From positions 1-39,264 of the forward strand of contig JADFMM010000022.1 of the NCBI GenBank assembly GCA_022563885.1: DNA of 39,264 bases, written 5' to 3'. Below are positions 1 through 39,264 of this stretch, one piece after another; position 1 is the first letter of the stretch, and every line of letters begins with the position of its first letter. This stretch comes from Planctomycetota bacterium. Its GTDB lineage: Bacteria; Planctomycetota; Phycisphaerae; Sedimentisphaerales; Anaerobacaceae. The notes under the pieces are model-generated. The model was not told the origin of the DNA. It did no database searches and was given only the letters and a program-made list of their open reading frames with translations. A program made the translations under genes and the position numbers.

Positions 1-404
1 CGAAGATGCTTGCCCCGGACAAAACGTAACGATCGAGTCGACACGAGTCCAAGGTCAATACCCGCGTTGAATCGAAAGAGGCAAACGAACCGGTCGCAAT
101 CTTCGACCAAAACAGGCAAGTGAGACAAAAGACGAGCATGGCCAAGAACCAGCATCTCTGCACGTTTTCGTGACTATAGTGCAGCGTCGGGCCCACGGCC
201 ATGAAGGACTTGGGTGTCATTGCAGGAGGTTTTTCGGGCCGTTTGCTGTCCATGCCTCAGATCCCATCACACCGCGGACGCATTTGTCAAACTGGGCCTT
301 GGTCGTCATTCCGCCGCCACAGCAGTAAAACGCGGTATTCTAGGCGCGCGCGAGAGCGCGTGCAACACCAAACTTCCCGGTCAGACTCCGGCCAAAGGCC
401 GCAT
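1..404. other. Window edge and 3' flank of the first operon; no gene recognised
   Basis: No open frame here has a convincing start, ribosome site or recognisable protein. The plus-strand frames beginning near 201 and 214 give Arg/Ser/His-rich translations that run into the antisense of the following gene and look like chance frames. The only structure seen is a GC-rich hairpin at 344-363, listed separately. Confidence 0.6.
344..363 (-). terminator. GC-rich hairpin downstream of the pilM-type operon
   Basis: Bases 344-351 and 356-363 form an eight-pair stem (one G-T pair) closed by a four-base GAGA/TCTC loop. It lies about 40 bases past the stop codon of the last gene in the minus-strand operon. 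No U-tract follows directly; TTTT occurs only about 14 bases further on. It may stop or stabilise the 3' end of the message, but it is not a textbook intrinsic terminator. Confidence 0.3.
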
Positions 405-2561
405 TCAGTACCCCATCATCATCTCGCCGTAGAGTCCTCCGCGATCTCCGCTACCACCACGGCCCGTGCGACCGCGTTTAGCCGGTGACGTCCCAAAGCC
501 TCTAAAGTCCTCGCGGGGTTCACGCTCCAGAAGCTTGATTCGTCTGTAGCTCGAAGCGATATCGTCGGTCCAGCTGGCAGAAGCGATGGGAGCACGCTCA
601 ATGAGAACACCATCAGTGGTGTAGAGCATGTCATGAGATATCTGAGCCCGAAGGTGGGCACCCTGGGTCCATCCGTCGACGCGAGCGGCTCCAACCAGAA
701 CGGCTCCCGTCGAGTAGTCAATGGTCTGAGGTTCGAGATTGAGGCCAAAGGGGTTTTCATACATCTGCGCTTCCATTCGCATCATCCTCGCCCTGGCCGG
801 GTCCATTCCCCTTACCAGCGGGTCCTCTTCCTCCTCAACTTCCATCTCACGGCCAATCCTCTCGCCGGGCTTCACCGAGAAAGTTTCCATGTTCCAGTAG
901 CCCATGTCAAACTTTGCCACCTCCACTGTGACCTGATCTGTGGCAGCCTTGTAAGCCTTGGCGAAGAAGCGGAGTCGATACGGCACGTAGACCCGACTCG
1001 TTTTATCGGAGAAGGGGCTCCAGAGGATGACATCGTCGGCTCGGGCAATGTCGGCGTCACGGACATTACCTGTCCCGGCCACCGGATTGAGGACGCCGAT
1101 GCGAACCCGATACCGATAGGTACGGCCTGGCTCCAGGCGATCATCATGGGCCCAGAACGTCACCTCGTCGATGTCCGAGAATTCCTTGAACGGTGACAGC
1201 ATCAGTTCATCCAACTTCGCATAGACATCGTCCACGGTGGGTTGGTTTCGCCGCGCGGTACGGCCGGGTGTTTCACCCATCATCTCATAGTACAATTCAC
1301 TCTCGCCACGACCCCCTCGTCCTGATCGGCTCCCCCCGCGGCTGCGCGGCTGTCCCGTCCCTCCTCCAGGCTCGAAGGTTGCGTTGCCACTCCTACTGCG
1401 ACTTCGCGTTCGTCTGGTGCCCCCCTCGGCGCCGCCATACATGCCCCCCAAATCGGCCCCTCCACCACGCCCGCCTGCCATCATTCCTCCTTGACCTCCC
1501 ATTCCTACCATTCCTCCCTGCGCTCGACGTTGTTCACGAATATTGCTGCGCTCGCTCGTATGCGATTTCTTTTCGGCTCTGCGCTCCTCCCGTTTCTCGT
1601 AAGCGATTTCCTTTTTTCGCGTGTCCAGAAACTCGTCGTGTAGTGAGGGCGGAAACCAATCCTCGTGGGCCGACGCGATGTCATAGGCGGGAGGTTGCAA
1701 CAGGGCGGTCCGTATCTCCTCGTCCTTCAGCTCCAGGGCCCTGATGCGAATGCCCCCCGGCGGCAAATCCTCCGCCTTGGTGATGACGTGCATGAGCTCG
1801 TCGCGGTATTCGATGGCCAAGCGGGGCACATCCGTCCATGGACCCCAGGCACCGTCCTCACCCTGCTTTTGTCGCTGTAGATTGACAGTGGCAAACACGG
1901 GTTCGGCCAACATCTCATCGCGCCACGGCTCGGGGAGGTCTTCCCCTGCAAAACTGTCATAGAATCGATCGCGGAGGAGACTGACATTGAACGTCCCCTG
2001 GACCGTCACCAGATCCAAATCGTTGGGTTCATGCCTACCGTTCTCATAAGTGTTTTCATCGCTCAACTCCTCCACGGGAAAATAGGCTGCCGCGCGAATG
2101 TGCCCAACCAGAATATCTGACACGTCGTCGATGACGGGCAAGGCGTATTCCCGTCTCTCCAGCGCCTCCCCAGATCCATGGCGGGGCAGAGGAGGATAAA
2201 AGGCGGAACTCACATGCTGCAACGGTCCCGCAAAGAGGCCCAGGAAACCCTCCTGCAAATCACCGGTAATGCCTTCTCTGACGGGGTCATCCGGGCCCAC
2301 CGGTTCGTCCCAGGGTCTGACATGGGCACTGGTGCCATCCGCGGGTCCGGCAAGCCGGTTCTTGACCGGAATGGCAAACTCCACAAGATAGTCATCGATG
2401 GCCTTGGGCGAAAAGGTCTTGTTGTCGAATTCCACCACGTTCGGACTGAGCAGGACGCGGATCACAATCAGCCACAGACCGAGCAGGCCCGCCACAGCCA
2501 AAACGATCTTTTCGACGTGCGTTTCGAAAAAATGACCCAGTTTTTCTAACAAATTTCCCAT
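405..2561 (-). CDS. Single-pass envelope protein with RGG/RS-like low-complexity linker (pilus-platform operon)
   Basis: I do not recognise a named family. The 718-residue protein has one membrane segment near residues 18-36, so most of it should lie outside the cytoplasm. A globular part follows to about 300, then a charged helical stretch (about 310-345), then a low-complexity region (about 346-435) rich in GGM, RGG, RSRSRS and MYGG motifs. After that comes a second globular part that begins with a fibronectin-like stretch (LEPGRTYRYRVRIG). The tail is again Gly/Arg-rich and ends in GEMMMGY. It is the last gene of a three-gene operon after the PilM-PilN fusion and a PilO-like protein, 31 bases downstream of the latter. 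By position it could play a PilP-like or accessory role, which is inference. The ATG start is followed at once by the membrane helix. Confidence 0.75.
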   Translation of the reverse strand: MGNLLEKLGHFFETHVEKIVLAVAGLLGLWLIVIRVLLSPNVVEFDNKTFSPKAIDDYLVEFAIPVKNRLAGPADGTSAHVRPWDEPVGPDDPVREGITGDLQEGFLGLFAGPLQHVSSAFYPPLPRHGSGEALERREYALPVIDDVSDILVGHIRAAAYFPVEELSDENTYENGRHEPNDLDLVTVQGTFNVSLLRDRFYDSFAGEDLPEPWRDEMLAEPVFATVNLQRQKQGEDGAWGPWTDVPRLAIEYRDELMHVITKAEDLPPGGIRIRALELKDEEIRTALLQPPAYDIASAHEDWFPPSLHDEFLDTRKKEIAYEKREERRAEKKSHTSERSNIREQRRAQGGMVGMGGQGGMMAGGRGGGADLGGMYGGAEGGTRRTRSRSRSGNATFEPGGGTGQPRSRGGSRSGRGGRGESELYYEMMGETPGRTARRNQPTVDDVYAKLDELMLSPFKEFSDIDEVTFWAHDDRLEPGRTYRYRVRIGVLNPVAGTGNVRDADIARADDVILWSPFSDKTSRVYVPYRLRFFAKAYKAATDQVTVEVAKFDMGYWNMETFSVKPGERIGREMEVEEEEDPLVRGMDPARARMMRMEAQMYENPFGLNLEPQTIDYSTGAVLVGAARVDGWTQGAHLRAQISHDMLYTTDGVLIERAPIASASWTDDIASSYRRIKLLEREPREDFRGFGTSPAKRGRTGRGGSGDRGGLYGEMMMGY

Positions 2562-2592
2562 TTCTCAACCCTGAATTCTAAACTCAGCCATC

Positions 2593-4002
2593 CTAATAAC
2601 CCGCTTCCTCGTCCGCAAAATACGCCTTGACGACCGCGGGATAGATCGCCTCATATCCCTTCTTATCGAGAAGATACTCACAGATCAGATCCAACTCGAC
2701 CACGGCATCTTCACCATAGCGATACAGATTATGCCTGCCATTGCGATGGACAACCTTCATGATCTTGCTCTCGAGAATCGTTATTTGATTGTGCTTGAGG
2801 ACTTGCTCAGCCCCCTGCCCATCGTATCCATAGAAGCGATGCTCTTTGGCTGTACACAGTTCCTTCATGAAACTTACGACATAATCGTTCCTCACGACCA
2901 CAGACAGATTAAAGTGAACGATATCGATGGCTTCGTCGCCAAACCTGTTTGTGCAGGGTGTCGTCATGGCGTCTTTCTTGGCCATCACGTATTTGGGAAG
3001 GCTCGCTTCACTGTTCGAACCCGATCGGCGTTGGGACCGTGCGCCTCCGCCTCCGCCGCCATAGGTCTCCTCGTATCCGCCACCATAACCACCGCCATAT
3101 CCGCCGCCATAACCGCCGCCGTATCCGCCGCCATACATGCCCATGCCGGCGCTTTTCTTCTGGAAGGAGATGCTGGTGATACGCTTGACCGGAGCGGTGA
3201 GGACCGTCGTTGAGGCCTGATTGCAGGCCCTAACAGTGGTGAACACATCCTCGATAATCCAATACCCAAGCTGCCAATACCAACAGTCCTCCACGGCATA
3301 GCTCGTGTCACCGTCGAAGGTGTATTCCAGCCAGAAATCGTACCCGGCGATGTCCTCAAAGCTGACATAGATACTCGAGGACTGAGCCTTCTGCATGCAG
3401 ATCGCATCCTCAATCTCGTTCCAGTAGTTGGTTGCCGCCGTCGGGTATCCCTGCTCCATACCCCCATAGCCGCCATACAAGTCTTCCATCATCATCTCTT
3501 CACGGCCGGACTGGCGCCCCCGCCCCCCTCCCCGTCCTCCTTTTTCACCGAGTTCCGCATCGGTCGGGCACTCCGTGGCATTGGCAAATTCGACCATGGC
3601 ATCCACACCCTCGGTGAAATTCCCTCCGAATTGCTCGAAAATAAGAGAGGAAGTATCTCGGGGTTCGGGAAAGATGTTGTAGCTGAGCAAGGCGCGCCGG
3701 CCGCACTGTTGGCTCAAATCCACGACGGCGTTGGCGTCGTCTACATAGCCTTGCTGAGAATCCCGCACAACTTCGATCGTGGCCGTGGAGACAGCGCTGC
3801 TCTGCAACCCTCTCAGTTCATTGGCCATGCTCAATGATTCGGATTGAATCCTCTTCTTGAGATTGCCACTGAGCAACTCGGTAGGGATAAAGAGGAGTCC
3901 CGCCACCAGGGCCAGGCAGATCGGCGCCAGCAGGGCCACATTGTTTCTGAGAAAACTCAGCTTCCCTAACAACGCCGATAGATCGGGCTTCTTAATGTCC
4001 AT
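2593..4002 (-). CDS. PilO/Amuc_1100-position envelope protein with YGGG repeats
   Basis: The 469-residue protein starts with a short cytoplasmic stretch and a membrane helix (about 21-40). A Gln/Ser-rich, probably helical segment follows, then alternating globular and low-complexity parts. This architecture and its place directly after a PilM-PilN gene match PilO or the Amuc_1100-type pilus protein; sequence similarity alone would not let me name it. Low-complexity stretches sit at about 154-187 (GGRGGG, EEMMMEDLYGG) and 284-320 (five YGGG units, then EETYGGGGGG). The C-terminal part (about 340-469) looks folded and ends in EEAGY. It lies 57 bases after the pilM-type gene and 31 before the next, so co-transcription is likely. 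No strong Shine-Dalgarno is seen before its ATG. Confidence 0.75.
   Translation of the reverse strand: MDIKKPDLSALLGKLSFLRNNVALLAPICLALVAGLLFIPTELLSGNLKKRIQSESLSMANELRGLQSSAVSTATIEVVRDSQQGYVDDANAVVDLSQQCGRRALLSYNIFPEPRDTSSLIFEQFGGNFTEGVDAMVEFANATECPTDAELGEKGGRGGGRGRQSGREEMMMEDLYGGYGGMEQGYPTAATNYWNEIEDAICMQKAQSSSIYVSFEDIAGYDFWLEYTFDGDTSYAVEDCWYWQLGYWIIEDVFTTVRACNQASTTVLTAPVKRITSISFQKKSAGMGMYGGGYGGGYGGGYGGGYGGGYEETYGGGGGGARSQRRSGSNSEASLPKYVMAKKDAMTTPCTNRFGDEAIDIVHFNLSVVVRNDYVVSFMKELCTAKEHRFYGYDGQGAEQVLKHNQITILESKIMKVVHRNGRHNLYRYGEDAVVELDLICEYLLDKKGYEAIYPAVVKAYFADEEAGY
3074..3137. repeat. Five tandem 12-bp units encoding YGGG
   Basis: On the plus strand the region alternates CCGCCATAACCG and CCGCCATATCCG-type units, about five in a row. 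In the minus-strand gene they encode (G)YGGG repeated five times. Third-position changes between units show the repeat is not newly formed. Confidence 0.85.
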
Positions 4003-4059
4003 AATCGCTTACCACTACTAAAGAGTGTCTTGTTCCTGTTGGTAGTCACCGTCAGCCCA

Positions 4060-6246
4060 TCAATAGTTCATCATCATCATGCCGGCCATGGGGTCTTCAA
4101 TGACGGGCGCTTCGTTCCATGCGAGCTTGAACTTCAAGATGAACCAGGAGTCATTCTTGACCTTCACGACATCGCCTCGACGGTTGGTCTGGGGCTTGCC
4201 CCGATCATCCAGTTTGTCGACCGGGCTGATGACCTCTTGAGTCATAGGGTCCACCAACACCATGTCCTCCTGTTGCACGTAACCGAAGTTCGCCATTCCC
4301 TCCTTTTCCTCTGGCACACCGATGCCATAGGGCACCCTCACGTCTGTTATGCTCGGATCAACAAATCCCTTGTCGAGTTGAAAATGGGTGATCACGCCCT
4401 TCTGGTAGAGACTGAAACGAGCGTCGTTGGGATCCCCCCCGTCCAAATCCTGTAAGCGGGTGACAAACCCCCATCTCTCAGGGCGGTTTTCCACGCCGCT
4501 TGGATCGAGCAGGGATCCAATATCCATGTAGGGACTGTAGCCCTCGATGGTCACCAAGAAGCCGGGGACGGTCGGCGGAGCTTCTTCGCGCTCCGTCCCG
4601 TAGTCCAAGCCATACTGCATCTCATACTCCATCATCTGCATTTGCATCGCAATCTCCTCATCCGAAATGTCCATGCCATCATCCGCCATGCCCGTCTGAC
4701 CAAACATCGCAGTCGTCAGATCGGCGGCAAAGGACACGGCCATTGAAGTCACGAAGAGTTGCTTTCGCTCTTTCCTGGGAACCTGCTTGACGGCGTCGAC
4801 ATCGCCTGCTGCGAAGGCTGCATACAGGGCCTCTTGAGCGGGGTTGTTGGCAGGGCCGGGCAGGGCGGCGAGCACTGCCTCATGGACCTGGGCAATGGCA
4901 TCGCGGTATCGAAATCGGGCAAACATCTCGGTCACTCTCTCCTCGTGCGACGCGAGACCGTCCTTGGTCTCATCGATCGTCGACTGCACGTCTCGAGCCT
5001 GGCTAATCGTCGAGGCGATTTGGCGACGTAGATCTCCCTGTTGGTCATAGTTCACCTTGTCGAGTACCTGCCGGCCCAGCGCCATAAGCGATACGAGCAG
5101 TAGGAAGCAGGCAGCGACCATGAAGAGCCTAATCTTCATGGCCCACGCCATACTGCGGACGACACTCTTGGGTAGGAGGTTGGTCTCTATTCTGGCCAAG
5201 CCCAATCCTTGGACCCCCAAACCATAGACCACGCCGAACTGGGAGACGCTGTCATGGAACTTGGCCGCAGACACCCCCGGACCCAAGCGGAGTTGCTTGA
5301 ACATTTCGGGCCGCTCGATGGGAACCTGTAGCGTCTGCTGGAGATACTTCAGCAAGCCACGGAGTCTCGTCCCGCCGCCCATGGCCACGATGCGGGAGAA
5401 CTGGGCATTGGCGTTGGCGCTGGTATAGAATCCCAAGGATTTCTGAACCTCGCCGGCCAGCTCCGTAAACACGGGCCGCATGGCCTGAAAGATTTGCCGT
5501 GCGTACTTACTCACGGCCGCCGTCCGCTTGAGCTTTTCTGCCTTCTCAAAATTTATCTTGAAGGCATCGGAGATCGCCTGCGTGAAGGCATTGCCCCCCA
5601 CGAGGATACACCGCTGCCAGACCGCGGAGCCCGTGCAAACGACTAGATCCGTTATTTCGGCGCCAATGTTGAGGACAACCACCGGCCTGTCTTCCGACTT
5701 TAGGAGGCTGGGCCGGTCATGAAGCAGATAGTTGTACAGCGCCATCGGGGCCATCTGCACGTAGGCGACGGGCAAGTCCTCCCGATTGAAGTGCTCGAGT
5801 TCCGCATTGATGATTTCATTCTTGATGGCAAAAAGCCCGACTCGCTTTTCCGGGCTGTCCTCCGGTGTCATCAACTGCCAATCCCATTGGACCTCATTCA
5901 TGTCAAAGGGAATCTGTTGGGCGGCCTCAAACCCAACGATCTCCGGGATCTTTTTGACCTCCACCGGTGGCAAGGTGACAAATCGGGCGAAACTGTTTTG
6001 GCTCGACACGGAAATGATGACGTCGTCTACGGCAATGTCATGCCTTTCCACCAGCTTCCTCAGGCTAAGAGCAATGAGTTCCTCACGCTCCGAGGGACTT
6101 ACTCCCTTGCCCGACAGCACTTTCGAGTGCTGAATCGTATCAAAGGCGCCCACCTCCACACTATCGCCCACAAGGGTCAAATAGAGGGCCTTCAAGGAGC
6201 TGTTGCCGATATCAACAGCCCACACTGCATCAGACACTGATGCCAT
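4060..6246 (-). CDS. pilM: PilM-PilN fusion, type IV pilus-like inner-membrane platform protein
   Basis: Residues 1-350 are a PilM/FtsA-like actin-fold ATPase: phosphate-1 loop VDIGNSSLK (about 12-20), phosphate-2 loop NIGAEITDL (about 193-201) and an adenosine-site GGGTRLRGL (about 290-298). Then comes NLLPKSVVR, the usual N-terminal signature of PilN (which normally binds PilM through it), followed by a membrane helix (about 371-391) and a coiled-coil-like periplasmic stretch. So PilM and PilN are joined in one 728-residue chain; separate PilM is normally about 350. The periplasmic part is longer than a usual PilN, contains a Met-rich acidic patch (EEIAMQMQMMEYEMQYG) and ends in AGMMMMNY. 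I chose the ATG at 6246 rather than the upstream one at 6297 because GGGAGG (6253-6258) stands six bases before it and it directly precedes the phosphate-1 region. First gene of its operon. Confidence 0.88.
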   Translation of the reverse strand: MASVSDAVWAVDIGNSSLKALYLTLVGDSVEVGAFDTIQHSKVLSGKGVSPSEREELIALSLRKLVERHDIAVDDVIISVSSQNSFARFVTLPPVEVKKIPEIVGFEAAQQIPFDMNEVQWDWQLMTPEDSPEKRVGLFAIKNEIINAELEHFNREDLPVAYVQMAPMALYNYLLHDRPSLLKSEDRPVVVLNIGAEITDLVVCTGSAVWQRCILVGGNAFTQAISDAFKINFEKAEKLKRTAAVSKYARQIFQAMRPVFTELAGEVQKSLGFYTSANANAQFSRIVAMGGGTRLRGLLKYLQQTLQVPIERPEMFKQLRLGPGVSAAKFHDSVSQFGVVYGLGVQGLGLARIETNLLPKSVVRSMAWAMKIRLFMVAACFLLLVSLMALGRQVLDKVNYDQQGDLRRQIASTISQARDVQSTIDETKDGLASHEERVTEMFARFRYRDAIAQVHEAVLAALPGPANNPAQEALYAAFAAGDVDAVKQVPRKERKQLFVTSMAVSFAADLTTAMFGQTGMADDGMDISDEEIAMQMQMMEYEMQYGLDYGTEREEAPPTVPGFLVTIEGYSPYMDIGSLLDPSGVENRPERWGFVTRLQDLDGGDPNDARFSLYQKGVITHFQLDKGFVDPSITDVRVPYGIGVPEEKEGMANFGYVQQEDMVLVDPMTQEVISPVDKLDDRGKPQTNRRGDVVKVKNDSWFILKFKLAWNEAPVIEDPMAGMMMMNY

Positions 6247-6252
6247 ATACAA

Positions 6253-6258
6253 CCTCCC
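6253..6258 (-). promoter_or_regulatory. Shine-Dalgarno that sets the pilM start
   Basis: GGGAGG on the minus strand, six bases from the ATG at 6246. The longer reading frame opening at 6297 has no comparable site. Confidence 0.7.
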
Positions 6259-6646
6259 GCCATGTAGAGTTGACGAATGCTTAGCGGCCGTGTACAACTA
6301 CATCACAATACAAGGACGGATTGTAACACATTATGCCCGCGGTTTCTACGGCGACCTCCTAGCTGCTAAACCAACTATTCTGAAAGCCAATACAGTAGGG
6401 ACGACACGCCCGAATCTCAGTCCCCTTGGGCCTCTTTGTTCCCAGAATGTAAACACCATGCCCCATCTGAAAGACGCTTGTTCCGATCAGAGATCATTCC
6501 ATTAGAGCAGAAAGAGGGGACAGAATCAAGTCTGGCGCCAATATGACTGACTCCCTAGGACGGCCGGCGCCGGCCGTCCTAGGGGGTCAGTTGACCAGCA
6601 GGTTTCCACGTCCGGCCATCACCCAGCAGACTCCGGAATCACAAGA
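6259..6646. other. Divergent intergenic region between pilM and the Nudix gene
   Basis: About 390 bases without a credible gene. It must hold the pilM promoter (minus strand) and that of the Nudix gene (plus strand), but I found no clear -35/-10 pair for either. It contains GGGGACAGAATC (6516-6527), a string that in my experience often flanks REP-associated transposon remnants, and a long palindrome at 6546-6591, described separately. Confidence 0.6.
6546..6591. repeat. 46-base near-perfect palindrome
   Basis: The core 6553-6584 is a perfect 32-base palindrome whose left half is CCCTAGGACGGCCGGC. Outside it, one T/G mispair is followed by a further matched arm of ACTGAC and GTCAGT, giving 46 bases with a single mismatched pair. 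There is no loop-forming spacer and no T-tract, so it is not a standard terminator. It could be a cruciform-forming repeat, a REP-like unit or a dimeric binding site. Confidence 0.92.
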
Positions 6647-7171
6647 ATGAGTGAACGAATCCTCGAACACTGTCCCAGATGTGGTGCGGCAGGCCTCAGT
6701 CGCCCCAATGTCAACAAATGGGTCTGCCCTCAGTGTAAATTTCAGCTCTATCTAAATACGGCCGCCGCCGTGTGTGCCCTGATTCAAGACGATAGAGGCA
6801 GGTTGCTGGTCACCGTCCGAGCGAACGACCCCAAGAAGGGGTTTTGGGACCTCCCCGGCGGCTTTGTTGATCCGGACGAGTCCGCGGAACAGGCCGTCAT
6901 ACGAGAAGTCCGGGAGGAACTCGGACTCCGGGTCTCTTCCACCCACTATCTCTGCTCCAGGCCAAACGCCTATCCTTTCGGGGGCATCACTTACAGAACA
7001 CTTGATCTGGCCTATGTCTGCCGGGTGGAATCGGGCCAGCGGGCCGTCGCGGCGGACGATGTCCAGGGCATCGTATACTGCCGCCCCGCCGAACTCGATC
7101 CCCATAGATTCGGCTTTGACTCCATCCGTCAGATCGTCGAGTTTTTCTTCAAGAGGATCCATCCTCTTTGA
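6647..7171 (+). CDS. Nudix hydrolase with N-terminal zinc ribbon
   Basis: The 174-residue protein opens with a zinc ribbon (CPRC at about 9-12 and CPQC about 16 residues later). The Nudix box follows within residues 70-95: GGFVDPDESAEQAV, then REVREELGL, keeping the Gly, the REVREE glutamates and the final Gly. Nudix enzymes hydrolyse nucleoside diphosphates linked to another group. The zinc ribbon plus Nudix layout resembles NudC-type NADH pyrophosphatases, but the protein lacks their larger N-terminal domain, so the substrate is unknown. The ATG at 6647 immediately precedes the ribbon; the ribosome site is weak (CGGAATC). A lone gene, 267 bases ahead of the LpxH-like gene. Confidence 0.88.
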   Translation: MSERILEHCPRCGAAGLSRPNVNKWVCPQCKFQLYLNTAAAVCALIQDDRGRLLVTVRANDPKKGFWDLPGGFVDPDESAEQAVIREVREELGLRVSSTHYLCSRPNAYPFGGITYRTLDLAYVCRVESGQRAVAADDVQGIVYCRPAELDPHRFGFDSIRQIVEFFFKRIHPL

Positions 7172-7438
7172 GACTGGCTCGAAGTCGAAACCATCGACTC
7201 GTCCTGCCCAACAGTCGGTGCAACCCCGACGACCGCCACAACTCTCTCCATCTGTACCAAACCACAGAGGATTTGGAACGTACCCTTCCTTTTTGGCCGA
7301 CAGTGCGCGAAAAAACTTTAGATACTTTACTCAGCAGAAGCGGCTGTTGGCTTCGCTGCAATCTACAGTGGTGTGCCGGTCATAATAATAGCGACGCATT
7401 GAAATAAGAAGAAATGACGGAGAAAGGTTGATGATCCT

Positions 7439-8345
7439 ATGAGTTCGAGGAACCATGCGGCAATAGACGCCCCCAATGACATCTTTGTGATCAGTGATTT
7501 GCACCTGGGCGACCGGTCCGCCAAGGATCGCTTTGTCCTCGCCGGAAAAGAGAAGCTGCTCAATGGATTCCTTGATCACGTACAGAGAAGAAGAAGGCAA
7601 ACTCATTATCGGCGGAGACCTGTTTGAACTCTGGCGATACACCTTGGATCAAGTCACGCACCAGTGGCAGGACCTCTTGCAGCGATTCCAAGAGATGGGT
7701 GCCCTGTTCATTCCGGGAAACCACGATGCCGCCGTGGCAGAGCCGGACGCGAAGATACTGCACCCCTTCTATGAATCCGTGACTGAACCATTCACCACGC
7801 AGGTGGGTGACAGGCGTGTCCGCTTCATGCATGGCCACGAACTCGACCCCTTCCAACCCCGCTACGTACAGAACTGGGGCAAACACATGGGGATCTGCTC
7901 CTACCTTTTCGACCTGAAGGACGCACTGCTCGATCTCACGAATTATGCCATGTCGGATGTGCTGTATGACTTGGGTGAGCACACGCTGCGGATCTGGCAT
8001 CAACTGACGAGGAACGACCGACACCCCATCCACCGAGATCTCTGCCTTCCGCAGAAACGCGCGGCGTCCTACTCCATCCGGGTTCAAAGAATGCTGTCTC
8101 GCTTTCTCATCCATCGGGAGAGGAGTCAATACGACCTTGCCGTCGTCGGCCATACCCACAAACCCGGACAGTTCGGCCGTTGGTATTACAACAGCGGCTC
8201 CTGGACGCGGCCTACCAGCAATTTCCTCAAGATCTGGCCCGATGGGCACGCGCAGGTCTTTGATTGGACTCAACAGGGTGAACGTGCCAACGATACCCTG
8301 ATCTGGGACCATCCCCATTGCCAACAGTCCCGCGACGCAGCGTAG
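7439..8345 (+). CDS. lpxH: LpxH-like UDP-2,3-diacylglucosamine diphosphatase, broken by a one-base frameshift
   Basis: A calcineurin-like metallophosphoesterase of about 301 residues if the frame is restored. The first frame (7439 to about 7583) carries metal motif I (DLHLGD). The second frame (about 7587-8345) carries GDLFELW, GNHDA, HGHELD and VVGHTHKP, which are motifs II to V in the right order. LpxH removes UMP from UDP-2,3-diacylglucosamine in lipid A synthesis at the inner membrane. Motif III reads GNHD where E. coli has GNRD, so the exact substrate is open. The two halves join if one base is dropped near 7583-7592, in an AG-rich run. The start at 7439 has GGAG/AGAAAGG upstream. Either a sequencing error, a decayed gene, or less likely programmed frameshifting. 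Confidence 0.82.
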
Positions 8346-8936
8346 AGAACAGGCGATAACCGCGACAGGAACGTCCAGCCGAAAGACACGAAAAATGTGG
8401 CGAGGCTGTTGGAGTTGTTTGCACCACAGACGAACGGGCGAATCGCTTCACCCAGGACACGCTACTCTGACAGCACATTTTCACGCGATTGATCCCAGTA
8501 ATCAATCGAACGTGATCTTCTGAGTGCCAACTCCAACCACGCCTCAAACCACATCCCCCCCATGGCTTCCATTCCTAAGACAAGGCCACTTCCCTGTAGC
8601 CCCTTGTTGTCCTTACTTACGGCCTACTGTTGCTTCATTGGCTTCTATCTTCAACGACTGGGCTTCGGTGTGATTTGTGACACTTTATTCTTAAAGAATT
8701 CCTCTGTTTCTGCCGACGACAGAGGTCACGGGTCGTGCTCTGTGGCGACGGCGCGTGCCTCTATAGAGAGGACCGACCTTGGGAAAACTTCGCAGCATCA
8801 GAATTTTCTTGCCTCCGAGTACAAACTTCGACTAGAGTCGCGCCGTAGAAGTACAGACTGGGGTCGTCGGTACGGTAAATCATGCCGGTAGCCAAAAAAC
8901 GGGGTACACATGTTTTGGGACCTTCGAAAGAGAAAC
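8346..8936. other. Long leader/intergenic region before the metal-efflux locus
   Basis: About 590 bases with no convincing gene. A frame at 8562-8891 gives 109 residues with a hydrophobic patch, but its Arg/Ser-rich second half and lack of any ribosome site argue against it. At 8687-8699 ATTCTT and AAGAAT form a 13-base palindrome, the only dyad I could see that might be an operator for the downstream metal genes. Confidence 0.5.
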
Positions 8937-9332
8937 ATGATCCGGACGATGTGGATCTTTGCTCAGACCATGCTGGCGGTCACGCCGCTCGCCGCGGTCA
9001 CCTGCTACGGTCCTGACGGACACATCGCGGTTGAGCCGGTGCTGCACGGTTGCTGTAGCGAGCGGCACGACGCCCCCCCCCAGCGCTATGTCCCCGCCCC
9101 TTCATCTCGATCCGAATCACACGAACACTGTCAGGATGTGCCTTTCGATATGGCCGTCAAGGCCGATCGTCGCGGCAAATCCACCCACATCCCCTCCCTC
9201 CCCTCTCATGGTGAGCATGCCCTAAGCGCCGGGCAGACCGGTCGTGACTCTCTGTCACGCCGAGGGATCATCCATCCCGCGGCACCGCCGCCGGGGCACA
9301 GATCCACGGACACGGTCGTCCTACTGCTCTGA
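8937..9332 (+). CDS. Small exported Cys/His-rich protein upstream of the metal-efflux genes
   Basis: A 131-residue protein with a hydrophobic N-terminal segment (MIRTMWIFAQTMLAVTPLAA) typical of a signal peptide. A cysteine- and histidine-rich stretch follows: TCYGPDGHIAVEP, then HGCCSE and a further HEHC. The remainder is Pro/Ser/His-rich. I do not know a named family. Short exported proteins with a C-x-x-DGH motif and paired cysteines do occur beside czc-type operons, and the residues suit metal binding. The ATG at 8937 was preferred to one at 8910 because it puts the signal peptide at the very N-terminus; neither has a strong ribosome site. It lies 211 bases before czcC and may be the first gene of that operon. 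Confidence 0.6.
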   Translation: MIRTMWIFAQTMLAVTPLAAVTCYGPDGHIAVEPVLHGCCSERHDAPPQRYVPAPSSRSESHEHCQDVPFDMAVKADRRGKSTHIPSLPSHGEHALSAGQTGRDSLSRRGIIHPAAPPPGHRSTDTVVLLL

Positions 9333-9543
9333 TCCACCCTACATCAGGAGATCCCCGCAATGCGCGCCTAGCCGGGCACGCTGGGGTCTCTCAACTCGCC
9401 TGGGTCCGGCCACGCCTCAACGGAGACGGGCATCTCTCGCATCGCCTTGAACTGGCCCTGACTGTCGAGATCCGTCGGACGCGCAGGCTGACCTCCTAGT
9501 TCAATTTAAGACGTACCCGTAATGCCACCCAAAGGAGCCAGGC

Positions 9544-10914
9544 ATGGCTGAGATGATTAAGTCAATGACTGCATTGCTGTTGTTGCTATCCGGATGTGCG
9601 ACGCCCAGCCTGGAGAGCAGTCTACCCTTGCAGCGCCCCCTCGGGCGATCGCATGCAACATGGGTCCCACCCTTAGAACCAAACGAAAATACTCCGACGC
9701 CCATGGATCCGACAGACATCGGCGGGGAGCTGACGATCGACCAGGCCGTTGCCCTGGCTCTGCTCCACAACCCCCAGTTACAGGCATTCGCTTGGTCGGT
9801 CCGTGTGGCCGAGGCCCGGCGTCTACAGGCGGGCCTTCGGCCCAACCCGGAGTTGGTCATCGAAATGGAGAACCTGGCCGGCACCGGTGCCTTCGAGGGA
9901 ACCGGCCTTGCGGAAACGACGGTCGGTGTGGGCCAACTGATCGAGGTGGGCGGAAAACGCGCCAAGCGTACGCAGGTGGCAGCCTTGGAGAGCGAATTGG
10001 CGGGATGGGACTATGAGGAAATGCGTTTGGCCGTATTCACCGAGGTTGTCCAGGCCTTCACGGAGGTGTTGGCGGCACAGGAAAGAGGCCGCGTCGTCGA
10101 TCAACAAGTCGACATCGCAGAGAAGGTCGTGCACGCGGTGAACCAGCGCGTGCAAGCGGGTAAGGACTCTCCTTTGGAGGCCACCCGGGCCCGCGTCAGT
10201 CTGGCCCAGGTACGCATAGAGCAGAAACGTCTGCGGCTAGAGTCTTCGGCCGTGCGTCAGTCACTGGCGGCCACCTGGGGTGCTTCCGAGGCCCTATTCA
10301 CACATGTCGGCGGCGCGCTGGACCGGATCGTGAATCCGCCGGCGCCCTCAGCCTTACAGGCCCTGGTCGTCCAACACCCGACGGTGGCCCGCTGGGAGAC
10401 CGAGATCGAGCAGCGACAGGCGCGCTTCGAACTGGAGAAAGCCAATGCCCGACCCGATCCCACGGTCGTGGGTGGATATCGACACCTCAATGAGGTCGAC
10501 GAATCGGCCTTCGTGCTGGGTCTCTCTCTGCCACTGCCCGTGACCAATCGCAACCAAGGCAGCATCTTGGCGGCCAAAGCGGCCCTTGCTCGGGCGCGGG
10601 TTGAACAGAGAGCTGCCCTGACCAGCATCCGGGCAGAATTGAGTCGGGCCTACGCCTCCCTGAGTAGTGAATACATGACGGCCACCGAGCTACAACAGGA
10701 GGTCCTGCCCGGCGCCCAAGAGGCCTTCGAGTCCGCACAGATCGGGTATGTGAACGGCAAGTTTGACTACCTGACCGTTTTGGATGCGCAGCGGACGCTC
10801 TTTGCGGCCCGCACCCAGCACCTCGAGGCTCTGGTCGAATACCACCAGGCCAAGGCCGAGGTGGAACATCTCATTGGCCAACCCCTTAGAATCCCTGAAA
10901 GGACAGAACCATGA
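9544..10914 (+). CDS. czcC: Outer-membrane efflux lipoprotein of an RND metal pump (CzcC/TolC family)
   Basis: The 456-residue protein starts with a lipoprotein signal peptide whose lipobox is LSGC (Cys18). Two outer-membrane efflux repeats follow, with the usual LALLHNPQLQAF near the start and YVNGKFDYLTVLDAQRTL near the end. In tripartite pumps this protein forms the trimeric channel from periplasm through the outer membrane. AAAGGAG stands nine bases or so before the ATG. The last codons overlap the next gene by four bases (ATGA), so the three pump genes are one translational unit. Family assignment is firm; metal specificity cannot be read from this subunit. Confidence 0.9.
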   Translation: MAEMIKSMTALLLLLSGCATPSLESSLPLQRPLGRSHATWVPPLEPNENTPTPMDPTDIGGELTIDQAVALALLHNPQLQAFAWSVRVAEARRLQAGLRPNPELVIEMENLAGTGAFEGTGLAETTVGVGQLIEVGGKRAKRTQVAALESELAGWDYEEMRLAVFTEVVQAFTEVLAAQERGRVVDQQVDIAEKVVHAVNQRVQAGKDSPLEATRARVSLAQVRIEQKRLRLESSAVRQSLAATWGASEALFTHVGGALDRIVNPPAPSALQALVVQHPTVARWETEIEQRQARFELEKANARPDPTVVGGYRHLNEVDESAFVLGLSLPLPVTNRNQGSILAAKAALARARVEQRAALTSIRAELSRAYASLSSEYMTATELQQEVLPGAQEAFESAQIGYVNGKFDYLTVLDAQRTLFAARTQHLEALVEYHQAKAEVEHLIGQPLRIPERTEP

Positions 10915-12206
10915 CTAAACGTAGATGGATGATTGTTGTAGTGACGGCAATAGGATTCTTAGTTCTCGTGGGTGTATCGCAAACCGTGCAACGGTTGCGG
11001 GCCCAAGAAGTCGCGTCGAAAACCGATGACCATTCGGGGCACGATCACGGCGCCCAAACAGAAGAGGACGCTCACGCAGGACAGGATCCCAGCACTGACG
11101 CAGGAGAGGACGACCATGCCGGGCACGATCACAGCACGCACGGCGAGGCCATCAAACTGACGGAGGCCCAACTGGGCCAGATGGAAGTGGCCACTGCCAT
11201 TGCCGGTCCGGGTCCTTTGGACGTTCAGATCACGTTGCTGGGCGAGATCCGTCTGAACGAGGACCGTGTGGCCCACATCGTGCCCCGCATCAGCGGCGTG
11301 GTCAAAGAGGTCTGGGCCCACCTGGGTGACCAGGTGCGGGCCGGGCAGATTCTGGCCCTGATCGAGAGTCGTGAACTCGCCATCGCCAAGGCCGAGTACC
11401 TGGCGGCTCTCCAACGTCGCACTTTAGCGGAGGAGATCTTCAAGCGGGAGAAGAGCCTTTACGAGGCCAAGGTCTCCGCCGAAGCAGACTATTTGATCGC
11501 CCGTCAGCAGCAGGCCGAACAGGCCATCGAGGTCTCTCTAGCATTACAGAAGCTGTTGGCCCTGGGCTTGAGCCAGGAGCAGGTGGCTGAATTGCCCGAG
11601 CAGTCACAGGACGATCTGCGCATCTATGCCTTAACGGCCCCCTATGACGGCACGATTATTGAAAAACATCTGGTCCAAGGGGAGGTGGTTAGTGGTCAGG
11701 CGTCGGTCTACAGGCTGGCCGATCTGAGCACGGTATGGGTCGATTTGAACGCCTACCAGAAGGATGCGCCCGCCCTGCGTCAAGGCCAGCGCGTGGCCAT
11801 CACTGGAGACGGACTCGTGCCGGTCGAGGCGACGATCACCTATGTGGCACCGCTGCTGCGCGAGGATCTGCGGACCTTGCAGGTCCGCGCCGTCTTGCGG
11901 AATACCAACAACCGTTACCGGCCGGGCCTCTTCGTGAGCGGCCGGGTGACGGTGGATGGTCGTGACGCGAAGATCGCCGTGCCGGCCGAAGCGATCCTGA
12001 ATGTCGACGGCAAGGACAGTGTGTTCGTACAGACAGCGGACGGATTTACCCCTGTTCCCGTCAAGATCGGGCGATCCAATGGTCGGTCCGTGGAGATCTT
12101 GGCGGGCCTAAACCCCGGACAGCGTTACGCGGCTCGCGGTGCTTTCGCACTGAAGGCGGTTAAGGTCACCAGATCATTGGAAGGTCACGCCGGTCACGGT
12201 CATTAA
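10911..12206 (+). CDS. czcB: Periplasmic adaptor of an RND metal pump (CzcB family)
   Basis: A 431-residue membrane-fusion protein. It has an N-terminal hydrophobic anchor (about 5-25), then a His/Asp-rich stretch (about 40-80; several HSGHDH, HAGHDH units), and a second His cluster at the extreme C-terminus (GHAGHGH). The lipoyl/hairpin region is seen around GVVKEVWAHLGDQVRAGQIL, followed by coiled coil and a beta-barrel segment. His-rich ends are common in CzcB-type proteins that handle Zn, Co, Cd or Ni, and are less typical of the Met-rich Cus copper/silver system. It links the inner-membrane pump to the outer channel. Overlaps czcC by four bases and precedes czcA by 18. Confidence 0.9.
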   Translation: MTKRRWMIVVVTAIGFLVLVGVSQTVQRLRAQEVASKTDDHSGHDHGAQTEEDAHAGQDPSTDAGEDDHAGHDHSTHGEAIKLTEAQLGQMEVATAIAGPGPLDVQITLLGEIRLNEDRVAHIVPRISGVVKEVWAHLGDQVRAGQILALIESRELAIAKAEYLAALQRRTLAEEIFKREKSLYEAKVSAEADYLIARQQQAEQAIEVSLALQKLLALGLSQEQVAELPEQSQDDLRIYALTAPYDGTIIEKHLVQGEVVSGQASVYRLADLSTVWVDLNAYQKDAPALRQGQRVAITGDGLVPVEATITYVAPLLREDLRTLQVRAVLRNTNNRYRPGLFVSGRVTVDGRDAKIAVPAEAILNVDGKDSVFVQTADGFTPVPVKIGRSNGRSVEILAGLNPGQRYAARGAFALKAVKVTRSLEGHAGHGH

Positions 12207-12224
12207 GGGAAAGGGAGTCCTTTC

Positions 12225-15200
12225 ATGAACATCATCGAAACATCTCTCAAAAATCGGTTTCTGGTGATCCTGGCCTTGGTGGGTATTGTGGGGTTCGGGA
12301 TATACCAGTACCGTCAGTTGCCGGTGGATGCCTTTCCCGACATATCCCCCATCATGGTCCCGATCTTTGCCGAGGCTCACGGCATGGCGCCCGAAGAGGT
12401 GGAACGGCTGGTCAGCTATCCGATCGAGTCCGCCATGAACGGTCTGCCCCAGGTAACCCTCATCAAGTCGACCTCGGCCTTCGGTCTGTCCGTGGTCTAT
12501 GTCTACTTCGAGGACAGCGTAGACATCTACTTCGCCCGCCAGGTGGTGAGCGAACGCCTGAACGAGGTGCGTGGCGCCTTACCGCCCATGGATACGCCGC
12601 CCTCCCTAGGACCCATTTCAACGGGACTGGGTCAGATCTTCATCTATTACCTGGCAGCCGATCCCAACGTCGTGGACACCGGCGGCAAGGACACATTGAC
12701 CTACCTGCGCGAGCTAAACGACTGGCAAGTCAAGTTCCAGCTCCAGACCGTGCCCGGTGTCACCAGCATCCTTTCGATGGGCGGCCATGTCTTGCAGTAT
12801 CAGATACGACTGGATCCCGTGGCCTTGGCGCGTTGGCAGATCGGCCTCGATGACATCGTCGAGGCGGTCCAGGCCAACAACGAGAACGTCGGCGGCCAGT
12901 TCCTGGTCCTGGGTCGCGAGGAGTATCTGGTACGCGGCATCGGCCTGATCGAGAGCCTGGAAGACATCAGGCAGATCAAGATCAAGACCATCGACGGCGT
13001 CCCCATTCGACTGGCCCAGGTCGCGGAGATCGAATTTGGCAAGGAGGTCCGCCGCGGCGTCGTGTCACGCAACGGCAAGGAAGAGGTGGTTTCCGGCCTA
13101 GTCCTGAAGCTCTTCGGTGAGAATACCTCCCACGTGATCGAGCGTCTCTACGCCAAGCTGCCCGAGGTCCAGAAGGCGCTCCCAGCAGGTGTACGTCTCA
13201 TCCCCTATTATGAGCAGGCCGAACTGGTGAGTCAGGCCACCTGGACCGTGCAGAAGGCCCTGTTAGAGGGCGGCGGCCTGGCGGCCCTGGTCCTGGTCGT
13301 GTGTCTGGGAAGCATTCGGGCGGCCTTGATCGTGGCCATGGCCTTGCCATTTAGCGCCCTGGTCGCTTTCATTTTCATGCAGTGGTTTGGCATGTCGGCT
13401 AATCTGATGAGTCTGGGCGGGGTGGCCGTGGCCATGGGTATGCTGGTCGACGGCGCCATCGTCGTGACGGAAAACCTCTATCGTCACATGAGTGAAGCAC
13501 CGCCAGATTTATCCGCCCAGGGTCGCCTAAAACTGCTGATCCGGGGGACCGGCGAGGTGGCCCGTCCCATCACCTTTGCCCTGTTTATCATGGTGCTTGT
13601 CTTCGCCCCCGTGCTCACGCTGCAGGGGGTGGAGGGTAAGATGTTTCGGCCCATGGCCTTTACCATGTGCTTCGCCCTGGTTGGCTCCCTGATCGCCGCC
13701 ATCGTGGCCGTACCCTCCCTGGTCAATTGCCTGTTAAAGACCGGCAAGCACAAAGAGCCCATCGTCATGGTCCTGTTGCAGAAGCTGTACGATCCGGTCC
13801 TAGGCTGGGCCCTGCGCCACCGCTGCGTCGTCCTGATTCTGGTCTTGGTGACGTTTCTCGGGAGCGTCGCCGTCATTCCCTTCCTGGGGACCGAGTTTGT
13901 CCCCACCCTGGAAGAGGGCTCCATCCTGATCGGCGTGACCATGGCGCCCTCCATCTCCCTGGTGGAGGCCACCCGCACGATTCAGGCCATGGAGCGGGAC
14001 ATCATAGCCTATCCAGAGGTCGAAGAAGTCGTCTCCCGCATCGGCCGTCCACAGGCCGGCAGTCATCCACACCCGGTCAACTACGCCGAGGTGCACATTG
14101 AGCTGCATCCCCTGAAGCAGTGGACACGTTTCCAGACCAAGGACGATCTCATCGCCTCGTTGAACGAGAAACTCGCGGTCTATGCGGGCACCCAGCTTAA
14201 TTTCACCCAGCCCATCCAGAACGTCTTCGACGAACTGCTCTCCGGCGTACGGGCCGAGATCGCCATCAAGCTCTTCGGCGAGGATCTGGGCGTCCTGCGC
14301 AGCACGGCACAGGAGATCCGCAACGCCATCGACAACATCCCGGGCCTGGTGGACCTGTCCACGGAGCAGAGCTTCGGTCAGCCCCAAGTCCAGATCATCG
14401 CCGATCGCGACGCGTGCGCCCGCTACGGCATCAATGTAGCGGATGTCCTGGAACTGGTGGAGATGGCCATAGGCGGTGAAGTCGTGGACCAGATCTACCT
14501 GGGGACGCGTCGCTTTGGCATTCATGTGCGTTACCAGGAGCCCTACCGTGACATTCCCGAGGTCCTGGAGGACCTGTTGGTCCGCACGGCCGACGGCACC
14601 CAGGTCCCGCTCAAGCAAGTCGCACGCATCGAGAAGGTCATCGGTCCGGTCCAGATCAACCGCGAAGCCAACCAGCGCCGTTGGATCGTCCAGGGCAATG
14701 TGCGCGGCCGTGACCTGGGCGGCGTCATTGCCGACATCCAACAACGCATTGCCGATCAGGTTGAACTGCCGCCGGGTTACACCATCGAATATGGCGGGCA
14801 ATTCGAGAACCAGCAACGGGCCATGAAACGCCTGTCGATTATCGTGCCCATGGTCATCGCTCTGGTCTTTATCATGCTCTGCATGGCCTTCGGCTCCGTC
14901 CCCAGTGCTTTGCTCGTCATAATGGGGATTCCCCTATCGGTGATCGGCGGAGTCTTCGGACTCTTCTTCATGGGCGAGTACCTCTCCGTGCCCGCGGCCG
15001 TGGGCTGCATCGCCCTGTTCGGCGTCTCGGTTCAGGACAGCATCGTGATGGTCAGCCGCATCAACCAGTTACGGCAGGAAGGCAGGGACCTGGATCAGGC
15101 GGTCTTAAACGGCTGCCACGAGCGCTTCCGGCCGGTTATGATCACCACCCTCACCACGGTCCTGGGCTTGCTGCCGCTGCTGGTGGCCCAGGGCATCGGC

Positions 15201-15344
15201 TCCGAGGTCCAGCGCCCCCTGGCCACGGTGGTGGTCTTCGGATTGACGTCCTCGACGCTGTTGACCATCTTTGTGATCCCGGTGTTTTATCGTTGGTTCC
15301 GCATCAAAATCGAAACGCAAGATCTGCAGGACAATGGGACCTAG
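12225..15344 (+). CDS. czcA: Inner-membrane heavy-metal RND transporter (CzcA family)
   Basis: At 1039 residues this is the usual size for the HME-RND family. It begins with the standard first helix followed by QLPVDAFPDISPIMV. The proton-relay helix reads GMLVDGAIVVTEN (about 404-416), closer to CzcA-type divalent-cation pumps (VDGA...EN) than to CusA (VDAA...EN). Twelve helices and two large periplasmic loops are apparent. With CzcB and CzcC it would expel Zn, Co, Cd or Ni from the periplasm using the proton gradient; the exact metal is inference. A purine-rich site (AAGGGAAAGGGAG) precedes the ATG. Its TAG stop overlaps the TAG stop of the convergent gspD within one CTAG, leaving no room for a terminator. 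Confidence 0.93.
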   Translation: MNIIETSLKNRFLVILALVGIVGFGIYQYRQLPVDAFPDISPIMVPIFAEAHGMAPEEVERLVSYPIESAMNGLPQVTLIKSTSAFGLSVVYVYFEDSVDIYFARQVVSERLNEVRGALPPMDTPPSLGPISTGLGQIFIYYLAADPNVVDTGGKDTLTYLRELNDWQVKFQLQTVPGVTSILSMGGHVLQYQIRLDPVALARWQIGLDDIVEAVQANNENVGGQFLVLGREEYLVRGIGLIESLEDIRQIKIKTIDGVPIRLAQVAEIEFGKEVRRGVVSRNGKEEVVSGLVLKLFGENTSHVIERLYAKLPEVQKALPAGVRLIPYYEQAELVSQATWTVQKALLEGGGLAALVLVVCLGSIRAALIVAMALPFSALVAFIFMQWFGMSANLMSLGGVAVAMGMLVDGAIVVTENLYRHMSEAPPDLSAQGRLKLLIRGTGEVARPITFALFIMVLVFAPVLTLQGVEGKMFRPMAFTMCFALVGSLIAAIVAVPSLVNCLLKTGKHKEPIVMVLLQKLYDPVLGWALRHRCVVLILVLVTFLGSVAVIPFLGTEFVPTLEEGSILIGVTMAPSISLVEATRTIQAMERDIIAYPEVEEVVSRIGRPQAGSHPHPVNYAEVHIELHPLKQWTRFQTKDDLIASLNEKLAVYAGTQLNFTQPIQNVFDELLSGVRAEIAIKLFGEDLGVLRSTAQEIRNAIDNIPGLVDLSTEQSFGQPQVQIIADRDACARYGINVADVLELVEMAIGGEVVDQIYLGTRRFGIHVRYQEPYRDIPEVLEDLLVRTADGTQVPLKQVARIEKVIGPVQINREANQRRWIVQGNVRGRDLGGVIADIQQRIADQVELPPGYTIEYGGQFENQQRAMKRLSIIVPMVIALVFIMLCMAFGSVPSALLVIMGIPLSVIGGVFGLFFMGEYLSVPAAVGCIALFGVSVQDSIVMVSRINQLRQEGRDLDQAVLNGCHERFRPVMITTLTTVLGLLPLLVAQGIGSEVQRPLATVVVFGLTSSTLLTIFVIPVFYRWFRIKIETQDLQDNGT

Positions 15345-18300
15345 TCATCATCGTAGACGTCCTCCTGCTCGAACATCTCATCCATCTGGGCCTCGACGCC
15401 GCCGAGTATCTCCAGGGGCTCTTGCATCAGCTCGGCTGTCTTCTCGGCCCTGCCCTCTGTCACGCCGATGACCTGGGGCGTGATGAAGACAATGAGTTCG
15501 GTGTTCGATTGAATCAACTCCTTGTGTTTGAACAAGGCCCCGAGGAGGGGAATATCCCCCAGCAGCGGCACCTTGCGGGCGATGTGGCTGTCTCTTTGAA
15601 AGAGGATCCCACCCATCATCAGCGTCTCGCCATTCTTGACAATCATCTTGGTGGTGGTCTCCATCTCGCCCCGGACCGGTTGCCCATTCACGGTCTCGCT
15701 CTTGAGTTGTGACAGCGTCACGCGAATCTCCATGTCCACGTGGTCCTCGGGCGTGATACTGGGACGAATCTGTAGCCACATACCGACCCGGTCGAACCTA
15801 ATGTCTTGAGTGGAGAACCCCTGGGACCCTACCGTGGATCCGGCGTTGAAGGCCACGAGATCTCCCTTGAAAAAGCTGGCCTCTTCGTTGTCTTTGGTCC
15901 AGAGAGACTGCTGATTGAGAATCTTGGCATCGACCGTCTTGGCCAGAAAATCGACCATGGCGTAGACATCGGCCGTTCCCCCCACAATGCTACCGGCGCC
16001 GGTGCCGACGGCGCTCAGGGGCGAGGTGGTCCGCGCCGCGGCCGCGACGGATCCTTCTGTGAACAACTGAGTGAGTTGTGTCAAGGCCAATACGCCGGAC
16101 TCCCCCACGGCCGGAAAGGCGCCAGGGTTTGAGGACAATCGCACGCCCAGACTCGTCGCACTGGAGTGCTCCACCTCCACGATGACCACCTTGATCAGGA
16201 CCTGCTTGCCGGGGACATCCAGCTCACGCACAAGGTTTTCGATGGTCTCCATGAACTCCCGCGGCGCCAGCACCAGGATCGATTTACTATGGGTATCGGG
16301 GATGAAGCGGACCTTGCCGATCACATTGCTGATCGGTTCTTCACCCTGCGCCAGACGTTGCTCATTCCACCAGGGCCGATAGCTGTCCAAATCATTGTTG
16401 TTGTTGTTATTGTTGTTGTTTTGGTTTCGATTGTTGTTGTTCTGGTTGTCGCTCCCCTGCCCACCCCCGGTGTCCATGTCACTGAGTCCCCGGCGGTCGA
16501 AGCGGATCGAGGCATTCGTGCCCGACTCGTTGAACAGGGCATTCAGTCGCTCCGCCAAGGCCTCCGGATCGGCATACTTGAGGCGGATCACATTGGGGAC
16601 TTCGGCCATCTCCGCCGCGTCCAGCTCACGGACCAGATCGATGATGATATCGTAGGCCTCGGGGATCTTGCTGATGATGATGATCTTCTTGGTGCCGGGG
16701 ACATGTTCAAAGGTGAGTTGTCCGTAGAGGGGGCCAATGATCTTCTTCTTGGACTCCGAACTGTTCCCAAAGAAAAAGAAGCGGGAAAAGTCGTTGGAAG
16801 AGCTTTGGTCTTCACTAAAGAGCTTGGTCAGGAGCGTGGCGATCTGCTGGGGGTCCGAGTTGCGAACTTCCACGATACGCGGTTTCACCTGGTCCACGTC
16901 CAGAGGCTGATCCCACTCCTCGATCTGCACTTCGATCTTTCTCATGTTGGCGGGTGAGCAGATGACCGTCACCTGTTGCATCATGGGAAAGTCAATGACC
17001 TTGACCATGTCTCCGGGATTGTTCTGACTGCCCCGCCCATATCGATAATAGTAGTAAGAATCGTATCCTTGTGGCCCTTCATCACCATAGAGGCTGTCGA
17101 TGTTTTCCTTGATCTGAGTGGAATCCGCATATTTCAGGGAAAAGTTCTGCGTTTCATATTCTCCCGGAGGGATGTCGATCTCCGCGATGAGTTTCTTCAC
17201 CATATCCCGCAGATCCTTCCGGCCGATGATCATGATCTGACGCGACTGCTCCAGGGCGCGGACCAGGATACTGGGTCGCAGTTCGTGGCCCGGCATATCT
17301 CGCAACGCGTCTTCGATGCGAGTGGCGACTTCCCGCGCATCGGCATACACCACTGAGACGGTCTCGGTCTCCGATACCACGGGCTCGGCGACATCGAGTT
17401 TCTGGACCCATTCCCTGACCACCACCATGTCCTTGGCCGAGGCTCGGGCGATGATCCAGTTCCTGCGGGGTTCTGCATGCAGATAGATGGGCACCTGGCT
17501 CTTGCCCATGATGGGAGAGGAAGCAGGCTTGGACTTCTTCGAGGAACTGGAGCTTCTTGAGCCACCAGGACTAAAGCGAATGATACCCCGCCTTGACGAC
17601 GAGCGCGAACTGCTGCTGCTGGACCGCGGCTTCGCCGGTGTCTCGCCTCCCATCAAGATCCGGATGAGCTGCACAATCTCGATCGGATCACCGTTATGAA
17701 CCTGGATCACTTCCGACACGGACTGCTCGGCCTCGGGCACATCAAACTCGGCGATCACCCCCTTGATGCGAATCAAATTGGCCACCGTGTCGATCACGAT
17801 CACGGTTCCCGTAATCTCATCGGCACTGACGTCGCCATATTCTCCCACCAGTGGCGCCAGGATTTCGCCCATGCGGGAGGGGCTGTAGTTCTTGAGTTTG
17901 AAGAACTTCTGTACGATCTGCTCTTTGTTCTCGAACAGGGCCAGGTGCTCGTCGGACCCCACCGTCGGGACCTGCCCCAGCTTGGCTTCGTCAATGGGCT
18001 TCAGATAGATGACATTGTCGGTGTGTTCCGCGACAAAGCCCTTTGTCCGCAGGGCGCTATAGATCAAGGCCAGCGCCTCCTTGCGTGTCACCTTGTGCGG
18101 CGCGTAGATGGTGATCTTCTGCTTCATGACCTTCTCGTCGGGGATGATCGCCTTGTCGGTCCATTTGGCCAGTTTCTCGATGAGGTCTTTGACCTCTACA
18201 TCTTTAAGATTCAAGGCTTCGAGGGGTTCCTCTTCCGATTCCGATTCCGCATTGGCCTCGTTGGCATCCGCAGGCGCAGGCGGTGTCTCGGTATTGGCTG

Positions 18301-18550
18301 TCACCTGCTCTGAATTGGGATCAGAAGGCTCTTCTTTTTCTTCCTCTGTTGCTTGCTTCGGCGCCGGGGTGGCGGCGTTGGGTTCGGCATCCGCGCGGTC
18401 CGCCTCGGGTGCCTCGGCCGCCGCGGCGGACCGGACCAGCGAGAGGATCGTCTGAGCCGACGATTGGAGGTCGTGGAAGCCGATCCGCCAGATCATCAGG
18501 GCCGATAGGGCCAGTACGCAAAGCATTAGGAATAGTTTTGACCGTTTCAC
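15341..18550 (-). CDS. gspD: Type II secretion outer-membrane secretin GspD
   Basis: A 1069-residue secretin, longer than the usual 650-750. The hydrophobic N-terminus (about 5-20) is followed by an acidic, Ala/Glu-rich linker. An N0-type domain (about 95-180) and several N-type ring domains come next. The C-terminal secretin domain (about 790-1040) includes VPLLGDIPLLGALF (about 994-1007) and TELIVFITPQV. Unusual inserts are a Ser/Arg/Lys-rich segment (about 305-345) and an Asn-rich run (about 695-720); together with extra N-domain repeats these account for the length. It multimerises into the outer-membrane gate of the secretion machine. The start codon is GTG, with AGAGAGG upstream. Last gene of the operon, 143 bases after gspC. 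Confidence 0.92.
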   Translation of the reverse strand: MKRSKLFLMLCVLALSALMIWRIGFHDLQSSAQTILSLVRSAAAAEAPEADRADAEPNAATPAPKQATEEEKEEPSDPNSEQVTANTETPPAPADANEANAESESEEEPLEALNLKDVEVKDLIEKLAKWTDKAIIPDEKVMKQKITIYAPHKVTRKEALALIYSALRTKGFVAEHTDNVIYLKPIDEAKLGQVPTVGSDEHLALFENKEQIVQKFFKLKNYSPSRMGEILAPLVGEYGDVSADEITGTVIVIDTVANLIRIKGVIAEFDVPEAEQSVSEVIQVHNGDPIEIVQLIRILMGGETPAKPRSSSSSSRSSSRRGIIRFSPGGSRSSSSSKKSKPASSPIMGKSQVPIYLHAEPRRNWIIARASAKDMVVVREWVQKLDVAEPVVSETETVSVVYADAREVATRIEDALRDMPGHELRPSILVRALEQSRQIMIIGRKDLRDMVKKLIAEIDIPPGEYETQNFSLKYADSTQIKENIDSLYGDEGPQGYDSYYYYRYGRGSQNNPGDMVKVIDFPMMQQVTVICSPANMRKIEVQIEEWDQPLDVDQVKPRIVEVRNSDPQQIATLLTKLFSEDQSSSNDFSRFFFFGNSSESKKKIIGPLYGQLTFEHVPGTKKIIIISKIPEAYDIIIDLVRELDAAEMAEVPNVIRLKYADPEALAERLNALFNESGTNASIRFDRRGLSDMDTGGGQGSDNQNNNNRNQNNNNNNNNNDLDSYRPWWNEQRLAQGEEPISNVIGKVRFIPDTHSKSILVLAPREFMETIENLVRELDVPGKQVLIKVVIVEVEHSSATSLGVRLSSNPGAFPAVGESGVLALTQLTQLFTEGSVAAAARTTSPLSAVGTGAGSIVGGTADVYAMVDFLAKTVDAKILNQQSLWTKDNEEASFFKGDLVAFNAGSTVGSQGFSTQDIRFDRVGMWLQIRPSITPEDHVDMEIRVTLSQLKSETVNGQPVRGEMETTTKMIVKNGETLMMGGILFQRDSHIARKVPLLGDIPLLGALFKHKELIQSNTELIVFITPQVIGVTEGRAEKTAELMQEPLEILGGVEAQMDEMFEQEDVYDDD
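16391..16450. repeat. AAC/AAT trinucleotide run encoding poly-Asn in GspD
   Basis: The plus strand shows repeated GTT with a few ATT and CGA interruptions. In gspD it encodes two Asn blocks separated by short DQ/RNQ interruptions. Simple-sequence DNA like this can change length by slippage. Confidence 0.85.
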
Positions 18551-18693
18551 TTTAGAAACCTCTCTTTCATTGTGACTTCACTGCGACGAAGTGACATAGG
18601 TCCCGGCAGAGCCGACCCAACCAGCCGTTCAAGAGGCTCGCCAGAGATGTCCCGCCCTGTCGCGTGCCCCGAGCTTGATTTCTTCAACGCCTG
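18551..18693. other. 143-base gap between gspC and gspD
   Basis: The only sizeable gap in an otherwise tightly packed operon. No gene is visible, and I saw no clear promoter or terminator. It might hold a separate start signal for gspD. Confidence 0.4.
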
Positions 18694-19350
18694 CTATCGA
18701 TTCATAAACTGAGCCATGGCGGCTTTCCTTTCCTCAGACGACATTTCCTTGAGTCCGGCGATATCCGCAGGTGAAAAGTTCTTCGCCCGCTCGGCAGTCG
18801 GTTTAGGGCCGGGTCCCACCTTGGGACCGGCTCTACGACCCTGACCTCCTGGACGTGCCGGACGTTCCGACCGTCCGGGCGGGCCCCCAGGAGAGGGACC
18901 GGCCGACCCGCCGTCAATGGGTGCGAAGGTGCTCTTCTTACCCTCCCATTCGACTGTCACCAACGTCGATTCGATGGCCACGATTTTGGCGTCCTTGACC
19001 TTGTCCCCCACGCTGTACCACTTGCCGTTGATCAACGCCGACTGTCCCATGATGCCTTGCACCGCCGCCACCGGATTTTGCTTGGGGGGCGCGGGTGCGA
19101 AGAGGTTGGTCTTTTTCAGTTGCGCCACACTGTTGAAGTCCTGGGCCAGATACGCTTTCACGGTCGCTTCATTGGGTTCGTCGGCCGTCAGGCTCCGGAG
19201 TGTCAGAGAGGTCACCCGCTCGGCCAGGAAGAATCGCAGGCCGTGGGCGATCAGAAACGCGATACTCAGGGCCGCGGCTGCGAGTAACAGTCCTGCGAGG
19301 TACTGCCGGTCTTGCCTGCCTGTTCGGGTTCTCATGGCTGGGTTCGTCAT
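18694..19350 (-). CDS. gspC: Type II secretion inner-membrane protein GspC-like
   Basis: A 218-residue protein with one membrane helix (about 18-40) and a periplasmic part. The segment from NLFAPAPPK through ALINGKWYSVGDKVKD to STFAPI is the homology-region type found in GspC and PilP, which binds the secretin N0 domain. A Pro/Gly/Arg-rich linker and a short helical C-terminus (FSPADIAGLKEMSSEE) follow instead of the PDZ or coiled-coil end seen in classical GspC. Its start overlaps the gspM stop (ATGA). Assignment rests on the homology-region pattern plus position between gspM and gspD. Confidence 0.8.
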   Translation of the reverse strand: MTNPAMRTRTGRQDRQYLAGLLLAAAALSIAFLIAHGLRFFLAERVTSLTLRSLTADEPNEATVKAYLAQDFNSVAQLKKTNLFAPAPPKQNPVAAVQGIMGQSALINGKWYSVGDKVKDAKIVAIESTLVTVEWEGKKSTFAPIDGGSAGPSPGGPPGRSERPARPGGQGRRAGPKVGPGPKPTAERAKNFSPADIAGLKEMSSEERKAAMAQFMNR

Positions 19351-19874
19351 TTCGCGTAGGTTGATAGGACCAGTTCGATGTCAATGTCGCCCCGATTTTT
19401 CGAGGGCTTCTTCGGATCACAGTCTATTTTCAGCGTCTCGATCCCGACGAAGTAGGGATTGGTCTTCAGCGACACCAGAAAATCGAGCAGTTGCCCGAAC
19501 TTGCACTTGCCCTTGACATGCAACAACAACCGTTGATAACCCGAGCCGCGTCGCTTGCCTTTGCTGTCCAGTTGGAGCGGTTCCGCCTTGATGCCGCTCT
19601 TCTTGATGAGGGTACTCATTCGATCCCGGAACAGGAACTTCTGCTTCTCCTCGGCCTCGGGCATCTTGAAGGTGGGCACGATGGCCAACAGGGCCGCCTG
19701 CTTGGGTCCCGTCCCCTGCGCTGCATCTTGAAGGAGCGTCTCCGATTGGTGAATGGAACGTCGAAGGTCGCGCCAGTGGTTCAGCCACCGAGGCATATAC
19801 ACGGCCATGACCATCGCCACCAAGCAGGCAGCCCCAATCTTGAGGGTTCGTTTGTCTTTCTCTGTCAATTGCAT
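19347..19874 (-). CDS. gspM: Type II secretion inner-membrane protein GspM-like
   Basis: A 175-residue protein with a short cytoplasmic start, a membrane helix (about 11-30), a coiled-coil stretch and a small alpha/beta domain ending in a run of beta-strand-like residues. This is the GspM/PilO layout; GspM pairs with GspL in the inner-membrane platform. Sequence conservation in the family is low, so position after gspL and before gspC is important evidence. AAGGAC lies upstream of the ATG. Four-base overlap with gspC. Confidence 0.78.
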   Translation of the reverse strand: MQLTEKDKRTLKIGAACLVAMVMAVYMPRWLNHWRDLRRSIHQSETLLQDAAQGTGPKQAALLAIVPTFKMPEAEEKQKFLFRDRMSTLIKKSGIKAEPLQLDSKGKRRGSGYQRLLLHVKGKCKFGQLLDFLVSLKTNPYFVGIETLKIDCDPKKPSKNRGDIDIELVLSTYAK

Positions 19875-19906
19875 CGCCGCGGATGTCCTTTAGCTGAATA
19901 CCAATA

Positions 19907-21391
19907 CTAGGACTTCGCACTCTTTAGCGTGAAGGTCTTGTAGTGGAAGGTCAGCGTAAACTCGAACTTCTTGGTCTTCTTATTGAAAGACGAGCGTGTC
20001 AGAATGACCTTGTCTATCCCCCTTTGACCCAGGAGCCCCTCTTGAAAGGTGTGTAGCTGCTTCTCCTGGTCGGCTCGGCCCTCTACCTTGATGGCCTGCC
20101 CTTCCTTGAAGTGCAAGCTGTCCAGGACGATACCGGACCCCTCCGCCGCGCCCATCTCCTGGAGCAAGGCCGGAACATTCAGACGCCGCCGCGCGATCTC
20201 TTTCTGGTGGGCCTTCTCTTGCAGTATCTGCCTCAGATCCGCGCCCTGGGTCAATTCCTCGAGCCGTTGGGCCTTGACGACATCGATCCCATAGAGCCCC
20301 GCCAACATGATCGCCATGGCGAGCAGCGCCACCACGGCCGCCACGCCTGTCGTGATGGATCGTCGCCTTTTGGCGTCCTGGGCGGGCGCGGCACAGTACC
20401 GATCGAATAGCCGCAGGCGTTGGGTGTCGCTGTCCAGGCAGGCGAGTGCCGCACCCAGGGCCAGACGGTACTCAAAGATCAGGTCGAGGGTGTCCGATTC
20501 GGAGTGCGTGACGAGGCGCTCCTGATCCGGCTGCAAGGGCGCCACGGACAGGCCTTGGGCATCCAGGGACTCAGCCAGCAGATTCATCTGCTCAGGGGTA
20601 TCCGTCGAGACATAAACCGGACGGGCACCGGCCTCGGAACCGTATCCGCTCAGGATTTCCCGGAGGTCTTGGACAAACAACTCGAATGGACTCAGCGCCT
20701 CTGGGGACTGCCCCTCCTGTTCCTGCTCGTCCCTAGGCCTCAGTGACGGCTCCACATCGGCCCACCCCACATCCATCACCGTGGCGTGAACAAGACTGCC
20801 CTCAGCCACGTTGCAGATCAGGGTCCGCCGCGATGTCACATCGATCAATACCGGATCCATGGCCTGGCGGGGACAGAGGTGTTTCCACAGCGCCACAAGC
20901 GCCTCGGCTTCCAATACCATCTCCGTTGGATTGATCTGATGGAGTTGATCGGCGACGGATTGGAGCAATCCCTTGCGGGCCGCCGCCAAGATCACCGAAC
21001 ACTGACCGGCCGTCCCCGGCCGGGTGCGCCAGGCGATGTCCATTTGTTCGATGGGAAGCGGCAATCGTGTCTCGGCCTGCATCCGGACCATGGCCTCCGT
21101 CTCTTGAGAGCCCACGGCAGGAATCGTGAACTCCTGGAAGGCCACACCGATCGATTCGACGCACAGCGCCACGGCTCTTTTGGAGGGCCGTTTCTTCGGG
21201 ATGCCCCCGGTCGTGACCAACTCGCATTGCCGTGCGAAGGACAGCCAGGTGTCCGTCGGATCGCCGCTCTTGGCCCACACCATTTCGATGCCTCCCGCTT
21301 TGGCGCGGACTTCGACCGCCTGTAAGGAGGTCTCGGACTTGGCCAGGACCACCACGGTTTCCCCCATCCTGAGTTCTGAGACTCGACTCAT
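19907..21391 (-). CDS. gspL: Type II secretion inner-membrane platform protein GspL
   Basis: The first 340 residues resemble the PilM/GspL actin-like cytoplasmic fold (AVALCVESIG, then AAARKGLLQSVADQL). A basic KRRRS leads into one membrane helix (about 346-368), then a coiled coil and a small periplasmic ferredoxin-like domain. GspL ties the GspE ATPase to the membrane. I chose the start at 21391, giving 494 residues, because its ATG overlaps the gspK stop as TGATG, a classic coupled junction; a frame opening at 21415 would lie inside gspK. Confidence 0.85.
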   Translation of the reverse strand: MSRVSELRMGETVVVLAKSETSLQAVEVRAKAGGIEMVWAKSGDPTDTWLSFARQCELVTTGGIPKKRPSKRAVALCVESIGVAFQEFTIPAVGSQETEAMVRMQAETRLPLPIEQMDIAWRTRPGTAGQCSVILAAARKGLLQSVADQLHQINPTEMVLEAEALVALWKHLCPRQAMDPVLIDVTSRRTLICNVAEGSLVHATVMDVGWADVEPSLRPRDEQEQEGQSPEALSPFELFVQDLREILSGYGSEAGARPVYVSTDTPEQMNLLAESLDAQGLSVAPLQPDQERLVTHSESDTLDLIFEYRLALGAALACLDSDTQRLRLFDRYCAAPAQDAKRRRSITTGVAAVVALLAMAIMLAGLYGIDVVKAQRLEELTQGADLRQILQEKAHQKEIARRRLNVPALLQEMGAAEGSGIVLDSLHFKEGQAIKVEGRADQEKQLHTFQEGLLGQRGIDKVILTRSSFNKKTKKFEFTLTFHYKTFTLKSAKS

Positions 21392-22677
21392 CAGAAACGT
21401 ACTCCTTGATACCAATACCGTATTGCGATGGGATTGGCACTACGATCAACCACGGCCTCGACAACCTCCGTCGCACCGCTGATGCCGGTTCGATCCGCAG
21501 TGGCGACGCTGTAGATGCAAAAGAGATCGGATCGCACCGTCACCCGATCGACGATCTTCTTGAATTGGTTCCGGCTAAGCGACTCGACCTGCAGTAGGTC
21601 TGCCACGTTCGCGATGCCGCCGACGAAGCCCTCTCGGTAGTCGATGATGCTGAGTGCCAGTTCGTCGTTGCCCTGCGGCGACTCCAAGAGCGCCATCAGT
21701 ACCTCCTTGGGGGCCGTATTGACGTTGACGCGAACCGGGGCATTGTTGTCATCAAAAATGGTGATCGAATCCACAATGTTGCGAAACGTGTCCTGGTCCA
21801 GTGGCGTCGGATCATCGGGATCGCCGCCCTGGGACTGTTTGTCGGGGCCCAGGATGTCTGCGCTGCTCTCAAATCCCGAGTTTCTATTGTCGACGATCCA
21901 CTGGGCCTGACCGGAGGTCAGACTGAGGCTGCGTTCCAATTCCCCTTGATCCGCGCTGTTGATGTTGATGCGGGGTTGACCGGCACTATTGGTATTCTTC
22001 TTCTCGCCGTAGCAGCTCAGAAAGGCGATCCATCCCTGGTCGAGTTCACTGTCACCATTGTCCATGGGCAGGCTCTCATCGCCATCCCGTTCATTCAGAT
22101 CGAGCACGCCGTTGAAGTTGGTGTCTTCACCGTAGAGCAGATCTTCAGTGACACCCTTGACCAGGAGGAGTTCGCGGATGGTCCGGAAGGGGCCGTTGCG
22201 ACACTCATAGGGAAAGGTCAGATTGCGATAGTAACCGGTCTCGACGCCCTGGTCAGAGGGCCGACTGTTCTCATCCCGCCAATCCAGAATCGCGTCGGCA
22301 ATGGGCTCCTCCATGTCAGGCAGGGCCATGAGCTGCTGCTTAGTGGCCCCATTGATGTCGAGCTTGCCCGACTCATCGAGAACACGGACCGTAAAATGAC
22401 AAGCGCTGAGGCTGATGTCGGTAAAATCTTCGTCGTTGTCACTCCAGAGATCGGACAGACTATCGGTGCTCGTCACGTCCTCTTTGAGTATCGCGATGGC
22501 CGTCTCGACACCGGCTCGCGCCCCCCATTGGCACCGGAGAGATTGAGCCTGATAGTGTGCCATTTTGGTGTGCAGACGACTCGTCCTGCCAACAGTGGCG
22601 GCCATGATCATGAGCAGGACAACCACCCACAAGACCGTCACCAGCACCAAACCTCTTTGTTTCTTCTCTCGCGACAT
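21391..22677 (-). CDS. gspK: Minor pseudopilin GspK
   Basis: A 428-residue protein with a short leader ending at Gly9 and a hydrophobic helix starting LVLVTVLWVVVLLM. It lacks the Glu at position 5 of the mature chain, as GspK usually does. The large globular domain contains the helix-hairpin-helix-like segments typical of GspK (KLDINGATKQQLMALPDM, and RININSADQGELERSL). GspK caps the pseudopilus with GspI and GspJ. The start is two bases past the gspJ stop; the stop overlaps gspL. Confidence 0.88.
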   Translation of the reverse strand: MSREKKQRGLVLVTVLWVVVLLMIMAATVGRTSRLHTKMAHYQAQSLRCQWGARAGVETAIAILKEDVTSTDSLSDLWSDNDEDFTDISLSACHFTVRVLDESGKLDINGATKQQLMALPDMEEPIADAILDWRDENSRPSDQGVETGYYRNLTFPYECRNGPFRTIRELLLVKGVTEDLLYGEDTNFNGVLDLNERDGDESLPMDNGDSELDQGWIAFLSCYGEKKNTNSAGQPRININSADQGELERSLSLTSGQAQWIVDNRNSGFESSADILGPDKQSQGGDPDDPTPLDQDTFRNIVDSITIFDDNNAPVRVNVNTAPKEVLMALLESPQGNDELALSIIDYREGFVGGIANVADLLQVESLSRNQFKKIVDRVTVRSDLFCIYSVATADRTGISGATEVVEAVVDRSANPIAIRYWYQGVRF

Positions 22678-22679
22678 CG

Positions 22680-23492
22680 CTACCTCGCCCCTCCGCGCTC
22701 ATTCCGAGAAGCAGCGTTGTTCGAGGCCCCGCCTCGATTCCCGCCACCACCCCCTGCAGAGTTGTTCGAGGCGCCGCCTCGATTCCCGCCGCCACCCCCT
22801 CCAGACCCGCTGTCCATCTGACCCGTCGCACGCTTCAAGGTGACGAGTACCGTTTCGAGCAGCGGCGGTTTTTCCGGGTCGACGGCTAGGCCCAGCGTCA
22901 CTTCCACCAGTTCCGGCAGCGTCTGGCTGTCTTGGGCCCAGTGTTCCTGCCACTCCTGACCATCGTGAAAGCGGGCCTTGAACAGGCCGATGCCTTCGGC
23001 CATGACAGACAAGATACCGCCACGTTCACCGTCACGATCACCCCGGCCCTGGCCCTCAGGATGGGGATTGGGCTGATGACGTCTCATGAGGGCCGAGCGT
23101 CGCTCGGTCTGCTGCAAGAAATACTCCACTTCACACACGTCTCCCTCTGGCTCCGCGGGCCGGGCCTTGGTTCGCGAGAGGCAGTAAAAGGTCAGAAAGA
23201 GTTGATCCTCCGAACCGGAAGGCTCGAGCGTGGCCACAAACTTCTGGCGTCTGGCCTCCTTATCCCGATAGACGTTTTTCAGGTCCCGCCGTAGACTCGC
23301 CGCCGCGAAACGCAACTCCGCCGCGCGATCGGAATGCGTCTGGATCCGGGTACTGGTGGTGGACATCGTCTTCAGACTGCTCATGGCCACGACCGTCACG
23401 AAGGATGCGATGATGAGCGTCACCAGGACCTCGACCAGAGTAAATCCCCGATCTTCCACCGGCCATATCCGATCATTCTTTCCTGGCCTCAC
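22680..23492 (-). CDS. gspJ: Minor pseudopilin GspJ with Gly/Asn-rich repeat tail
   Basis: A 270-residue pseudopilin. The prepilin site is at Gly16 followed by FTLVEVLVTLIIA, with Glu at position 5. The body matches GspJ in size and in its early MSTTSTRIQTHSDRAAELR region. The last 40 residues or so are unusual: two copies of GGGGGNRGGASNN and a GGAR end, encoded by a 45-base direct repeat. The start codon is GTG, overlapping the gspI stop (GTGA). Confidence 0.85.
   Translation of the reverse strand: MRPGKNDRIWPVEDRGFTLVEVLVTLIIASFVTVVAMSSLKTMSTTSTRIQTHSDRAAELRFAAASLRRDLKNVYRDKEARRQKFVATLEPSGSEDQLFLTFYCLSRTKARPAEPEGDVCEVEYFLQQTERRSALMRRHQPNPHPEGQGRGDRDGERGGILSVMAEGIGLFKARFHDGQEWQEHWAQDSQTLPELVEVTLGLAVDPEKPPLLETVLVTLKRATGQMDSGSGGGGGGNRGGASNNSAGGGGGNRGGASNNAASRNERGGAR
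22717..22806. repeat. Two-copy 45-base direct repeat in gspJ
   Basis: Copies span 22717-22761 and 22762-22806 and differ at four of 45 positions. In gspJ they encode the GGGGGNRGGASNN units of the C-terminal tail. Confidence 0.9.
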
Positions 23493-23884
23493 AGCAACAG
23501 CCCTCCCGTGTCGTTGAGTCTAGTCACCACCACGAGTTGCTTGGGGCGGCTCCGGTCGACCCAGATGACCGCGATCGTCACCTGGTAGAGCTGATCCACT
23601 TCCAGATAGCGGGTCACAACCCGCCAACGGTAACCGGGCGCCAACTCACCAAAGTCCCCTTCCGTCTGACCGCTCTGGATGAACGCAGCGACGCCCATAT
23701 GGTCAATCATGGTCAACTGTCGGTCCAGCAAGGCGGCGCCTCGCTCATACTGACTGTCCTGACGCGTTGCCACCAGGGCGCGCGAACCGATCGCGCCCAC
23801 GGTCACCACGACGCCTGAAAGGATCGCGCTGGCGACCAGGGCCTCGACCAGACTAAAACCAGTTCTAGCATTCGTCCGTTTCAT
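23489..23884 (-). CDS. gspI: Minor pseudopilin GspI
   Basis: A 131-residue pseudopilin. The leader ends at Gly9, followed by FSLVEALVASAILSG, the usual GspI start with Glu5. Length and the short C-terminal domain fit GspI. It nucleates the pseudopilus tip with GspJ and GspK. Four-base overlaps with both gspH (ATGA) and gspJ (GTGA) indicate coupled translation. Confidence 0.85.
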   Translation of the reverse strand: MKRTNARTGFSLVEALVASAILSGVVVTVGAIGSRALVATRQDSQYERGAALLDRQLTMIDHMGVAAFIQSGQTEGDFGELAPGYRWRVVTRYLEVDQLYQVTIAVIWVDRSRPKQLVVVTRLNDTGGLLL

Positions 23885-24504
23885 TGCGCATCCAAATCGA
23901 TGGTGGTACTACCCAGATCCTTGGCCTCGCCCTTCACAAAACGTGCCTTTCCCGTGGAGGGCGAGATACCGATGCTGTAGTGTGTCACGCCGTTGCCTAT
24001 CTGAATGGCGGCGGTGTCCGCGGTGCCGTCGGGGTAGAAGGTGAGGGTCTGCCGGGCCCCGCTCTCGGAATCCCCGCCTCGCCGCCGGGCCTGGACCAGG
24101 ACAGCTTCCAAGTCGACTTGCGGCGCCAACTGCACCGGCCGGCAGAAGGGATTGCTCACAACGATCTGTTCCGACGTCTCGCTTCGTAGATTGAATTGAG
24201 TCGTTTCCAGCCAGACCCGTTTTTGCTCCTTGTCAAACACCATGCGCATCGACGCCTGCTTTTCAATGGCAGCCACGCGTGCGTACTGGGCCATGGTGTA
24301 GATGCCCCGTGCCGCCCGAGTGACCAATAGTTTTTGATAGGTCCCAACGTAAAGTCCCCCTCCCAGACCCGTGGCGACCGAGAGCACCACCAGCACCACC
24401 AAGAGTTCCAGCAGGGTAAAGCCCTCCTGGGGGAGATGGAGATCGCGACATTTCTTGTCAATCGGCTCTGTCATGGGTGGGTCAGCCCGATGAGACTCAG
24501 TCAT
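23881..24504 (-). CDS. gspH: Minor pseudopilin GspH
   Basis: A 207-residue pseudopilin with the prepilin site G/FTLLELLVVLVVLSV at Gly28. The leader is long; a second ATG ten codons in would shorten it to 18 residues, but neither start has a clear ribosome site. The body has the GspH pattern of an early MAQYARVAAIEKQ helix and a beta-rich domain. The start lies inside gspG, overlapping by eight bases. Confidence 0.82.
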   Translation of the reverse strand: MTESHRADPPMTEPIDKKCRDLHLPQEGFTLLELLVVLVVLSVATGLGGGLYVGTYQKLLVTRAARGIYTMAQYARVAAIEKQASMRMVFDKEQKRVWLETTQFNLRSETSEQIVVSNPFCRPVQLAPQVDLEAVLVQARRRGGDSESGARQTLTFYPDGTADTAAIQIGNGVTHYSIGISPSTGKARFVKGEAKDLGSTTIDLDAQ

Positions 24505-24922
24505 TGTAAATGTCAGCGTTTTCGTCCTCGCCCCCCTCCTGGCCGTCCGCCCCGGTACAGATCAGATCGAAGCTACCGGGATTGATCTGCCCGTCGAGGA
24601 TATAGATATAGGGGTTGCCCCAGGGATCCACGATCTGACTGCGTTTCAAATAGGGCCCGCCCCATCCCGCGGCGTCACTGATATTTTCGACTAGCGCCTC
24701 AAGCCCTTCCGATTCGTCGGGATAACGCTCCACATCGAGGTAGAATCGGTTAATGGCATCTTCAATCATTGCCATCTTGGGCTTCACGATGTCCACCTTG
24801 GACTTGCCGATATGTCTGAGCAGATTAGGGACGAGAAAGCCGCCCAGCACGCTGAGAATGACGATCACTACGAGTAGTTCAACCAGGGTAAATGCTCTGC
24901 GCCTCTGCGCTTGATTGCTCAT
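24497..24922 (-). CDS. gspG: Major pseudopilin GspG
   Basis: A 141-residue protein. The prepilin site is FTLVELLVVIVILSVLGG with Glu5. The residue before the cleavage point is Ala10 where Gly is the rule. Further GspG hallmarks are the RYPDESEGLEAL loop, GGPYLKRSQIVDPWGNPY and an acidic end (GGEDENADIYND) of the kind that binds calcium. GspG forms the shaft of the pseudopilus. It sits 11 bases after gspF. Confidence 0.92.
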   Translation of the reverse strand: MSNQAQRRRAFTLVELLVVIVILSVLGGFLVPNLLRHIGKSKVDIVKPKMAMIEDAINRFYLDVERYPDESEGLEALVENISDAAGWGGPYLKRSQIVDPWGNPYIYILDGQINPGSFDLICTGADGQEGGEDENADIYND

Positions 24923-24933
24923 GTCTGATACTC

Positions 24934-26190
24934 CTAACCCAATCCGCCTAGGTCCATGGAAACCATGGGCAACAAGGTGGCAACAACAATGAACGCGACA
25001 ACGAGTGCCAACAGCAAGATTAACAGCGCCGGAAAGATGGACATGAAGCGGTTGATGGCCGCATCGGCTTCGTCGTCGAAGGTGTCCGCAGCACTCAGCA
25101 ACAACTCGTCCAATTTGCCCGTCTGCTCCCCGACCGCCACGATCTGAACCAGGAGCGGCGGGAATGAACCCGACCGGTCCAAGGGGGCCGCCAGGGACTC
25201 ACCCCGCTTGACCTCTTCCGCCACCGCATCGATCTCCCGCGCCAGGACCTCGTTGCCCAAGGTGTCGCGCACGACGGCGAGAGCATCGAGGATGGTCACG
25301 CCCCCTGCCGTCAAGGCGCCCAGGGTCCGCGCGAAACGCCCCACCGCGATCGTCTTGAGCACGGTGCCCAGGATGGGAATCCGTATACGAAAGGCGTCCC
25401 ACTGCAGCCGGCCCTCCGTGCGAATCCAACGAATCAACTGAACCGTAGCGATGACCAGCGCCACCGTCGCCAGGCCGCCAAAGAGGGTCGTAAACATGGC
25501 CTTCACCACATCGCTCATCGTGAGCAACATGCGAGTCGGTAGAGGCATCAGCGCCGGATCCATGTCCATCGTCGCCATGATCCCCGGCAGGATCCAGGTC
25601 ACAATCACCGTCACCGAGACCAAGCCCAGAACAAGAACGAACATGGGATAGGCGGAGGCGTTCTTCATGTTGGTGACCACCTTGTCCTCGCGTTTGAGAA
25701 TCTCGGCCAGTTGAGTGGTGGTCTCTTCGAGGATGCCCCCGGTTTCGCCCACGCGGACCATGGAGAGGTAGAGGGGGCTGAAGACCTCTTTATGTTCGGC
25801 CATGGCCTCGGAGAGAGACAGGCCCCCATGCACCGACTGGACCAGGTCATCGAGCAGGTCCCGCATCACCGGTTTCTTCTGCTGGTCGCGCAGCAGTTCC
25901 AGGCAGTTCATCAGGGGCAAGCCCGCCCGCAGCGCCGTGCTGAACTGATTGGTCATGGAGACCAAATCCTTGCTCCGCACCCGCCGTCTGCCCAGAAAGG
26001 ATCGAGCAGACGCGGGGAGATCCTCCCCGAGGGAACGATGCTCCTGGGGCTGACCCGCGTCCAACAACTCGGTCACGAAGCGTCCCTGATGGGACAGCAG
26101 CGCCACCGCGCTCTTGCGGTCCAGCGCATCGATGGCGCCGGCCACCGTCGCCCCTCCCTTGTCAATGGCTTGGTACGAAAATTGAGTCAA
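24934..26190 (-). CDS. gspF: Type II secretion inner-membrane protein GspF
   Basis: At 418 residues, a standard GspF/PilC with two T2SSF domains, each with the pattern FxxxLxxxLxxGxPLxxxL or GGVTILDALAVVRD, and three membrane helices (about 170-190, 220-240 and 385-410). GspF is the multipass platform protein contacting GspE. The start is TTG (TTGACTCAATTT), supported by AGGGA just upstream and by agreement with the family start (FSYQAIDKGG). It lies 35 bases after gspE. Confidence 0.9.
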   Translation of the reverse strand: MTQFSYQAIDKGGATVAGAIDALDRKSAVALLSHQGRFVTELLDAGQPQEHRSLGEDLPASARSFLGRRRVRSKDLVSMTNQFSTALRAGLPLMNCLELLRDQQKKPVMRDLLDDLVQSVHGGLSLSEAMAEHKEVFSPLYLSMVRVGETGGILEETTTQLAEILKREDKVVTNMKNASAYPMFVLVLGLVSVTVIVTWILPGIMATMDMDPALMPLPTRMLLTMSDVVKAMFTTLFGGLATVALVIATVQLIRWIRTEGRLQWDAFRIRIPILGTVLKTIAVGRFARTLGALTAGGVTILDALAVVRDTLGNEVLAREIDAVAEEVKRGESLAAPLDRSGSFPPLLVQIVAVGEQTGKLDELLLSAADTFDDEADAAINRFMSIFPALLILLLALVVAFIVVATLLPMVSMDLGGLG

Positions 26191-26225
26191 TCGAATCCCT
26201 GTAACCCTTCGGGGCGGCCGTACCC

Positions 26226-27941
26226 TTAGTCTTCCTCACCGATGGTTTTCGACACTCGAAATACCTCATCGGGAGAGGTCAGCCCGGCGATTACCTTTTC
26301 CAGCCCGTCGTGAAGCATGCTCACGTGGTCTTCCGATGCCGCCCGGTTGATCTGGTCCGTGGTGGGACGGGTAGGGATCAGGTCGCGCAGTTTGCGATTG
26401 ATTCGCAAGAGTTCAAACATCCCTGCCCGGCCCGTCATGCCCGTCTGATTGCAGTGGGTGCATCCGCGTCCGTGGTAAAACTGCGTTTCGGCCGGGAGTG
26501 TCATTGATCCATTTCTCAGGCTGTCGATAAGGTTTTGATCGGGCTGGTAGGCCTCTTTGCACCGGAGACATATCTTGCGAATGAGGCGTTGACCCAAGAT
26601 GGCCTCGACCGAGCTGGCGATGAGAAAGGGTTCAATCCCCATGTCAATCAGACGCGTAATGGCGCCGGCCGCATCATTGGTGTGGAGCGTCGAAAAGACC
26701 AGATGCCCCGTCAGTGCCGCCCGGATGGCGATGTCCGCCGTCTCACGGTCACGAATCTCACCGACCATGACCACGTCGGGATCATGCCGCAAGATGTGTC
26801 GCAGGCCCGTGGCGAAGGTCAGGCCCCGTTTGGGATTGACCGGCATCTGACAGACACCATCCAATTGATACTCCACCGGATCCTCAATCGTGATCATCTT
26901 GACCGACGGTGAAAAGATCTCCTTCAAGGAGGCGTAGAGCGTCGTCGTCTTGCCACAGCCCGTGGGTCCCGTGACCAACACGATGCCATGGGTCTTGCGG
27001 AGACTCTGTTCCCACCCCTGCCGGCACACCGCGTTCATGCCCAGGTCTTCCAGGCCAATCAGGGCGGCCGTCTTGTCCATGATCCTCAACACGATCGATT
27101 CCCCGAACACCGTCGGTACGGTGGAAACACGCAGATCGATCCTCCCGTGGGGACCGGAAAACTCGATATGACCATCTTGGGGCATATAGCGTTCGGCGAT
27201 GTTCATGTTCGCCATGATCTTGATCCGAGAGACGATGGCGGCCTGCAAGCGCTTGGAGGAGGGTGTTTTCTCGATGAGAAGTCCATCCACACGGTACTTG
27301 ATCTTGACCTCCTTTTCGAAGGGCTCGATGTGGATATCACTGGCACGCTCATCCATCGCCTCCAGGATGATCAGATTGACCAGATTGACGAGCGAGGGCT
27401 CTTTCGCCAGCTTTTGCAGTTCCGCCGCCGAATAGTCGCCACTGTCCAGCGGGGCATCGGAGGCCTGCTCCGACGGCACCAGATCATCCAGCATCCGGGC
27501 CACATTGCTGCCATAGAAACGGAGTATGGCGTTCTCCATCTCCAGTGAATCGCAGTAGTAGCGACGGATCGAAGCGCCCGTGACGAGCCGAAGGTCCTCG
27601 ATGACCTCCACCTTGAAGGGATCTGTCATGGCCACCGCCAGGCGTCCCTGTTCGTACCAGAGGGGGAGTACATCGTGTTTGTTCACAAAATCTGCCGGAA
27701 CGAGCCCCACGACATCGGCCGTCACCGAGACCGAGGTCAGGTCAAGCTTCTCGATGCCGGCCTGGACGGCGAGCGCCTCAATCAACTGCGCTTGGGTCAC
27801 GTGGCCGAGATCGACCAGGATTTCCCCCAATCGCCTGGGCTTGAGCCGCTGCTCGGTCAGGGCCAGCTGGAGGATGGACTCATCGATATAAGACCGCTCA
27901 CAGAGCAGTTGTCCCAGTTTTTTTCTGCCATTGCTGATCAT
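26226..27941 (-). CDS. gspE: Type II secretion ATPase GspE
   Basis: A 571-residue secretion ATPase. The N-terminal MshEN-type domain (about 1-150) is followed by the ATPase: Walker A GPTGCGKTT (325-333), Asp box ITIEDPVEY (350-358), Walker B region RHDPDVVMVGEIRD (385-398) and His box TGHLVFSTLHTND (411-423). A four-cysteine metal site follows (CLRC near 458-461, then CTHC about 33 residues on), as in other GspE proteins. It powers pseudopilus assembly from the cytoplasmic face. First gene of the operon, with a probable promoter about 190 bases upstream. Confidence 0.94.
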   Translation of the reverse strand: MISNGRKKLGQLLCERSYIDESILQLALTEQRLKPRRLGEILVDLGHVTQAQLIEALAVQAGIEKLDLTSVSVTADVVGLVPADFVNKHDVLPLWYEQGRLAVAMTDPFKVEVIEDLRLVTGASIRRYYCDSLEMENAILRFYGSNVARMLDDLVPSEQASDAPLDSGDYSAAELQKLAKEPSLVNLVNLIILEAMDERASDIHIEPFEKEVKIKYRVDGLLIEKTPSSKRLQAAIVSRIKIMANMNIAERYMPQDGHIEFSGPHGRIDLRVSTVPTVFGESIVLRIMDKTAALIGLEDLGMNAVCRQGWEQSLRKTHGIVLVTGPTGCGKTTTLYASLKEIFSPSVKMITIEDPVEYQLDGVCQMPVNPKRGLTFATGLRHILRHDPDVVMVGEIRDRETADIAIRAALTGHLVFSTLHTNDAAGAITRLIDMGIEPFLIASSVEAILGQRLIRKICLRCKEAYQPDQNLIDSLRNGSMTLPAETQFYHGRGCTHCNQTGMTGRAGMFELLRINRKLRDLIPTRPTTDQINRAASEDHVSMLHDGLEKVIAGLTSPDEVFRVSKTIGEED

Positions 27942-28130
27942 AAATCCAACCTAGGTATGCCTTTCCGCTATCTTCTAAGGTATCGATCGGCCCTTCTTGT
28001 GGGGATGCACTTGCGTCCCCTTACGTCCCTGAGTTTGATCCTGCCAGCCTCGTACATGCTGATGTCCGCACGCCGGAGATGACTCCGTCTGCCCCCACCA
28101 TAAGGTTTTGACGCTCTTACAGTCAGCTTT

Positions 28131-28160
28131 GTTACATAAAAACACGATTTTTCCTGTCAA
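28131..28160 (-). promoter_or_regulatory. Candidate sigma70-type promoter of the gsp operon
   Basis: On the minus strand, TTGACA (28160-28155, perfect -35) is followed after 18 bases by TGTAAC (28136-28131, four of six matches to TATAAT). It points toward gspE, whose start is about 190 bases away. Confidence 0.42.
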
Positions 28161-28326
28161 AAACTCCCTTGAGCCGATTCTTTCTGCCCTTAGATACACA
28201 GATAGGCTTGGTCCGGTTCCACACTTTTCTTTCAGCTCAACCCTAACAAAGCCGCCCCTCGCCGCTTTTTCCACCTCGGTGATGACTTCGAGAGGGATTT
28301 CCCTGGGGGCGCGATCATGCCTGAGC

Positions 28327-28355
28327 TTGACACGACAAGATAGCCATTCTATCAT
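28327..28355 (+). promoter_or_regulatory. Sigma70-type promoter of the htrA gene
   Basis: TTGACA (28327-28332), a 17-base spacer and TATCAT (28350-28355, five of six). Transcription would begin near 28362, before the ATG at 28416. A small dyad, GATAG/CTATC (28339-28343 and 28349-28353), overlaps the spacer and -10 and might bind a regulator. Confidence 0.6.
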
Positions 28356-28415
28356 TTTTATGAGCCCTTGACGAAAGGACAGTCACACTGCGTCGTCAGG
28401 TCGACGTGTCAGGCC

Positions 28416-29825
28416 ATGAAGTTCCAGATGACGAAAAACTGCGGGATTCTGCTGATGCTGTTGCTGCCGTTCGCCGAGCACGTAGCAGCCCACACCGGCG
28501 ACCATCGGCGAACGCCCGTCGTCGACGTGTATCAGCGCTGTCATCGGGCGGTTGTCAACATCTCCGGCGAACGCGTCGTGTCCTCGCGTCGGCCCGGCTT
28601 TGACTTTCCCGGTTTCCTCGACATGTGGGGATCGCGTTATGCGCTGCGGATTCCCGTGTTGGGCTCCGGTTTTGTCGCCCATCGGGAGGGGTTTATCATT
28701 ACCAATGCCCATGTGGTCGAGGGCACAGACAGGATCAAGGTCACCTTCAGCGATGGACGCGAGTACCAGGCCCGGGTCATCAATACGCACAAGAACAAGG
28801 ATCTGGCCGTGTTGCAGATTGACGCGAATGAGCCCCTGCCCGTCATCGAACTGGGAACAAGCAACGACCTGCTCATTGGCGAAACGGTGATCGCCATTGG
28901 CAATCCCTTTGGCTATTCAAACACCGTCACCAGCGGCGTGGTCAGCGCGGTAGGACGGGACATACAGATAGATGAGGGGTTTTGGCTCCGAGGCCTGATC
29001 CAGACGGATGCCTCGATCAATCCGGGCAATAGTGGCGGCCCCCTGCTCAACATCAATGCCAAACTCGTGGGCATCAACACCGCCATCAAGGCCGATGCGG
29101 AGAATATCGGCTTTGCGATCCCCGTGGATAGCCTGGTCAACAACATCCGCCAGATGCTCATGCCCGAACAACTACGTCGGGTTCGGTTGGGTCTGATCCT
29201 GGGGAGAAAGCAGAGCGTAGGCCCCCATACGGGTTTGCTCGTGGAGGCCGTCACACAGAACAGCCCCGCCGACAGACGGGGTATCGCTGCGGGGGATCTC
29301 ATCCTGAGACTGGATGGACACCCCCTGACAGATGTCTTTGATTTCTACATCAAGATGATGGACAAGGAGATCGGCGAGCCCATCGAGCTTGAATACGTCC
29401 GGGCGGAGGGCACGGGCGTCACACGACGACACACCAGGCTCACCCTGACGGCCCGGCCGATTCCCGATGGTGTCGCTCTGGCGAAACGCTTCTTCCAAAT
29501 GGAGGTATCCGAGTTGAATCGCACGCTGGCCAGACGATTCAGCTTCGACGGACCGCACGAACTGCTCGTTATTGTCGATGTGTCCGCTTCGGGGCAGGCC
29601 GCGGAGATCGGTCTGCGTGAGGGCGATCTCATCCTGAGCATCAATCACCACACCCTCACCACCCTCAGAGAATTCTCTCTGGAGATGGAAAAGATCAGCG
29701 AGGGAGATAATGTCGAGTTCCACATCATGAGGTTCAGTCTGGGACTCTTCGGCAATTATGTCCCGCGTCGCTACCGGACAAAGCTGAAAGCAGCTCACAG
29801 AAGCGGGAACTCTCTCTTCTTTTAG
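28416..29825 (+). CDS. htrA: HtrA/DegP-type serine protease with two PDZ domains
   Basis: A 469-residue exported protease. The signal peptide is within the first 25 or so residues (NCGILLMLLLPFAEHVAA). The catalytic triad is readable: His99 in ITNAHVVE, Asp129 in NKDLAVLQ and Ser206 in GNSGGPL. Two PDZ domains follow (about 255-350 and 380-460). Such proteases degrade or refold damaged envelope proteins. The frame is open upstream to a TTG at 28368, but that lies only a few bases past the predicted transcription start, so I chose the ATG at 28416; 28428 is an alternative. Divergent from gspE. Confidence 0.9.
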   Translation: MKFQMTKNCGILLMLLLPFAEHVAAHTGDHRRTPVVDVYQRCHRAVVNISGERVVSSRRPGFDFPGFLDMWGSRYALRIPVLGSGFVAHREGFIITNAHVVEGTDRIKVTFSDGREYQARVINTHKNKDLAVLQIDANEPLPVIELGTSNDLLIGETVIAIGNPFGYSNTVTSGVVSAVGRDIQIDEGFWLRGLIQTDASINPGNSGGPLLNINAKLVGINTAIKADAENIGFAIPVDSLVNNIRQMLMPEQLRRVRLGLILGRKQSVGPHTGLLVEAVTQNSPADRRGIAAGDLILRLDGHPLTDVFDFYIKMMDKEIGEPIELEYVRAEGTGVTRRHTRLTLTARPIPDGVALAKRFFQMEVSELNRTLARRFSFDGPHELLVIVDVSASGQAAEIGLREGDLILSINHHTLTTLREFSLEMEKISEGDNVEFHIMRFSLGLFGNYVPRRYRTKLKAAHRSGNSLFF

Positions 29826-30442
29826 GCCCCGGCTGAACAGAAACAGTTTAGGGACCGGCAAGAAATGACTTGAACTTTTGAATGCCCCAGTGCACGCCGT
29901 CTTTGATTGCTTCTCGATCGCGAAAACAGCGGCTTCCTTGGGCCAATGCTGGCTGCGATAGCAGCACAAGAAAGAATTCCAAGCAATACGCGCAGTAGAT
30001 ATAGCTACGCCGGTGGTTTCGCTCAATCGGGCGCGACCCAACATAGGGCACACCTGAGCCCCAAATTGTCCGGGTTGTTCATTGCCGGTCCCTGTTTCGC
30101 GCAAATTCTGTAAAATAAGACTTGCGTTGTCCCCGCTGTTTGAGTATCTTGACGTCCGATGCAATGGAGTGCTCCGGCAAGAACGCCCGGGCAGATGAAA
30201 AGATGTCAGTCAGGAGGACAATAAGGGTGGACCACATGTCTCCGCAAGTACCCTTCATGGAAACCATACCCCGTTGGTATGTCCAGACAGTGATCGGTCC
30301 CTTTTGCCCCAGGAGGAGGAAGGGAGGATAGGAGATGACGTAACGCATCATTTTCTTGTTTCAGAGAGTGTGGCCCTTCAATGAGAAGACAAAACCACAT
30401 TCTCTCTATCTACTTAAGTTGCAACGAAAAGGAGTTCGAACG
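29826..30442. other. Repeat-bearing intergenic region after htrA
   Basis: About 600 bases with no convincing gene. It begins with copy A of a dispersed repeat (29851-29966). Further on a frame at 30122-30331 encodes one CPRC motif but no other recognisable feature. CATACC and GGTATG (30265-30270 and 30276-30281) form a small hairpin. A purine-rich stretch (30311-30334) precedes the ATG of a two-codon frame. Confidence 0.5.
29851..29966. repeat. Dispersed repeat, copy A
   Basis: Contains three blocks also present at 39161-39264: GGGACCGGCAAGAAA (29851-29865, identical), a 24-base block at 29871-29894 (21 of 24 identical to 39241-39264), and a 44-base block at 29923-29966 (39 of 44 identical to 39173-39216). 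The last block ends in a hairpin, GCTGC/GCAGC around GATA. The order of the second and third blocks differs between the copies. Confidence 0.85.
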
Positions 30443-30931
30443 ATGATAAGGATATGTTTGTATAGCTGCGCTGCGGGGGTCCTGTTGTGCTCAACGGCCT
30501 CCGCAATCGTGAATCCCGCCCTATTCGGGGGGGGCATAGGGTTGGCCGGAAATCCATTCGGCCTTCCCGGCGGCATCGGCACCCTGCCTGGCTCCCAGTT
30601 GGGAATCGGCCCCTCGCTAGGCCTCGGAGGTCCCTCGCTGGGGCTGCTGGGGCTAGGGCTAGGGGGTACCGGTCTGGGCATCAACCCCTTCCTTCTGCCA
30701 GGGCCCGGACCTTTGCCGGCCGCCCCAGGTCATCCGATTCCCGTACCCAGTGCCCCCGCACCGGCCCCAACGGAACCGATTCCCGGCCTCGGGGATGTCC
30801 CCGCAACAGACTCCTTTCCCATTCCAGGTAATCCGAATGGCGTCTGTATACCCTGCGAAATGCTGGCAGGCCCCAATACCAATCCGGCGGCCTATATGCC
30901 TACCATACCGGGTGGACCGTCGATCCCCTAG
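30443..30931 (+). CDS. Exported Gly/Pro-rich low-complexity protein
   Basis: A 162-residue protein with a clear signal peptide (MIRICLYSCAAGVLLCSTASA). The mature part is built from Gly-Leu-Pro-rich segments (GGIGLAGNPFGLPGGIG, GLLGLGLGGTGLG) and then a Pro/Ala stretch. Near the C-terminus is a CIPCEM motif that could form a disulphide or bind metal. No family is recognised. The ATG at 30443 has AAGGAG about ten bases upstream and begins the signal peptide, so the longer frame from 30356 is not needed. It is monocistronic, with a strong hairpin 28 bases after its stop. Confidence 0.7.
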   Translation: MIRICLYSCAAGVLLCSTASAIVNPALFGGGIGLAGNPFGLPGGIGTLPGSQLGIGPSLGLGGPSLGLLGLGLGGTGLGINPFLLPGPGPLPAAPGHPIPVPSAPAPAPTEPIPGLGDVPATDSFPIPGNPNGVCIPCEMLAGPNTNPAAYMPTIPGGPSIP

Positions 30932-31377
30932 TGGTTGACGTCACCACACTGCCATCACCAGCCTGCGACAGCGAGAGATTGAAACGCGTTGTCGCAGGCT
31001 CAGTATGGCGTTGGCCATCCCGGATGATCGTCGGGACAAAACTAAGGGGAACGAGCCATGGAAAGCAAGTCTGCCTTGCCGACTCGATACGGTGACTGTT
31101 TCGTCACCTCCATGCCATTCTAGCAGGCAAGGGCCCGCCGGGCGGTCCCATTGCCATCCATCCTTCGAGTGAGCGCCTTGAAACGACCTCCGACAGCGCA
31201 TCCGTCTCTGCCAGTGGCTAGCGTGACTTCCCGTCAGACCGGGGCCTCTTAAGAGCGTGTGTGAGAAGTCTTTCTGGCTCCACTCGTCTGCAAAGGCCGT
31301 GGAACTGCGTTGTCAGCCGAAAAAATCGCTCGCTCTCCGGCCGACAAAGGGGGTTTCAGACAGAGCCTGACGTCTGC
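30932..31377. other. Structured region between convergent genes
   Basis: No gene seen in 446 bases. Several stem-loops are present: 30960-31000, 31091-31108 and a pairing of 31074-31080 with 31126-31132. The section 31140-31377 shows nothing further. Confidence 0.5.
30960..31000 (+). terminator. Strong hairpin after the Gly/Pro-rich gene
   Basis: Bases 30960-30973 (AGCCTGCGACAGCG) pair with 30987-31000 in a 14-pair stem with one G-T pair and a 13-base loop. It follows the upstream stop by 28 bases. No U-tract follows, so it may be an RNA 3'-end stabiliser or a Rho-assisted stop rather than an intrinsic terminator. Confidence 0.45.
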
Positions 31378-32196
31378 TCATTCCGCCAAGTGCAGAATCT
31401 CCACCTTCCTGAATTCGCACGGGTGGCTCTCCGCCTGCAGCGAGATGTACCCCCCATGCAACATGCCATCCCCACCCTGCTGCAGGGCCTTGGCCTGAGG
31501 GTCGCGGCCGTCCAACTGGGCCTTCTCATATTCCAGCACGACCTGCCCGTCGATGATGTGTTTGATCTTGCCGTTGCCATGGACCTCGAACTCCACCGTC
31601 ACCCACTGGTCTCCGTGATAGGTCTGCGAGCTTGAACCCTTGCAGTGGTCGAGGATGAGCGTACCATCCATCACAATGTTGGTCCCCGGCGTACAGACAT
31701 TCATGGTCGAGCGTTCCCCTTCACCGGAACCCCCCAGCAACTGGCCTTCGACCGAAACGGGAAAATCCTGGTCGAGGCCCATCGTCTCGGGCGGCTGACA
31801 GTGCAGCATCACGCCACTATTGCGAAAGGCCCAACGGGGTCCGCCCGCTGCCTGCTCGCCGACAAAGCGGTATTCCACCCGCAGTCGATAGTTTGAGAAG
31901 GGCTCCTTGTAGAACAGGTGCCCAAACTTGCCACCGAAACGGTCATACTGATCGTATCGCACCTTCAGCACGCCATCCTCGACGCGAAAGGTGTTGCCAT
32001 AGTTGTCGTTCAGAGCGTGGCCCTTAATCTTGGGCAGCCAGCCGTCCAAGTCTTTCCCATTGAAGAGGGCGACCCATTTTCCGTCCCCGCTGTCTGGCTC
32101 AGCCGCAAACAATCCGGTCCCTACCATAAACAGGACCGTCAGCGCGCAGAATGGACCTACCAAGACGGCTGTCGAAGCATGCTGCCATTTGTTCAT
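31378..32196 (-). CDS. Exported DUF1080 (3-keto-disaccharide hydrolase-like) protein
   Basis: A 272-residue protein: a signal peptide (up to about residue 32, ending GTGLFAA) and one DUF1080 domain. Recognisable pieces are WVALFNGKDLDGW at the start, NSGVMLHCQPPE in the middle, WVTVEFEVHGNGKIKHIIDG, and the end motif GGYISLQAESHPCEFRKVEI. The domain has a jelly-roll fold related to laminarinases, and some members cleave 3-keto-glucosides. Many DUF1080 proteins of unknown substrate occur in planctomycete-like bacteria. GGGAGG lies before the ATG at 32196, which I preferred to the longer frame from 32295. Confidence 0.9.
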   Translation of the reverse strand: MNKWQHASTAVLVGPFCALTVLFMVGTGLFAAEPDSGDGKWVALFNGKDLDGWLPKIKGHALNDNYGNTFRVEDGVLKVRYDQYDRFGGKFGHLFYKEPFSNYRLRVEYRFVGEQAAGGPRWAFRNSGVMLHCQPPETMGLDQDFPVSVEGQLLGGSGEGERSTMNVCTPGTNIVMDGTLILDHCKGSSSQTYHGDQWVTVEFEVHGNGKIKHIIDGQVVLEYEKAQLDGRDPQAKALQQGGDGMLHGGYISLQAESHPCEFRKVEILHLAE

Positions 32197-32331
32197 TTTC
32201 GTACCTCCCTTTTCTAGAACCACACGGTGCTGCTTGGCCGAAGTGTGCCGAGCCTTGAACGCCCTGCCGACCAGAGGCCGCCTGAGTGTACGCACTCCTC
32301 AACGGCGATTCAAGCGTAATTGGTGGTCGGT

Positions 32332-32410
32332 GGGTCAGTGATCGGTTTAGCATGACAACCGATTACTTAGTCACTGATCACTGATTACTGATCACTGACC
32401 CCTGATCACG
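32332..32410. repeat. Heptanucleotide repeat cluster with nested inverted repeats
   Basis: From about 32369 the sequence runs as seven-base units of the TGATCAC/TGATTAC/TGACCCC type. GGGTCAGTGATC (32332-32343) is a perfect inverted match to 32390-32401, and inside it ATCGGTT (32341-32347) pairs with AACCGAT (32357-32363). It lies between the divergent DUF1080 and acyltransferase genes. It resembles the short tandem heptamer repeats found in some bacterial genomes. Confidence 0.85.
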
Positions 32411-32461
32411 ACCCTGTTCCCACCGGCCTTTCCGTTGTGGGTCATCTCTGAAAAGATTAGG

Positions 32462-33286
32462 ATGGCCGGCCCCATGAATGCCACCTTAGAAGATATTGCC
32501 GGTTCCGACGGGACCTACCACACGGCCCCTCGCAAACTCTCGGCGTGGGCTCGGGCCTTTCCCTCTCTTTCTTTTTACAGACGATTCATATCCATCATCT
32601 TGGGCAGCGCCTCACAAGCCAAGCAGAACAGGTTTTCAGCATCTCAGTGGTGTCGCAGTTCTCTTGACATCCTGCTGGCCTTGGAGCAGGTCGGCGTCTC
32701 CTTCAACATATCCGGCATCACTCACCTAAGAGGGCTTCAATCGCCCTGCGTCGTCGTCGCCAACCACATGAGTGTCCTGGAGACCGTAGTTCTGCCCGGC
32801 TTGGTTCTGCCCCACCTTGAGTTCACCTTTGTGGTCAAGGAGAGCCTGCTCCGCTACCCAGTCTTCAAGCACGTCGTGCGGAGTCGCGACCCCATCACCG
32901 TGGGCCGGTCGAATCCCCGCGCAGACCTCCAGGCCGTCCTGACCGGCGGTGTCGACAGGCTCAGCCGTGGCATCTCAGTCATTGTCTTCCCCCAGACCAC
33001 TCGCACACACCGGCTCGATCCGGCCGAGTTCAATTCCATCGGCGTAAAACTGGCACGCAAGGCCAACGTCCCGGTGGTGCCGCTCGCCTTGAAAACAGAC
33101 GCCTGGGGTGAGGGCAAGCTGGCAAAAGATTTTGGCAAGATCGACCACACCAAGACTGCGCGCTTCGCCTTTGGGAGTCCTCTGGAGATTCGAGGTCGAG
33201 GCGGCCAAGAGCAGCAGCAGATCATTGATTTCATCACACAACGCCTGCAGGCATGGAGAGAACCTGACCCTGCGCACGAAGTCTAA
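32462..33286 (+). CDS. 1-acyl-glycerol-3-phosphate acyltransferase-like (PlsC family)
   Basis: A 274-residue lysophospholipid acyltransferase. The catalytic motif reads NHMSVLE, so the usual H-x4-D is H-x4-E here. Later conserved pieces are FPQTTRTHR, FNSIGVKLARKANVPVVPLALKTDAWG and FGSPLEIRGRGG, typical of a bacterial branch of the family. It would transfer a fatty acyl chain to a lysophospholipid or similar acceptor at the inner membrane. The open frame extends to a TTG at 32435; I chose the ATG at 32462, with 32474 as alternative. Stands alone, about 230 bases before the GntR promoter region. Confidence 0.82.
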   Translation: MAGPMNATLEDIAGSDGTYHTAPRKLSAWARAFPSLSFYRRFISIILGSASQAKQNRFSASQWCRSSLDILLALEQVGVSFNISGITHLRGLQSPCVVVANHMSVLETVVLPGLVLPHLEFTFVVKESLLRYPVFKHVVRSRDPITVGRSNPRADLQAVLTGGVDRLSRGISVIVFPQTTRTHRLDPAEFNSIGVKLARKANVPVVPLALKTDAWGEGKLAKDFGKIDHTKTARFAFGSPLEIRGRGGQEQQQIIDFITQRLQAWREPDPAHEV

Positions 33287-33457
33287 AAGCACCCATCGAC
33301 GCCGAGAGCACCGAGCCAGGCGATTGGCCACTGGCACAGACGTAAAACCGGCGGCATTGGTTCTACCACCAGATCGTCTGTTTCAGGTTGCTCAGCAACA
33401 ATCCAGTCGCGCCCTGCAAATTCATTCAGAAAAAATGACAATCCCGACAAACACCTA

Positions 33458-33486
33458 TTGATATAGTTAACTAGTTCACTTATTCT
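33458..33486 (+). promoter_or_regulatory. Promoter with operator-like dyad for gntR-slipin
   Basis: TTGATA (33458-33463, five of six) and TATTCT (33481-33486, four of six) are 17 bases apart. The spacer holds a 14-base dyad (33466-33479, GTTAACTAGTTCAC; one mispair) centred on AACTAGTT. A GntR-family protein encoded just downstream is the obvious candidate to bind it and repress its own operon. Confidence 0.5.
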
Positions 33487-33537
33487 TTAGTTCAATGTTG
33501 TCGAATAGGGCGGCCCATGAGGACCAAAGACGTTTCC

Positions 33538-33915
33538 ATGAACATAGACAAATCGAGCGGCATTCCCGTCTACGTGCAGTTCGAGGAGCAGATTCGGCTG
33601 CTCATCAAGCGGGGCATATTGACGAACGGAGACGCCCTACCGACCGTGCGGAGTCTGGCCGTCGAACTGGGCATCAACGCCAATACGGTCGCCCGAGCCT
33701 ATCGTGACCTCCAGAATCAGGGTGTCCTGAGACTGGAACGTGGCGTCGGGACCTTCGTCGCCGACACGGCGGGTCGGCCGGCGGAGCAAAGCGTCTTCAA
33801 AGTTTTGGAAAAGAAAGTAGGCGAAGTCATTCGGGCCGCCAAGGAGGCGAACTTGACGGCAAGTGAAGTATCACGATTCATTGAACTCAGGTGGAAGGAA
33901 GAAGATCATGCTTAA
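33538..33915 (+). CDS. YtrA-type GntR family transcriptional regulator
   Basis: A 125-residue protein with the start usual for this group (IDKSSGIPVYVQFEEQI) and a winged helix-turn-helix: LPTVRSLAVELGINANTVARA followed by YRDLQNQGVLRLERGVGTFV. Only a short helical tail follows, so there is no large effector domain; this is the YtrA subgroup, which usually represses a neighbouring membrane-protein operon. I chose the ATG at 33538 by comparison with the family start; one at 33517 is also possible. The stop overlaps the slipin start by eight bases. Confidence 0.88.
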   Translation: MNIDKSSGIPVYVQFEEQIRLLIKRGILTNGDALPTVRSLAVELGINANTVARAYRDLQNQGVLRLERGVGTFVADTAGRPAEQSVFKVLEKKVGEVIRAAKEANLTASEVSRFIELRWKEEDHA

Positions 33916-34787
33916 TGGAACACGGAATCCGATCGCTGTGACACTGGCCATCCTGGCCTGTTTACTCTCGGGGGTGGTCTTGCTGCAAACGGACCGCACT
34001 CTCCTCTCGGTCTGCATCCTCGTGTGCGGCCTCACTTTGGCCGCCTCGCCCCGCATGCTCAATGAGTGGGATCGGGGGCGTCCTGCTGCGGCTGGGCAAG
34101 TTCAACCGCATCCTGCCCCCCGGCATCGCATGGATCATCCCGGGCATCGACAGCATCACCCAGGTGGTCGACATGCGTATTCGCTCCACCCCCTTCACCG
34201 CGGAAAAAACCCTGACCAAGGACACCGTGCCGGTCGATGTTGACGCGGTCCTCTTCTGGGTCGTCACCGATGCCCAGCGGGCCGTTTTGGAAGTGGAACG
34301 GTATCTGCCGACGATTAGCTGGGCCGCCCAAACGACACTCCGCGATGTGATCGGAAAATCGGAACTGGTCCGCATGATCTCGGATCGAGCGCAACTGGAC
34401 CAGGAACTCCAGACGGCCATCGACGCCAAGACCTCCGAGTGGGGTATCACCGTCCAGTCCGTCGAGATTCGTGACGTCAAGATCCCCGAGGGGCTCGAAG
34501 ACGCCATGAGCCGCAAGGCCCAGGCAGATCGCGAGATGGCGGCCCGGATCATCCTGGCGCAGAGCGAGAGAAGAGTGGCGGAGGAGATCGTGAAGGCCGC
34601 GGATGTGTACAAGAAGAACAGCACCGCGATGCAACTGCGGGCCATGAACATGACCTATGAATCGATCAAGGAGCGAGGGGCGCTGATGGTCGTTCCCTCC
34701 GGCATGATGGATTCTCTCAACGTCAATGTGATGGGCATGGCCGCCGCAGGGTTTCGTCGCGATGGATCAGGTGATGAGACACCATGA
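33908..34787 (+). CDS. Slipin (SPFH/band 7) membrane protein, frameshifted by one base
   Basis: With the frame restored this is a protein of about 292 residues. The N-terminal piece (33908 to about 34075) holds two hydrophobic segments (VTLAILACLLSGVVLL and LLSVCILVCGLTLAA) and ends in NEWDR. The rest (about 34077-34787) begins GVLLRLGKFNRILPPG and continues through the band 7 domain (VDMRIRSTPFTAEK, TVPVDVDAVLFW) into a helical tail and VVPSGMMDSL. Slipins organise membrane microdomains. The break lies in a run of five G at 34074-34078: four G would give one continuous frame. An internal ATG at 34062 exists but has no ribosome site. Expressed with the overlapping gntR. Confidence 0.85.
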
Positions 34788-34996
34788 GAATTAGGTGGTT
34801 TCTCAGATCCGCAGGGGCCCTCCACGGCAGACGCATTAGCTGGGAGGGGTGGACAGGCAGAAACCTGTCGCTCTTTCCCATGTTTACCCCGGCGGGAACC
34901 GTGACCGACCTGCTCGTGATTGCCTCGGATAGAAAGGGGTTTCTCCGGCCTCCGCGGACGCTCCACGGGCAGGATGTGAGGCCGTCTCCTACACCG

Positions 34997-36565
34997 CTAT
35001 CGCGGCAGTTCGACGCCTCTCTCTACTTCCCCGTGTCTACGTAACTCACGCTTGAGGATCTTGCCCGTGGGGTTTTTCGGCAACTCCGAAAGGGAGATGA
35101 TTTTGCGGGGAATCTCGTGGCGACCCAAATACTTCCGGCAGAAGGCCGTCACCTCCGCCGTGGTGAGACGACTGTTTTCTTTCAGAGTGACGAACGCGAT
35201 GGGTATTTCACCGTGCAGAGAATTGAGTTCACCGACGACGGCCGCCTCGCGAATCTCGGAATGTTGATGCAGGACGTTTTCAATGACCCGCGGATAGACA
35301 TTCATGCCATTCACGATGATCATGTCCTTTTTTCGGTCAACGATGTAGAAGTAACCATCGGCGTCACGGGATCCCAGGTCTCCTGTCCGGAACCATTCAT
35401 CAAAGAATGACGCTGCCGTCTCGTCGGCCAACTTCCAGTAGCCCTTCATCACGTTGGGGCCGCGCACGCAGATCTCACCGATCTGGTCAGTCGGACATTC
35501 CTTTCCCGACTCATCCCGGATAGACATCTCAACACCAGGGACGGGTAGTCCCACGGAACCCGCTTTTCGTTTGCCTCCAATGGGATTCACACAGGTGACC
35601 GGGGAACACTCGGTCGGCCCGTCTCCTTCATAGATCAGTTTGCCAAAGCGCTTCTCAAACCGCTCCATGGTTTCCATCGGGAGGGCAGCGCCCCCAGACA
35701 CCGCGAACCTCAATGAGGCGAGCTTGGGAGTGAATTCGTCGCGAAGGCGACACATCACATGGAACATGCTGGGAACCGCCATAAAAATCGTGGCCTTCCA
35801 TTTTTCAATAACACGGGCCACTCCTTCCGGATCAAATTTTGGCAGCGGCAGAATGGTACACCCGTGAAGAAGCGGAAACAGCATGCCCACAGTCGCCGCA
35901 AAGGAATGAAACATCGGTAGGACCACCAAGAGAACATCCTTCCTCGGTTCCAGATGGAGTGCCGCCTTGATGCTGCACGTATTGGAGATCAGATTTCGGT
36001 GGGTCAGCATGGCGCCCTTGGGGAATCCGGTTGTCCCGGACGTATAGAGAATCACGGCGACATCGTCAGCCGGATTGATGGAGAGTTCCGGCACTGGCCC
36101 TGTCGAGGATGGCAATTGATCCCAGAGCAGATCCGATTCGTGGGATTTGTTTTGTCCAATGCAGATGCACGGGTCGAAGCGAACCATCTCGCCCCGTATC
36201 GCAGAGACAGCCTCTGCAAATGCCTCATGATAGATCAAGCCCTTGGTCCCGGCATCCTTGACGATATAGGCGACCTCACGTGGATTCAGCAAGAGGTTGA
36301 TGGGAACGACGGTGGCACCGGCCTTCAGGATGGCGAAATAGGCGATGGCAAAGCAATCAGAGTTAGCACAATACAATCCTATCCGATCGCCCTGTTGGAC
36401 GCCTTGCCGGATGAGCCCCTTGGCCACTCGATCGGACTGGTCATCGAAGGCGGCGAAGTCAAGGATCTGATCATTGAAGACAATGGCTCGGTGGGAGGCA
36501 AATCTTCGGACGCTTTCCTTGAGCATTTCAGTGATTGAACAGTTAGGATAGTCGACGTCAGTCAT
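34997..36565 (-). CDS. Long-chain acyl-CoA synthetase (AMP-binding family)
   Basis: A 522-residue adenylate-forming enzyme. The P-loop reads YTSGTTGFPKG (about 174-184), the A5 motif GDGPTECSP and the hinge GYFYIVDRKKDMIIVNGMNVYP; the C-terminal NPTGKILKREL carries the catalytic lysine. The motif set and size fit FadD-like ligases that make acyl-CoA from free fatty acid, CoA and ATP; chain length cannot be read from sequence. I chose the ATG at 36565 because GGAG lies five bases upstream; the frame itself is open to 36622. A dyad overlaps the leader (see separate entry). The 3' end lies 209 bases after the convergent slipin gene. Confidence 0.88.
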   Translation of the reverse strand: MTDVDYPNCSITEMLKESVRRFASHRAIVFNDQILDFAAFDDQSDRVAKGLIRQGVQQGDRIGLYCANSDCFAIAYFAILKAGATVVPINLLLNPREVAYIVKDAGTKGLIYHEAFAEAVSAIRGEMVRFDPCICIGQNKSHESDLLWDQLPSSTGPVPELSINPADDVAVILYTSGTTGFPKGAMLTHRNLISNTCSIKAALHLEPRKDVLLVVLPMFHSFAATVGMLFPLLHGCTILPLPKFDPEGVARVIEKWKATIFMAVPSMFHVMCRLRDEFTPKLASLRFAVSGGAALPMETMERFEKRFGKLIYEGDGPTECSPVTCVNPIGGKRKAGSVGLPVPGVEMSIRDESGKECPTDQIGEICVRGPNVMKGYWKLADETAASFFDEWFRTGDLGSRDADGYFYIVDRKKDMIIVNGMNVYPRVIENVLHQHSEIREAAVVGELNSLHGEIPIAFVTLKENSRLTTAEVTAFCRKYLGRHEIPRKIISLSELPKNPTGKILKRELRRHGEVERGVELPR

Positions 36566-36575
36566 CATGGCTCCA

Positions 36576-36588
36576 GTGTTGATAACAC
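36576..36588 (-). promoter_or_regulatory. Dyad directly upstream of the acyl-CoA synthetase start
   Basis: GTGTT and AACAC flank a three-base centre, a perfect inverted repeat ending about five bases before the GGAG ribosome site. It could be an operator or a small leader hairpin; nothing in the sequence says which. Confidence 0.3.
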
Positions 36589-37244
36589 CTTCGCAGGGTA
36601 TGATGACATCTATATCGTGCAAATACCAACGAAAAACAGGCCGCTTGACTGCAGAGGGCCTTGTCTGTTAGGTGGCGAGATTTGACACTTTCATTCGCTA
36701 AGGGATGGGCAACAAATGACTCGTTGTGTTGCCTATACGGATTCGGGTTTGTCGTCCCCGCTTGGCGTAACGAGCCGTTGACCCTCACTGTACGTTCTTT
36801 GTCAATGGAAACCTTCATCCCCCACTTCGAAGGTACCATATTCCATGCCACCAATTCCTCGGAACCTATCTCGGTCTTACAGGGATAATGCTACAAAGCC
36901 GGATGGATGAAATCAATCGAAACCTCCCTACGACCCGGAAGGAGAGAGAGTCACAGGGGACTGTACTCAGGAGGAGTCGGTGAGGGGGCGGGCCTCGCAT
37001 TTGAGGATCACAGAAATGTCACTTGCTCCAAGGCTTAAATGCGAGGACCCCTTGCTGTTAAAACCGAGGATTTGGCGTTGTCTGACATTTCCGCGCGGCT
37101 CAAGTTGCCCCGGCCAGCCGAGCATGCTACGCACCGTAGTAACGCCGTTTGCGACAAATCGACTATGGCCCACGGCACTGAGGATTTGGCACTGAGGACG
37201 CCACTACAGCCGTTCATTCCCTTACGCCAAAATGATATTGCAAA
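36589..37244. other. Intergenic region with inverted and direct repeats
   Basis: About 650 bases without a supported gene. It contains an inverted repeat (CCTCGCATTT 36993-37002 and AAATGCGAGG 37037-37046) and an 11-base direct repeat GAGGATTTGGC (37066-37076 and 37180-37190). AGGGGACTGTACTC near 36955-36968 resembles the GGGGAC-type strings at 6.5 kb. It may be mobile-element debris. Confidence 0.5.
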
Positions 37245-39014
37245 CTACCGTGCGCCCGGAGCTTTCAAGAAGGGTCTTTTGTCTCGTTCGATCTCGACTT
37301 TAGTGAGGTCCAATTCCTCAAAAATCACGGACGGCGCGATGATGGATGAAGGCGGTGTCATGCCAGTCGAGCTGATCTGATTGTAACACTCTTGCGATTC
37401 GCTTGCCGCAATGATGTCCCTCAGTGAACGCAGGGTGACTTGGCCAAATTGACAACCGCGCACCAATTCTTCGCGGCCGCCCTCAACATAGACTTTGTAG
37501 GCATATAACGGCTCTGTCAGGCCGCCGCCGGGACCTCTTCCGAACCGGCCGAAAAACGCCATCCCATCTTTGGCGCTGCCGCTTGCACTTGTTCCAAGCG
37601 CGGTGACCTTTAGTGCAAATTTCAATCCTTGAGCCTCGGCTTCCTCCAAGAGGATGTGCTTGAGTTCCGTGAGCGGAACTCCGTCGTTCGATTCGATAAA
37701 AAGGCATCCAATTTGAGCGCGCGCCGACCCCCCCAATGCCGTGGACCGTCCATGACCCGTGGATTCGGAGAATTCCTTGGTTGGTGTTCTCGACATGACC
37801 AACTGCCGCAGAATGCCGTTTTTCACAAGATCGACGCGCTTCGACTCGACGCCTTCTTCATCATAGCGATACCGGCCGGCAAGAAAGGTATCCGGGAATG
37901 ATTCGGTTTGCGGAGAATCATAGACCTGAAACGAGCGCGGCAGGATCCGCCTTCCCAAGTACGAGTCGAGGCTCGTTGAACCTCCGAAGCCGCGCCGCCG
38001 ACCTCCGGCCGGGCTGGGCGATCCGGCAAGGCCTCTGCCTAGAAGTTGGTGGAACACCTGAGCTGCAGCGAGATTTTCGAACAGCACCGGTCCCAGATAA
38101 TTGTCAAGCACCGGCGCAGCGAGGGTCCTGTTCAATTGCTCCGCCATCTTCTCGAGGTCGGTCTGTATGACCTTCGCTTCCGGAAGATCGTCTGGAGTTC
38201 GAACATAATAACTCCGCTCGTCGGAAATTCGTTCGCCGTCGTCTGCCTGGATTTCCAAGTTCACGTTCAACACTGTTCCGATGTCGCCTCTTCGCATCTG
38301 GGTGCCATCGGAATTCACAAGGTATCTGTTTCGAACGGTGACGATCAGGGAGAGGCTGATGTCTTGAGGTAAGAACCGGTGGTGCACATGTCCGGAGAGT
38401 TCCCGCAGCAACGATTCCCACTTTTTTCGATCGAACTGGAATTTGGCTTTCGGTTCGATCTCTTGGACAGACTCCATCTTCGTAAAGTCCGCCGGTCTTT
38501 CGGGCGTGTTCCGTTCCTCCAAATAAGCTCGTTTTCTTGTCAGCGTTTCCACGGCCCGCTTGTAATTGTTGTCCGTGGTCAGCCAGATGGCCCGGCGGAG
38601 GGCCAGATAATCATCTTCCACCGGCAGCGATGCACGGGTGGTGTTGCTTCTCCCGCCGCGCCGCCCCCGGAACCCGACACGACCGCCTCCCCCGAAGTTT
38701 GTGTTGTCCAGCTCATACGAGCCCACGCGAACCTCGCTGCTGAAAACGCGGGACCGTGACCCGTCGGATCGAAAAACCGCTCCTGTGTCCGCATAGACTG
38801 TGTGGACGACTTGGTCCACGACTGAGTACTGAATGAAGTAGGGTTCTTCGAGACCTTCGAGCTTCATATGCATGGAGCGATCGAGTTCATCCCTAAGCGC
38901 GCGCATCAACACGTCTTGACCCGGGTCTTGTTCCGCAGCGAATGCACCCAAAGTTACTAGATGCCCCAGGGCAATGGTCCCGATGACATGACGGATGAAT
39001 GGCAGAGTCTTCAT
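37245..39014 (-). CDS. Exported TldD/PmbA-like protein lacking the zinc protease motif
   Basis: A 589-residue protein with a signal peptide (up to GAFAAEQD). The C-terminal half matches the TldD/PmbA family: DNYLGPVLFENLAAAQVF, TFLAGRYRYDEEGVESKRV and VKNGILRQLVMSRTPTKEF. TldD normally uses HExxxH to bind zinc; I find no HExxxH here, so it is more like the inactive TldE/PmbA partner, or a periplasmic relative with another role. TldD/TldE are normally cytoplasmic, so export is notable. A Gly/Arg-rich loop lies near residues 108-122 (GGGGRVGFRGRRGGR). I chose the ATG at 39014, which begins the signal peptide, over 39095. No strong ribosome site. Confidence 0.75.
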   Translation of the reverse strand: MKTLPFIRHVIGTIALGHLVTLGAFAAEQDPGQDVLMRALRDELDRSMHMKLEGLEEPYFIQYSVVDQVVHTVYADTGAVFRSDGSRSRVFSSEVRVGSYELDNTNFGGGGRVGFRGRRGGRSNTTRASLPVEDDYLALRRAIWLTTDNNYKRAVETLTRKRAYLEERNTPERPADFTKMESVQEIEPKAKFQFDRKKWESLLRELSGHVHHRFLPQDISLSLIVTVRNRYLVNSDGTQMRRGDIGTVLNVNLEIQADDGERISDERSYYVRTPDDLPEAKVIQTDLEKMAEQLNRTLAAPVLDNYLGPVLFENLAAAQVFHQLLGRGLAGSPSPAGGRRRGFGGSTSLDSYLGRRILPRSFQVYDSPQTESFPDTFLAGRYRYDEEGVESKRVDLVKNGILRQLVMSRTPTKEFSESTGHGRSTALGGSARAQIGCLFIESNDGVPLTELKHILLEEAEAQGLKFALKVTALGTSASGSAKDGMAFFGRFGRGPGGGLTEPLYAYKVYVEGGREELVRGCQFGQVTLRSLRDIIAASESQECYNQISSTGMTPPSSIIAPSVIFEELDLTKVEIERDKRPFLKAPGAR

Positions 39015-39160
39015 GGTAGAATCTTGTTTTTCAAACGTTGTCACAAAACCTTTCAGGCCGTGGGTGAGCAGCATTCCACCGCCGCCCCAATTCATTCCCT
39101 AGCCAACGAGTGGGCGGCGGTGGAACGTCGCCCTCCCGAACTTTAGAGGTCTCTGCCATG

Positions 39161-39264
39161 GGGACCGGCAAGAAAACAGTGGCTTCCGTGGTACAATCCT
39201 GGCTGCGATAGCAGCATTATTAAAGAACCACGAAACAACCTGGACTTTTGAATGCCCAATTGCA
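39161..39264. repeat. Dispersed repeat, copy B (cut by window end)
   Basis: Shares three blocks with 29851-29966. The first block GGGACCGGCAAGAAA (39161-39175) is directly followed by the 44-base block (39173-39216, with the GCTGC-GATA-GCAGC hairpin). The 24-base block comes last (39241-39264), whereas in copy A it stands between the other two. The element probably continues beyond the window. Confidence 0.85.

Follow-up and report, generated by a model that had tools for sequence, protein, structure and literature searches.

The three genes at 405-6246 of the DNA analysed here form a real and well-conserved system. They encode a PilM-like protein and two further proteins, ORF2 and ORF3, and it is likely that these constitute the inner-membrane portion of a machine that spans the envelope and resembles a type IV pilus, the Planctomycetota counterpart of Amuc_1101-1100-1099 (MUL2) of Akkermansia. 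The outer half of this machine would be an Amuc_1098-type TPR-secretin, whose gene is separated from the operon in the order to which the window belongs, and the low-complexity tracts of the proteins would be disordered linkers.

Organization of the operon

The window, by which we mean the whole stretch analysed, is the entire contig C317 (39264 bases) of a 6.5 Mb draft genome. The genes for the PilM-like protein, ORF2 and ORF3 are co-directional on the minus strand, with intergenic gaps of 57 and 31 bases. PilM starts at ATG 6246, where the sequence-only reading, an earlier reading of this DNA made from its letters, had placed it; a TTG at 6297 was rejected as spurious because relatives begin MAS.SDAVWA. 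Base 1 of the window is the first base of C317 and ORF3 ends 404 bases from it, so relatives were used to judge the region 3' of ORF3. A promoter and terminator scan gave matches at chance level only. The features are as follows.

4060-6246, minus strand: PilM-like protein, 728 aa; actin-like PilM domain, one TM helix and a predicted periplasmic C-terminal part (Pfam, NCBIfam, TM scan, alignment)
4570-4698 (approximate), minus strand: acidic, Met-rich variable insert of the predicted periplasmic part of PilM, AMQMQMMEYEMQYG; gap-rich columns of alignment A3
4060-4086, minus strand: PilM C-terminal tail AGMMMMNY (sequence)
2593-4002, minus strand: ORF2, 469 aa; N-terminal TM helix, long coiled coil and ferredoxin-like core, Amuc_1100/PilO-like (AlphaFold2, Foldseek, re-alignment)
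3439-3543, minus strand: ORF2 low-complexity insert 1, GRGGGRGRQSGREEMMMEDLYGGYGGM; disordered, pLDDT <50 in parts of residues 164-183, gap-rich columns
3013-3150, minus strand: ORF2 low-complexity insert 2, MYGGGYGGG...; 12/24-bp tandem repeat, AlphaFold2 model, gap-rich columns
405-2561, minus strand: ORF3, 718 aa; N-terminal TM helix, beta-sandwich domains, disordered linker and short disordered tail (AlphaFold2, pLDDT 80)
1263-1517, minus strand: ORF3 low-complexity linker with GGM, RGG and RSRSRS; pLDDT <50 over residues 349-433, gap-rich columns
405-458, minus strand: ORF3 C-terminal disordered tail ending GEMMMGY; residues 702-718, pLDDT <50
1-404, no strand: stretch between ORF3 and the contig end; no additional member of the unit seen here, and no conserved same-strand follower in 62 relatives

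The three proteins

The PilM-like protein contains the actin-like domain (Pfam PilM_2, 6e-34) and scores 136 bits against TIGR01175 (1e-39; cut-off 133). Its best NCBIfam match is Amuc_1101_fam (NF045709), at E 3e-69 and 234 bits, a score that lies below the equivalog cut-off of 650. The TM scan gave a single strong hydrophobic segment at residues 372-390, and therefore the actin-like domain is predicted to be cytoplasmic and the long part that follows periplasmic; this latter part is conserved among relatives (alignment A3). A long PilM at E 1e-60 or better is found in 83 of the 148 genomes sampled across Planctomycetota.

ORF2 and ORF3 have hydrophobic segments at residues 22-40 and 19-37 respectively (TM scan), and each is probably anchored in the membrane by its N-terminus. 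For ORF2 an AlphaFold2 model built from 69 sequences has a pLDDT of 82, and its credible top Foldseek matches are Amuc_1100 and PilO, with weak E-values (0.02-0.05). Structural re-alignment with Amuc_1100 gives Z scores of 12.4-12.8 over about 165 residues, the best being that with 6lad_D (Z 12.8, rmsd 2.8 A, 165 residues, 7% identity); PilO (2rjz) is next at Z 7.6, and all other structures stand at 5.5 or less except for the architectural pilus model 3jc8. As modelled, then, the second gene of the operon has the Amuc_1100 fold, and the analogy with Amuc_1100 drawn in the sequence-only reading gains a structural match. That reading had also looked to profile searches to place the proteins, which gave matches for PilM (PilM_2, and Amuc_1101_fam below its cut-off) but not for ORF2 and ORF3; neither window protein matches any Pfam or NCBIfam family, their relatives give scattered single-member weak matches, and a PDB sequence search with profiles returned noise only.

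The ORF3 model has weak matches to FnIII/Ig-like structures, but with Z scores of up to 6.8 these are within the range typical of common arrangements, and we infer no homology from them. ORF3 gives no match to PilP. A homologue of ORF3 is the third gene in 62/62 complete loci, and we regard it as the positional counterpart of Amuc_1099, the agreement being one of place in the operon only.

Conservation of the three-gene unit

The order PilM-ORF2-ORF3 is intact in 20/20 extended loci and in all 62 of the further loci where a contig holds all three genes; the globular three-gene unit is the conserved part of the operon. The sole neighbour that many loci share is MtaB-like, upstream and divergent (47/62 loci; product named from sequence). 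This gene, together with the downstream SAHH, glycosidase and others, was set aside as a part of the unit, these being housekeeping or variable genes with no link to it. Neither a conserved same-strand fourth gene nor a recurrent linked pilin or prepilin, ATPase (PilB), PilC or PilQ was found in the 20 extended and 62 further loci of the window's order, and no linked MUL2A/Amuc_1102 pilin-like gene was seen at loci of that order. One relative is an exception in having a PilQ-type secretin near the operon. The secretin beside the operon in one genome (G005, locus L053) was rejected as a partner, its relatives sitting mostly with a short PilM elsewhere.

The comparison of neighbourhoods that the sequence-only reading had proposed thus shows a unit that is kept without a recurrent pilin/PilB/PilQ set, and the claim of a specialised platform distinct from an ordinary pilus locus holds, no pilin, ATPase or PilC being linked in the relatives examined. 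The same is true of the remark that no other pilus gene adjoins the operon in the window, which beyond ORF3, where the contig ends, was judged from relatives. Many homologues are without the low-complexity tails.

A TPR-secretin as probable outer-membrane partner

In deep planctomycete lineages the gene directly after ORF3 encodes a secretin of 912-1218 aa, most of these having TPR and STN domains. For one such ORF3-adjoining secretin the best NCBIfam match is Amuc_1098_fam (3e-36), far below the curated cut-off, as the PilM score is likewise far below that of the curated Amuc_1101 family. Using a model without most of the secretin domain, we found the TPR-secretin in 144 of 148 Planctomycetota genomes; in the genomes with both PilM and TPR-secretin among the matches listed, the two lie within 12 kb and on the same strand in 39/54 (36 downstream). 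The genomes without a TPR-secretin (G158, G176, G186 and G195) belong to one family (f57), are 2.0-2.5 Mb in size and are also without a long PilM, and could possibly serve as natural controls. Some lineages have a second, shorter secretin-like gene directly after the TPR-secretin (L186:14532-16820, L190:14680-17187).

Within the window's order no TPR-secretin was found next to the platform genes; it is present but unlinked, lying for example 1.6 Mb away in one genome (G044). In the source genome a secretin piece runs to the end of contig C175 and a complementary piece starts at base 2 of contig C323. These complementary pieces meet contig ends and both break inside a Gly-rich linker; they are most simply one TPR-secretin gene cut by an assembly break. 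In a tree the unlinked secretins of the window's order fall into one clade with other Phycisphaerae secretins, among them three at a distance of 3.4-3.8 kb from PilM; this grouping of unlinked and PilM-linked secretins, given with no branch supports, carries moderate weight. The operon and the TPR-secretin of the source genome are probably paired, on grounds of orthology rather than linkage.

The TPR-secretin piece on C323 is followed after 89 bases by a gene (L196:1263-10769) whose product, of 3168 aa, combines subtilase and right-handed beta-helix repeats. A large protein follows the TPR-secretin on the same strand in 12/18 loci of the window's order, and all five of those examined have beta-helix and/or subtilase domains. 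This protein is a possible cargo.

Low-complexity tracts

The Met-, Gly- and Arg-rich features quoted in the sequence-only reading are all present in the three protein sequences. ORF2 holds EEMMMEDLYGGYGG, and its 12/24-bp tandem array at 3072-3135 encodes GGGYGGGY; ORF3 contains RGG and RSRSRS and has the C-terminus LYGEMMMGY, and that of PilM is AGMMMMNY. In a set of 189 ORFs, each at least 200 aa long and taken from 341 kb of the genome, the two most G/R/Y/M-rich 40-residue segments are those of ORF2 and ORF3, and MMM is present in only five, of which PilM, ORF2 and ORF3 are three. The chance of MMM in these three would be about 1e-5 if they were preselected, and the genes were not picked in advance. 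Since both the top G/R/Y/M segments and three of the five MMM ORFs fall in the operon, the tracts are non-random for the source genome.

The 62 homologous operons give a different picture of their constancy. Many are without tracts, tract strength varies, and a single operon, from the same genus as the window, has MMM in each of its three proteins. MMM is present somewhere in 26 of the 62, because of which a mild functional preference for Met-rich stretches may be entertained. The tracts coincide with gap-rich alignment columns in the three proteins and with pLDDT <50 segments in ORF2 and ORF3, and we read them as fast-evolving disordered linkers and tails, variable and the least conserved part of the operon.

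Two other proteins of the source genome are similar in composition. A secretin-bearing ORF of 858 aa (C433, L222:16128-18704) contains more RGG than any other (6) and a segment of 55% Gly, so Gly/Arg-rich inserts are a recurring trait of the envelope-machine proteins encoded here. In the Gsp cluster of the window, the ORF at 22680-23492 has a prepilin-like N-terminus, a long Gly-rich stretch and four RGG.

Alternative explanations

One rival explanation, which takes up the suggestion of the sequence-only reading that the partners interact through shared low-complexity tails, makes the Met/Gly/Arg-rich elements the functional heart of the system. The tracts are indeed extreme for the source genome, ORF2 and ORF3 tract strengths are correlated among relatives (rho 0.51), the presence of MMM in 26/62 operons points the same way, and the split TPR-secretin likewise has a Gly-rich linker. 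However, tract strength also follows local G+C across the 62 operons (rho 0.64 for ORF2 and 0.51 for ORF3), a dependence that can explain the correlation between the two proteins, and the tracts lie in gap-rich, low-pLDDT segments, one of them being a short tandem repeat. With tracts that are variable, track G+C and are missing in many homologues (the all-three MMM pattern in 1/62), a role as shared interaction elements is most improbable. The case carries a general caution, that Gly/Met-rich tracts that look like a signature can be linkers driven by G+C.

The PilM_2 domain and the PilO-like fold would also suit a redundant alignment subcomplex (PilMNO) of an ordinary type IV pilus, using a PilB/PilC/PilQ set encoded elsewhere. 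The genome offers 18 T2SSE-type ATPase matches and several secretins for such a role, but none of the 18 is next to the operon, and an ordinary PilC-M-N-O-P/prepilin cluster with short standard proteins (named from sequence) is present on contig C199, so the platform of the window is an additional one. The long periplasmic extension of PilM, the missing PilP match of ORF3 and the type of secretin linked elsewhere, which is the TPR type and not the short PilQ type that accompanies short PilM genes, also make this explanation unlikely. Counting 13 secretin matches as well as the ATPases, the source genome is unusually rich in type II/IV-pilus-like machines. One of these is the type II (Gsp) cluster at about 15.3-27.9 kb, on the same contig as the operon, for which the operon might be an extra inner-membrane platform; the sequence-only reading had suggested that the Gsp machine 9 kb away is perhaps borrowed. 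The cluster encodes a GspL-like protein of its own (19907-21415) that gives PilM/PilN matches, in addition to GspD, E, F and K, which makes such a partnership unnecessary, and the extended loci show no recurrent Gsp cluster in the vicinity of the operon. Because in other classes of the phylum the operon is directly followed by a different, dedicated secretin and the Gsp cluster has a GspL-like protein already, the partner of the operon is probably the TPR-secretin, and a Gsp platform is very unlikely.

A predicted trans-envelope machine

The reading of the operon and TPR-secretin as a trans-envelope machine draws on homologies, gene order, the modelled ORF2 fold and the presence of the separated secretin. 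The four proteins would assemble together, with PilM binding cytosolic factors and its periplasmic part perhaps binding ORF2, as PilN and PilO do; ORF3 may bridge towards the N-domains of the secretin, the place of PilP/GspC in known machines, and the TPR-secretin would form the outer-membrane ring. Such a machine may anchor a fibre or a macromolecule-capture complex, or take up or export macromolecules across the envelope.

The crateriform structures of planctomycetes connect the outer and cytoplasmic membranes and have fibres that bind dextran, with an uptake mechanism reported to be unclear (PMC5394234). The machine of the operon is predicted to have the same topology, with an outer-membrane complex connected to the cytoplasmic membrane, although the link is hypothetical; in the papers searched we found none that assigns proteins to these structures. 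In Planctopirus limnophila, a species with deletion tools available, cells without three pilQ-like genes were viable (PMC11958385). A machine that is phylum-wide is a natural candidate for the crateriform structures. More specifically, and as a rather doubtful speculation, the PilM-PilN-like protein, the Amuc_1100-like protein, the anchored beta-sandwich protein and the TPR-secretin could be the 'press-stud' crateriform complex that joins the membranes and carries the dextran-binding fibres, the giant subtilase/beta-helix protein behind the TPR-secretin being surface cargo in the window's order. In any event a small testable gene set can now be named for the unexplained envelope connections and macromolecule uptake of planctomycetes.

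Comparison with known systems

The gene order reported for Akkermansia muciniphila is Amuc_1101-1100-1099-1098, in which Amuc_1098 combines TPR and secretin (PMC4960237; MUL2, PMC13174399), and the MUL2 locus functions in mucin acquisition, probably via attachment (PMC13174399). The operon resembles MUL2/Amuc_1098-1102 in its PilM-like protein, whose best family match is Amuc_1101_fam, its Amuc_1100-fold protein and a third anchored protein, and many planctomycetes outside the window's order share a gene order that ends in the TPR-secretin. It differs in that PilM and the secretin score below both curated family cut-offs, no Amuc_1102/MUL2A gene is seen with the operon, the secretin is unlinked in the window's order, and the planctomycete proteins have long low-complexity inserts. 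The type IVa PilM/PilN/PilO subcomplex shares the actin-like domain of PilM and the PilO-like core of ORF2 (Z 7.6 to 2rjz), whereas the PilM-like protein of the window includes a TM helix and a long domain predicted to be periplasmic, and the operon is without a PilP match or linked prepilin, PilB and PilC, a normal set being present elsewhere in the genome. GspL/GspM are similar in that a PilM-type cytoplasmic domain is joined to a periplasmic part, but the Gsp cluster of the window already has a GspL-like protein of its own.

The sequence-only reading had put the operon forward as its best candidate for an undescribed system, a term that goes too far given the homology of the operon to the Akkermansia MUL2/Amuc_1098-1101 machine. 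The type of machine used by Akkermansia for mucin uptake thereby gains another phylum within the PVC group, and the Planctomycetota show it with the secretin both linked and unlinked. The best reading of the operon described here is as an unlinked, new form of the Akkermansia MUL2/Amuc_1098-type platform.
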